Positions 1 through 55,859 of a stretch of DNA of 55,859 bases are shown piece by piece; the first letter of the stretch is position 1, and every line of letters starts with the position of its first letter. The position numbers were made by a program, and so were the translations under genes. Source of the DNA: an uncultured Actinomycetes bacterium (GTDB taxonomy: Bacteria; Actinomycetota; Actinomycetes; Nanopelagicales; Nanopelagicaceae); the NCBI GenBank assembly GCA_903916385.1, contig CAIWWH010000043.1, positions 1-55,859 of the forward strand, given 5' to 3'. The notes below the pieces were generated by a model. That model did not search any database, had not been told where the DNA came from, and saw only the letters and a list, made by a program, of their open reading frames with translations.

Positions 1-1
1 C

Positions 2-580
2 CCGCTCATCATCATCGCCTTCGGGGTTTTCCTCTTAAAAGAGAGGATGCGCCGCTTGCAATGGATCTCGGTGGCTATCGCTTCCCTTGGAGTGATTGTC
101 TTGGCGATTGACTACGGAAGACCCCCATGGATCGCAATTGCACTCGCCACCTCGTGGGGTAGTTACGGTCTAGTTAAAAAACAGCTGGGCTTAGGAGCTT
201 TAGAGGGCCTGGCAATTGAAACCACCCTCTCTCTGATCCCGTATGGTGGCTATCTCATCTGGCTCACTCACAATGGGACCGGTCAGTTTGGACACAAGAT
301 CGGTCTTACGACCCTGCTCATCTTGGCAGGGGTTGTAACTGCAATTCCTCTTTTGATGTTTAATGGCTCAACAAATCGTTTGAAATTTACAATTATTGGG
401 TTGTTGCAATACATCACTCCCACAGTGCAATTTCTTATCGGAGTTTTGGTTAGACACGAAGCGATGACCACCGGACGTTGGTTGGGATTCTTGATTGTGT
501 GGGGTGCGCTCTTCACGCTTGGTTACGACCTCGTTAAATCAGGAAGTTCTGGTGATAATAGTTTCGCAGAGTTCGACTAA
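2..580 (+). CDS. rarD: RarD/EamA-family transporter, C-terminal part (5' truncated by window edge)
   Basis: Open frame from nt 2 (PLIIIAFGVFLLKERM...), hydrophobic EamA-like helices, ending QYITPTVQFLIGVL...RWLGFLIVWGAL as in RarD. Confidence 0.8.
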   Translation, partial: PLIIIAFGVFLLKERMRRLQWISVAIASLGVIVLAIDYGRPPWIAIALATSWGSYGLVKKQLGLGALEGLAIETTLSLIPYGGYLIWLTHNGTGQFGHKIGLTTLLILAGVVTAIPLLMFNGSTNRLKFTIIGLLQYITPTVQFLIGVLVRHEAMTTGRWLGFLIVWGALFTLGYDLVKSGSSGDNSFAEFD

Positions 581-1525
581 AGCTCGCTTTGCGGCCCCAT
601 CGGGCAGGCTCTTCAACTCTAATTGAGCTTCATCGGCATATTTGTGTAGCAATTTTCTGGATGCCACCATTGCGGCGTGAGTGCGGAGCTTCTTCAGAGT
701 CTCTGCGACGATCGTCTCATCCGTGATCGGTGCAGAAAGAATTGTTATTAGCTCTTGATCGGCGGGATCGTCTGACTCTAAGACGAAGAGCGTTACCAAG
801 GTCGGAACACCTTCGCGAAGATCTGTACCAGGCGTCTTTCCACTCTCGTTGGATTCAGAGGCGATATCAATAACGTCATCTGCCAGCTGAAATACAACCC
901 CGATCTTCTCGCCAAAACGCGTCAAAGATTCAACGACTTCAGGAGTTGCTCCAGAGAGTAGCGCTCCAAAACGAGCCGAAGTAGCAATGAGGGAGCCCGT
1001 CTTATCGGCTACAACGTTGAGGTAGTGATCTAGCATCGATAGGCCAACGGTTGAACCTTGCGTCTCGGTAATCTGCCCGATGACGAGTCGCTCAAAAGTA
1101 CGAGCCTGCAGCCGCACCGCTTCAGGCCCCAAGTCAGCCAAGAGGTCTGATGCTTTTGCAAAAAGGTAGTCACCGGTGAGAATTGCCACGGTGTTGTTCC
1201 AACGCGCGTTTGCGCTTTCAACGCCGCGCCGCAGTGGCGCTTCATCCATCACATCGTCGTGGTAGAGGGTTGCAAGGTGGGTTAGTTCGCAGACCACCGC
1301 CGCTTCAATAATCTCTGGTCGTTTTGGATCGCCAAATTGGGCGGCAAGTAAGGCGAGCAATGGTCGCAGCCGCTTGCCTCCGGCCTCCACCAGATGCCTC
1401 GAGGTTTCAATAACAAGGGGGTAATCGCCTTGAATCTGTTTGCGAAGTAGATCCTCCACACGCTTCATATCGGAGCGGATAGAGAGTTCCAGCTTTACAT
1501 CAAGATGCGGAATTCCAAATGCCAT
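539..1525 (-). CDS. Polyprenyl (hepta/octa/nonaprenyl) diphosphate synthase
   Basis: Two Asp-rich motifs: LYHDDVMDEAPLRRG and FQLADDVIDIASE; beside menaquinone genes. Confidence 0.93.
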   Translation of the reverse strand: MAFGIPHLDVKLELSIRSDMKRVEDLLRKQIQGDYPLVIETSRHLVEAGGKRLRPLLALLAAQFGDPKRPEIIEAAVVCELTHLATLYHDDVMDEAPLRRGVESANARWNNTVAILTGDYLFAKASDLLADLGPEAVRLQARTFERLVIGQITETQGSTVGLSMLDHYLNVVADKTGSLIATSARFGALLSGATPEVVESLTRFGEKIGVVFQLADDVIDIASESNESGKTPGTDLREGVPTLVTLFVLESDDPADQELITILSAPITDETIVAETLKKLRTHAAMVASRKLLHKYADEAQLELKSLPDGAAKRALVELCETIITRTS

Positions 1526-1531
1526 AAATTA

Positions 1532-2230
1532 CTACGCAGCCTTGAAGGCGATGTGGACCGCGACGATTCCAAAGGTGAAATTCTGCCAAGCAACAGTTTC
1601 CCAACCTGCGCTCTTGATCTTCTCAGCTAATTGCTCTTGAGTCGGCCAGGCTTGGATTGATTGAGCAAGATAGATGTAGGCATCGGGATTTGAAGATAAT
1701 TTGCGCGCCAACTTTGGAAGAAGGTTCATGAGGTACTTCATATAAATCGTGCGGAACAATTTATTGGTTGGGTGCGAAAACTCAACTACGACCAACCGTC
1801 CACCTGGCTTGGTGACACGCAAGGCCTCTTGCAAAGCCTTATGAACGTCATTTGTGTTACGCAATCCAAATGAGATTGTCGTGACATCAAATTCATCCGA
1901 AGTAAATGGAAGATTTAGCGCATCGGCCAAAGTAAAGGGGAGATCTGGGTGACGCTTCTTGCCGGCATCCAACATCCCTTGCGAGAAGTCGGCCGGGATA
2001 ACAGCTGCACCAGCATCGGCAAGAGGGCGGCTCGAAGAGCCAGTACCTGCTGCGATATCGAGGATCTTCATTCCGGCCTTTGGCGCAATTATGGCTGTCG
2101 CCTTGCGACGCCACGCCTTGGTCTGACCGAGGCTCAGAAGATCGTTCATGAAGTCGTAGCGCTTAGCGACGCCATCGAACATGGAGGCGACCTCTTCAGG
2201 CTCCTTATTGAGATCTGCTGACTTACTCAC
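1532..2230 (-). CDS. menG: Demethylmenaquinone methyltransferase
   Basis: MFDGVAKRYDFMNDLLSLGQTKAWRR and SAM motif ILDIAAGTGSSS; UbiE/MenG family. Confidence 0.93.
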   Translation of the reverse strand: MSKSADLNKEPEEVASMFDGVAKRYDFMNDLLSLGQTKAWRRKATAIIAPKAGMKILDIAAGTGSSSRPLADAGAAVIPADFSQGMLDAGKKRHPDLPFTLADALNLPFTSDEFDVTTISFGLRNTNDVHKALQEALRVTKPGGRLVVVEFSHPTNKLFRTIYMKYLMNLLPKLARKLSSNPDAYIYLAQSIQAWPTQEQLAEKIKSAGWETVAWQNFTFGIVAVHIAFKAA

Positions 2231-2316
2231 GCGTACATTCTTGCGATAGTAGGCTGGTAAAACAACTTCAAACCAGACTCACGCGGGTGTATGGTGCAGG
2301 CTCGAAGGAGAACCAA

Positions 2317-2898
2317 ATGTCGATTTCATCAACCGCAACGCTGCGCGGTGCCTTAATTGCTCGTAGCACCATGGCCACCAAGATTGCACTCGTTGCTGGA
2401 GGCGCCGCCTTTCTTGCACTGATGGCGCAAATCTCGATTGCAGTGCCCGGTTCACCAGTGCCCGTCACAGGACAGACGCTCGGTGCGCTCTTGCTGGGAA
2501 GCGCTTACGGAGCATCACTTGGTTTCACAACATTTGCTACCTATCTGATCGTTGGCTTCTTAGGAGCACCAGTATTTGCTTCCGGGGCGCATGGACTCTC
2601 CCGAATTACCGGAGCTACGGGTGGTTATCTCGTCGGAATGTTATTAGCGTCACTTATCACCGGTTACTTGGCAGGTCGCAAGTGGGATCAGAAGATTGCA
2701 ACCGTTATTCCCACGATGCTCTTCGGCGACGTCATCATCTTTGCGGCTGGCCTCATCTGGCTCCACCACTCCATCCACGCCAATTGGGCCACAACCTACA
2801 AGCTGGGTTTCTCTCCCTTTATCCTCGGCGAAGTGATCAAGATCGCAATCGCTAGTACCACCATGCCGACGCTTTGGCGTTTTGTGCCAAAAGAATAA
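2317..2898 (+). CDS. bioY: Biotin transporter BioY (S component)
   Basis: ISIAVPGSPVPVTGQTLGALLLGSAYGASLG...GAPVFASGAHGL; AAGGAG 6 nt upstream of ATG at 2317, so start moved from 2287. Confidence 0.9.
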   Translation: MSISSTATLRGALIARSTMATKIALVAGGAAFLALMAQISIAVPGSPVPVTGQTLGALLLGSAYGASLGFTTFATYLIVGFLGAPVFASGAHGLSRITGATGGYLVGMLLASLITGYLAGRKWDQKIATVIPTMLFGDVIIFAAGLIWLHHSIHANWATTYKLGFSPFILGEVIKIAIASTTMPTLWRFVPKE

Positions 2899-2917
2899 AG
2901 GTACTTAACTTACGCCT

Positions 2918-4144
2918 ATGGCGTTGCGCATCACCACCGAATTACTCGGGGATCATCCTCGCCTCAGTGAGATTACAACTCACCTACCCCTAAGTGCGAG
3001 TTGGATTCGCGGAGCCGACGGGTTCATTGCATTTGGGAAATATAAGAGCCATACGGTGCAAGGTAAGAAGCGCTTCGCCGAAGCCTCCGCCTGGTGGCAG
3101 AACGAACTCTCGCAATTAGAAATCAAGAACAATGTGCATGGCGTCGGAACTGGTCCAATCGTCTTCACCTCCTTCTCATTCTCCGAGGATCAACCCTCGC
3201 TCCTAGTAATTCCTGAAATTGTTGTTGTTCAGAAAAATGGAAAGTCGTGGATCACCTGGATCGGCGACAGACAGCCTGAGTTAAGCGCGCGAGTGATTCC
3301 TAGCATCGGATTAAGTTTGGAGTGGAAGAACGGCGCACTCACAGATAGTGCGTGGTCGGGTGCGGTCGAAGAATCCGTCTCTCGAATAAAAGCTGGCGAA
3401 CTCGAAAAAGTTGTACTCGCCCGTGATCTCATCGCTAAGTCTGACAAAGTTATAACACCAGCAGCTCTCATTCAATCGCTCGAAAGTGAGTATCCATCTA
3501 CCTGGCTCTTCCTCGTGGAAAACCTCATCGGTGCCACTCCAGAACTGCTCGTGCGTTTAAGTAAATCTCTTGTCACTTCAAGAGTTCTCGCAGGAACGAT
3601 TCGCCGTACCGGTGATGAAGAGCGCGACTTTGCACTAGCAGGCTCTCTCGCTAAATCTTCTAAGGATCTTGAGGAGCACGAATACGCCGTGCGCTCCGTA
3701 GCGCAAGCCTTGGAGCCTTTCGCCTCCTCAACCAACATTCCAGATGCACCTTTCGTCTTGCACCTGCCAAATGTTATGCACCTTGCAACAGATGTCACCG
3801 GGGTTATAAATGACACGGCATCAAAGGTAGATATCTTTAAGTTAGTCGCCGCTTTGCATCCATCAGCTGCTGTCTGCGGAACTCCTACGGATGCGGCACG
3901 AGAACTCATCACCGAACTCGAGTCCATGAACCGCGGAAGATATGCCGGACCCGTCGGCTGGGTAGATGCCCATGGAGATGGCGAGATGGGAATTGCACTG
4001 CGCTGCGGCGAGATTGGTGACGATCAACTTTCAATTCGACTCTTTGCAGGTTGCGGAATCGTTGCGGGCTCTAGCGCGCAGGAGGAGTTAGCGGAGAGTC
4101 AGGCTAAATTGCTTCCGATGCGCAGCGCGCTAACCAGACTCTGA
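2918..4144 (+). CDS. menF: Isochorismate synthase
   Basis: Chorismate-binding signatures: ELEKVVLARDL, LHPSAAVCGTPTDAA, AGCGIVAGSSAQEE; in men locus. Confidence 0.9.
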   Translation: MALRITTELLGDHPRLSEITTHLPLSASWIRGADGFIAFGKYKSHTVQGKKRFAEASAWWQNELSQLEIKNNVHGVGTGPIVFTSFSFSEDQPSLLVIPEIVVVQKNGKSWITWIGDRQPELSARVIPSIGLSLEWKNGALTDSAWSGAVEESVSRIKAGELEKVVLARDLIAKSDKVITPAALIQSLESEYPSTWLFLVENLIGATPELLVRLSKSLVTSRVLAGTIRRTGDEERDFALAGSLAKSSKDLEEHEYAVRSVAQALEPFASSTNIPDAPFVLHLPNVMHLATDVTGVINDTASKVDIFKLVAALHPSAAVCGTPTDAARELITELESMNRGRYAGPVGWVDAHGDGEMGIALRCGEIGDDQLSIRLFAGCGIVAGSSAQEELAESQAKLLPMRSALTRL

Positions 4145-5664
4145 GTAACTTTTTTTAAGGAGGCCGCATTGGTCTCCCGATCCGGCACTTCCACCACTAT
4201 AAAATTTAAACCCGGTGATTGATGGACGATTGAGTGGAGCAGATCGGTCCTGTTCTTCACCTTCGTAACGCTCCCACCAAATCCTTGAATTACCCGTTCT
4301 AAATCCAAGTTATGTGGAGTAGCGAATATCTTCTCAAACCCCTCTACTCCTGATTGCGGTAAGGTATTGAAGATCCCCCCACCGTTATTATCGATAACAA
4401 AGAGCGTCAAGTTTGCAGAGGTCGGGTTAGCCAGCGCAGAGATATCGTGGAGAAATGTGATATCTCCGAGGATGGCATATGAGCGCTCGAACTTTTCTGC
4501 GATTCCAAATGCTGTTGCAATACTTCCATCGATCCCAGCTAAACCTCGATTGGCAAAGGTGTGAATCCCGCTTCGCGGTACCGCAAAAGCTTCAATGTCG
4601 CGGACCGGACGACTGCTGCCGATAAAGAGCGCCGAGCCCTCGGGTAGGGCAGCTGAAATTGAGGCAACCGCTGATTGTTCAGACCAATCAAGGTGGAGTA
4701 CATCACGGGCTTGGGTAGAGATCGCTCTCCATCTATCGAGCCAGACCGAGTCTTTTTCGCAGTATCCATCAGGGAAGTTTGCAAATACTTTGGAAGCGCT
4801 GCGATCCGTATCAACGGTCAGAGTTCGGGGATCGATCACCACGACCTCTTCGCACTCCTTTATAAAAGTGTTGATGCTCCGTGAAAGAGTGGTGCGGCCA
4901 ACTACGACAATTTGATCGGGTCGCAACGTCGCACGCATCTCGGGATCGGTCAGAAGTAGCGAAGCGTGGGCAATCGCTTCTGGAAAGGAGAGTGGATCTT
5001 CGGCTATCAGAGGCCAACCTAATGAGTCAGCAAAGAGAGAGATCGCTAGCGGATCGAAACCGGCTCGATCATGTCCAACAATCAGTAGACCACGCCGAGC
5101 TGGTGAGAAGAGTTCTTGAGTATTGGAGAGTTCTAACTCCAGAGTTTTCGGTGTCAACCCAGCCAACCAATCGCTGCGATCATCACCGAGTAGTGGCTCA
5201 TCAAATTGAATATTGAGATGGGCTGGCCCACCTCTCAACATTTCGGAAACGTTTATGACCGAGGCGATATCGACGGTTTCAATTGGTGCAAGTAACCCGA
5301 CTTGTAAGGTCGTCTGATTAGCTCCCGTTCGTCGTAGGTGTGCAGGACGATCCGCGGTTAAGAAGAGCAATTTATTCGCGGAGTGGTAGGCCTCGAGTGC
5401 GGCCGGATGGTAGTTAGCGACTGCAGTTCCGCTTGTACAGATCACAGCGACGTAAGCATCGGATGCCTTACTCAAGCCCAGTGCAAAGAAGGCGGCCCCC
5501 CGCTCATCAATTCGCACATGGAGATTAATAAGCCCCGCTTGCTCTGCTTCATAAAGAGCAATAGATAACGGAGCGTTACGTGACCCGGGAGAGAGCACAA
5601 AGTCTGCCACTCCTGCCTCAATTAACTGGCGAACAATATTGCGAGCAAGGGCCGTTGAATTCAT
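4099..5664 (-). CDS. menD: 2-succinyl-5-enolpyruvyl-6-hydroxy-3-cyclohexene-1-carboxylate synthase
   Basis: ThDP enzyme: VLSPGSRNAPLSIAL, DERGAAFFALGLSKA, ILGDITFLHDISAL. Confidence 0.95.
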   Translation of the reverse strand: MNSTALARNIVRQLIEAGVADFVLSPGSRNAPLSIALYEAEQAGLINLHVRIDERGAAFFALGLSKASDAYVAVICTSGTAVANYHPAALEAYHSANKLLFLTADRPAHLRRTGANQTTLQVGLLAPIETVDIASVINVSEMLRGGPAHLNIQFDEPLLGDDRSDWLAGLTPKTLELELSNTQELFSPARRGLLIVGHDRAGFDPLAISLFADSLGWPLIAEDPLSFPEAIAHASLLLTDPEMRATLRPDQIVVVGRTTLSRSINTFIKECEEVVVIDPRTLTVDTDRSASKVFANFPDGYCEKDSVWLDRWRAISTQARDVLHLDWSEQSAVASISAALPEGSALFIGSSRPVRDIEAFAVPRSGIHTFANRGLAGIDGSIATAFGIAEKFERSYAILGDITFLHDISALANPTSANLTLFVIDNNGGGIFNTLPQSGVEGFEKIFATPHNLDLERVIQGFGGSVTKVKNRTDLLHSIVHQSPGLNFIVVEVPDRETNAASLKKVTQSLVSALRIGSNLA

Positions 5665-6620
5665 TAACCCTGCCCCTCCATTAATTCCAGCACTCTTAGG
5701 ATACGTTGCTTCCAGAATGCGGTGCGCTCCGGAGTAGCGAGGTACCTCTCAAAACCAACTGGCTCGCGGCGCTCTACCTCAAGGTAGCCATCTGAAACCA
5801 TGGCCGTGGGGGTAGATGTATCACTTTCGAGCAGTGCGACAGTCCCGAGGCCGCAGGCATAGTTAAATTCCGAGAATGAGGCTGCGAGTGCAAGCCCGTG
5901 CGAAATCCCTACTCCGGTCTCAAGTGCACTGGAAATGACAACTGGGAGCCCCACCTGTTCGGCAATAGTGTGTGCCGCGGCGAATCCACCGACCGGCTGC
6001 CACTTCACGATGGCGATATCCGCGTAGTTCGAGAATGAAGAAAATTCTGCACTCAAGTTCTTGCGAATAGATTCATCGACCGCGATGGGGATTGCAATGT
6101 CGCTCTTGATTTCTGCGAGATCGCTAAGCGATATGCAGGGCTGTTCTACATAATCAAAGACCTTCCCAAAGCGAAGGTGGTACTCGAGCAGGTTAGTGCG
6201 CGCCTGTTCAGCACTCCATCCACCATTAATATCGAGGCGAATCCGCATCTCGGCGTTGAGGTTGAGAACCTCGTCAACGAGCAACGCGCCCTTCTCGAAG
6301 TCATCAACCTTTATCTTTACCGTTGTGCTTCCAGGAAAATGCGAGAGGATCTCTCGAACATGAGTCGGTTCGACCATGGGGAGCGTCGCATTGATTGCAA
6401 CGCGATTTCGAAACAACTTTGGCCAAGGGGCATTGGCGGCTTCTTGCGCAGCGCGCATCCAAGTAGCGGCCTCGTGATCGTCGTACTCCAAAAAAGGACT
6501 AAATTCGCTCCACCCTTGCGCTCCGCGAAAAAGAGCCACCTCGCGAGTAGTGATACCGCGAAACTTATTGCGCAGCGGTATCGCAAGAACCAGAAGATCC
6601 GGACAGTACTCGTCTAACAT
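5664..6620 (-). CDS. menC: o-succinylbenzoate synthase
   Basis: Enolase-superfamily: TVKIKVDD, RLDINGGWS, AVDESIR; overlaps menD stop. Confidence 0.9.
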   Translation of the reverse strand: MLDEYCPDLLVLAIPLRNKFRGITTREVALFRGAQGWSEFSPFLEYDDHEAATWMRAAQEAANAPWPKLFRNRVAINATLPMVEPTHVREILSHFPGSTTVKIKVDDFEKGALLVDEVLNLNAEMRIRLDINGGWSAEQARTNLLEYHLRFGKVFDYVEQPCISLSDLAEIKSDIAIPIAVDESIRKNLSAEFSSFSNYADIAIVKWQPVGGFAAAHTIAEQVGLPVVISSALETGVGISHGLALAASFSEFNYACGLGTVALLESDTSTPTAMVSDGYLEVERREPVGFERYLATPERTAFWKQRILRVLELMEGQG

Positions 6621-6622
6621 TG

Positions 6623-7501
6623 TTAGGGGCGGCGTGGAAATTTATTGAAATCGGGTTCGCGCTTCTCCTTGTAGGCATCGCGACCCTCTTGACCTTCTGC
6701 AGTTAGGTAGAAGAGCAGCGTTGCATCACCCGCAAGTTGTTGCACACCGGCAAGACCATCGTCGGCTGCATTGAGTCCGGCTTTCAAGAGGCGCAGCGCC
6801 ATAGGTGAGTGACGTAGCATCTCGCGGCACCAGGAAACGGTTTCGGCCTCTAGCTCCGCAATCGGGACTACGGTGTTGACTAGTCCCATATCCAGCGCCT
6901 CCTGCGCATCATATTGGCGACAGAGGAACCAGATCTCGCGCGCCTTCTTCTGACCAATGTGCGCAGCGAGAAGCCCGGCACCATATCCGCCGTCAAAGGA
7001 GCCGACCATAGGTCCTGTCTGACCAAATTTTGCATTGTCGGCAGCAATCGTGATGTCACAAACGACATGTAGTACGTGCCCCCCGCCTACTGCCCAACCT
7101 GCAACCATCGCAACGACGGGCTTTGGTAAGCGGCGAATTTGAATCTGTAAGTCAAGAACGTTGAGGCGACCGATACCCTTCTTGCCGAGAGCATCGCTTC
7201 CGATATATCCGTCATCGCCGCGGACGTTAATGTCACCGCCAGAGCAGAAAGCTTCACTGCCGGCTCCGGTGAAGATAATTACCCCGACGGACTCGTCATC
7301 GCGCGCCAATTCAAAGGCCTCTTGCAGCTCACTGAGTGTTTCAGGACGAAAGGCGTTTCGAACTTCGGGGCGGTTGATGGTGATCTTGGCTATGCCATCG
7401 CCAACCTGATAAATAATGTCCTTAAATTCTTCGCCGCCGGCACCGACCTGCCAATCAGGAATTACTCGGCTCCCGACTTCACGCTTAAACGGCTTACTCA
7501 C
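6623..7501 (-). CDS. menB: 1,4-dihydroxy-2-naphthoyl-CoA synthase
   Basis: Crotonase fold: [47 protein letters not shown]. Confidence 0.96.
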
Positions 7502-7580
7502 ACAATCTCCTTATGGTCCCGGCTCTGCGTTGCTATTTCACTTCCAGTATTTCGTCCCAAGCAGATAGCCTACGGGGGCT

Positions 7581-8636
7581 ATGGTAAATAAGTCACCGCG
7601 AGAGCTATTAGAAGTTCCCTCTGCGTGGTCTATCCCACAAGTTATGGACTCCCTCGCCACTTCGTTAAGTGGAGAAGGGCCAGCCTTGGCCTTTGCTCCC
7701 TCCCGATTTAACTCCGTCCCAGAGAATGTGGCGGTTGTTATACCAACGAGCGGCTCTACGGGAGCACCCAAAGAGGTCGCCCTCTCTGCTACCGCCCTGC
7801 GCGCGAGCGCCAAAGCTTCCAACAATTACATGAGGGCAGAGGCTGGTGATTCCTGGTCGCTACTACTTCCAACCAATCACATCGCCGGAGTGAATGTTCT
7901 TGTTCGTGCATTGGAGCTAGGTTCCAAAATAGTTGAATCTGATTATCAGTTCACAGCAATCGTCCCTACCCAACTCTTCCGCGCTCTCAAAGAGGGAGGC
8001 GAACTCTTAGCAAATTTGCAGAACGCCAAGGCAGTCTTGGTTGGAGGCGCTGCTACTCAAGAGGAACTTTTAGAGAGAGCTGCGGCTGCGAAGATTAAAG
8101 TCGTGACCACTTATGGCATGTCTGAGATGAGTGGCGGATGCGTGTATGACGGCTACCCTCTACAAGGCGTGGAAGTTGATACACGTGAAGATGGCCGGAT
8201 TGCACTTCGAGGAGCGATGCAAGCTGAGTGCTACCTAGGGGTTGCCGAACCGCTAGCCGACGCAGATGGCTGGTTCTTAACGAGTGACGCGGGAGCTCTC
8301 GCAGACGGAAAATTAGTAATCACCGGCCGCATTGATGATCAGATTATTTCCGGTGGTGAGAAGATCTCTTTAAGCGCCATCGACTCCTTCCTCAATGCAA
8401 ATCTGGAGAGCGAATATATGAGTTGTGCGATTCCCAGCGTGGAATGGGGTCAACAACTCTGCTTGGCTAGTTCTAGCCGGATTGACGAGAGCGCAATCTC
8501 GGAATTGCTGCGCGAGAGATTCGGGAGACATGCGGTACCCAAATTATTCTTAAGTGAAATCGAACTGCCTCGCGCATCTATCGAGAAGGCAGATAGGAAG
8601 AGATTGGCCCAAATGTTTGAGAGAATACGGCCATGA
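7581..8636 (+). CDS. menE: O-succinylbenzoate-CoA ligase (short actinobacterial-type, 351 aa)
   Basis: AMP-binding motif VIPTSGSTGAPKEV, YGMSEMSGGCVYDG, GRIDDQIISGGEKIS. Confidence 0.88.
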   Translation: MVNKSPRELLEVPSAWSIPQVMDSLATSLSGEGPALAFAPSRFNSVPENVAVVIPTSGSTGAPKEVALSATALRASAKASNNYMRAEAGDSWSLLLPTNHIAGVNVLVRALELGSKIVESDYQFTAIVPTQLFRALKEGGELLANLQNAKAVLVGGAATQEELLERAAAAKIKVVTTYGMSEMSGGCVYDGYPLQGVEVDTREDGRIALRGAMQAECYLGVAEPLADADGWFLTSDAGALADGKLVITGRIDDQIISGGEKISLSAIDSFLNANLESEYMSCAIPSVEWGQQLCLASSSRIDESAISELLRERFGRHAVPKLFLSEIELPRASIEKADRKRLAQMFERIRP

Positions 8637-9502
8637 ATCAGAAGAATATCTGGGTGGCTGGTGCGCGCCCGCGTACTCTTCCTGCTGCAATCTCTCCAGT
8701 TCTTGTTGGAACGGCTCTTATCCGGCGCGATCATCATTCGATCAACTACCTCAATGCAATTCTTGCGCTCTTGGTGAGCCTCCTGCTGCAGGTCGCAGTC
8801 AATTACTCCAATGACTACAGCGACGGCATTCGAGGGACAGATGACAATCGCGTTGGTCCAGTTCGTTTGGTGGCCAGCGGTCTCGCCAGCGCCAAAGCGG
8901 TAAAGCGCGCTGCCTTTCTTTGCTTCGCAGCGGCTGGAGTGCTCGGGATTATCCTTTCGATCCGTGTCTCCTGGTGGCTAGTCCTTGTCGGTGCGATAAG
9001 CATTCTGGCTGCGTGGACCTATACCGGTGGAAAGAAGCCCTATGGTTATTCGGGATTCGGTGAACTTTCGGTCTTCATCTTCTTTGGAGTTGTGGCAACT
9101 GTTGGAAGTTTCGTCGTGCAATCCCATCGCATCACATGGCAGAGCTTTTTAGTCTCGATTCCGGTTGGGGCGCTCTCGTGTTCACTCCTTGCCATCAACA
9201 ATCTGCGCGACCTTCCAAAGGATTCACTCGTTAGCAAGCGCACTCTGGCGGTTCGTCTTGGAGATAAGCGTGCGCGTCAGATGTTTATTGGGCTACTTGT
9301 TCTCGCCCACGGCGCGGCGCTTTTAGCAGCCCTCATCACACCCTGGACGTTGGTCACTGCAGCTTTTATTCCCTTCACACTGCAGATCGTCAAAGGGATT
9401 CGCGCTGGGGCGCAAGGTAGAGAGTTGATCCCGATGTTGGGGCAGATCGGCAAGTTGCAACTCTTGCTTTCGCTCTCGCTGGCAATCGCACTCCTGATTT
9501 AG
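8633..9502 (+). CDS. menA: 1,4-dihydroxy-2-naphthoate polyprenyltransferase
   Basis: UbiA family: ARPRTLPAAISPVLVG, NYSNDYSDGIRGTDDNRVGP; ATGA overlap with menE. Confidence 0.94.
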   Translation: MNQKNIWVAGARPRTLPAAISPVLVGTALIRRDHHSINYLNAILALLVSLLLQVAVNYSNDYSDGIRGTDDNRVGPVRLVASGLASAKAVKRAAFLCFAAAGVLGIILSIRVSWWLVLVGAISILAAWTYTGGKKPYGYSGFGELSVFIFFGVVATVGSFVVQSHRITWQSFLVSIPVGALSCSLLAINNLRDLPKDSLVSKRTLAVRLGDKRARQMFIGLLVLAHGAALLAALITPWTLVTAAFIPFTLQIVKGIRAGAQGRELIPMLGQIGKLQLLLSLSLAIALLI

Positions 9503-9519
9503 CGAGTAAACTCAAACCC

Positions 9520-9774
9520 ATGTTGGATGTGCTAATTGTTCTCGGTGGCCTTGCTTTATGGCTTTTTGGCCTTATCGATTGCGCGCGCACCGATCAAGAT
9601 CGCGTCCGTAACCTGCCTAAGTGGGCTTGGCTCATCATCATTATCTTCTTCGGCTCACTCGGAGCAATCGCTTGGCTAGCAGTAGGGCGTCCAAAAACTT
9701 CATCTGGTCCACGCATGCGCCCAGGTCGGATCATTCCGCCCGATGACAATCCGGAGTTCCTAAAACAGATTTAA
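9520..9774 (+). CDS. Small membrane protein with PLD-nuclease N-terminal-like (PLDc_N) domain
   Basis: LWLFGLIDCARTDQDRVRNLPKWAWLIIIIFFGSLGAIAWLAVGRP. Confidence 0.75.
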   Translation: MLDVLIVLGGLALWLFGLIDCARTDQDRVRNLPKWAWLIIIIFFGSLGAIAWLAVGRPKTSSGPRMRPGRIIPPDDNPEFLKQI

Positions 9775-9777
9775 ATC

Positions 9778-10674
9778 TTACAAACCTGAATAGGTATGTA
9801 AACCGGTTCCCCAAATATTGACCCAGATATAGTTAAAGAGAAATGTCGAGCCGGCGAAGATACAGAGCCAGGCTGCGCGGCGACCGCGCCAACCTACAGT
9901 AACTCGGGCGTGGAGATAAGCTGCGTAGGCAACCCAAGTGATAAAGGCCCAAGTCTCCTTAGGGTCCCAGCTCCAGTACTTGCCCCAGGCGGACTCTGCC
10001 CAAATGGCACCCGCGATAACAGCGAAGGTCCACAAAGGAAATACAAAGGCCACCAAGCGATACGAGAGTTGGTCTAGATTTTCTAGAGAAGGAATCTTCT
10101 CCGCCCACTGCGGGCGACCCCCTCGCTTCTCGTATCTCTCCATCAAAAGGTAAGTAGCGGCAACCAAGTTAGCGACCAGAAATACGCCACCAGAGATAAT
10201 CGCAGCTAAAACGTGGATCGCTAGCCACGGAGACTTAAGTGCTGGAACTAGGGGAGCACTTGGACGATAAAGCACCGTGATGGCGGTACCCAGAGTGAGT
10301 AAGACAGAGATAGAGACCGGGAGGCCAAGCCAACGCACTTTGTACTTCACGTAAGCAAAGAGAAATGCACCTGTCAGCATGAAAGCCCCGGTGATGGAGA
10401 ACTCATACATATTTCCCCATGGCACCCTATGCGCAGAGAGGCCGCGAGTTAAATCGGCGATCCCCAAAATAATAAAGCCGAGGACCATCATCGCGGTACC
10501 GAGCCGTCCCGCGCGCGCGGTCTTATTGAGATCGAACTCCGTGCGATCGTGACCCGCTACATTTTTTACCGACCAAGAAACTTCATATGTGTGAGCAAAG
10601 AAGGCGATAGTGAAGATCACCAAACATGCGTAGATCGCCCCATTGGAAAAATATGCGAGGTTTGTTGATGTCAC
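9778..10674 (-). CDS. ccsB: Cytochrome c biogenesis protein CcsB (CcsA/ResC type)
   Basis: WWD-like heme-handling motif WGKYWSWDPKETWAFITW, multiple TM helices. Confidence 0.93.
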   Translation of the reverse strand: MTSTNLAYFSNGAIYACLVIFTIAFFAHTYEVSWSVKNVAGHDRTEFDLNKTARAGRLGTAMMVLGFIILGIADLTRGLSAHRVPWGNMYEFSITGAFMLTGAFLFAYVKYKVRWLGLPVSISVLLTLGTAITVLYRPSAPLVPALKSPWLAIHVLAAIISGGVFLVANLVAATYLLMERYEKRGGRPQWAEKIPSLENLDQLSYRLVAFVFPLWTFAVIAGAIWAESAWGKYWSWDPKETWAFITWVAYAAYLHARVTVGWRGRRAAWLCIFAGSTFLFNYIWVNIWGTGLHTYSGL

Positions 10675-12158
10675 GCAGCACCTCCCTTACTCTCTTCTAG
10701 CGCTCGCGCCAGCGCTACTAATTCTTCTTCCAGTCCAGGGATTCCGTTCTTGGCAAGTCCTGCAATTTCAACATCACTACCCACCTTTACCCAAATTCGG
10801 CGCTGGCGTGTGAAGAGTGATATCAGTAACCCCAAGATCGCAAAGATAGCCCCATACAAGGCATAAAGTTTCCCAGGATCATCGACGATCTGCAGGTTGA
10901 CCCAGGCGCGCCACCCATCGAATGTGATAGATCCGACACCAAAGTCGTACGTGCTTCCCAAAGTCAGTGCTTTCAAGCCGATCTTCGCCATCTTTGAGGT
11001 ATCGAGAGAGTAAACAGATTGTGGATTTCCGCTATCGAGTCCGAGATTTCCCTGCCATGCAGACAACACAAGGCGTGGGTCGAGAACTTCTGGATAGGTT
11101 GAGAAGATTCCGCGCTTTGCGCTGCTTCCTGCTGTAGGAATGAAGGAGGCGATAAAGCCGATCTGAGGAGTCATATCTGGAATCTTGATCGCACCTAGTG
11201 AGCTCAAATTACTATCTTGGGGAAGGAAGATAACCGGGCCTTGGAAGGTGATGTGGCCGCTCTTATCGCGCACCGTCACGATCGGTGAGTAGCCATTTGC
11301 CTGCAGGTAGACCTTCGTACTTCCAGATGTCCAAGGTTTATTGACCTTAATGACCACGGTCTTCGGAGTTGAACCAACTGGGTTGGCAATCTGCGTGGTC
11401 AGCACATAGTTGCTGGGTTGACTAGTTACGGGGTCGTACGTTGCGACGAAATTTGTAACGGTGAGAGAGAAGGGAATGAGCGAGCCCTGTCCTTGAAACT
11501 TTCCGTAATTAATATTGTCATAGGAGGTCGGCGTATTAATAAATCGATCCCCGACATTTAAAATCGCCTCGCCCTTCATTCCAAAGAGCGATCCGAGCGC
11601 AACGCCTACCAAGATCAAAATCAGCGATAGGTGAAAGAGCAGGTTCCCGGTCTCGCGCCCATAACCCTTCTCCGCAGAGATGGAATTCTCTGCAATCCGG
11701 ATGCGGAAGCGGTGGCGCTTTAGCCATTTAGCGGCACTCTCCAACGCCAGACTGGAATCTGTCGCAACGACGCGATATCCCTCCATCCGGTCGAGATTGC
11801 GCGGAGTCAGTGGCGGCTTTTTTCCGATAGCTGCTAAGTGATGGAAGGTGCGCGGCAGAACGCAACCGATGAGCGATATGAAAAGTAAAAGGTAGATCGC
11901 ACTGAACCACGGAGAAGCATAGACATTGAAGAGGTGGAGACGATCCATCCACTTGGCGAGCGTAGGGTCAGATGTGAAGTAGGCGTCAACGCGTTGCGGA
12001 TTCTGGTTGCGTTGGGGGAAGAGCGATCCGGGTATTGCCGCAACTCCAAGGAGCATCAGCAAGATAAGTGCTGTACGCATGCTGGTTAATTGGCGCCAAG
12101 CCCAACGCAGTAAACCGATAATCCCGATATCTGGCACGGTTGCCTTTGTCTCGCTCAT
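10671..12158 (-). CDS. resB: Cytochrome c biogenesis protein ResB
   Basis: ResB signatures: TSMRTALILLMLLGVAAIPGSLFPQR, LLFHLSLILILVGVALG; overlaps ccsB and ccdA. Confidence 0.92.
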   Translation of the reverse strand: MSETKATVPDIGIIGLLRWAWRQLTSMRTALILLMLLGVAAIPGSLFPQRNQNPQRVDAYFTSDPTLAKWMDRLHLFNVYASPWFSAIYLLLFISLIGCVLPRTFHHLAAIGKKPPLTPRNLDRMEGYRVVATDSSLALESAAKWLKRHRFRIRIAENSISAEKGYGRETGNLLFHLSLILILVGVALGSLFGMKGEAILNVGDRFINTPTSYDNINYGKFQGQGSLIPFSLTVTNFVATYDPVTSQPSNYVLTTQIANPVGSTPKTVVIKVNKPWTSGSTKVYLQANGYSPIVTVRDKSGHITFQGPVIFLPQDSNLSSLGAIKIPDMTPQIGFIASFIPTAGSSAKRGIFSTYPEVLDPRLVLSAWQGNLGLDSGNPQSVYSLDTSKMAKIGLKALTLGSTYDFGVGSITFDGWRAWVNLQIVDDPGKLYALYGAIFAILGLLISLFTRQRRIWVKVGSDVEIAGLAKNGIPGLEEELVALARALEESKGGAA

Positions 12159-12889
12159 CAGACCACCGGCACAAAACTTGAGATGCTGCCACGCAGCGAG
12201 TTAATCAAGTGGCCCCAGAGACCAGTTGCCTGCAGGAATCCGATGATAATCAAGAAGACTCCGCCCGAGATCGTTAACCAATTGCCGTGCTTAGAGATGA
12301 AGCTGCGCAACTTCTGCGATTGATCAAAGAATAGACCGACAGCAATAAATGGAACTCCAATTCCAAAGCAATATCCCACGCTCAATATTGCCCCACGCAG
12401 CGCGCTGGAGCTTTGGAAGGAGAGCGCTTGCACAGCTCCGAGCGTCGGACCGATGCAGGGTGTCCACCCTAGCCCGAAGAGGAATCCCAGAAGTGGTGCC
12501 CCTAAAAGACCAGCGTTCGACTTCCACTGCGGTTTGAAGGAGCGGTAAAACTTTTGATTGAAAAGAAAGATCGTTCCCATTCCCATGGTGAGAATTCCAA
12601 GAACGATCTGCAGCCAATGTGTTCCACTAGAGATCTTCGCACCCAGTGATCCGAAGAGCGCTCCATAACTAATAAAAAGCACCGAAAAGCCCGACACAAA
12701 GAGAATCGCGCCGAGCGCCGTTCGCCCCTTGTTCTTAACATCCGTCATCCCTGCCGAGTAGGCAAGGTAGCCAGGAACAAGAGGTAGTACGCATGGCGAG
12801 AAGAAGGAGATCAAGCCGGCAATGACTGCAACGAGAAGCGCTAACAAGACATTTCCGTTGAGAACCTGGTGAACGAAGAAGTTATGCAT
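12158..12889 (-). CDS. ccdA: Cytochrome c biogenesis protein CcdA
   Basis: [19 protein letters not shown] and [13 protein letters not shown]. Confidence 0.94.
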
Positions 12890-13442
12890 GCGGTGGATCT
12901 TTCAAAACCTTACCGATTAAATCCGAAAGCAGGGCAACGGTGACTTCTCCACTGACTCTTGCTGCCACATATCCATGTGCATCGATAATGAGTGTTGTTG
13001 GGATGGCATTTGGGACTAGGGAGTTACGGAATTTCGCCAAGATAGAGTCATCGATAAAGGTGGGGTAATTTAACTTGAAACGTCTGGCGAACTCTTGCGC
13101 CGCTGATACGTTATCGCGCGTCAGGATTCCAGCGAATTGAACTCCTTGTGACTTGTACTTAGTAGCAAAGTCAGAGAGGAGTGGAGCCTCCGCCCGACAG
13201 GGTGAACACCACGAGGCCCAGACATTAAGTACTGTGACTTTTCCTGTGGAGAGAGTGAGGTTGCCATCCGTCAAGGTTGCTCCTGAAAGAGTGGGTGCGG
13301 GCTTTCTGTCGGCTGGCTGTACATAAACCGCGACGCCGTCCCCGGAGACGAAGGCATTTTGATTGGAAGTAGAAAGTCCGCCAGTTGAACATCCGGTCAA
13401 GAGAAAGAGTGAGGCAAAGATAACTATGCCTAGCCGCTTCAT
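12882..13442 (-). CDS. TlpA/ResA-like membrane thiol-disulfide oxidoreductase (lipoprotein)
   Basis: Lipobox-like LLTGCSTGG, thioredoxin active site [15 protein letters not shown]. Confidence 0.92.
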
Positions 13443-14062
13443 TTCTTCTCCGGCAAGAGATGACGCGCCGGCTCTGAGTAGCTGACTCCTTCAATATCCC
13501 CATTTGAGTCGAGGTGAAAACTAGTCACCGAAGCAAGAGTGCACTCGCGCTTGCGCGGATCGTGCATCATGCGGCGACCTTCAACTGCAGAGCGGAGAAT
13601 CCAAATAGGAAGTTGATGCGAAATTGCGAAGGCATCCTTTCCGCCTGCGGCATCGCGTGCGGCAAAGAGCGCAGCCAACATCCGCTCTACCTGTTGCTCG
13701 TAAGGTTCTCCCCATGAAGGGACCCAAGGTCGCGTCAGATAGCGCCATGATTTTGGGTGGCGCAGGACGCCGGAACCCATCTCAAACTTCTTACCCTCAA
13801 ATACATTTGCAGCCTCAATGAGATTTTCATTTGTGATGATCTCGAGGTTGTGCGCTGCCGCTAGTGGGCGCGCGGTCTCTTGTGCGCGCTGCAGTGGTGA
13901 TGCAAAAACGGCGCCCAGGTCGAATTGCTTTGACCACTCCGCGACAGTCTTCGCCATCTCCTGCCCGCGCTCTGAGAGGTACCAACCAGGCTGGCGACCG
14001 TAAAGAATTTTCTCGGGATTGTGGACTTCTCCGTGTCGCAGGAAGTGAACGGTAGATGTCAT
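13439..14062 (-). CDS. Histidine phosphatase (phosphoglycerate mutase-like) family protein
   Basis: FLRHGEVHNPEKILYGR motif. Confidence 0.88.
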   Translation of the reverse strand: MTSTVHFLRHGEVHNPEKILYGRQPGWYLSERGQEMAKTVAEWSKQFDLGAVFASPLQRAQETARPLAAAHNLEIITNENLIEAANVFEGKKFEMGSGVLRHPKSWRYLTRPWVPSWGEPYEQQVERMLAALFAARDAAGGKDAFAISHQLPIWILRSAVEGRRMMHDPRKRECTLASVTSFHLDSNGDIEGVSYSEPARHLLPEKK

Positions 14063-14133
14063 GGAGTAAGCATAAAGGAGGCGCTAGATGGAGCCTGCGC
14101 GAGAGATTCACGAAGGGTGGCTAGGCTAGTGAT

Positions 14134-14907
14134 ATGGCGCTCACCCAGAAGCGAGTAGCTTTCTTTGATGTCGATAACACCTTGATGCGAGGCTCATCCC
14201 TCTTCTTTCTCAGCAAGGGGATGTATCAAAGAGGCTTCTTTACAAAGAAGGATATCTCCAACTTCGTGATGGCCAATTTAAGATATCGACTCTCTGGTGT
14301 GGAGAACAAAGAGGAGATCGCCAAGATTCAGGGCGCTGCCTGTGAGTTCTTCCGAGGGCATGAGGCCTCAGTTATTGAGAAGATGGGCATTGAGGTCTAC
14401 GACGAGTACGTCTCCCCTGCTCTTTGGCAAGGAACGATTGAAATTGCAAACAATCACCTTGACCAAGATGAAGAGGTCTGGCTCGTCACAGCAACACCCA
14501 AGGATTTGGCCGATCTGATCGCCAAGCGGTTGGGATTCACCGGGGCGCTGGGAACAGTTGCCGAGGTTAAAGATGGCGTCTACACCGGAAGGTTGATCGG
14601 CCAACTCCTACATGGTCCAAATAAAGCGCTCGCGGTCAGAGAGCTCGCAGAGGCGCAAGGAATAGACCTGGAAAATTCCTACGCCTACTCCGATAGCCAT
14701 CACGACATCCCTCTGCTGCAAGCGGTGGGCAACCCCAGAGCCATCAACCCAGATACCCTGCTTCAGATTCATGCCCTGCGCGAGAATTGGCCGATTTACG
14801 ACTTTAGGCGGATGCGTGGACTCAAGAAATTGGCAGCTCCCATGCTCGGACGACTGGTCAAAATCGCTACCCTGCTCTCCCCAAGAAGTTGGCGGCGCGG
14901 CCGATAG
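14134..14907 (+). CDS. HAD-IB family hydrolase
   Basis: FFDVDNTLMRGSS, LVTATPKDLADLIAKRLG, YAYSDSHHDIPLLQAVG. Confidence 0.88.
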   Translation: MALTQKRVAFFDVDNTLMRGSSLFFLSKGMYQRGFFTKKDISNFVMANLRYRLSGVENKEEIAKIQGAACEFFRGHEASVIEKMGIEVYDEYVSPALWQGTIEIANNHLDQDEEVWLVTATPKDLADLIAKRLGFTGALGTVAEVKDGVYTGRLIGQLLHGPNKALAVRELAEAQGIDLENSYAYSDSHHDIPLLQAVGNPRAINPDTLLQIHALRENWPIYDFRRMRGLKKLAAPMLGRLVKIATLLSPRSWRRGR

Positions 14908-14933
14908 CTAAAGCCCAGTAATGTAGGGCAGTT

Positions 14934-17093
14934 ATGTCGAACTCAACCACCTCCTTCACCGAGGAGCTTCGCAACCGATCTGATGATGAGATCAAAGCGC
15001 TCTTTACGCTGCGCCCTGACCTCATCTCTCCAGTTCCAACAGATCTCATGGCCTTGGCCGCTCGCGCTAACTCGGCTCCCAGTCTGTTGCGCGCTCGTGA
15101 AGGCCTCGATAGGTTCCGCCTCGATATCCTGACCGCTATATGCACTCTCGAGGAGCCTGTCTCCCTGCATCAGATTATGAGCGTGACCACCAGCGAAGCG
15201 ATTGGCGCGGTCAACTCCTTGTGGGAACTTGCACTGCTCTACCGGGATGGCGAGCGCTATCGGATCCCCACCAACGTACGCACCTTGATCGGCGAGAATC
15301 CAGCAGGTCTCGGGGCAAAGAGCCAGAAGCCTGTCGACTTCGCTCTCCTAGAAGCGGCGCCCAAAGGGGCAGTCGAAACTTTGCAGAAGATGGTCTGGGG
15401 ACCTCCCAAGGGTCAGGTTGCCGATGTCAAGAAAGCGCCACCAGCCATTAAGTGGCTACTAGAGCAGAACTTTCTCATTCCATTTGATTCGCAGACCGTG
15501 CTCTTGCCTCGTGAGGTCGCGATGCATCTGCGCGAAGGCAAGGTCTTTAAATCCCTGCAGCCCACTCAACCGGAAGTCGTAGGAGTTGCCCGCAAACAAA
15601 AGGCCGCTGACCTCGCCGCAATTGCAAATATTTCAACTTTTGTCCGGTGGGCCGAAGAGCTGGGCCATAACTGGTCCGATGAACCACCGACCGCGCTGCG
15701 CTCTGGAGGAGTTGGCGTCCGCGATCTCAAGAGGACTGCAGAGCATTTAGGAATTTCCGAACCCTGCGCCGCCTTTGTCGCAGAACTTCTCTACATCGGT
15801 GGGCTCATCGTTATCGATACCGATGATCAAATACTTCCTACGAGCGCCTTTGACCTTTGGCTCACCAAAAGCATTGAGGAGCAGTGGCACGCGCTGACCT
15901 CTCTCTGGCTAGAAACCTCGCGCGTCAGTGGACTAATCGGTAAAGCAGATACTAAAAATATTGCCGCGCTCGGCCCCGAATTAGACCGCGGTGGAGTATC
16001 CACTTTGAAGAAGGCGGTCTTGCGACTGCTCCTGGAACACCCTGAAATTGATCCAACGCTTGATTCGATCACAGCGACGATAGCTTGGCTTCTACCAAGT
16101 CGAGTCAATCGCGATTACATCGAATGGATCTTGCGCGAAGCGGAGTGGTTGGGCCTTACGGGGCAAGGCGCACTTTCATCATTTGCCTCAGCTCTTCTGC
16201 GGCAAGAAGAACTTGGCATTGAGGCAGCGCTTCCAAAACCGGTTGACCATATTTTGATTCAAGCAGATAACAGCGCCATCGCTCCTGGGCCGCTCACTTT
16301 GGAGCTAGCCAATGCTATTGGAACGATCGCTGATATCGAGAGCAGAGGTGGCGCTAGCGTCTATCGCTTTAGCGAAGCCTCCATCCGACGCGGTTTAGAC
16401 CATGGACAGACAGGCGATCAGATCAAAGATTTCCTCAAGAAAATCTCTAAAACTCCGATGCCCCAACCTTTGGAATATCTCATCGGTGATGTTGCAAAGC
16501 GCCACGGTCGATTGCGGGTCGGGAGCACCAACTCTTATCTGCGTTGCGAAGATGAGGGACTGATCCAAGAAATACTGCACGATAAACGCATTGATCATTT
16601 GCGTCTACGTAAACTCGCGCCGCAAGTTCTTATTTGTGATGGCGAGAGCAATGAATTAATGCGCGTTCTACGTGATGCCGGCTATCTACCTGCTGCTGAA
16701 AATGCCACTGGGGTGCTCATCTCCGCCCCAACGGTGCGCCGCGCGAAGGCTCGCCCAAAACCTCCTCGCGTAATCGCCGAGTTGACCTCTCCCGGAGAAA
16801 CGCTAATTGCTGCAGCACTGCGCGCCCTGCGCGCCGGGGAGCGGGCTAGTTCACATAAACCCCGTGAAGTGCCTCGAACCACGGCAAATGAGACCGTCGA
16901 TCTACTACACCAATATATTGAGGAGCGCGCCAGTCTTACCATCGGTTACGCGGATACAAATGGTGGCGTCTCCAATCGACTCATTGATCCCTTATCCATC
17001 TCCTTGGGAACGCTCGTGGCGCGTGACCACGCGACCGGTGAAATCACGCACTTTCGCATCCCTCGCATCACCGGCGTAAGCCCCGCCAACTAG
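14934..17093 (+). CDS. Helicase-associated (XPB N-terminal/Helicase_C_3-like) protein
   Basis: 719 aa, no Walker A; resembles the large partner protein encoded beside actinobacterial XPB (cf. M. tuberculosis Rv0862c next to ercc3/Rv0861c). Confidence 0.7.
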   Translation: MSNSTTSFTEELRNRSDDEIKALFTLRPDLISPVPTDLMALAARANSAPSLLRAREGLDRFRLDILTAICTLEEPVSLHQIMSVTTSEAIGAVNSLWELALLYRDGERYRIPTNVRTLIGENPAGLGAKSQKPVDFALLEAAPKGAVETLQKMVWGPPKGQVADVKKAPPAIKWLLEQNFLIPFDSQTVLLPREVAMHLREGKVFKSLQPTQPEVVGVARKQKAADLAAIANISTFVRWAEELGHNWSDEPPTALRSGGVGVRDLKRTAEHLGISEPCAAFVAELLYIGGLIVIDTDDQILPTSAFDLWLTKSIEEQWHALTSLWLETSRVSGLIGKADTKNIAALGPELDRGGVSTLKKAVLRLLLEHPEIDPTLDSITATIAWLLPSRVNRDYIEWILREAEWLGLTGQGALSSFASALLRQEELGIEAALPKPVDHILIQADNSAIAPGPLTLELANAIGTIADIESRGGASVYRFSEASIRRGLDHGQTGDQIKDFLKKISKTPMPQPLEYLIGDVAKRHGRLRVGSTNSYLRCEDEGLIQEILHDKRIDHLRLRKLAPQVLICDGESNELMRVLRDAGYLPAAENATGVLISAPTVRRAKARPKPPRVIAELTSPGETLIAAALRALRAGERASSHKPREVPRTTANETVDLLHQYIEERASLTIGYADTNGGVSNRLIDPLSISLGTLVARDHATGEITHFRIPRITGVSPAN

Positions 17094-17102
17094 GCTTATC
17101 CA

Positions 17103-18179
17103 ATGACATTCTTCTCAGAGCTCCGCGAACTCGTCGAGTGCCAGTCCCCCAGCGAAGATCTCGAAGCATGTGCCCGAGTAATCGATCTGGCCGTAGAGAT
17201 CTCCAACCGGAACCTAACTCCTACTGCAGAAGTACGTAGCTATGGTGGACGTCCAGTTTTTTGGTGGGGTGCTGACAAACCCGATGTGGTGTTGCTCTGT
17301 CATCTGGATACCGTCTGGCCGATTGACTCATATCTCCCGCTCTGGCGCGAGGAGGGTGATCAGATCTTTGGCCCGGGAATTTTTGATATGAAATCTGGCT
17401 TCCTGCAAGCTATGTATGCCCTTAAAGCGATCCCAAACGCTGCTACCAAAGTTGCGCTTGTCGGAACCACGGATGAAGAGATTGGTTCACACGCTTCACG
17501 CGGATTAATCGAAGAGTTGGCGCGCGAGGCCAAAGCCACCCTGATCTTTGAATCTTCTATCGATGACACCGTAAAGATTGGGCGCAAGGGAACTTCGATG
17601 TATCGCATCACCGTTCACGGTCGCGCCGCCCACGCCGGACTTGAACCTGAAAAGGGAATCAACGCAACTGTAGAAATTTCCAAGATCGTTCTAGCTATGG
17701 CGGCTCTAGAGAGCTCTGAGCACGGCACCACCGTTGTGCCAACCTTGATGCACTCTGGATCCACCACCAATACCGTCCCCGCGATCGCAACACTTGATAT
17801 CGATGCCCGCTCCTTTTTAGCCAGTGAGCTGGTACGTATCGACACTGCAATCAAATCTTTACAACCTAGTGATCCCGATGCTCGCATTGAGATTGCAGGT
17901 GGAATTAATCGTCCGCCGCTAGAGCACGCCGCCACCGCCGATCTCTATCAACTCATTGAAGAGGTTGCCAAGAAGTTGGGGCTTCCGCCGGTTGGTCATG
18001 TCTCCGTGGGTGGGGCGAGCGACGGAAATATCGCTGCGGCAGTCGGGGGCAGAGTTCTCGACGGGCTTGGGGCCTCTGGATATGGCGCACATGCGGCCCA
18101 CGAACACATCTTTGCGAGTCGAATCGAAAATAGAATCTCGCTCATCGCGGGGCTCATTAAGGAATTAATTAATGGCTGA
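17103..18179 (+). CDS. M20-family metallopeptidase (carboxypeptidase/deacylase)
   Basis: VVLLCHLDTVWP, GPGIFDMKSGFLQAMYAL, VGTTDEEIGS. Confidence 0.9.
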   Translation: MTFFSELRELVECQSPSEDLEACARVIDLAVEISNRNLTPTAEVRSYGGRPVFWWGADKPDVVLLCHLDTVWPIDSYLPLWREEGDQIFGPGIFDMKSGFLQAMYALKAIPNAATKVALVGTTDEEIGSHASRGLIEELAREAKATLIFESSIDDTVKIGRKGTSMYRITVHGRAAHAGLEPEKGINATVEISKIVLAMAALESSEHGTTVVPTLMHSGSTTNTVPAIATLDIDARSFLASELVRIDTAIKSLQPSDPDARIEIAGGINRPPLEHAATADLYQLIEEVAKKLGLPPVGHVSVGGASDGNIAAAVGGRVLDGLGASGYGAHAAHEHIFASRIENRISLIAGLIKELING

Positions 18180-19821
18180 TGGCCCGCTAATCGTTCAAAG
18201 TGATAAGACTTTACTTCTCGATATAGATCACCCACTCTCCGACGAATGTCGTAGAGCAATAGCCTCCTTCGCTGAACTAGAAAAATCTCCTGAACATATC
18301 CATACCTACCGTTTGACTCCTCTTGGGTTGTGGAATGCGCGTGCTGCAGGGCTAGATGCAGAAAAGGTCATCGATACCCTCTTGCAATATTCGCGTTATG
18401 CAGTGCCCCACGCGCTCTTGGTAGATATTGCCGAGACCATGTCTCGTTACGGACGCCTGCGCCTAGAGGCGCACCCGGTTCACGGGTTGACCCTGGTATC
18501 TAGCGACCCAGCAGTGCTGCGCGAAGTGACACGTGGCAAGAAGATTGCGCCAATGCTCGGGTTGCAGATAGATGAGGAAACTCTCGTCGTACATCCTGGA
18601 CAGCGCGGATTTCTTAAGCAAGCACTCCTAAAACTCGGTTGGCCTGCAGAGGATTTCGCTGGATATGTCGACGGAGAACACCACGAGATTGCGCTCCGCG
18701 AAGAGGGTTGGTCGATTCGCAAATATCAAGCGATGGCGGCCGAAGGTTTCTGGCATGGCGGCTCTGGAGTTGTCGTACTCCCCTGCGGCGCCGGCAAGAC
18801 AATCGTTGGAGCAGCCGCGATGGCGCATGCGAAAGCGACAACGCTAATTTTGGTGACCAATACAGTTGCCGCGCGGCAATGGCGCGATGAGTTGTTACGC
18901 CGCACAACACTGCACGAGGATGACATCGGTGAGTACTCGGGCGCTAAGAAAGAGATCCGTCCTGTCACCATCGCGACGTATCAGGTCATGACGATGCGCC
19001 GCAAAGGAGTTTATGCACACTTGGACCTCTTTGACGCGATCGACTGGGGTTTGATTATCTACGATGAGGTCCACCTGCTTCCTGCACCAATCTTTCGGTT
19101 TACTGCTGATATCCAATCTCGCCGTCGCCTGGGGTTAACAGCAACTTTAGTTCGTGAGGATGGAATGGAGGGTGAGGTCTTCTCGCTGATCGGACCGAAG
19201 CGCTTTGACGTTCCGTGGAAAGAGATTGAGTCACAGGGTTATATCGCTCCCGCAGATTGCGTTGAAGTTCGCATCACCCTTACTGATGCAGAGCGCCTGA
19301 ACTATGCAACGGCAGAACAAGAGGATCGTTATCGTTTCTGTGCCACAACACTTACAAAACATAGAGTTGCGGTCGCCCTCGCTAGAGCGCATGCTGATGA
19401 TCAGGTGTTGGTGATTGGTCAATACCTTGATCAACTCGATGCGCTAGGTGAAGAGCTGGGTGTTCCAGTGATCAAGGGGGATACCCCGGTGAAAGAGCGC
19501 GAAAGGTTATTCAACCTTTACCGCAGCGGCGAGATTAAATGTCTCGTCGTATCTAAAGTTGCAAATTTTTCAGTGGACCTTCCCGATGCAACGATCGCGA
19601 TCCAAGTCTCTGGAACATTTGGTTCGCGTCAAGAAGAGGCCCAACGTCTTGGTCGAATCTTGCGACCTAAAGCTGATGGACGTGGAGCTCGCTTCTACTC
19701 GCTGGTCGCCAGAGACACCATTGATCAAGATTTCGCCCAAAATCGCCAGCGTTTCTTGGCCGAGCAGGGCTATGCCTATCGCATCATTGATGCCGATGAA
19801 GTTCTCTCAAAAGACAATTAG
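18172..19821 (+). CDS. DNA repair helicase XPB (ERCC3-like)
   Basis: Walker A LPCGAGKTIVGAA, IIYDEVHLLPAPIF, GLTATLVREDG, QRLGRILRPK. Confidence 0.94.
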   Translation: MADGPLIVQSDKTLLLDIDHPLSDECRRAIASFAELEKSPEHIHTYRLTPLGLWNARAAGLDAEKVIDTLLQYSRYAVPHALLVDIAETMSRYGRLRLEAHPVHGLTLVSSDPAVLREVTRGKKIAPMLGLQIDEETLVVHPGQRGFLKQALLKLGWPAEDFAGYVDGEHHEIALREEGWSIRKYQAMAAEGFWHGGSGVVVLPCGAGKTIVGAAAMAHAKATTLILVTNTVAARQWRDELLRRTTLHEDDIGEYSGAKKEIRPVTIATYQVMTMRRKGVYAHLDLFDAIDWGLIIYDEVHLLPAPIFRFTADIQSRRRLGLTATLVREDGMEGEVFSLIGPKRFDVPWKEIESQGYIAPADCVEVRITLTDAERLNYATAEQEDRYRFCATTLTKHRVAVALARAHADDQVLVIGQYLDQLDALGEELGVPVIKGDTPVKERERLFNLYRSGEIKCLVVSKVANFSVDLPDATIAIQVSGTFGSRQEEAQRLGRILRPKADGRGARFYSLVARDTIDQDFAQNRQRFLAEQGYAYRIIDADEVLSKDN

Positions 19822-19834
19822 TCCAAAAAATTTA

Positions 19835-20074
19835 CTACTTGGATGAGAGCGCCTTGCGGAAGCGAACTGGATCGACTCGAAAAAAATCATGCTGCTTATG
19901 GTCTATCTGAATGACAGGCACCTGCTCACCGTATTTCTGCTCTAGCTCTGCCACCCCATCGATAAAGATCTCTTCAATCTCAAAACTCAGTTCTTTCTGC
20001 AGCAATTTTAAGGTTGCCAAGGCATCATCGCAGAGATGGCATCCATGGCGGGAGTAGATCTGAACCTGTTGCAC
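19835..20074 (-). CDS. Glutaredoxin family protein
   Basis: IYSRHGCHLCDDALATL, VPVIQIDHKQHDFFRVD. Confidence 0.88.
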   Translation of the reverse strand: MQQVQIYSRHGCHLCDDALATLKLLQKELSFEIEEIFIDGVAELEQKYGEQVPVIQIDHKQHDFFRVDPVRFRKALSSK

Positions 20075-20110
20075 GGGTCCTATCCTCGCAGACCGCTAAG
20101 ATTTTTCACT

Positions 20111-22498
20111 ATGCGAGCCCGATTCTTGGTAAAACCCTTGCTCGCCAGCCTTCTCCTAACCCTCTTCTCCAGCGTAGCCCCCGCACAGGCGCTCCCCGTC
20201 GAGAAGACTCCAGCTCCCTGGGTGAACCTCTACAAATCCTCCGCCGCTCCCAAGAGCAGTTCTCCCCGCGTCACGGCCCCAATCGCGCCGCCACTCGGCA
20301 AACACGTCGGAGCCCTCAGCACATTCAAGGTCACCTACTCAAACGTTCCACTCGCAGATCAACTCGCGGTGCAGGCGGCCATCGATACCTGGTCTGACAA
20401 TTGGAGCTCGAGCGTTCCAGTCAATGTCGTTGCTAATTTTGTACCAGAAGGCACATCTGGAATTTTGGCGGCCGCATCTCCCGTGAGTTTCTTCCATGGC
20501 TTTCCTGGTGCTCCAGATTCAACTCTCTGGTACTCCTCAGCGATGGCAAATGCAATCGCGAAAAAAGATCTAGATCCAGCCAACCCGGAAATTTCCATCA
20601 ACATTAACTCCACGATGGCAAATGCTTTCTACCTTGGGACCGACGGAAACTGTCCGTCAAATCTTTACGACTTAGAGTCGATCATCTTGCATGAAGTCGC
20701 TCACGGTTTAGGTTTTCTCTCCAACGACTCCTACGATCCAATCTCGCAGTACGGCAGCATTGATCAGCCAACTCCCTTCGATGCATACGCCCAAACTCCC
20801 GATGGTGGGCGCCTTATGGATATCGCCTCCCCATCACTAGCTCTAGGAGCTGCTCTACAGAACACCATCGTCTGGTCCGGAGCTGGCGGCATCGCCGCCA
20901 ATAATGGAATCAAACCTTTGCTCTACACGCCTAATCCCTACGAAGGCGGCTCCTCAGTAAGCCACCTCGATGAAACGACCTTTCAAGATGGAGCCAATGC
21001 GCTCATGACTCCAGCTTGGCCCGGAGGTGCTGTCTTTCATTCACCGGGCTCACTTGTCCTTGCAATGCTCGCTGACATGCGTCTCAAGCCTCCGGCAGGT
21101 ATCCCGGTCGGGATCCCACATGCCCCACGAAATGTCTTCGCGTTAGTTGGCAATAGTTCTGCGATCATCAGTTTTGATCCGCCGGACAATGCCCGAACTT
21201 CGCAGGTGACGTCATACAACATCACCGTTAACGAGACTGGAAATTCGGTTCAGAGTACATCTAGTCCAGTAACAATTACTGGGTTAAAAAATGGTTCGCA
21301 CTACTCATTTACCGTCACGGCGAGCAATCAATTGGGAACGTCACCCGGACAATCAAGCAACGCGATCTTCCCTCAGGCGCCTTGGAAAGCAAGTACATTA
21401 GATGGAACTGCCGATGCAAAGTTTCTCGCTACCACCACATTTAGAGGCTCCCCCACCGTCGTCTATAGCGATGGAAAAAGTGGGGATCTGAAGATTGCCA
21501 TCTGGAATGGCAAAGCCTGGGTGAAGAGTGTGGTGGATGGAAACTCCACCGTTGGCGGTCGCACAACCGACAATGTCGCAGGGAGCGTTTCAGTTTGTAC
21601 CTCGGCTGCCGGAAAGAACCAACGACTCGATATCGTTTATGCCGATCTCTCTAACAAAGAGCTGCGCTACGCCGGCTATAACGGCAAGAAGTGGACCTTT
21701 ACCGTCGTCGATGGCAACGGCTCCCAGGTTATTAAATACGATGATATAAATCGCGTAAGAACTGCCAGCGATGTAAGCGGTGCAAATGCCTGTGTTGATA
21801 CCGCTGATGGATTGCAAATCTTTTATCGCGACAACAGCGAAGGAATTCTCCTTGCCGCAGTCCAACTCGGATCCACCATCGGAAGGTGGGAGTATCAGGT
21901 TGTTGATGGTGATCGCACCACCAACGGAAGAACTACAGGCGATGTTGCATTCCATCTCAAGGCGCTCAACGTTGGTCGCTCGGTCTACGTACTTTATGAC
22001 TCAATTTTACAGATCAATCAGATGAAGCAAGCCCTGCAAGGCGAGGTAAGACTCGCTCAGCGTGCCAGCTCGTATCCAGAAGATTGGCAGTACACCTCAC
22101 TCGATTCTTACGGCGCAGATGTAGCAGTTGCAGGTTATGACGTGGCACTCGCACTCCAAGGCGGGGATGTAAGTGGAGTCTGGATGGCTGCGAGTGGTTC
22201 GTCGATCCCGGATCCAAATCAGCTTCGCATGGTTGATATCTCCAACAATGGCCTGGTGGTCCCGGCGAGCACAGATATCTACGGCACACCAAGCGCACCT
22301 TTGAGTACTGATGGGGCGCACACCCTCTTTAATTGCCAAAATCGCCTCTGTGCAATTAATAATGCTGATCAAACGGTCTCACTTGTGACGACAACCGATC
22401 TTTCAAACACATTAGGTGCATCCTGGATCACCATCAATAAAGTGCGCTACGCAATCGTTGGGGTCGGCGGAAAACTCCAACTCTTCAGAGCAATTTAA
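20111..22498 (+). CDS. Secreted zinc-metalloprotease-like protein with fibronectin-III domain and C-terminal repeat/propeller region
   Basis: Signal peptide MRARFLVKPLLASLLLTLFSSVAPAQA; LESIILHEVAHGLGFLS; FN3-like PRNVFALVGNSSAIISFDPP...YNITVNETGN...ITGLKNGSHYSFTVTASNQLG; start moved to ATG 20111. Confidence 0.8.
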   Translation: MRARFLVKPLLASLLLTLFSSVAPAQALPVEKTPAPWVNLYKSSAAPKSSSPRVTAPIAPPLGKHVGALSTFKVTYSNVPLADQLAVQAAIDTWSDNWSSSVPVNVVANFVPEGTSGILAAASPVSFFHGFPGAPDSTLWYSSAMANAIAKKDLDPANPEISININSTMANAFYLGTDGNCPSNLYDLESIILHEVAHGLGFLSNDSYDPISQYGSIDQPTPFDAYAQTPDGGRLMDIASPSLALGAALQNTIVWSGAGGIAANNGIKPLLYTPNPYEGGSSVSHLDETTFQDGANALMTPAWPGGAVFHSPGSLVLAMLADMRLKPPAGIPVGIPHAPRNVFALVGNSSAIISFDPPDNARTSQVTSYNITVNETGNSVQSTSSPVTITGLKNGSHYSFTVTASNQLGTSPGQSSNAIFPQAPWKASTLDGTADAKFLATTTFRGSPTVVYSDGKSGDLKIAIWNGKAWVKSVVDGNSTVGGRTTDNVAGSVSVCTSAAGKNQRLDIVYADLSNKELRYAGYNGKKWTFTVVDGNGSQVIKYDDINRVRTASDVSGANACVDTADGLQIFYRDNSEGILLAAVQLGSTIGRWEYQVVDGDRTTNGRTTGDVAFHLKALNVGRSVYVLYDSILQINQMKQALQGEVRLAQRASSYPEDWQYTSLDSYGADVAVAGYDVALALQGGDVSGVWMAASGSSIPDPNQLRMVDISNNGLVVPASTDIYGTPSAPLSTDGAHTLFNCQNRLCAINNADQTVSLVTTTDLSNTLGASWITINKVRYAIVGVGGKLQLFRAI

Positions 22499-22514
22499 CA
22501 CTTCGCTATTTGGT

Positions 22515-23405
22515 CTACTTCGTGTGCAGAATATTTAGAAAGTAACTACCCGATCCTTGGGTTAGAAGTACCACGCCAATATTGGGTTGATATTGCATGG
22601 CGAGCGGAGCACCTTGAACCGAATAAGCTGCTTTCAATACTTTATCTTTAAGCGAACTCTTCAAAAGATAATTGATCCCTTGAGGGGAGCCTAATCCCAG
22701 CACACCTTTAACAGATTTTGTACTGTTAAAACTCTGCCATCCGTAAGCCGAACTCGCTACATAAAAGTTCTGAGCATTTGGTGCGGGTTTTGCGGTGGCG
22801 TTTTTTACTGGACCTATCGCCCCGAGAGGCGAAACTGTGACGGCAAAGGTCGGAAATCCCGACTTGGCCGAAACCCCCTGCAGGATGAAGTTGCCGCCTT
22901 TGATTGCAATTGAGGTTGGAATATCTATATCTGATAGGTCCTTTGTGAAGGTATTGACTAGTGAACCTGTAGAGCTCACCTCCCAGACGGTTAAGCGGGT
23001 TAATCCAGAGAGCGAAGAGGCGGGGTTCGTCGAGGCACCTGCTACCCAGATATTTCCTTGGGTATCCAGGCATCCAGCAGTCGCCACATCATCGCCGGCG
23101 GTACCCAGGCGCAGGTCCCAAGCTCTACCTCCTTGTGGAGTGAGAGCAGAGATAAATCCATCACTACCACCGAGTGGAGGTGAGATAACGAGCTGCGAGG
23201 TAGTTGTTTCAATGGTTCCGAATACGAGAATATTTGTGGGACTAGTCAGCAGTTGTGAGATTTCATCCCCGCCGGTGAAATTAGTTGAAACAGTTGGTGA
23301 GAGCGGAAGCAAAGGTATGGCTATCGGCGGCGCCGTTGTTGCTGCAGAAGCCGAAGAAGCGAGGAAGATCGAAATGGCAAGAGCGAGAAGAAGTGTTCTC
23401 TTCAC
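22515..23405 (-). CDS. Secreted protein of unknown function, beta-propeller/SBBP-like segments
   Basis: Signal peptide MKRTLLLALAISIFLASSASA; GGSDGFISALTPQGGRAWDLRLGTAGDDVATAGCLDTQGNIWVAGAS. Confidence 0.65.
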   Translation of the reverse strand: MKRTLLLALAISIFLASSASAATTAPPIAIPLLPLSPTVSTNFTGGDEISQLLTSPTNILVFGTIETTTSQLVISPPLGGSDGFISALTPQGGRAWDLRLGTAGDDVATAGCLDTQGNIWVAGASTNPASSLSGLTRLTVWEVSSTGSLVNTFTKDLSDIDIPTSIAIKGGNFILQGVSAKSGFPTFAVTVSPLGAIGPVKNATAKPAPNAQNFYVASSAYGWQSFNSTKSVKGVLGLGSPQGINYLLKSSLKDKVLKAAYSVQGAPLAMQYQPNIGVVLLTQGSGSYFLNILHTK

Positions 23406-24232
23406 GCCATGGCCCGCGAGCGATCAGCAGCCGCCTGCATCGCCCGTGCTACTAGCCCTGGCAAATCCCCTTGGGCAATTACTTGCAAACCCTCGTATGT
23501 CACACCTTTGGGGCTGGTGACATTTTCACGGAGTACCGTCGCACTCTTGCCAGATTCCTCCAACATCTTTGCGGCGCCAACGATGGTCTGCACCACCAAT
23601 GTGCTCGCTACGTCCTCATCGATTCCCATCGCTACAGCTCCTGCCACCATAGCCTCAACAAAGGCGAAGAAATAAGCGGGCCCTGAACCGCTCGTTGCCG
23701 TGGCCGCATCTTGTAGTGGCTCAGCTACCTCAACGCTCTTTCCAGCGGCCCGCAAGAAGGTCTCTACAAAGCGCTTCTGATCTGCACGAACGTTGGAACC
23801 ATATGAAAGTATGGACATACCTACCCCGAGGAGGGTTGGGGTATTAGGCATAACTCGTGCAACTGCTGGATTGCCTAGACCACTCTCGATCGTTGCAATC
23901 TTCTTACCCGCCAAAAATGAAATGACCAATGCATCGGGGTTTAAGGTTGGCGCAATCCGCTCCATAATCGTCTCGAGATCTTGTGGCTTCACAATGAGCA
24001 TCAAGACATCGCTTGTTGCAGCCATCTCTTCGATGCTCGCCGGCGTGATCTGATACCGCGCGGCCAGTTCAGAGCTGCGCTCCGCCCGACGTACTGCAAA
24101 ATTAATCTTCTGGGGTTCGGCTCCTGCTTTAAGGAGAGCGACTAGTAGCGCTTCCCCCATATTTCCAACGCCAATCAGACCTACCTGGGCGCTCTTAATG
24201 TCGATCTGCTTCACGGCAGTTAGCCTAGCCAA
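23402..24232 (-). CDS. proC: Pyrroline-5-carboxylate reductase
   Basis: IGVGNMGEALLVALLKAG, RVMPNTPTLLGVGMSIL, ATSGSGPAYFFAFVEAM. Confidence 0.95.
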   Translation of the reverse strand: MARLTAVKQIDIKSAQVGLIGVGNMGEALLVALLKAGAEPQKINFAVRRAERSSELAARYQITPASIEEMAATSDVLMLIVKPQDLETIMERIAPTLNPDALVISFLAGKKIATIESGLGNPAVARVMPNTPTLLGVGMSILSYGSNVRADQKRFVETFLRAAGKSVEVAEPLQDAATATSGSGPAYFFAFVEAMVAGAVAMGIDEDVASTLVVQTIVGAAKMLEESGKSATVLRENVTSPKGVTYEGLQVIAQGDLPGLVARAMQAAADRSRAMA

Positions 24233-24298
24233 TGGCCCCCTCCCTAGGAGGTAGGTTGAAGCGACCGATGACAGAGCGCACTAGTAGGCTCTCGCACT

Positions 24299-25117
24299 AT
24301 GCCAGAAGTTAAAGATGGATTTGCGCGTGATTTCGTAGAGTTCGCCGACCCCGCCAAACCGGAGGAGCTCTTCCGGTGTGACCTAACCTGGCTCACCTCG
24401 TACTGGCAGTGCATCTACGGTGCCGGTTGTTGCGGCATCGACGCTGATAAGCCTGACGCTGGCTGCTGCTCCGATGGCGCTTACTACTCCGATTCAGATG
24501 ATGAGGCGCGCACTCTCAAGGTCGCCGAGCGACTGACTCCCGAGATGTGGCAGTTCTATACAGAAGCACAGCCAAAGAAGAGCAAGGGCGTGCTCCGTAT
24601 CTCTGAAGTTGGCTTGGATGGCGATCGCAAGACGCGTAAGGTGGAGGACTCCTGCATCTTCCTCAATCGCAAAGGGTATGAGGCTCCGGGATTCACCGGA
24701 AGTTTTGGTTGCGTACTGCACCACCTTGCGCAAAAAGAGGGCGTGCACTTTGTCGAGACCAAACCGGATGTCTGCTGGCAATTGCCGATTCGCCGCTCCT
24801 TTGAAACCCGCGAATTCGGCGAACGTGAAATATCTGTGACGGTCATCGGGGAATACGAACGACTCGCTTGGGGCGATGGTGGGGCTGAATTTGCTTGGTA
24901 CTGCACGGCAAATACTGAAGCTCATGTCGGTCGCGAACCCGTCTATATTTCCAATCAACATGAGTTAGTCGCGCTAATGGGTGCAGAAGGCTATGCAGAG
25001 CTCAAAAAATTCTGTGATGCACGAATGGAGGCCATCGCTGCTACCGCCAAGGAGTCCAAAAAGCGCGAACTTCCACTCTTTATTATTCATCCGGCCACGA
25101 TCGGTGCACAGAAGTAG
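24299..25117 (+). CDS. Cys-rich protein of unknown function (possible metal-binding)
   Basis: FRCDLTWLTSYWQCIYGAGCCGIDADKPDAGCCSDGAYYSD plus further Cys/His; 6 nt upstream of radA. Confidence 0.7.
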   Translation: MPEVKDGFARDFVEFADPAKPEELFRCDLTWLTSYWQCIYGAGCCGIDADKPDAGCCSDGAYYSDSDDEARTLKVAERLTPEMWQFYTEAQPKKSKGVLRISEVGLDGDRKTRKVEDSCIFLNRKGYEAPGFTGSFGCVLHHLAQKEGVHFVETKPDVCWQLPIRRSFETREFGEREISVTVIGEYERLAWGDGGAEFAWYCTANTEAHVGREPVYISNQHELVALMGAEGYAELKKFCDARMEAIAATAKESKKRELPLFIIHPATIGAQK

Positions 25118-25123
25118 ACGCTG

Positions 25124-26494
25124 ATGGCTAAAGCACCAGTGAAAGATCCATACCGCTGCGGTGAATGCGGTTGGACTTCAACAAAGTGGGTAGGACGTTG
25201 CGGCGAGTGCCAAGCTTGGGGCAGCGTTGAAGAGATCTCCGCTCCCAAGAAACTCTCACTAGTTCCCGGAGCGATCTCGCAAGCTGCGACTCCAATTGGC
25301 GATGTCAGTATCGAAAGCGCCAAATCACGCACCAGCGGTGTGGGAGAACTGGATCGCGTCCTTGGAGGCGGGCTGGTTCCGGGAGCGGCAATATTGTTGA
25401 CTGGTGAGCCGGGCGTTGGAAAATCCACGCTTCTTTTATCTGTCGCAGCAGAGTCTGCACGGGCGCAGATGCGAGCTCTCTACGTTAGCGGTGAAGAGTC
25501 CGCATCTCAGATTCGAGTGCGAGCAGACCGCTTAAAAGCGATAGATCCGCAACTCTGGTTAGCTGCTGAGAACGACCTCAGCGCCATCATCTCCCACCTT
25601 GATGCAGTGCAACCTGAACTACTGATTATTGACTCGGTCCAAACTATTTCTAGTAGCGCAGTAGATGGCGCTCCCGGTGGCGTAACTCAAGTTCGTGAGA
25701 TCGCTGCCGCACTGATCAGAATCACTAAGGAACGCAATATAACTCTCGTTCTTGTTGGACATGTAACAAAGGATGGCTCAATTGCCGGTCCACGCATTCT
25801 CGAACATTTGGTGGATGTGGTCCTCACATTTGAGGGAGAACGCCACTCGCGATTGCGACTAATTCGTGCGACCAAAAATCGTTTTGGTGCCGCCGACGAA
25901 GTTGGCTGCTTCGATATGTCCGATGTTGGCATCGTGGGGCTGCCTGATCCAACAGGCCTCTTCACAAGTCGTCATACAGAACCGGTGCCAGGCACTTGTG
26001 TGACCGTCGCTCTTGAAGGGCGTCGCCCACTCCTCGCTGAGATCCAATCCCTCGTTGGAGTTCCTGTTGCTGAGGGTCGTGACTTTGGAAATGCCAGACG
26101 CGTCACTTCGGGCCTTGATAACCCGCGCACTGCGATGACCCTCGCTGTCCTTGAACTGCGCGCCGGAATTCGCTTATCTGGTCGCGATATTTATGTCGCA
26201 ACGGTGGGTGGGATGAAGATCTCCGAGCCAGCCGCTGATCTCGCCGTTGCGCTCTCTGTAGCTTCGGCTGCTAAAGGTCTGGCCCTTCCCGCTGATTTGG
26301 TCGCAGTCGGCGAAGTTGGTCTGGCTGGTGAGATTCGCAAGATCACAGGAGTGCAACAACGCATTGCCGAGGCGGCCCGACTGGGTTTCAAGCGCGCGAT
26401 GGTTCCAGTCGGTTCTGATCTCAAGGTAAGTGGCATCGAAATTCTCGAAGTCTCACGAATTGAACAAGCTATTGCAAAGGTGAAGATCAACTAG
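25124..26494 (+). CDS. radA: DNA repair protein RadA
   Basis: Zn finger YRCGECGWTSTKWVGRCGECQAWG, Walker A GEPGVGKST, KNRFG motif. Confidence 0.97.
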   Translation: MAKAPVKDPYRCGECGWTSTKWVGRCGECQAWGSVEEISAPKKLSLVPGAISQAATPIGDVSIESAKSRTSGVGELDRVLGGGLVPGAAILLTGEPGVGKSTLLLSVAAESARAQMRALYVSGEESASQIRVRADRLKAIDPQLWLAAENDLSAIISHLDAVQPELLIIDSVQTISSSAVDGAPGGVTQVREIAAALIRITKERNITLVLVGHVTKDGSIAGPRILEHLVDVVLTFEGERHSRLRLIRATKNRFGAADEVGCFDMSDVGIVGLPDPTGLFTSRHTEPVPGTCVTVALEGRRPLLAEIQSLVGVPVAEGRDFGNARRVTSGLDNPRTAMTLAVLELRAGIRLSGRDIYVATVGGMKISEPAADLAVALSVASAAKGLALPADLVAVGEVGLAGEIRKITGVQQRIAEAARLGFKRAMVPVGSDLKVSGIEILEVSRIEQAIAKVKIN

Positions 26495-27333
26495 TGCGCC
26501 AAGAGATCGTCCTCGAGTGGTTCGATCAGAACAAGCGTGACCTACCCTGGCGCAGAACCACTCCGTGGGGAGTAATGGTCAGCGAATTCATGTTGCAACA
26601 GACCCCGGTGCAACGCGTGCTTCCCGTCTGGGAGAAGTGGCTAGCTAAGTGGCCCACCCCGCGCGATCTTGCAAAGGCCAAGCGTTCTGAAGTAATCACA
26701 GATTGGGGAAGGTTGGGCTACCCACGGCGCGCGCTGCGCCTGCACGAATCTGCCACGATCATCGCTCGAGATTATAAGAATGCAGTACCAAATGATCTTA
26801 CAGATCTGCGATCTCTTCCAGGTGTCGGTGAATACACCGCGGCTGCGATCGCAGCCTTCGCCTTCAATCAATCGACGTTGGTCCTCGATGTAAATATTCG
26901 TCGCCTCTTCGCTCGAGTGATCGATGGAGTGGAATTTCCGACGCCCTCCCCGTCGCAAATCGAAAGAAGGCTGCGCGCCGAATTAATTCCAGCCGATGGA
27001 GCAAAGTGGGCGGCCGCAACTATGGAGTTTGGCGCTCTCGTATGCACCTCCAAGAACCCAGATTGTGCCGACTGCCCCCTAAAGCGACAGTGTGGCTGGC
27101 GCAAAGCTGGTTACCCAAAATCAGAGTCGGTTCGCAACTCCCAAGCCTGGGTGGGGACAGATCGCCAGTGCCGTGGGGTAATAGTGCAGGCGCTGCGTGA
27201 AGAGAAGAAGATGACTACGCGAAGAGTGCAAGAGCTCTGGCACGATAGCTCTCAAGTGGAACAGGCACTAAAAACACTTATTGCCGATGGCCTCATTGAG
27301 ACCACCGGCAAAAGTTTCAGGCTTCCTAATTAG
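26494..27333 (+). CDS. mutY: A/G-specific adenine glycosylase
   Basis: FMLQQTPVQRVLPVWEKW, LPGVGEYTAAAIAAFAF, Fe-S Cys cluster CTSKNPDCADCPLKRQC; GTG start. Confidence 0.93.
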   Translation: MRQEIVLEWFDQNKRDLPWRRTTPWGVMVSEFMLQQTPVQRVLPVWEKWLAKWPTPRDLAKAKRSEVITDWGRLGYPRRALRLHESATIIARDYKNAVPNDLTDLRSLPGVGEYTAAAIAAFAFNQSTLVLDVNIRRLFARVIDGVEFPTPSPSQIERRLRAELIPADGAKWAAATMEFGALVCTSKNPDCADCPLKRQCGWRKAGYPKSESVRNSQAWVGTDRQCRGVIVQALREEKKMTTRRVQELWHDSSQVEQALKTLIADGLIETTGKSFRLPN

Positions 27334-29831
27334 TTAGAGCTGGTCTCCGCGAGATCACCAGGTGTATCTGGCATCGTCGACTTCACTACACCCGTGAAGG
27401 TGAATGTCTCTTTATCATCAACCGTTACGACATCGACCAAGGTGATCTCTCCTGGCTTAACATCGCCAAAGAGAATCTTCTCTGAGAGGACATCTTCGAT
27501 TTCGCGCTGAATCGTGCGACGCAGTGGTCGCGCACCTAATACAGGGTCGTATCCGCGCTTAGCGAGAAGTGACTTTGCTGCAGAGGTAAGTTCGATTCCC
27601 ATATCTTTCGCGCGCAGGCGCTCATCGAGGTTAGCGATCATGAGATCTACGATCTGAATGATTTCGCCCTCTGAGAGTTGGTGGAAGACCACGATGTCAT
27701 CGATACGGTTGAGAAACTCAGGGCGGAAATGTTGCTTCAACTCATCACTGACCTTCCCCTTCATCCGCTCGTAATTGCCGAGAACATCATCGGAGTTGTG
27801 GAAGCCGAGTCCCAAGGTCTTTGAGATATCGCGAGTTCCAAGGTTGGTGGTCATGATGATCACCGTGTTCTTGAAATCAACGACACGTCCTTGAGAGTCA
27901 GTCAGGCGTCCATCTTCTAGAACCTGCAAAAGCGAGTTGAAGATATCTGGATGTGCCTTCTCGATCTCATCGAAGAGAACGACAGAGAATGGCTTACGAC
28001 GTACCTTCTCGGTCAGCTGTCCGCCCTCGTCATAACCGACATACCCTGGAGGTGCACCAAAGAGGCGTGAGGCGGTGTGCTTCTCGGAGTACTCAGACAT
28101 ATCGAGTTGAATCAAGGCATCCTGATCACCAAAGAGGAAGGCGGCCAGGGTCCGAGAGAGTTCAGTCTTGCCAACGCCGGATGGGCCAGCGAAGATGAAT
28201 GAGCCACCAGGACGCTTTGGATCCTTGAGGCCAGCGCGGGTACGACGAATGGCTTGGGAGAGCGCACGAATCGCTTGATCTTGTCCGATCACACGACGGT
28301 GTAACTCATCTTCCATACGCAAGAGACGCGCTGTCTCTTCCTCGGTCAACTTAAAGACTGGAATTCCAGTGGAGTGTGAGAGCACTTCTGCAATCAACTC
28401 TTCATCGACTTCAGCGACGACGTCAAGGTCGCCTGCCTTCCAGGTCTTCTCGCGATCAACTTTCTCTGCGAGGAGGGTCTTTTCCTTGTCGCGGAAAGAA
28501 GCTGCCTTTTCAAAATCCTGCGCATCGATCGCGGACTCTTTATCTTTACGAGCGCGAGCAATCTTCTCATCGAATTCGCGGAGCTCTGGTGGAGCTGTCA
28601 TGCGACGGATGCGCAGACGTGACCCAGCTTCATCGATCAGATCAATAGCCTTATCTGGCAGGAAGCGATCAGAGATATATCGATCTGCCAGCGTTGCAGC
28701 AGAGACCAACGCAGAGTCCGAGATGGAAACCTTGTGGTGGGTCTCGTAGCGATCGCGCAGACCCTTAAGAATCTCGATTGTGTGGGTAAGAGTTGGCTCG
28801 GCAACCTGAATCGGTTGGAAGCGACGCTCAAGAGCAGCATCCTTCTCAAGGTGCTTGCGATACTCATCAAGCGTGGTTGCGCCAATTGTCTGCAGTTCAC
28901 CGCGAGCGAGCATTGGCTTCAAGATGCTGGCTGCATCAATCGCGCCTTCAGCTGCTCCAGCGCCGACGAGAGTATGAATCTCATCGATAAAGAGGACGAT
29001 ATCGCCACGCGTGCGGATCTCTTTTAAAACCTTCTTTAGGCGCTCTTCGAAATCTCCTCGGTAGCGACTGCCGGCAACAAGTGCGCCAAGGTCAAGAGAG
29101 TAGAGCTGCTTGTCACGTAGGGTCTCGGGGATGTCACCCTTAACGATTGCCTGAGCAAGCCCTTCAACAATCGCAGTCTTTCCAACACCTGGCTCACCAA
29201 TGAGGACTGGATTGTTCTTGGTACGGCGTGAGAGAACTTGCATGACACGTTCAATCTCTTTTTCGCGACCGATTACAGGATCAAGCTTTCCTTCGCGGGC
29301 AGCCTGGGTCAGGTTACGTCCGAATTGATCGAGTACCAGTGACGTTGATGGTGTTCCTTCGGCCGGTCCACCTTGTGCAGCGGGCTCCTTGCCTTGGTAA
29401 CCGGAGAGAAGCTGGATTACTTGCTGGCGAACCCGATTGAGATCAGCCCCTAGCTTTACCAATACTTGTGCAGCGACGCCCTCGCCTTCGCGGATCAGTC
29501 CCAGCAGGATGTGCTCGGTGCCAATGTAATTGTGGCCGAGTTGTAGCGCCTCACGGAGAGAGAGTTCAAGAACCTTCTTAGCGCGCGGTGTAAATGGAAT
29601 ATGACCGGAAGGGGCTTGCTGGCCCTGGCCAATGATCTCCTCGACCTGCGAGCGCACAGCCTCAAGTGAGATACCGAGAGCTTCCAAGGCCTTGGCGGCA
29701 ACGCCCTCCCCCTCATGGATTAAACCCAGAAGGATGTGCTCGGTGCCGATGTAGTTGTGGTTGAGCATGCGAGCCTCTTCCTGCGCCAGGACAACGACGC
29801 GGCGGGCTCTATCTGTAAAGCGCTCAAACAT
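27330..29831 (-). CDS. clpC: ATP-dependent Clp protease ATP-binding subunit ClpC
   Basis: [37 protein letters not shown]; two Walker A motifs GEPGVGKTA and GPSGVGKTE. Confidence 0.97.
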
Positions 29832-29937
29832 GGGGGCACCTCTTTCTACTTACTTAGGATTAGCCTACCTGTAACACGGTTTCGGGGTGATTTATGCCCT
29901 TCTCGAAGGCTGAGACAACCCCGAGAGATTTGACGGG

Positions 29938-30438
29938 CTAGAGGATGCGAAGCATTCGAGTATTACCCAAGGTGTTGGGCTTTACCCGCTCTAGATCCAA
30001 GAATTCGGCGACGCCTTCGTCGTAAGAGCGTAATAATTGCTGATAAACCTCAGGTTCGACAGGCGTTCCTTCGATCACTTCAAAGCCGTTGCGGCCAAAG
30101 AATTCGGTCTCAAATGTGAGGCAGAAGATCCGCTCCACGCCCAGGCTGCGGGCGCGCTCGACAATATTTCCGATAATCGCATTGCCAACCCCCTTGCCCC
30201 TCATGGATTCCAGGACTGCCACTGTGCGAACTTCAGCGAGGTCCTCCCAGAGCACGTGGAGCGCACCACACCCGACAATCTCTCCTTCGTACTCAGCAAT
30301 GGTGAATTCTTGGACAGTCTCGTAAAGCGTGACTGTCTCCTTGGCGAGTAGACGACGCCCGAGAACATAGGTATCGATGATGGCGCGGATAGCCTTGATA
30401 TCCGAAGTTCGCGCTGGGCGAACAATTACATCACTCAT
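29938..30438 (-). CDS. GNAT acetyltransferase, likely standalone N-acetylglutamate synthase
   Basis: VRPARTSDIKAIRAIIDTYVLGRRLLAKE, VAVLESMRGKGVGNAIIGNIVERA; ArgA-like short form. Confidence 0.78.
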   Translation of the reverse strand: MSDVIVRPARTSDIKAIRAIIDTYVLGRRLLAKETVTLYETVQEFTIAEYEGEIVGCGALHVLWEDLAEVRTVAVLESMRGKGVGNAIIGNIVERARSLGVERIFCLTFETEFFGRNGFEVIEGTPVEPEVYQQLLRSYDEGVAEFLDLERVKPNTLGNTRMLRIL

Positions 30439-31934
30439 TGTTCCTCTGGCTTCACGAGTGGAAAGAGAATGGTTTCGCGAATACCTAAGCCAGTCAGAGT
30501 CATCAAGAGCCGATCAACGCCCATACCCATTCCACCCATCGGAGGAATTCCGTACTCCATAGCGCGCAAGAAATCTTCATCAAGGTTCATCGCCTCGACA
30601 TCTCCCTTAGCACCCAAGGCTGCTTGTTCCACTAGGCGATCACGTTGAATGACTGGATCGATCAACTCAGAGTATCCAGTTGCAAGTTCAAAGCCTTCAA
30701 CGTAGAGATCCCACTTCTCGACGAGGCCAGGAGTAGTTCTGTGTGCCCGTACGAGCGGCGAGGTATCAACTGGGAAGCCGCGCACGAAGATCGGCTCCAT
30801 CAATTGGCCTTCGGTGACATGTTCAAAGATCTCTTCGGCTAACTTGCCGGGAACCCACTTAGGATCGATCTTTATACCGAGTTTTGTTGCGATTACCTTT
30901 AATTCATCAAGGGAGGTTTGCGCGGTCACAACTTCACCCACACCTTCGGAGATTAAGTCAAAGAGGTTTGCTTCACGCCACGTTCCACCTAGATCGAGCT
31001 GACGACCATCATGATGAGTAACCACATGAGATCCATAGACCGCGAAGGCAGCCTCTTGGATGAGATCACGAGTCAGCGCGGCGATGGAATCCCAATCGCC
31101 ATATGCTTGATAGGCCTCGATCATCGCGAACTCCGGTGAGTGACTGGAGTCAGCTCCCTCGTTGCGGAAGTTTCGGTTAATTTCAAAGACACGCTCCAAC
31201 CCACCGACAACACAGCGCTTCAAGAAGAGTTCAGGTGCGATACGTAAAAAGAGATCCATATCGTAAGCGTTGCTATGAGTTTTAAAGGGACGAGCAGCAG
31301 CACCCCCATGCATGACTTGCAGCATCGGAGTCTCAACCTCAATAAACTCACGAGAAGAGAATGAATCTCGCAAAGATTTCATGACCTGTGGGCGAAGGCG
31401 CGCGTTGAAGCGGGCCTCGGGGCGAACAATCAGGTCTACATAACGCATACGAACGCGCGTCTCCTCAGAGAGTGGCTTGTGTTCGACAGGAAGTGGACGT
31501 AGCGACTTCGCCGCGAGTTGATAAGAGTCGGCAAGAATGGAGAGCTCTCCACGTTTGGAGGTAATAATTTCGCCGGTAACACTTACAAGATCACCAATAT
31601 CAATATCGCTCTTCCACTGATTGAGAAGATCAGCGCCAACCTTGTCGAGTGAGAACATCGCCTGTAACTCTGTTCCATCTCCTTCTCGCAAGGTTGCGAA
31701 ACAGAGCTTGCCAGTATCGCGCTTAAAGATGACTCGCCCTGATAAGGACTCTTGAATTCCCGTCGCAACATCTATCGCGAGATCAGCATGGCGAGCCCGA
31801 ATCTCCTTGAGGGTGGCGGTGCGGGCTACAGCTACTGGGTAGGCCTCATCGCCACGGGCTAAGATCGCGCTGCGCTTTTCACGGCGAATACGTAATTGCT
31901 CTGGCAGGTCATCTGCAATGATCTCTTCACTCAT
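30435..31934 (-). CDS. lysS: Lysyl-tRNA synthetase
   Basis: Class II motifs: VETPMLQVMHGGAAARPF, FRNEGADSSHSPEFAMIEAYQAYGD, MGMGVDRLLMTLTG. Confidence 0.96.
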   Translation of the reverse strand: MSEEIIADDLPEQLRIRREKRSAILARGDEAYPVAVARTATLKEIRARHADLAIDVATGIQESLSGRVIFKRDTGKLCFATLREGDGTELQAMFSLDKVGADLLNQWKSDIDIGDLVSVTGEIITSKRGELSILADSYQLAAKSLRPLPVEHKPLSEETRVRMRYVDLIVRPEARFNARLRPQVMKSLRDSFSSREFIEVETPMLQVMHGGAAARPFKTHSNAYDMDLFLRIAPELFLKRCVVGGLERVFEINRNFRNEGADSSHSPEFAMIEAYQAYGDWDSIAALTRDLIQEAAFAVYGSHVVTHHDGRQLDLGGTWREANLFDLISEGVGEVVTAQTSLDELKVIATKLGIKIDPKWVPGKLAEEIFEHVTEGQLMEPIFVRGFPVDTSPLVRAHRTTPGLVEKWDLYVEGFELATGYSELIDPVIQRDRLVEQAALGAKGDVEAMNLDEDFLRAMEYGIPPMGGMGMGVDRLLMTLTGLGIRETILFPLVKPEEQ

Positions 31935-31957
31935 AATCTAGTCAGTCTACCCTGTCG

Positions 31958-32743
31958 TTATTTATCGCCCGAATTTCGGTCAAAGACCATGGCCAATCCA
32001 AGGAGAGTCAAGTCCGGTTCGTGGGTATCGATAGTTTCACTTATGCCGAGCACTAGTGGAGCGAGTCCACCCGTTGCGATTACGGTGGTAGGACCAGTGC
32101 CGGGATAGAGAATTTCTAACTCTGCAATGATTCTGGTGACCAGCCCATCGACCTGTCCAGCAAATCCATAGATGGTCCCCGATTGCAACGCTTCGACTGT
32201 GTTCTTACCGATTACGGATTTTGGCTTTACCAATTCCACTTTGCGTAGTTGAGCCGCCCTCGCCGCAAGGGCATCGACCGAGATTTCTATACCGGGGGCG
32301 AGGGCTCCACCTAAGAATTCGCCTTTGGGCGAGACGACATCGAGATTAGTTGAGGTACCAAAATCCACAACGATGCAGGGGCCATCGGCGCCAAAGAGTT
32401 CATGCGCCGCCAAAGTATTTACGATGCGGTCAGCGCCTATCTCCTTTGGATTATCAACTAGAAGTGGAACACCTGTCTTAATACCGGGCTCCACAATGGT
32501 GACAGGAATAGAGGTGAAGTAACGGGCCACCATATTGCGAAGTTCACGGAGCGTCGCGGGAACAGTTGAGCAGATCGAGAGTCCATCAACTTCGATCCCA
32601 TCAAGAAGAGCCCTGTACTGCAACCAGAGTTCATCCGCGGTATCGCGCGGATCAGTCTTCACCCGCCATGAGTGAATCAGGGTCGCGCCATCAAATGCAC
32701 CTAACACCGTGTTGGTATTTCCTACATCAATTGTGAGGAGCAT
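31958..32743 (-). CDS. coaX: Type III pantothenate kinase
   Basis: LLTIDVGNTNTVLGAFDG, GADRIVNTLAAHELFG, VVDFGTSTNLDVV. Confidence 0.95.
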   Translation of the reverse strand: MLLTIDVGNTNTVLGAFDGATLIHSWRVKTDPRDTADELWLQYRALLDGIEVDGLSICSTVPATLRELRNMVARYFTSIPVTIVEPGIKTGVPLLVDNPKEIGADRIVNTLAAHELFGADGPCIVVDFGTSTNLDVVSPKGEFLGGALAPGIEISVDALAARAAQLRKVELVKPKSVIGKNTVEALQSGTIYGFAGQVDGLVTRIIAELEILYPGTGPTTVIATGGLAPLVLGISETIDTHEPDLTLLGLAMVFDRNSGDK

Positions 32744-33577
32744 TTATCTTCCCATCGTCAGATCGAGACCAATATCGAGCGCTTTTGCAGAGTGAGTAAG
32801 TGCTCCAATGGCAAGGTAGTCAACGCCGCTGCGCGCATAAGCAAGAGCGCTCTCCAGAGTGATTCCACCCGATGCCTCTAGTTTTGCGCGACCAGCAACA
32901 ATTGCAACAGCATCGCGGCAGAGTTCAGGAGACATATTGTCGAGCAGTACTAGATCAGGGCTCCCAACTAGGACCTCCTGTAGTTGCTTCAAATTATCTA
33001 CCTCAACTTCGATCTCGGTATCCGGGTATTTCTGGCGCACTAACTCAAAGGCTTGCAGGACTCCACCGGCCGCCACCACATGGTTATCTTTCACCAGAGC
33101 AGCATCTGAGAGCGATAGTCGATGGTTGACTCCGCCGCCGGCGCGCACCGCAGCTTTTTCTAGTAGCCGCCAACCAGGCGTTGTCTTGCGTGTATCTCGA
33201 ATCTGACAGCTAGTGCCCGCGATCGCATCAACCCACCGACTGGTCTCAGTTGCGATTCCGCTGAGGTGAGTCAAAAAATTCAGAGCGGTCCGCTCGGCAA
33301 GCAGCAGTTTTCTCGTGTTGCCACGCGCTAGCAAAATGGTGCTGCCAGGAGTTACTCGCTCCCCATCGTGGATCGGAGTAGCAATATCTGTGATACCCAC
33401 CGTATGAAGAACGCGGATCACTACATCAATCCCAGCTATGACCCCTGCTTGTCGGCTCACGAATTTCGCCGTGCTGATCTGCTCTGCGGGGATCGTTGCG
33501 GTAGAGGTTATATCGACTCCGCCTGCCAAATCTTCAGCGATTGCGAGGGCGATAAGGGCATCCAATGAATCACTCAC
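32744..33577 (-). CDS. nadC: Nicotinate-nucleotide pyrophosphorylase (carboxylating)
   Basis: ERTALNFLTHLSGIATETSRWVDAI, RDTRKTTPGWRLLEKAAVRAGGGVNHR. Confidence 0.95.
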   Translation of the reverse strand: MSDSLDALIALAIAEDLAGGVDITSTATIPAEQISTAKFVSRQAGVIAGIDVVIRVLHTVGITDIATPIHDGERVTPGSTILLARGNTRKLLLAERTALNFLTHLSGIATETSRWVDAIAGTSCQIRDTRKTTPGWRLLEKAAVRAGGGVNHRLSLSDAALVKDNHVVAAGGVLQAFELVRQKYPDTEIEVEVDNLKQLQEVLVGSPDLVLLDNMSPELCRDAVAIVAGRAKLEASGGITLESALAYARSGVDYLAIGALTHSAKALDIGLDLTMGR

Positions 33578-35186
33578 CCTCGATCACCTTTCTTGTAGTG
33601 CTCCAGGTGCCGGCCATATCCAGACGCTCAACAATTCGCACCTTGCACTCCTCACTTCTTTCTGGGTAATCACTCCGCCAGTGAGATCCACGAGACTCGT
33701 GCCTCTCTAGGGCAGAGCGGACAATTGCCGTGGCGAGGAAGTAGAGATTTGAGACCTCCCATGCATCGACGCCTGGCTCTCGCACCTGTCGCTTACCCAA
33801 TTGCTCCAGCGTCGCCAGCGTCGCCTTCAAACTCTTTGCAGATCGCATCACTCCCGCTCCCTCGCTCATGGCAAGTTGCAGCGGGATTCGAATCGAAGGA
33901 TCCATCAAAACGCGCTCTTCTTGCATGTCCTCAACTGGTTCTAGTTGCTCTGGCAGATTGCCAGCAATGTGTTCAGAGATGCGCGCGCCGAAAACCAGAC
34001 CTTCTAAGAGAGAATTTGAGGCAAGGCGATTAGCGCCATGCGCTCCTGTGCATGCGCTCTCACCGCACACGTAAAGTCCTGGGACTGTGCTCTGCCCCTG
34101 CAAGTCAACTAAGACCCCGCCTGATGCGTAGTGCGAAGCAGGCGCGACGGGAATTAATTGGTGTTCAGGGTCAATCCCATTTGTCATACAGGATGCGTAG
34201 ATCGTTGGGAAGCGTCCTTTGAAATCAGGTACAGCGGTTGCATCAAGCCACATATGCGGAACATGGGCTTCACGCATCTGATTAAAGATCTCCTTTGCGA
34301 CGATATCTCGTGGCGCTAGATCCGCCTGTGGATGCACAGCCTCCATGAAACGCTCGCCTTTGTGATTGAGAAGTACCGCTCCTTCGCCCCGCACCGCCTC
34401 GCTAATGAGAGGTTGCTGCCCGGCAGCGGAGGTATCGCGCCAGAGCACTGTTGGATGGAATTGAATAAATTCCACATCTGCGACCGCTGCGCCTGCCCGC
34501 AGGGCTAGCGCAACACCATCGCCGGTAGAGACAGATGGGTTCGTTGTCTGCGAATAAACCTGACCGAGGCCACCCGTTGCGATCACTACAGCGCGAGCAA
34601 GTGCCCTCCCGACACCAGAACTGGAACCTGCACCGATAACGTGCAAGGTCACGCCACATACACGGCCATCTGCAGCTTGCAGGGCATCAATAACAAGAGC
34701 GTGTTCGATGACTTCAATACCAGAATCATTTTGCACTGCGGCAAGAAGTGCGCGCGATACTTCTGCGCCGGTCGCGTCTCCACCTGCATGCAGGATGCGA
34801 TTTCGATGGTGTCCGCCCTCTCGGGTTAGTGCAATCTCACCGCTCTCGGCCTTATCAAAGACGGCGCCGCGCGCAATTAATTTGCGAACCGCCTCTGGTC
34901 CTTCGGTAACAAGAACATTTACTGCATCGATATCGCAGAGACCCGCACCGGCGATCAAAGTGTCTTCCTTGTGCTCCTCTGGCGAATCGCCCGGTCCAAG
35001 TGCTGCTGCAATTCCACCTTGTGCCCACTTCGTCGAGCCTTCATCAATATGGGCCTTAGTTACTAGAAGCACCGAAAGATTTGCAGCGCGAGCATTGAGC
35101 GCAGTTGTTAGACCCGCTACCCCAGAACCAATAACGATGACATCTGCATGAGTGGTCCAACCGGGTTTCCCCGCAAAGAGTTTCAT
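33570..35186 (-). CDS. nadB: L-aspartate oxidase
   Basis: FAD motif VIGSGVAGLTTALNA, TKWAQGGIAAALGPGDSPEEH. Confidence 0.95.
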   Translation of the reverse strand: MKLFAGKPGWTTHADVIVIGSGVAGLTTALNARAANLSVLLVTKAHIDEGSTKWAQGGIAAALGPGDSPEEHKEDTLIAGAGLCDIDAVNVLVTEGPEAVRKLIARGAVFDKAESGEIALTREGGHHRNRILHAGGDATGAEVSRALLAAVQNDSGIEVIEHALVIDALQAADGRVCGVTLHVIGAGSSSGVGRALARAVVIATGGLGQVYSQTTNPSVSTGDGVALALRAGAAVADVEFIQFHPTVLWRDTSAAGQQPLISEAVRGEGAVLLNHKGERFMEAVHPQADLAPRDIVAKEIFNQMREAHVPHMWLDATAVPDFKGRFPTIYASCMTNGIDPEHQLIPVAPASHYASGGVLVDLQGQSTVPGLYVCGESACTGAHGANRLASNSLLEGLVFGARISEHIAGNLPEQLEPVEDMQEERVLMDPSIRIPLQLAMSEGAGVMRSAKSLKATLATLEQLGKRQVREPGVDAWEVSNLYFLATAIVRSALERHESRGSHWRSDYPERSEECKVRIVERLDMAGTWSTTRKVIEGE

Positions 35187-35194
35187 TTCTGTCG

Positions 35195-35947
35195 CTACTC
35201 CTCAGTCCGCAATGGCATATTGTCGATCAATCGAACTCCATTTACCCAACCTGCGACAATTCCGCGACGTAATCGAGTCTCTGAATCTGCTATTTGAAAA
35301 CTCTCCTCATCGATAATCTCTGCATAATCCAGTTTAAAGCCGGGCTCCTCTGCTAGGACCGCCACCATCTCATCTCTACTTGAAGCGCGTAGCGCCCGAT
35401 TAATCACGAGCGCACTCTTACGATCTTCTGGCGTTAGGCGAGCGTTGCGAGAGGAGAGGGCGAGACCATCGCCATCTCGCACTGTCGGCACGGCAATAAT
35501 TTCAACTGGAATCTGATTCTCCTTTACCCATCTCTTGACTATAAAGAGTTGCTGAAAATCCTTCTCTCCGAAGATGGCATAGCTAGGTTTAACGACTGCA
35601 AAGAGGCGATTAACCACGGTGAGCACTCCATCGAAGTGACCCACCCGCTCCCGCCCCTCAAAGAGAGCGCCCAATTCGCCGGCCGAGATCTTCACTATCT
35701 CTTCGGGATAGACCTCTTCGTAGGTTGGTGCCCAGACTTTTGTTGCGCCAGCAGCGCGGGCTTTCGCGGTATCTCCGGCGAGATCGCGGGGGTAGCTATC
35801 GAGATCGGCGCTCTTTTCGAATTGGAGGGGGTTAACAAATATCGAGAGAACCACGTTGGGGCTCAAAAGGCGGGCCCGCTTAATCAACTCAAGATGGCCA
35901 GCGTGGAGCGCACCCATGGTGGGGACGAAGGCGACTACATCTGACAT
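35195..35947 (-). CDS. panC: Pantoate-beta-alanine ligase
   Basis: FVPTMGALHAGHLELIKRA, IFVNPLQFEKSADLDSYPRD, FGEKDFQQL. Confidence 0.95.
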   Translation of the reverse strand: MSDVVAFVPTMGALHAGHLELIKRARLLSPNVVLSIFVNPLQFEKSADLDSYPRDLAGDTAKARAAGATKVWAPTYEEVYPEEIVKISAGELGALFEGRERVGHFDGVLTVVNRLFAVVKPSYAIFGEKDFQQLFIVKRWVKENQIPVEIIAVPTVRDGDGLALSSRNARLTPEDRKSALVINRALRASSRDEMVAVLAEEPGFKLDYAEIIDEESFQIADSETRLRRGIVAGWVNGVRLIDNMPLRTEE

Positions 35948-35989
35948 GGTGCTCCAGTCCTTTCGGGGTACCGGGCTAAGAAGGAGAGT

Positions 35990-36439
35990 TTACCGCTGCA
36001 ACTCGGCTAATAAATCTCGAATATGACCACGGCCTGGTATTTGAGCATCAGGGTCGATCTCGAGCCAGGGTTCTAGGACGAAGCTGCGCTCGTGAGCGCG
36101 AGGGTGAGGCAACTCCAGATGAGGTTCGACGATTGCATGATCACCGTATGTAATGAGATCGAGATCCAGGGTACGTGGACCCCACTGAATCTCGCGGGTC
36201 CTTCCTGCCATGGTCTCTATCTCTTGCATGGCTACCAACAAATCGAGTGGATCTAAATCACACTCACCGATCAGAACGGCATTGAGGTAATCATCTTGGG
36301 GAGGTCCCCCAACAGGCGCTGTCTTATAGAAACTCGAGACCGCCCTAACGTTCACACTTTTTCCCAACTCATCTATCGCATGGTGCAGATGTGAATTTGT
36401 ATCACCGATATTGGAGCCGAGTGCTATGACAACTTTCAT
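35990..36439 (-). CDS. folK: HPPK, 2-amino-4-hydroxy-6-hydroxymethyldihydropteridine diphosphokinase
   Basis: ALGSNIGDTNSHL, RTREIQWGPRTLDLDLITYGD. Confidence 0.95.
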   Translation of the reverse strand: MKVVIALGSNIGDTNSHLHHAIDELGKSVNVRAVSSFYKTAPVGGPPQDDYLNAVLIGECDLDPLDLLVAMQEIETMAGRTREIQWGPRTLDLDLITYGDHAIVEPHLELPHPRAHERSFVLEPWLEIDPDAQIPGRGHIRDLLAELQR

Positions 36440-36795
36440 CTTTTGCGCTTGATTCGAACAGCAATATCTCCGACAGGCACCCCAACTGGAGCATTCGCCT
36501 TGTGGACGACGACCTCCACGGATTCAATCGGAAAGGTATCGAGTAAATCAACCGCAATATTCTGTGCCAGGTGTTCGATGAGATTAACAGGTTCACCGGT
36601 AATTAACTCATAAACGATTTTTACGACCTGCGAATAGTCAACCGCATCTGTTATGGAATCGCTCTTGCTGGCTCGCTTATCTTCCAGTTCGATCTTCACA
36701 TCCACACTGAAACTCTGCCCGTTCTTGCGCTCATTGTCGAAGAGACCGTGGTATCCAAATCCAGCAATTCCATGTATCTCAATGAAGTCGTTCAT
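36436..36795 (-). CDS. folB: Dihydroneopterin aldolase
   Basis: IHGIAGFGYHGLFDNERKNGQSFSVDV, VVHKANAPVG. Confidence 0.94.
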   Translation of the reverse strand: MNDFIEIHGIAGFGYHGLFDNERKNGQSFSVDVKIELEDKRASKSDSITDAVDYSQVVKIVYELITGEPVNLIEHLAQNIAVDLLDTFPIESVEVVVHKANAPVGVPVGDIAVRIKRKR

Positions 36796-37598
36796 CCCCT
36801 GAGCTCCTTAATCACTTTGATCGCATCCACGTGAGGTTTCACGCTATGTGTTCTTACTCCCCAAACGCCTCTGGCCGCCATGTGCGCCGTCATCGCAAGA
36901 GTCGCCGCCTCCCTGTGATCGGGATCCACCGCACCAACTAAATCACCTAGGAAGCGTTTGCGCGAGACCCCGACTAAAACTGGATAACCCAATAGTTGGA
37001 TCCGATCTATATTGCGTAAGAGCTCCCAGTTGTGCTCCCCGCTCTTTGCAAAGCCAATCCCTGGATCGACAATAATCTGCTCGGGGCTAATTCCTGCAGA
37101 GATAAGCGATGTAATTCGCTCTTCTAACTCCTCTTTCACTTCCCTAACAACATCCTTATAGATGGCACGCGATTGCATATCTTTTGACTCCCCGCGCCAA
37201 TGCATAACGACATATTGCACGCTTGGATTACTAGCGATCAGAGCAGACATTCTCGGATCTGCCAATCCACCGCTAATGTCGTTGACGATGGTGGCGCCGC
37301 TAGCTATTGCCTCCTTCGCGATCTCTGCACGGGTGGTGTCCACGCTTACAGTCGCACCGAGAGCGATCAGTTCAACGATGGTAGGAATGACGCGCTCGCG
37401 CTCCTCCTCCAAAGAGATCCGTTCGGAACCAGGACGAGTTGACTCTCCACCCACATCAATAATGTCTACCTGCTCCGCAAGCATCTCTTTTGCGCGGGTT
37501 ATTGCTGCGCCAGCTTCAAAGTGTCGGCCTCCATCAGCAAATGAATCGGGAGTCACATTGAGCACGCCCATCACGAGGGTGCGAGAGGTTTCGTCCAT
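36792..37598 (-). CDS. folP: Dihydropteroate synthase
   Basis: VMGVLNVTPDSFADGG, DVGGESTRPGSERI. Confidence 0.96.
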   Translation of the reverse strand: MDETSRTLVMGVLNVTPDSFADGGRHFEAGAAITRAKEMLAEQVDIIDVGGESTRPGSERISLEEERERVIPTIVELIALGATVSVDTTRAEIAKEAIASGATIVNDISGGLADPRMSALIASNPSVQYVVMHWRGESKDMQSRAIYKDVVREVKEELEERITSLISAGISPEQIIVDPGIGFAKSGEHNWELLRNIDRIQLLGYPVLVGVSRKRFLGDLVGAVDPDHREAATLAMTAHMAARGVWGVRTHSVKPHVDAIKVIKELRG

Positions 37599-38224
37599 CA
37601 GCGATGTGAAGAGGTGATAAGAGCCATCGCTTCAGCGCGCGTCGCTGCGCTGCGCAATTGACCACGAACCGCAGAAGTTGTAGTTCGCGCTTGAGATTTT
37701 TTGACGCCCCGCATTGACATGCAGAGATGCTCGCAATCGATAATCACAATCACGCCCGCTGGTTTTAAAATTTCGACTAAAGCATCTGCGATCTGAGTCG
37801 TTAAGCGCTCCTGTACCTGCGGACGCCGCGAGTAAAGATCTACCAGTCTGGCCAATTTGGAGATGCCGGTGATCCGTCCTGATGGTCCCGGGATGTAGCC
37901 AATATGTGCGGTTCCATGGAAAGGGGTCAGATGGTGTTCACAATGTGAAAAGACTTCAATATCGCGGACGATGACCAACTCTTTATGTCCGATATCAAAG
38001 GTGGTGGTCAGAATCTCTTCAGGCTTCTGCCACAAGCCTTCAAAATTTTCACGAAGAGCACGCGCCACGCGAGCAGGCGTGTCGCGCAGGCCATCGCGGC
38101 CGGGATCCTCACCAATTGCAAGAAGGAGTTCAGTCACGGCGCGCTCTGCGCGCTCCTGATCAAACTCAGAACGTGCCTGACCATCGTGAGGGCCCATCGT
38201 TACGGGCGTGATCTCATCACTCAT
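37598..38224 (-). CDS. folE: GTP cyclohydrolase I
   Basis: [29 protein letters not shown]. Confidence 0.96.
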
Positions 38225-38233
38225 CAGTGAAAC

Positions 38234-40267
38234 TTACCCTTGTTCTGTCTGCTCCGGGGTTGGCGCTGCCGCCTTCTTCCGCGCCTTGCGTACTGGCTTT
38301 GCCACCTCAGCCTCGGGATCGACCTGAGGCTTCGCCGCGACCAGCCCAACAGGAGGAATCGTTGAAGGTGTGCGATTAGGTGAACCGGTCCAGGCTGGAC
38401 GTGGCTCTACCAAACTCACGCCGGCAAATATCCGCTCGATATCGGGTTTCAAAAGAGTTTCACGTTCGAGAAGTTCGACCACAAGCGCATCCAAGATTTC
38501 GCGATTTTGCACCAGAATATTGAAGGCCTCTTGATGTGCATTCTCGATCAGGTTGTGAATCTCTTCATCAATGATTCCAGCGATCTCCTCAGAGTAATCG
38601 CGTTGATGACCATAGTCGCGGCCCAAGAATGGATCGCTATCGCCGGTACCTAGTTTGATCGCGCCAATGCGCTCAGTCATTCCATATTGGGTGACCATCG
38701 CGCGGGCGAGGTTAGTTGCCTTCTCAATGTCGTTTGATGCGCCAGTGGTTGGATCGTGGAAGATCAACTCTTCAGCGGCGCGACCACCCAATGAGTATGA
38801 AAGTTGATCGAGCATTTGATTGCGTGTTGTCGCGTAGCGATCTTCGTCTGGCAAGACCATCGTGTATCCCAGCGCCCGTCCGCGCGGCATGATCGTAATT
38901 TTGTGAACTGGATCTGTGTTTGGAAGAGCATGTGCAACCAGCGCGTGTCCACCTTCGTGGTACGCCGTGATGCGACGCTCCTCTTCGGTCATCAAGCGGC
39001 TAGTGCGCTGCGGACCTGCCATGACGCGATCTATCGACTCATCTAGGGCCATCGTCGTAATGACCTTGGCGTTCTCGCGAGCTGTAAGAAGGGCGGCCTC
39101 ATTGAGAACATTTGCTAAATCAGCGCCGGTAAACCCGGGAGTGCGCTTAGCAATCTCGCCGAGATCTACGCTCTTTGCGATTGGCTTACCCTTCGCATGA
39201 ACTTCCAAAATCGCCTTACGGCCAAGGAGATCGGGACGATCTACGGGAATCTGTCGATCGAATCGACCTGGACGCAAGATCGCAGGATCAAGAACATCAG
39301 GGCGGTTGGTTGCGGCGATCAAAATCACTTGCGTGTTGGCTTCAAAGCCATCCATCTCAACGAGCAACTGATTGAGAGTCTGTTCGCGCTCATCATTTCC
39401 GCCACCGAGTCCGGCACCGCGTTGCCGACCCACTGCGTCTATCTCGTCGACGAAGATAATGGCGGGTGCTGCTTCCTTTGCTTGGTTGAAAAGGTCGCGA
39501 ACACGAGAAGCACCTACTCCAACAAACATCTCAACGAACTCTGAACCAGAGATAGAGAAGAAAGGCACATTTGCCTCACCTGCTACAGCGCGTGCCAGGA
39601 GGGTCTTACCAGTTCCTGGTGGGCCATAGAGAAGGACACCCTTAGGGATCTTGGCACCGATATCTTGATACTTCTTTGGATCGGATAAAAAGTCCTTAAT
39701 TTCGCGGAGCTCTGCTACTGCTTCGTCCGCGCCAGCGACATCAGCAAATGTCGTCTTTGGCGCCTCCTTGGATTGCAACTTTGCCTTCGATCGACCGAAG
39801 GAGAAGATGCGATTTCCACCCTGCGAGTTAGACATAAAGAGCAGGAGGATAAAGCCAATAACGAGGAAGGGAGCAAAGCTGAATAAAAGAGAGACGAGGA
39901 AGGAGGTAGTTGGAACTTTTACCGTCCAACCCTTTGCGGGTGGATTACTTGTAAGCAGTTCGGTGATCTGTGGCTCTTGATTTGCCACATAAGAGGCGAC
40001 CAGATGGTTGGCACCGTTAACGGTTTCACCGCTCTTGAGAATCACCTGAATCTTCTGCTCTTTATCAATGACAATTGCAGAATCGACTTTATCCTTCGAA
40101 ATCTCGTCAAGCACTCTGGAGGTGTCGACCGAGGTGTACGTCGCCCCGCTGCCAGAAATACGACCAAGCGCGACAACGATGATGAGGGCAAGTACGATCC
40201 AAAAGAGTGGGCCACGCATCAACTTGCGGATTCTCTTACGAGGAAGGTTCATCTTTTTATCTGCCAT
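38234..40267 (-). CDS. ftsH: ATP-dependent zinc metalloprotease FtsH
   Basis: Walker A GPPGTGKT, protease motif [14 protein letters not shown], two N-terminal TM segments. Confidence 0.97.
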
Positions 40268-40336
40268 TGCTCTTCTCTGTTATCTGCTCTTGTGATTGTG
40301 ATGGTCGGTGATCGATTTCTGGTGTCAGGGGGTAAC

Positions 40337-40359
40337 GAAATAATCTTTCGATTTATTTC
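40337..40359. repeat. AT-rich inverted repeat between hpt and ftsH (GAAATAA...TTATTTC)
   Basis: 7-bp exact arms, 9-nt spacer, upstream of ftsH on the minus strand. Confidence 0.35.
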
Positions 40360-40375
40360 TGAGGGTTAGTGGGGA

Positions 40376-40927
40376 TCAGGAATAAACGCTCTTTGCCAAG
40401 ATTCCGATGAAATCTAGATTTCGATACTTCTCGTCATAATCCAATCCGTAACCCACCACAAACTCGTTGGGGATATCGAAACCCACATATTTAACATGGA
40501 CTTCTACTTTAGCGGCGTCGGGTTTACGGAGCATCGTGAATATTTCAACGCTCTTGGTGCCGCGCGACTGTAGATTGGATTTGAGCCAGGCGAGAGTCAA
40601 GCCCGTGTCGACGATATCCTCGACGATAAGGACTTCGCGTCCAGAGATATCACGATCTAGATCCTTAAGAATGCGCACAACGCCACTGGACTTGGTTCCA
40701 GAGCCATATGAGGTGACCGCCATCCAATCCATCTCCACGTGACGGTTAAGTGAACGGACAAAATCTGCCATCGTCATGACAGCGCCTTTGAGGATTCCGA
40801 TTACGAGTAGATCTCGTCCGGCATAATCCTTCTCGACCTGGAGGGCGATCTCTTTGAGGCGGGCCTGGATTTCTGGGGCGGTAACAATGACGCGATCAAT
40901 ATCTCCGCCTGCGCTGCTTAAATCCAC
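40376..40927 (-). CDS. hpt: Hypoxanthine phosphoribosyltransferase
   Basis: PRPP motif VLIVEDIVDTGLTL; start trimmed from 41047 to GTG at 40927, preceded by AAGGAG (183 aa product). Confidence 0.93.
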   Translation of the reverse strand: MDLSSAGGDIDRVIVTAPEIQARLKEIALQVEKDYAGRDLLVIGILKGAVMTMADFVRSLNRHVEMDWMAVTSYGSGTKSSGVVRILKDLDRDISGREVLIVEDIVDTGLTLAWLKSNLQSRGTKSVEIFTMLRKPDAAKVEVHVKYVGFDIPNEFVVGYGLDYDEKYRNLDFIGILAKSVYS

Positions 40928-40956
40928 GATGCTCCTTCGGGGTCTCTTCTTCGGGT

Positions 40957-41913
40957 TTATTGGATCTGCTCTGAGAGCGAAAGTCTGCCCGAAATTCGGG
41001 CTACCTTCACACCACCTGGGAGTGAAATCTCGCCCTGCCCATGCCAATCTGTGACCAAGGCCTCAACGGGGGCGAGGTGATCGGCAGTTAACGCACCATC
41101 CGGAACTCCCGCCGTATAGAGCGCCGAGCGCAGGACACGGATTCTGACAGCCTTGGGAAGTAAGAGCAGCTCTTCTGCCAAGAGGTTTCTCGGATCGTGA
41201 CCTTCCAAGTACTCAAGAGCCAAGAGGTCTAGAGCGTCAGCATCCTCGCGAAGAATCCGCGCACTGCGGGCGAGGGCATCAATCACCCCCGGTCCAAGAT
41301 TCGACTCCAATACGGGTAGAACTTCGCGCCGAGCACGGACCCTGGCGTACTGCAGATCAGAGTTATGGGGGTCGACCCAGGGGGCGACGGCGTTCTCCAG
41401 GCAGGCCTGCTCTGTCGTGCTTCGATCAATATCAAGGAGCGGGCGGATATAAATCCCATTTACTGGGGCGATTCCTGAGAGAGAGCGAGTACCTGACCCA
41501 CGAGCCAACCCCAAAAGAACTGATTCGGCCTGGTCGTTTTTAGTGTGTGCAAGCAAGAAATAGTCAGGGCGATATTTGGCGATCATCTCTTCAAAGGCTG
41601 CATAACGCGCGCGCCGTGCCGAAGCCTCCATCCCATCTTGTACATCGACCGTGACGGTCAGAATCTCCACCGAATTAAATCCAATTCGAAGCAGCTCTTC
41701 CTTACAGCGCAGGGCAACCATCGCGGATTCAGGTTGCAGTTGATGGTCGATGATGATTGCAACAACCTCAATATTTGCACTCTTGCATTCAAGGTAGGTG
41801 GCGATCGCAAGCGCCAATGAATCAGCGCCCCCAGACACTCCGAGCAAGATGCGGGCATCGGCAGCTTCCACCCATGGACGAACTGCTTGTCGGATTGCAA
41901 GAGTCGCCCTCAT
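40957..41913 (-). CDS. tilS: tRNA(Ile)-lysidine synthase
   Basis: PP-loop ILLGVSGGADSLALA, GLARGSGTRSLSGIAPVNG. Confidence 0.95.
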   Translation of the reverse strand: MRATLAIRQAVRPWVEAADARILLGVSGGADSLALAIATYLECKSANIEVVAIIIDHQLQPESAMVALRCKEELLRIGFNSVEILTVTVDVQDGMEASARRARYAAFEEMIAKYRPDYFLLAHTKNDQAESVLLGLARGSGTRSLSGIAPVNGIYIRPLLDIDRSTTEQACLENAVAPWVDPHNSDLQYARVRARREVLPVLESNLGPGVIDALARSARILREDADALDLLALEYLEGHDPRNLLAEELLLLPKAVRIRVLRSALYTAGVPDGALTADHLAPVEALVTDWHGQGEISLPGGVKVARISGRLSLSEQIQ

Positions 41914-41930
41914 GCTTCTAAGCCTAATTC

Positions 41931-43163
41931 CTAAACCCGACCACCCGAGGGCATGAGACCGTTGATGCTATACATATTGGAGTAGAGCAGTCCGGTTCGA
42001 GTTGAGTTGGCCTCCCACATCATTCCGTTTCCTGCGTAAATTGTGATGTGATGAATGTTCTGCACCGAACCGTCATAAGAGTAAAAGAGAAGGTCTCCTG
42101 GAATTAAGTCCGTGAGCGGAACTCTCTCGGTGTCCACAAAGAAGAGCGCAGCATTTAAGCGAGACCAGTTGGGGTAACCCAAGCCAGCGGCGTGGTAGGC
42201 GGCGTAGACGAGACCTGAGCAATCGAAGCTATTTGGACCTTGCGCTCCCCACACATAGGGCTTGCGAGCTAAAACCTGTGCTTTTGCGTAAGCCAACGCC
42301 TTCGCTCGAATCGCGTCAGTTCCACGAATTGTGGTGCGACCTTTAAAACCGCGATCGGGCCAGATCTTCGCCTGCCCTTTCGTCTTTGCTGCAGTATTTG
42401 CGCTGGATTGTTCCAACTGCCACAGAGCAAGTTGCTGCTGCAAAGTAATTCGAACATTGCGAGCCTTGGTCAATTCAGCGATTAATTGGGCTTGGATAGC
42501 GCGTAGCCGCTCAACTTCTGCTGCTTGAGCGCTCTGCGCGGCGACCGCTGCAGCTTTCGCTGCCGCCACCTTGGCAGTTGCATTGGCCTGCGCGATCTTC
42601 GCGGCGTTAGCCTGTGCTTGAGCCGCCTTGGCAATGACAAAGGCTCCTTTATATCGCTGCAACGCGACAGAATCAGATGCACCGACTTGATTGAGAACGC
42701 TGAGTCGATCAATGAGATCTTGTGGACCGTTGGATTCAAGAACGCTATTGAGAGTCGTGAAGCCGCCGCCCATGATGTAGGCATTGGCCGCCATTCGACC
42801 AATAGTTTTATTTGCCTCACTCACCGCGGTCTGGGTCAACGCGGCATGCGCGGTCGCCAGATTAAATTGATTGGTAGCAACAACAAGGTTCGCTTGTGCC
42901 GAGAGCAACTGCGCCTGGCGATGCGCCGTGACCACTGTGAGTTGTTGCAGCAGATTCTGCGCGGAGTTGAGTTGACCAGTGGCATTGGCAGCCTCAGCCG
43001 CCTTAGCATTTTCGGCTGCTTGCGCCGCTGCGATCTGGGCCTTCGTGGGAGCGGTAACTTTTGGCTTCGGTTTAGCAGTCGGGGTTGCAGCAATTGAGCT
43101 CGCAGGGGCGGCCATGAGGAGGCTGGCGCAGAGCGCCACAAGCCGAAGCTGCCGCTTATTCAT
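41931..43163 (-). CDS. Secreted NlpC/P60 peptidoglycan hydrolase with N-terminal Ala-rich coiled coil
   Basis: Catalytic NSFDCSGLVYAAYHAAG and HHITIYAGNGMMWEA; signal peptide; start at internal ATG 43163 favoured over TTG 43172. Confidence 0.9.
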   Translation of the reverse strand: MNKRQLRLVALCASLLMAAPASSIAATPTAKPKPKVTAPTKAQIAAAQAAENAKAAEAANATGQLNSAQNLLQQLTVVTAHRQAQLLSAQANLVVATNQFNLATAHAALTQTAVSEANKTIGRMAANAYIMGGGFTTLNSVLESNGPQDLIDRLSVLNQVGASDSVALQRYKGAFVIAKAAQAQANAAKIAQANATAKVAAAKAAAVAAQSAQAAEVERLRAIQAQLIAELTKARNVRITLQQQLALWQLEQSSANTAAKTKGQAKIWPDRGFKGRTTIRGTDAIRAKALAYAKAQVLARKPYVWGAQGPNSFDCSGLVYAAYHAAGLGYPNWSRLNAALFFVDTERVPLTDLIPGDLLFYSYDGSVQNIHHITIYAGNGMMWEANSTRTGLLYSNMYSINGLMPSGGRV

Positions 43164-43256
43164 AAAGGTCAACCTAACGCTGAGGAAGTAACACTTAAGG
43201 ATAAGTGATCGCCCTGAGCCAGAGCCCTATTTAATGATTGAGAGTTTGCTGTGTCT

Positions 43257-44048
43257 CTAATTAGCTACATCTCGCCGCTTGAAGAGTACGGCGACGATTG
43301 AAAAGCCAACGATGAGGTAGGCCGCGGCGATCCCCATGGACCAGTGGTAACTGACTGTTAGCGATCCGCCTTGAGCGACGTTGTCGAAATTCTGACCCGG
43401 CAACCACTTTTGGGTACTTGAAACAACTCCCGCCAAGATATTTTCTAGGATCAGTGACCAAATAACTCCGGTAGCAATCGAACTGATCGGCGAGCGGAAG
43501 AGTAGCCCGAGAATCATTCCGAAAGTTCCGAATGCAATTGTTCCCAGGAGCACATTGATAAAGGTCTTCCCGAGGAGGGCAAGAGCACTGGCTGTGAACC
43601 AGGCGCTCGTCGTTACCTTGGCATGAGGTGCAAGGGAGTACGAGACTGCAATCGCAACGATTGCATCTATAACCACTAGAGCAATGGCAAAGATGATCAT
43701 AGAAAGATACTTACCTGCGAGAATCTTCATGCGCGATGGTTGGCGCACTAAGAGGTTGCGTAGTGTGCCGAGTGAGTACTCCTGTGCCGTCTGCGAGGCG
43801 AAGACGCAGAGCGCGGTGATACCCAAGAAGAAAGAAACAATCTTAAATCCGTAGATCAGACCTGTAGCCGAGCCCAGCGTTGCAGGAGAGATAATCTCGC
43901 CGCGTTGACCGTTGCCCTGCCCAGAGTTTGCTCGAAGAAAGACGATTGAGGTGAAGAGCGCGGTGAGAGCTGCGACGACGAGAATCGTCGAAATCAAGAG
44001 GGTGGGGCGGCGGAGCTTACGTAGTTCCGCCTTCATAACATTAAACAT
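43257..44048 (-). CDS. ABC transporter permease (ABC-2 type)
   Basis: FNVMKAELRKLRRPTLLISTILVVAAL; six-TM-like pattern; adjacent to ATPase. Confidence 0.85.
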   Translation of the reverse strand: MFNVMKAELRKLRRPTLLISTILVVAALTALFTSIVFLRANSGQGNGQRGEIISPATLGSATGLIYGFKIVSFFLGITALCVFASQTAQEYSLGTLRNLLVRQPSRMKILAGKYLSMIIFAIALVVIDAIVAIAVSYSLAPHAKVTTSAWFTASALALLGKTFINVLLGTIAFGTFGMILGLLFRSPISSIATGVIWSLILENILAGVVSSTQKWLPGQNFDNVAQGGSLTVSYHWSMGIAAAYLIVGFSIVAVLFKRRDVAN

Positions 44049-44050
44049 TC

Positions 44051-44956
44051 TTACTCCCCCGTCATTTCAAAGAAGGTCTCTTCTAGCGTTGGTTGGGTGG
44101 CGGTGAGTTCAGCCAGTGTGATGCCTGCATTAAAGGCGAGACGATTAAGCGTTGCTCCCCAGTCGGCATCTCCGACGATATGCACAGCACCGCCTTCGAC
44201 ACTTGCCGTATGGCCATGACGCGTTGCAATTTCAACCAACTTGTTGAGATCAACGGTGAACTCGGGCTTAGCAATAAGTGTGGCAGTTTGTGCTGCAAGT
44301 AAATCTTGCGTCCGACCGGAGAAGAGGACTTCACCTTCGCGCAACATCACGAGGTATTCGGAGATCTGCTCTAACTCGGATAGCAGGTGTGAAGATACAA
44401 ATACGCTGGTGCCATCGCTAGCTAAATCCTTAATCAGGTTGCGAATCTCTTGAATTCCCGACGGGTCCAAACCATTTGTTGGCTCATCGAGGACGAGCAA
44501 CTTGGGATTTGGTAGAAGGGCGGCAGCAATTCCTAGGCGTTGCTTCATTCCAAGTGAGTATGTCTTGTACTTCGATCCTCCGCGATCAGCTAAGCCGACC
44601 TTCTCGAGTAAAGATGCAACGCGCTCTTGTGGAAAGCCGCCGAGTGAGGCAAGGACGCGGAGGTTTTCTGCGCCAGAGAGCGCAGGGTAGAAAGCGGGCC
44701 CTTCGATCATGGCGCCAACGCGTGGAAGATAACGTTCGGGATGTGTGATGTTCTCACCTAACACCGTGCCAGTACCGCCACTAGGGGTGATCAGTCCTAA
44801 CAACATGCGAATCGTTGTGGTCTTGCCGGATCCATTGGGACCGACAAAGCCACAGACTGTTCCGAGCGGTACTTCAAAGGTGGCGTGCGAGAGCGCGCTG
44901 CGCTCCCCGTAAATCTTCGTTAGATCTCTTACTGAGATTGCAGTCGTCATGCTCAC
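44051..44956 (-). CDS. ABC transporter ATP-binding protein
   Basis: Walker A GPNGSGKTTT, signature YSLGMKQRLGIAAALL, Walker B LLVLDEPTNGLDP. Confidence 0.95.
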   Translation of the reverse strand: MSMTTAISVRDLTKIYGERSALSHATFEVPLGTVCGFVGPNGSGKTTTIRMLLGLITPSGGTGTVLGENITHPERYLPRVGAMIEGPAFYPALSGAENLRVLASLGGFPQERVASLLEKVGLADRGGSKYKTYSLGMKQRLGIAAALLPNPKLLVLDEPTNGLDPSGIQEIRNLIKDLASDGTSVFVSSHLLSELEQISEYLVMLREGEVLFSGRTQDLLAAQTATLIAKPEFTVDLNKLVEIATRHGHTASVEGGAVHIVGDADWGATLNRLAFNAGITLAELTATQPTLEETFFEMTGE

Positions 44957-45009
44957 ACCCTACGACTATTGGCTGAGAAATGTTTGGGGATTCTCTGGCT
45001 GTTGACTGT

Positions 45010-45900
45010 CTAGACGGAGTGCTTAGCCAGAATGGTTGCTATGACCAGAATGAGGGAATAGATGCTCAGATAAGTGATTGACCAGTGAAAAAGTCTAAGA
45101 GCAGAGCGCCCCGAATCTTGACCGGCGATCTTGATGAGCTCGGTCGCGAAGCCTATCGAGAGAAGCGCGGTGACCACGTAACTCCACCACGGTAGGTGGG
45201 CACTAAAAAGCACCAAGATAGAGAAGAGCACCATGAATACCGAGTGAAACCACATCTGCTTCTGCACAGATTTGATAGATGCAACAACCGGAAGCATAGG
45301 GATTCCAGCAGCCGCGTAATCCTCTTTATATTTAATGGCGAGCGCCCAGAAATGTGGCGGGGTCCAGAAAAAGATAAGGAAGAAGAAGAGCCAGGCGGTG
45401 AGCGATAGCGAGTTGGTGATTGCAGCCCAACCGATCAAGACCGGCATACATCCAGCTATCCCGCCCCAAACAATATTTTGAGAGGTACGTCGCTTCAGCC
45501 AGATTGTGTAGCCAACTACGTAAAAGAAGATTGCTAAAAAGGTAAGGAGTGTGGCTAATACCGTGGTGAATATCAGAAAGATCAGCAGAGAGAGAATGGT
45601 AATAACTAGGGAGAAGGCGACCGCCTGCTGTTGATTGATCTCTCCGCTCACCAAAGGACGATTGCTGGTGCGCTGCATCTTGCGATCGGATTCAACCTCA
45701 ATCACCATATTGAACGCATTCGACGCGCCAGCAGCCAGAGTCCCACCAATGAGAGTCGCAAGCGTGACACCTAAACCGGGAAACTTGTGCGCGTGGTTCT
45801 GAGCGTAGGTGGCCATAAAGAGTGCAGGAAGCGTCGTGACGAGTAAGAGTTCGACGACCCGCAACTTCATTAGTGCCACATAGGCGCCTACATGGCTCAT
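45010..45900 (-). CDS. ctaB: Protoheme IX farnesyltransferase (heme O synthase)
   Basis: UbiA-family NMVIEVESDRKMQRTSNRPLVSGEI, IFFWTPPHFWALAIKYKEDYAAAGIPMLP. Confidence 0.95.
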   Translation of the reverse strand: MSHVGAYVALMKLRVVELLLVTTLPALFMATYAQNHAHKFPGLGVTLATLIGGTLAAGASNAFNMVIEVESDRKMQRTSNRPLVSGEINQQQAVAFSLVITILSLLIFLIFTTVLATLLTFLAIFFYVVGYTIWLKRRTSQNIVWGGIAGCMPVLIGWAAITNSLSLTAWLFFFLIFFWTPPHFWALAIKYKEDYAAAGIPMLPVVASIKSVQKQMWFHSVFMVLFSILVLFSAHLPWWSYVVTALLSIGFATELIKIAGQDSGRSALRLFHWSITYLSIYSLILVIATILAKHSV

Positions 45901-45924
45901 ATCTTGATTCTACCCATCAAAACC

Positions 45925-47040
45925 TTAGTTCAGGGGCTTGGCGATACTCCCCAGCATTTGATCTATCGTCACACGTGCCGCCTGCCGTGCGCTCTCTAGG
46001 TTATGAATGTGATTAGCGACAATCGCGAATACATATTGATTAGGACCAACAGTGACATAGCCAGCGAGGCTTACGGTGGTGTTGATCCATCCCGTCTTGG
46101 CATGGACGAGCCCAACTGCCTGCGGCGCATCATTAACAAAGCGAGTTTTTAGGGTTCCCGTCAGTCCCGCGGTTGGAAGGCCATCCTCAATCACCTTGAA
46201 TTTTGGATCTTTGGAGATTGCAAGGAGCAAGTCGGCGACCTGGCGCGCGGTAACTCGTGTCTGGTGGGAGAGGCCATTGCCGTCGTAAATCTGCAGGCCA
46301 TTCGATGAGATACCTATGTCACTGAGAGTCTTTTCGAAGGCAACTTGTAACCCAGCGGTGTCTGTTCCAAATCCCATGGCTCGCGCCGCAGTCCGCGCCA
46401 GTCGATCTGCTAACACGTTATCGCTATACAGGAGAGTGAACTCGATAATTTTGGAGAGTGGTGGAGATTCGATGGAAGCTATGGGTGTGGCCGCATCGGC
46501 AACAGAACTAACTTTTACTGGCGTAATAATTAGGTGGCCATAGAAGTAGTGCTGCAGAATTGAGATATCACTTGAGTAAACGTTGTCGTACTCCAAAGTG
46601 ATCCGCTTTAGGTCGGGGTGTAGGTCTAACAGTTTGTTGATCAAAGTTGGCGAAAATGCCCGCTGATACTTCTGCGCTTCAAATGGACTCGCGGTCAACC
46701 AGGGGTCGGCACTTCCCGCGAGGATGAAGGTACCTGGGGTCGCTGTTTCACTAATTGTTGTTTTAAAGGTGAGATCTGGACTCAATGCATTGAGCACGGT
46801 AGTCATCGAGAACAACTTGAGCACTGATGCCGGAGCTCGCTCGACATCGGCATCCCGAGAGTAAATTGTCTCGTTCGTTGTCGGATCAATGAGAACAATT
46901 CCAGGACTTGCCAAAGTTGGCGAGTCCGCTAACTTCACAAATAGTGGTGGAAGAGTGAAAGCCTGTGCGGGAAGCGTCGTGGAGAAGAGAAACGCGAAGA
47001 CAGTCGCACCGACTGCGACGACTTTCCCCCTGCGCAACAT
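45925..47040 (-). CDS. D-alanyl-D-alanine carboxypeptidase/endopeptidase (PBP4, S13 family)
   Basis: SxxK ASVLKLFS, SxN YSDNVLADRL, KTG HAKTGWINTT; signal peptide; start trimmed to ATG 47040. Confidence 0.9.
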   Translation of the reverse strand: MLRRGKVVAVGATVFAFLFSTTLPAQAFTLPPLFVKLADSPTLASPGIVLIDPTTNETIYSRDADVERAPASVLKLFSMTTVLNALSPDLTFKTTISETATPGTFILAGSADPWLTASPFEAQKYQRAFSPTLINKLLDLHPDLKRITLEYDNVYSSDISILQHYFYGHLIITPVKVSSVADAATPIASIESPPLSKIIEFTLLYSDNVLADRLARTAARAMGFGTDTAGLQVAFEKTLSDIGISSNGLQIYDGNGLSHQTRVTARQVADLLLAISKDPKFKVIEDGLPTAGLTGTLKTRFVNDAPQAVGLVHAKTGWINTTVSLAGYVTVGPNQYVFAIVANHIHNLESARQAARVTIDQMLGSIAKPLN

Positions 47041-47091
47041 GGAGGCGATTATGCACCTAGAAGGTGAGAATCGATGGATTAGGGTTACGCC

Positions 47092-47730
47092 GTGGCAGCA
47101 GAGATTGGACCCGGCGAGTTCTTCCCAGTCGTGGGAGTGGGCCCGCACGCGCAGCCGTGGCCGGTCGGCGAAAAATTTGATCCTGAACTGCTATCAAATG
47201 GCGACCGCCGCAATGTGCTAGATCACTACAGATATTGGAGAGTTGAGGCGATAGTTGCCGATCTCGATAGCAAACGCCATCCACTCCAGATTGCAATTGA
47301 GAATTGGCAACATGATTTAAATATTGGTTCGGTAGTCCGGACCGCTAATGCATTTAATGTCACTTTTGTACATATTGTGGGCAAGCGGGATTGGAATCGT
47401 CGCGGGGCGATGGTGACCGATAAATATTTGCATGTGCTTCATCACCCGACCGTTGCGGATTTTTCACAATGGTGTACCGACAATGACACACCCATCATCG
47501 GAATCGATAATCTTCCGGTCTCCAAACAGTTAGAAAATTTTCCGCTGCCCGAGAAGTGCGTACTCTTCTTCGGGCAAGAAGGTGCGGGAATGTCCGACGA
47601 AGCCGTCGCGATTTGCTCCGTTGTGCTCGCTATACAACAGTATGGATCAACGCGTTCGATGAATGCTTCGGCGGCAGGTGCGATCGCCATGTATGCCTGG
47701 GCGATGCAACACCTGAATCCAAATATGTAG
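47092..47730 (+). CDS. TrmH/SpoU-family RNA methyltransferase
   Basis: NWQHDLNIGSVVRTANAFNV, LFFGQEGAGMSDEAV, QYGSTRSMNASAAGAIAMYAW. Confidence 0.92.
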   Translation: MAAEIGPGEFFPVVGVGPHAQPWPVGEKFDPELLSNGDRRNVLDHYRYWRVEAIVADLDSKRHPLQIAIENWQHDLNIGSVVRTANAFNVTFVHIVGKRDWNRRGAMVTDKYLHVLHHPTVADFSQWCTDNDTPIIGIDNLPVSKQLENFPLPEKCVLFFGQEGAGMSDEAVAICSVVLAIQQYGSTRSMNASAAGAIAMYAWAMQHLNPNM

Positions 47731-47742
47731 CTGCGCTACAAA

Positions 47743-48675
47743 TTAATCTTCTGTCACCTCAGTCACAGAAGTCAGGCGGCGCTCAATTTCATCAGCCTCA
47801 TCGATACGACCGAGTTGGCGCAGGACTCCAGCAATATGACGCTCAATTTCGACAATGAAATCAAAGTCCTTCCAATCACTCTCGGTGGCGATCTCTAGAA
47901 CTCGCTCTAAGGTATCGAGACCCTCTTGCTCTTCGCCGGTAATGATCTGTGCCTTACCAACCTCAAGTAGTGAGTAGGTCTCACGCCGATGGTCGTGCGC
48001 GGTGACAAAGACATCGAGTGACTTTTGAGCCGCGATGAGAGCTTCTTCGCCTAAACCAAGCTCAATAAGAGCGTGTGCGATCTTCTGATCACAGCGGGCA
48101 ACATTGATGACCTCTTTGAGGCTCTTGAAGAGAGCACGTGCCTCGCGGAAAGCCTCAAGTGATTGCTCGTGATTACCGAGTTCGCGATGAGCGCAACCGA
48201 TCAGATGTAAATCATTGGCCGCGCCGGATTCATTGCCATCGACGAGGTGCTCCTGAACGCATTCGCGCATGCATTCGATCGTTTTAACGTAATCCTTTGC
48301 TCCAAAGCACCACTCGCCTAGGGTGCAGGCGAGATCAATCGCGAGTGGCGATTTCGACTCGCGAAGTAGATCAACCGCCTTGCTCATTGCTGAAGCAGCT
48401 TCGGAGTTCCTCTTCAATTGATTGAGGTTGTAACCAATCGCGGAGTATGCCTGGGCCAAACCATCGGCTGGGGCCACCGACCCAAGTTCGGTGTATATAT
48501 CTCGGGCAGTCTCAGCAAGCGCTAAGGCTTCGTCATACTGGCCACGTGCATATATCCGAGCGCTTAATTCGTAATAAGTATTGGCGCGTTCCAAACCTGT
48601 TGTTTCTGGGATTCGCTCCCACAACATCTCTTCGGTGACAATGTCATCTAAGCCGTTATCTTCATCGTCGCTCAA
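47743..48675 (-). CDS. Tetratricopeptide-repeat protein
   Basis: Repeated TPR helices (YYELSARIYARGQYDEALALAETARDIY..., LGNHEQSLEAFREARALFKSL); TTG start at 48675 chosen because AGGGGG lies 8 nt upstream; ORF extends open to 48819. Confidence 0.75.
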   Translation of the reverse strand: MSDDEDNGLDDIVTEEMLWERIPETTGLERANTYYELSARIYARGQYDEALALAETARDIYTELGSVAPADGLAQAYSAIGYNLNQLKRNSEAASAMSKAVDLLRESKSPLAIDLACTLGEWCFGAKDYVKTIECMRECVQEHLVDGNESGAANDLHLIGCAHRELGNHEQSLEAFREARALFKSLKEVINVARCDQKIAHALIELGLGEEALIAAQKSLDVFVTAHDHRRETYSLLEVGKAQIITGEEQEGLDTLERVLEIATESDWKDFDFIVEIERHIAGVLRQLGRIDEADEIERRLTSVTEVTED

Positions 48676-48701
48676 GGTTTGTCCCCCTGTATGCCCTAGG
48701 T

Positions 48702-48749
48702 CACTCTCCACACGCTTACTCCCCACGCCGGGAGCAATGTGTTTGAGTG
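48702..48749. promoter_or_regulatory. Nested inverted repeats forming a long potential hairpin in a divergent intergenic region
   Basis: CACTC(48702-48706)/GAGTG(48745-48749), ACAC(48710-48713)/GTGT(48739-48742), CTCCC(48719-48723)/GGGAG(48730-48734), strictly nested. Confidence 0.4.
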
Positions 48750-48812
48750 CTTCCCTTACACTAGCAAGTTGCTGGTTAACCGTGCAGCGCAACGCAGGAC
48801 GTATCCTTAGGT

Positions 48813-49523
48813 ATGGCATTAAATCGACGTGAATTTTTGCGGGGAAGTGCCGCTGTGGCGGGGGCTAGCCTCATTTCGGGCATAACGGACCTCAGCGTGG
48901 GAAGTGACGCAGCGATTGCGGCAAATCCAGATATTGCGAATGGTTCGCGTTCTAAACCTCAGGTTGCTCTAACTTTTCACGGAGCTGGTGATCCAGCTCT
49001 AGTTCAGAAACTGCTCTCTATCTTTAAGAGTTCATCGACTCCGGTTTCTGTCTTTGCCATCGGTACCTGGCTTCGCGGATATCCTGCAGTCGCAAAGCAG
49101 ATGCTCGATGCCGGTTATGACATTGGAAATCACACAATGAATCATTATCAGATGAAAACGCTCAACGCTAAGAGAGTCGACTCAGAAATTGCGGGCTGCG
49201 CAGCTGAGTTGAAGAAATTAATCGGCAACCATGGCAAGTGGTTTCGTCCATCGGGAACACAATATTCAAATGCGATCATTCGCGCCGCTGCGTTGAAATA
49301 CGGCTACAAACAATGCATTGCCTATGATGTGGATTCTCACGACTATCAAGATGTTGGAAAGAGAACGGTTCTTGCAGATATCAGCAAGGTGATTCAAAAT
49401 GGCAGCATCGTAAGCATGCACTTTGGGCACCAGGACACCATTGATGCGATGCCCGCTCTTCTCGAAAATCTGCATGCAAAAGGACTAACCCCAGTCACCT
49501 TAACTACCTTGCTAGGAGCGTAA
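48813..49523 (+). CDS. Tat-exported polysaccharide deacetylase (NodB)-like protein with altered motif 1
   Basis: Twin-arginine signal NRREFLRGSAAVAGASL; VALTFHGAGDP in place of TFDDGP; IGNHTMNHYQM (HxxxH) retained; WFRPSGTQYS. Confidence 0.82.
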   Translation: MALNRREFLRGSAAVAGASLISGITDLSVGSDAAIAANPDIANGSRSKPQVALTFHGAGDPALVQKLLSIFKSSSTPVSVFAIGTWLRGYPAVAKQMLDAGYDIGNHTMNHYQMKTLNAKRVDSEIAGCAAELKKLIGNHGKWFRPSGTQYSNAIIRAAALKYGYKQCIAYDVDSHDYQDVGKRTVLADISKVIQNGSIVSMHFGHQDTIDAMPALLENLHAKGLTPVTLTTLLGA

Positions 49524-49529
49524 TTTCGG

Positions 49530-50636
49530 ATGAAGAAGCAGGTCGCTTTATTGGTGGCTCTCGCAGTATTAGTCCCCATCGCGGGAGCACAGGCAGCACC
49601 ATTGCCGGGCATGCCACCCGTGACAAACCCCAATGATATTTACGCGGCAGACCGCCCCAATAATCTAAGTCCAGTTGTAGTTGGTTTCCCGGAGCGCGTC
49701 TACGTGCCAAACCACACCAGTAATACCGTGACCGAAATTGACCCGAAGACTTTTAAGATCATTCGCACATTTAAGACGCCTGCCGGCCCTCAGCACGTGG
49801 TGCCATCGTGGGATCTCAAGACCCTTTGGGTCAATGACAATGCCGGAAACTACCTGACCCCCATCGATCCCATGACAGGGTTACCCGGAAAATCAATTTA
49901 CGTTCATGATCCTTACAACCTCTACTTCACACCAAATGGAAAGTACGCAGTCGTGATGGCTGAAGCAGACAAGCAGATGGTCTTCCGTGATCCACATACA
50001 ATGGCTATCAAGAAGGTTGTTCCAGTCCCTTGCCCCGGCCTCAACCACGCTGATTGGAGCGCAGACGGCACCTTCTTCGTCGCTACCTGCGAGTTTTCAG
50101 GGCAGATTCTCTTGATGGATACCGCAAAGATGAAGGTACTCAAGGTTGTCAGCCTTCCTCACACCTACACAAAGATGCCTATGCCTCAGGATGTGAAGAT
50201 CTCTCCGGATGGTTCTACCTTCTACATCGCGGACATGATGTCTAACGGCGTGTGGGTGATGCCGGCAAATAACTTTGGAACCTTCTCCTTTATCAAAACC
50301 GGGATTGAAGCGCACGGCATGTATGTAACGCGCGATTCAAAAGATCTCTTGATAACGAATCGAGGCGAAGGTAGCGTCTCGGTTCTCCGCTTCTCCGATA
50401 ACAAGTTAATAGCAAAGTGGAAGATTCCGGGCGGAGGCTCCCCCGATATGGGAGGAATTTCTGCTGATGGCACCCAATTCTGGGTCTCCGGGCGCTATGA
50501 CAACGTGGTGTATGTCTTTGATATCGTCCACGGCAAATTCCTACGCAGCATCAAAGTAGGTAAGGAACCACACGGTCTGGCGATTTATCCCCAGCCTGGT
50601 CGCTATTCCCTCGGACATACGGGAGTATTTAGGTAA
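49530..50636 (+). CDS. Secreted YncE/cytochrome-d1-like beta-propeller protein
   Basis: Signal peptide MKKQVALLVALAVLVPIAGAQA; repeated blades (VYVPNHTSNTVTEIDPKTFKIIRTFKTPAGPQHV ... VVYVFDIVHGKFLRSIKVGKEPHGLAIYP). Confidence 0.82.
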   Translation: MKKQVALLVALAVLVPIAGAQAAPLPGMPPVTNPNDIYAADRPNNLSPVVVGFPERVYVPNHTSNTVTEIDPKTFKIIRTFKTPAGPQHVVPSWDLKTLWVNDNAGNYLTPIDPMTGLPGKSIYVHDPYNLYFTPNGKYAVVMAEADKQMVFRDPHTMAIKKVVPVPCPGLNHADWSADGTFFVATCEFSGQILLMDTAKMKVLKVVSLPHTYTKMPMPQDVKISPDGSTFYIADMMSNGVWVMPANNFGTFSFIKTGIEAHGMYVTRDSKDLLITNRGEGSVSVLRFSDNKLIAKWKIPGGGSPDMGGISADGTQFWVSGRYDNVVYVFDIVHGKFLRSIKVGKEPHGLAIYPQPGRYSLGHTGVFR

Positions 50637-52303
50637 TGAAATCGCACCGTTGGATTCCGGTCTGGATAGGTCGAGCGACTTTTCTAGTCGGGCTCTTCGA
50701 CATTCTGGCCAGCATCTTTCGTAAATTTCGGGCGCCAGTACACAAGCTAGACCATCTTTTCCCCGTCTTCCTAAACGGCTCTGCATTGGCAACCTCTATC
50801 TTCACTGGACTTGTTTTGATGATCCTGGCTCGTGGCCTCTCACGACGTAAACGCCGCGCCTGGATTCTGGCCTTGATCATGCTAACCGCCAACCTGATCG
50901 CTGACTTGATAAAGACAAATCATCACCCGGTGCAAATAATCCTCTCTATCCTCAGCATCATTGCTCTCGTCGTCTTTAGAAAATCCTTCTACGCGAAATC
51001 CGATCCAGGTACACGATTACAGCCAATTATCGGGTTCAGCATTGCGGTGGTTGTCTTTTTCATCGCAAGCCTCTTACTTCTTAAGTTTCGCAACCAAGAT
51101 GAGATCGTAGGTACCCCTTCGGTTAAAAATATCTTCCTTTTCATTATTGAAGGGCTGGTCGGAGTCGTCGGTCCAGTGAAATTTACATCTGAACGAACCA
51201 CAGATTTTATCGCCTTCACGCTTGGAACGTTCGGGGTATTTACGCTCATAGTTCCACTCTGGTTGTACTTCCGCCGCGTTAAGCCAATACCGAAAATGTC
51301 CGTAGACGAGATGGACGTGGTTCGAAAGTTAATCAAACACGATACCGAACAAGACTCTCTCGGCTACTTTGCCACAAGGCGAGATAAGAGCGTTATCTGG
51401 GCTCCCAATCGCAAAGCCGGCATCGCATATCGCGTGCAGGGTGGGGTCATGCTCGCTAGCGGTGATCCATTTGGCGAGTACAGCTTGTGGCCCGCTGCAA
51501 TCCAAGAATTCTTGCGCGAAGCAGAGGAACATGCCTGGACACCGGCTGTCATGGGATGCAGTGATCGTGGTGGAGAAGTTTGGGTGGAACATGCCGGAAT
51601 GATCGCAATTGATATCGGTGATGAGGCGATCATCTCCGTCAAGGATTTCACGCTCGAAGGTAGGCCGATGGCAAATGTGCGCCAGATGGTCAATAGAATT
51701 AAGCGAAAAGGTTATTCGTGTACCACTCATAAGTGGTCTGATGTTGAAGAGGATGTCCGCGTTCAACTCCGCAAACTGGCGCACGAGTGGCGCTACGGTG
51801 TTGCAGAGCGTGGCTTTTCTATGTCAATGGATCGCTTTGGTGAAGATTCCGATCCCGATACCTACATCACCATCGCTTGGCTAGAGGGCGAGATTAAAGG
51901 GCTTCTTTACTACGTTCCGTGGACGACAAACGGACTATCGCTTGATCGCATGCAGCGCGAACGGGGGACCGATCCCGGAGTAAACGAGTTAATGATCGTT
52001 GAGACAGTGGAATGGGCGCGCGCCAACAAGAAAGATTATGTCTCACTCAACTTTGCGGCTTTCCGCTCGCTCTTCGAACGAGCCGACAAGATAAGTGCCG
52101 GTCCAATCACGCGCGGAATGCGAAATTTGATTCGCTTCTCATCAAACTTCTTCCAAGTCGAATCTCTCTACCGCTTCAATGCAAAGTTCCAACCCGGATG
52201 GGAAACGCGTTACGTTCTCTATCCGCGCGCCTCGGACCTACCAAGGGTCGGTTGGGCTGCACTGCGCGCCGAAAAATTTATTTCTGGCTTCCGCTCGCGC
52301 TAG
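50636..52303 (+). CDS. Membrane protein with DUF2156/MprF C-terminal (phosphatidylglycerol lysyltransferase-like) domain
   Basis: N-terminal TM helices, then AGIAYRVQGGVMLASGDPFGE, GYSCTTHKWSDVEEDVRVQLRKLAHEW, NELMIVETVEWARANKKDYVSLNFAAF. Confidence 0.85.
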   Translation: MKSHRWIPVWIGRATFLVGLFDILASIFRKFRAPVHKLDHLFPVFLNGSALATSIFTGLVLMILARGLSRRKRRAWILALIMLTANLIADLIKTNHHPVQIILSILSIIALVVFRKSFYAKSDPGTRLQPIIGFSIAVVVFFIASLLLLKFRNQDEIVGTPSVKNIFLFIIEGLVGVVGPVKFTSERTTDFIAFTLGTFGVFTLIVPLWLYFRRVKPIPKMSVDEMDVVRKLIKHDTEQDSLGYFATRRDKSVIWAPNRKAGIAYRVQGGVMLASGDPFGEYSLWPAAIQEFLREAEEHAWTPAVMGCSDRGGEVWVEHAGMIAIDIGDEAIISVKDFTLEGRPMANVRQMVNRIKRKGYSCTTHKWSDVEEDVRVQLRKLAHEWRYGVAERGFSMSMDRFGEDSDPDTYITIAWLEGEIKGLLYYVPWTTNGLSLDRMQRERGTDPGVNELMIVETVEWARANKKDYVSLNFAAFRSLFERADKISAGPITRGMRNLIRFSSNFFQVESLYRFNAKFQPGWETRYVLYPRASDLPRVGWAALRAEKFISGFRSR

Positions 52304-53465
52304 GCGTAGCGGTTGGTCTTGGGAAAGTTGTTGGTGGCGATACCGGAGCAGGAGAGACAACCGGAGTTGCAATAATATTCGCATCGCTTAACCATAAAAA
52401 TCCCGGCGCAATATACGGCTTCCAGACTCCGATGTTGTGACCGCCCGTTGGGATTGGAACGTATTTAATCGGGATCAAATCATTGCCACTCTTCATAAAT
52501 TTTTGCGAAGAAGTGTTAGAGAATTTATCTTTGACTGAAGAGATAACCATGATCCGAGTGTTGCGGGCGTGATGTTTCAGATAATAAATAAGGTCGTAAC
52601 GGCTCGAGAGATAATTCTTCTCCCGCTTGGAGAGTCCAAATGGAAGGCTGGGTTGAAAATAGCCGGCGAGTGAAACACCCTGCGCATACTGATCCTGATG
52701 CAAAACCGCTACCTCGGCCGCACACCAACCTCCAGTGGAATAACCAAAGGATGACCAGCGACGGTTGTCGATTCCCATAAAATTCTGCATGAATGTCTTC
52801 ATGTCACGAGTGATCCAGGTTTCAACTTGAGCTCCCCCCACAAAGTTCATGCACTCCGTGTCCGTACCGGGCTCCACATTGATCGCAGGGATTACCGCAA
52901 GTGTCGGAGGAATCTGACCCGCGATCTCTAAATTCTCCATCGTGGTGATGCCATCAAGAGTTCCGATCCAAGTCTGCGGGACGCCGGGTGTACCCGGGAA
53001 GAGTTCGACTACCTGATAGTTGCTACCAATTGTGTGCGCCGGGGCTAGGAGTTGGGTGGCCAACTTTGGAGAGGCGACCACGTATACAACATTCGAGATT
53101 CCGGATTTTTCACCCGTAATCACCTTCCGGAAGATGAGGCTTCCACCCTTGGTACGAGTAGCTGAAAGGAGATCTTTCAGGCTGATCTGGGTTAGATTAG
53201 CTGGACTGAGGGCAATCTTTGCGTACTGCCCCTGAGCCCCAAATAGGTCAGACCATGACTCGTAAAAATTTCCCCAGCGATTAACGGTGATACCAGTCGC
53301 AGCTAGCGCAAGACACTGGATCGCGATGATAAGCGAGAAGCGTGCAGTGATGTTCTTCCAGTGCTTATCCGTAAATTTATGCCAGAAGTAGACCGTCCCA
53401 AGCAAAAGTGCAATCGTTAGGATCCAAAAGAAGATCTCGGTCCCGAGCGATAAGAGAGGCAACAT
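52278..53465 (-). CDS. Membrane-anchored esterase (alpha/beta hydrolase, Ag85/esterase D-like)
   Basis: N-terminal TM helices; nucleophile elbow SSFGYSTGGWCAAEVAV; C-terminal IPTGGHNIGVWKPYIAPGFLWL. Confidence 0.82.
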   Translation of the reverse strand: MLPLLSLGTEIFFWILTIALLLGTVYFWHKFTDKHWKNITARFSLIIAIQCLALAATGITVNRWGNFYESWSDLFGAQGQYAKIALSPANLTQISLKDLLSATRTKGGSLIFRKVITGEKSGISNVVYVVASPKLATQLLAPAHTIGSNYQVVELFPGTPGVPQTWIGTLDGITTMENLEIAGQIPPTLAVIPAINVEPGTDTECMNFVGGAQVETWITRDMKTFMQNFMGIDNRRWSSFGYSTGGWCAAEVAVLHQDQYAQGVSLAGYFQPSLPFGLSKREKNYLSSRYDLIYYLKHHARNTRIMVISSVKDKFSNTSSQKFMKSGNDLIPIKYVPIPTGGHNIGVWKPYIAPGFLWLSDANIIATPVVSPAPVSPPTTFPRPTATPSASGSQK

Positions 53466-53491
53466 AAGGCTTTAAGTTTACCGATTTAAAA

Positions 53492-53755
53492 CTACTCAAC
53501 CTCACGCGGCGGATCATCTGAGTCATCGTAGGTAGGTTGTGGTTGGGAGAGTTTCCAGTACATGTAATAAATGAAGACTCCAAAAAATGGCCACTCAATC
53601 ACATAAACCCAGCTGAGGTGATTGCCGCCTAATGCGCGATTGAACTCCAAAACCCCCATAAGACCGCAGAGAGGCAAGCCCCAGAGCACCCAGCGCCGTT
53701 TTGGTTCCGGTTCTTGAACTTGAGGTTCGGGGTTAGGCGGTTCTTGACTGCTCAT
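53492..53755 (-). CDS. Small actinobacterial-type membrane protein of unknown function
   Basis: RRWVLWGLPLCGLMGVLEFNRALGGNHLSWVYVIEWPFFGVFIYYMYWKL; overlaps ctaG start. Confidence 0.65.
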   Translation of the reverse strand: MSSQEPPNPEPQVQEPEPKRRWVLWGLPLCGLMGVLEFNRALGGNHLSWVYVIEWPFFGVFIYYMYWKLSQPQPTYDDSDDPPREVE

Positions 53756-54536
53756 CTTCCTCTTCCGCTAGCAGTTGCTCATTCGCGAACCAATCTTTGG
53801 CAGCGAGGACGATCCAGATGGTGTCGATCAGCATTCCCATCGCCCACATTATCGCGCCACCTCGATGCTGATCGGCAAGACCCATCTGCATCGTGGTCTG
53901 TTTTGGCAAGGAGTGCAGTACTCGGTTTCCGGAGTAGAGGAAGAAGCCGACCATCGTCTCGGGCAACATCATGGCAAAGAGGGAGATCACCCTAATTGAG
54001 TAAGGAACGGGGAAGGGGTGGGGATTTCCCTCCATCACCGGGTAGTAATAGACAAATCCACCGAGCAGAAAGAGGATGAGCTCAAGACAGTGCGCGTTGG
54101 GATTGGTCATTCCAAGATTGGCCAGCGGCGAGAAGTGAGTTCCAATCAAGACCGTCAGGAAGATGGCAAAACCGACTTGAGGTTTGAAGAGGGTCCGAAC
54201 AAGAGAGTTTGATCCAACCTTATTAATTCCGCTTCGTACCTGCGGATACTTTGAGCGCAGTGCAACAGCGATAGGAGACCCCAAAACAAGGAGGGGTGAA
54301 ATCAACATCATCAACCCGATGTGTTGAATCATATGAACCCAAAAAGTTCGTATCGCAGCATGAGGCACCGGGCCCACCAAGAGGATGAAGCTGAGAGTCA
54401 ATCCCGAGATAAAGCAGATTTGGCGGATGAGGGAGACAGATTGACGGGCAGCACTTTCCGATAGGTACCAAACTCCGGTGCCGAGGAGAAGGATCGCAAA
54501 GAAGAGATCCCATGTTGGGTTGAGTCCCATCCTCAC
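53733..54536 (-). CDS. Cytochrome c oxidase assembly protein, CtaG (caa3) type
   Basis: VHMIQHIGLMMLISPLLVLGSPIAVALR and DQHRGGAIMWAMGMLIDTIWIVLAAKDWF, multi-TM. Confidence 0.87.
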   Translation of the reverse strand: MRMGLNPTWDLFFAILLLGTGVWYLSESAARQSVSLIRQICFISGLTLSFILLVGPVPHAAIRTFWVHMIQHIGLMMLISPLLVLGSPIAVALRSKYPQVRSGINKVGSNSLVRTLFKPQVGFAIFLTVLIGTHFSPLANLGMTNPNAHCLELILFLLGGFVYYYPVMEGNPHPFPVPYSIRVISLFAMMLPETMVGFFLYSGNRVLHSLPKQTTMQMGLADQHRGGAIMWAMGMLIDTIWIVLAAKDWFANEQLLAEEEDEQSRTA

Positions 54537-54575
54537 CTACCTCTCAAGAAATTCTCGGAAACTGCTCTTTCACTT

Positions 54576-54595
54576 GGTGAGTGCTGCCACTCACC
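54576..54595. promoter_or_regulatory. Perfect 8-bp-arm inverted repeat (GGTGAGTG-CTGC-CACTCACC), candidate operator
   Basis: Exact palindromic arms with 4-nt spacer in the divergent intergenic region between ctaG-like and cupredoxin genes; no T-tract on either strand's 3' side. Confidence 0.55.
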
Positions 54596-54706
54596 CCAAA
54601 AAAATAGTTGCAAGTAGAAAGCATCCGCTTGTTCCTTAGATCACATTTCAAGCGTACTCTCCATCTATTCATTCTCGGTACTTCCCACACTTACCCTCAG
54701 GAAAGG

Positions 54707-55456
54707 ATGTCCGTGGAAACAGCCACACCCTCAAAGGCGAGGACAGCAATCGGTGCGCTCTTAGCAGTCGCACTTGGAATTGTTGTAGTCGCCGGCGTCG
54801 GCTTTACTCTTCATAAAGTCTCCGCCGATCCCCAACCAAAACTCTACGCAACCAAGGTAGGCACAATTACCGCCGCCGATGGCAAGACATATAACCATTA
54901 CACAATTGCAGATGGGGTCTACCCAGATCCTATTAACTCTAAGGCGCATGGCACATGTGCGACCTGCGATGGTGGTCATCCAAGCTGGCCTTCATACGGT
55001 CCTTATACAGATTTCGTCCTTCCAGCTAACTCGTACATCACGGTGACTCTGACTGTGTATGACAGCGGAGAGAAATTGAATACTCCGTACTTTGGAAGTG
55101 TCGTGGGTACTGTTGATGGAACAGTCTCGTATGACGGTGTATCTAAAAGTTCGCTTCCTTTTGATGCCGTAGAACACACCTTCACGCTGCACGGCCTTCC
55201 AACCTCTACACAAGACCCGCTCTTTGTGAATGTTCCTCTACCTGTTAATACCGATGCAGAGATGAAGGCGTACAACGACGATCCAACAAAGCTGCCAATC
55301 GGCCACAAGGTTACTTTTTCCTTCATAACAAAGGGCGCCGGTAACTACGTGTGGAACTGCGAATATCCATGCGGAGATTCGACCTACCAAGGATTTGGCG
55401 CAGTGATGGGCCAACTTGGTTACATGAGTGGAAAGGTGAGTGTTGTAAATGGCTGA
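54707..55456 (+). CDS. Membrane-anchored cupredoxin-domain protein, CuA-like but non-canonical
   Basis: N-terminal TM; AVEHTFTLHGL; YVWNCEYPCGDSTYQGFGAVMGQLGYMSGKVSV; start moved to ATG 54707 with GAAAGG upstream. Confidence 0.72.
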   Translation: MSVETATPSKARTAIGALLAVALGIVVVAGVGFTLHKVSADPQPKLYATKVGTITAADGKTYNHYTIADGVYPDPINSKAHGTCATCDGGHPSWPSYGPYTDFVLPANSYITVTLTVYDSGEKLNTPYFGSVVGTVDGTVSYDGVSKSSLPFDAVEHTFTLHGLPTSTQDPLFVNVPLPVNTDAEMKAYNDDPTKLPIGHKVTFSFITKGAGNYVWNCEYPCGDSTYQGFGAVMGQLGYMSGKVSVVNG

Positions 55457-55859
55457 CCATGACCACGAAGAGTTAGCTCCGACTCCGGGAGCGCGAGTCG
55501 GAAAATTCATTAACCGTGGAGATGTTCGCCAGACTCTCCTGCTGGGACTTTTCTTCACGATTGTATTTGTAGTTCTGGGACGATGGGTCTATCCACATTG
55601 GATGCCGACAGTCCTTAGTAAGCAGATGCAGTCAAACGAAGACATCATGATTTGGTTTACGGTGATATCCGCTCCGATCGCTGGAGTGGTTTTGGCGATC
55701 GCGACGCAATCTTTCTTACATATGCATCGTGGAGATACGCCGCCCGAAGAGGGAATCGCCATCCGGACTAACACCCCAGTGGTGATTGTTTGGACCGCAA
55801 CTTCAGTTCTCTTCTGCATCGTCGCAATTGTTTGGGGCCTAGTTGCGCTTAACACCGAG
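55449..55859 (+). CDS. Cytochrome c oxidase subunit II-like membrane protein (3' truncated by window edge)
   Basis: ATG overlaps previous stop; MADHDHEELAPTPGARVG...IMIWFTVISAPIAGVVLAIATQSFL...TPPEEGIAIRTNTPVVIVWTATSVLFCIVAIVWGL resembles the two-helix COX2 N-terminus; open to window end. Confidence 0.6.
   Translation, partial: MADHDHEELAPTPGARVGKFINRGDVRQTLLLGLFFTIVFVVLGRWVYPHWMPTVLSKQMQSNEDIMIWFTVISAPIAGVVLAIATQSFLHMHRGDTPPEEGIAIRTNTPVVIVWTATSVLFCIVAIVWGLVALNTE

Follow-up and report, generated by a model that had tools for sequence, protein, structure and literature searches.

A second haem-copper oxidase locus with a probable membrane-anchored cupredoxin partner in lake actinobacteria

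The window (the whole 55,859-nt stretch analysed, which is contig C43 in full) closes on four genes that were assigned, with moderate confidence, to a second haem-copper oxidase locus with a dedicated, anchored cupredoxin, which would act as an AcoP-like partner passing electrons to CuA. A redox partner of COX2 was the most economical reading given the constant linkage of the two genes, the membrane anchor, the fold class and the invariant soft ligands of the cupredoxin. A further proposal is offered tentatively: that the oxidase represents an undescribed branch free of the K-channel Lys, moving protons by another route in which the invariant helix-VIII Glu takes part, and that the cupredoxin supplying its electrons has a new His/Cys2/Met2 copper centre, perhaps a CuA variant with Met replacing a His.

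Organisation of the locus and its occurrence in relatives

The source genome (1.35 Mb, 160 contigs, 95% complete) carries the locus on a contig that breaks off within the COX2-like gene. Coordinates and strands were re-read (Table 1), and the four genes, their positions and their divergent order agreed with the first-pass annotation, as did the 8-bp overlap of the cupredoxin gene's end with the beginning of COX2, which is identical in locus L023. The partial COX2 was 76% identical to residues 1-137 of L023 COX2. Translation of the cupredoxin probably starts at GTG 54713, since its relatives begin VET... and GGAAAGG lies six bases upstream. Contig C15 opens with the C-terminal 270 aa of COX1, followed by COX3; ~1.5 kb between C43 and C15 is unassembled, and the CuA half of COX2 falls in this gap. 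The earlier proposal of an oxidase locus was supported, subunits I and III coming next, and so was its description of the Cys-bearing cupredoxin as a separate protein.

Table 1. Features at the end of the window (positions in nucleotides of the window)
Feature	Position	Strand	Remarks
Small two-TM protein	53492-53755	-	Conserved cassette partner; no Pfam family in the Pfam search
CtaG, Caa3_CtaG type	53733-54536	-	Pfam PF09678, 6.9e-45
Divergent intergenic region, ctaG/cupredoxin	54537-54706	.	Short conserved blocks upstream of cupredoxin
Membrane-anchored cupredoxin	54707-55456	+	N-terminal TM helix, then cupredoxin domain
Cupredoxin TM anchor, residues 10-39	54734-54823	+	AlphaFold2 helix 10-39
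Cupredoxin His157, putative copper ligand	55175-55177	+	Sole invariant His of the family, 89/89
Cupredoxin Cys218-x3-Cys222, putative copper ligands	55358-55372	+	Each Cys 89/89
Cupredoxin Met234, putative ligand at T1/CuA second-His loop position	55406-55408	+	89/89
Cupredoxin Met240, putative ligand matching T1/CuA axial Met	55424-55426	+	89/89
COX2 (ctaC) of second oxidase, first 137 aa	55449-55859	+	Open at contig end

In same-genus relatives the intact order was the small protein and ctaG divergent from a same-strand series of cupredoxin, COX2 (266 aa), COX1 (about 620-640 aa) and COX3 (201 aa). The cupredoxin was present in 22/25 genomes of the genus. A single scan across GTDB representative genomes gave 429 encoded relatives, 79 of which were retained as loci, chiefly from lake actinobacteria (strain IMCC19121 and a Planktophila MAG among them), together with Pseudonocardiales and other actinobacterial MAGs. 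Among these 79 loci from other genomes, COX2 lay after the cupredoxin in all 76 with enough downstream sequence, and COX1 and COX3 came next wherever the contig had room. Given the presence of the cupredoxin in 22/25 genomes of the genus and of COX2 after it in 76/76 usable loci, the arrangement is not due to chance. CtaG and the small protein flanked the cupredoxin in most loci, mostly in divergent orientation; both were co-oriented with it in L096 and missing from L097 and L124. A plasmid search returned no relatives of the cupredoxin.

Two full cupredoxin-COX2-COX1-COX3 sets were found in tandem in one genome (L095, from 404-5120 onward). Next to the cassette, window positions 48813-53465 hold deacetylase-like, beta-propeller YVTN-like, lysyltransferase-like and esterase-like genes (named by eye), part of which many same-genus relatives keep in this place.

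CtaG, whose identification is certain, belongs to the oxidase assembly factors, with insertion of CuB as its tentative role (PMC9145763). The small two-TM protein, possibly a small oxidase subunit or an assembly factor, carries the motif ExxRAxxGNxxSWxYVxEWP, whose invariant residues were also found in members from another class. Short DNA blocks around TGTTCC and AGCGTA at 54630-54700 were common to six relatives and possibly mark a promoter or regulator site; a sigma-70 promoter scan of the ctaG/cupredoxin intergenic region returned no consensus.

The cupredoxin, its candidate copper site and its proposed role

The cupredoxin was modelled twice with AlphaFold2, from 13 sequences (model 1, pLDDT 75) and, for the soluble domain, from 52 sequences (model 2, pLDDT 87, pTM 0.87). 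Confidence in model 2 was low only around domain residues 41-50 and 181-200, of which the second stretch forms the putative copper loop (blocks 49-62). Both models matched auracyanin, rusticyanin, Thermus ba3 subunit II (CuA) and AcoP in the PDB, and the predicted Greek-key beta-sandwich with a copper loop between the last strands places the protein in the cupredoxin superfamily. Each of these matches is either a copper protein that carries electrons in respiration or a CuA domain, and as far as the models go they count for a redox role. At the sequence level, neither the single cupredoxin nor the 52-sequence profile had a significant match among solved structures, and a search including 52 members assigned the cupredoxin to no Pfam or NCBIfam family; one distant member exceeded the Pfam Cupredoxin_1 cut-off (28.1 vs 27).

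His157, Cys218, Cys222, Met234 and Met240 (window numbering) were invariant in 89/89 cupredoxins, and none of the 89 has a conserved His after CxxxC. The CuA motif Hx34Cx3Cx3Hx2M (PMC6189053) is thus incomplete for lack of the second His, and the type 1 set of two His, one Cys and an axial Met is likewise incomplete, with H157 the sole invariant His. The putative site is neither canonical CuA nor canonical blue-copper, and may be mononuclear or a binuclear CuA variant. The initial label of 'CuA-like' was borne out in part: CxxxC, a His and Met never vary, whereas the second CuA His is missing family-wide. The invariant set matched none of the known copper sites compared in the analysis.

The genome encodes an ordinary bcc-aa3 chain (qcrCAB and cta genes on C37), a bd oxidase and the second A-family oxidase. 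With PF13442 as the one cytochrome c profile used, a search of the 95% complete genome turned up no free c-type cytochrome; the two domains of QcrC were its only haem-c matches, which makes it unlikely that the donor is a soluble cytochrome c.

The cupredoxin would be an additional, N-terminally anchored redox subunit or partner of the COX2/COX1/COX3 oxidase, most likely situated beside COX2 on the outer side of the membrane. Copper would be bound through the five invariant residues, and electrons would pass from the cupredoxin to CuA. They would probably enter from QcrC of the bcc complex, since the PF13442 search brought up no free c-type cytochrome. Fast electron transfer is not assured, because the second His is missing from the putative copper site, and the cupredoxin could instead be a structural partner; such a role is conceivable by analogy with AcoP, for which the main demonstrated effect is that it sustains its own oxidase's activity.

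Distant members of the family occur in a different setting: at L165 (5621-8220, minus strand), four tandem family genes lie directly upstream of a 4Fe-4S protein and an NrfD membrane protein. The family thus seems to serve another respiratory complex too, and this tandem placement suggests a redox module of general use in respiration more than a chaperone for CuA, a function hard to square with such a setting. The NrfD-linked members therefore count for a redox role.

The strongest rival, itself unlikely, is that the cupredoxin stands outside the electron flow, as an assembly factor for CuA copper (Sco/PCuAC-like) or as a stabiliser of the oxidase. The cassette does encode one assembly factor, CtaG, and AcoP maintains oxidase activity; the combination of CxxxC and His in the cupredoxin recalls the Sco ligand set. 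However, two Sco-family matches lie elsewhere in the genome (both on C13), the canonical aa3 operon has no such cupredoxin beside it, and members of the family stand beside FeS/NrfD complexes that have no CuA.

Far less probable, and largely refuted, is the option, raised in the first-pass annotation, of a split or duplicated subunit II, by which the cupredoxin would be a further CuA domain. Its fold resembles ba3 subunit II and it shares CxxxC and Met with CuA, but the second CuA His, and with it the canonical motif, is lacking in 89/89 members. That annotation had also asked whether the truncated COX2 has a CuA domain of its own, and a complete CuA site was found in relatives: among 83 COX2 sequences, H193 was present in 83/83 and C228, C232, H236 and M239 in 80-81/83, the sequences missing ligands being mostly truncated. 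As COX2 retains its own complete site, the cupredoxin does not represent a detached part of subunit II making up for a missing CuA domain, and comparison of the cupredoxin and COX2 profiles gave no detectable homology (hhalign probability 0.3%); the split reading was rejected on these two grounds.

Subunit I: the K-channel lysine and the helix-VIII glutamate

Cassette COX1 was ~40% identical to the canonical COX1 and scored under all NCBIfam aa3 cut-offs. Residues were counted in 75 distinct cassette sequences (Paracoccus numbering for Lys354 and Ser291). The haem and CuB His ligands, the Tyr of the His-Tyr pair (GHPEVY) and E286 were present in 75/75, and by the haem/CuB His and His-Tyr residues the cassette enzyme is classed, from sequence, as an A-family haem-copper oxygen reductase. 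The D-channel Asp (D132) was found in 70/75, the other five having R, G or K. The K-channel Lys354 was absent from all 75, replaced by L, I, T, M or V, and Ser291 was replaced by M, L or G in every one; ten canonical paralogues had Lys354 in 10/10 and Ser or Thr at 291. The oxidase had been called unusual at the outset, which proved correct for a reason the earlier reading missed, the loss of this Lys. The K-channel is a fingerprint of A-type oxygen reductases, with analogues in the B and C types (PMC3084760, PMC8079940).

An invariant Glu in helix VIII (E421 in L023) lies nine residues before the lost Lys position; F, M, Y or another residue stands there in canonical enzymes. In 119 COX1 sequences, including Proteobacteria, Bacillota and Halobacteria, Lys and this Glu excluded each other throughout (79 vs 40), in counts that are not independent. 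On a tree of 40 COX1 sequences the loss of Lys amounted to three changes, with only one independent contrast on well-supported branches, and the cupredoxin-linked COX1s formed one side of a branch (SH-aLRT 72). Three Lys-less groups fell outside the cupredoxin set (L167, L175/L178 and L201). No cupredoxin of the family was found in the readable neighbourhoods of the first two (L207 around L167, L208 around L175, and L178); the third is a Shinella plasmid oxidase with an annotated coxB immediately upstream. The presence of Lys-less groups with no cupredoxin nearby indicates that the Lys/Glu swap is wider than the cupredoxin partnership, and the mutual exclusivity of the two residues may be the more important finding.

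The least probable reading of all, that the oxidase is an eNOR-like nitric oxide reductase misread as an oxygen reductase, is favoured by the missing K-channel Lys and by a helix-VIII acidic residue reminiscent of the Glu of NOR (HHx(Ar)(Ar)x17E), but was rejected on the active-site Tyr in 75/75 COX1, where eNOR has Gln, and is further opposed by a Glu two residues nearer the His pair than the NOR motif requires and by the absence of the NOR motif HxArxE.

Relative to canonical forms, cassette COX1 carries an N-terminal extension of ~100-125 aa (residues 1-125 in L023). The extension also occurs in L169-L174, L176 and L177, and is common to Lys-bearing actinobacterial oxidases with Ala at the Glu286 position; from this shared occurrence it probably predates the cupredoxin partnership.

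Significance and comparison with known systems

Loss of the Lys together with gain of the helix-VIII Glu constitutes a natural experiment on proton delivery to the active site, and with the K-channel Lys missing the second oxidase may reduce oxygen slightly differently. These actinobacteria yielded no free cytochrome c, and for them the cupredoxin is a plausible private electron-transfer partner. The cassette genes are common, with the relatives counted above in GTDB representatives including many from lake actinobacteria. A literature search, with a 2024 haem-copper survey outside its scope, found no description of the cassette, the cupredoxin family, its ligand set or K-channel loss in A-type enzymes. 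That survey, in PNAS, reportedly introduces new haem-copper families, and the cassette oxidase may already be described there.

An accessory cupredoxin in an oxidase cluster is of a kind already known. AcoP of Acidithiobacillus ferrooxidans is a cupredoxin that binds both cytochrome c and the oxidase, whose activity it supports, and the genes of its homologues lie within clusters for cytochrome c oxidase (PMC4059628). The cassette cupredoxin shares this genomic setting and the cupredoxin fold, AcoP being among its PDB matches; AcoP, however, has one Cys in C-x6-H-x4-M plus an upstream His (His85), a ligand set absent from the cassette family, which has CxxxC, one His and two Met. The ordinary bcc-aa3 system of the same genome (CtaC/D/E/F, QcrCAB) has the same A-family haem and CuB ligands, Tyr and D-channel, whereas the cassette has no qcr genes or cytochrome c and its COX1 lacks the K-channel Lys and is N-terminally extended.

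PmoD holds a CuA site in a cupredoxin homodimer (PMC6189053) and illustrates that a CuA site with an unusual ligand set is possible in an operon-encoded membrane cupredoxin, although its motif (Cx7MxHxnC) lies in another fold region and its partner is methane monooxygenase. The PCuAC chaperone motif H(M)x10Mx21HxM does not occur in the cassette family, in which a single His and the CxxxC are invariant. The CuA domain of COX2 resembles the cupredoxin in fold and in having His, CxxxC and Met, but the cupredoxin lacks the second His, is independent, stands beside a complete COX2 and has no profile similarity to it. Rusticyanin and auracyanin were the top structural matches, in which a His, a Cys and the axial Met are placed similarly; the cupredoxin differs from them in having Met at the second-His position (compare the engineered His143Met rusticyanin, 2cal) and a second Cys.
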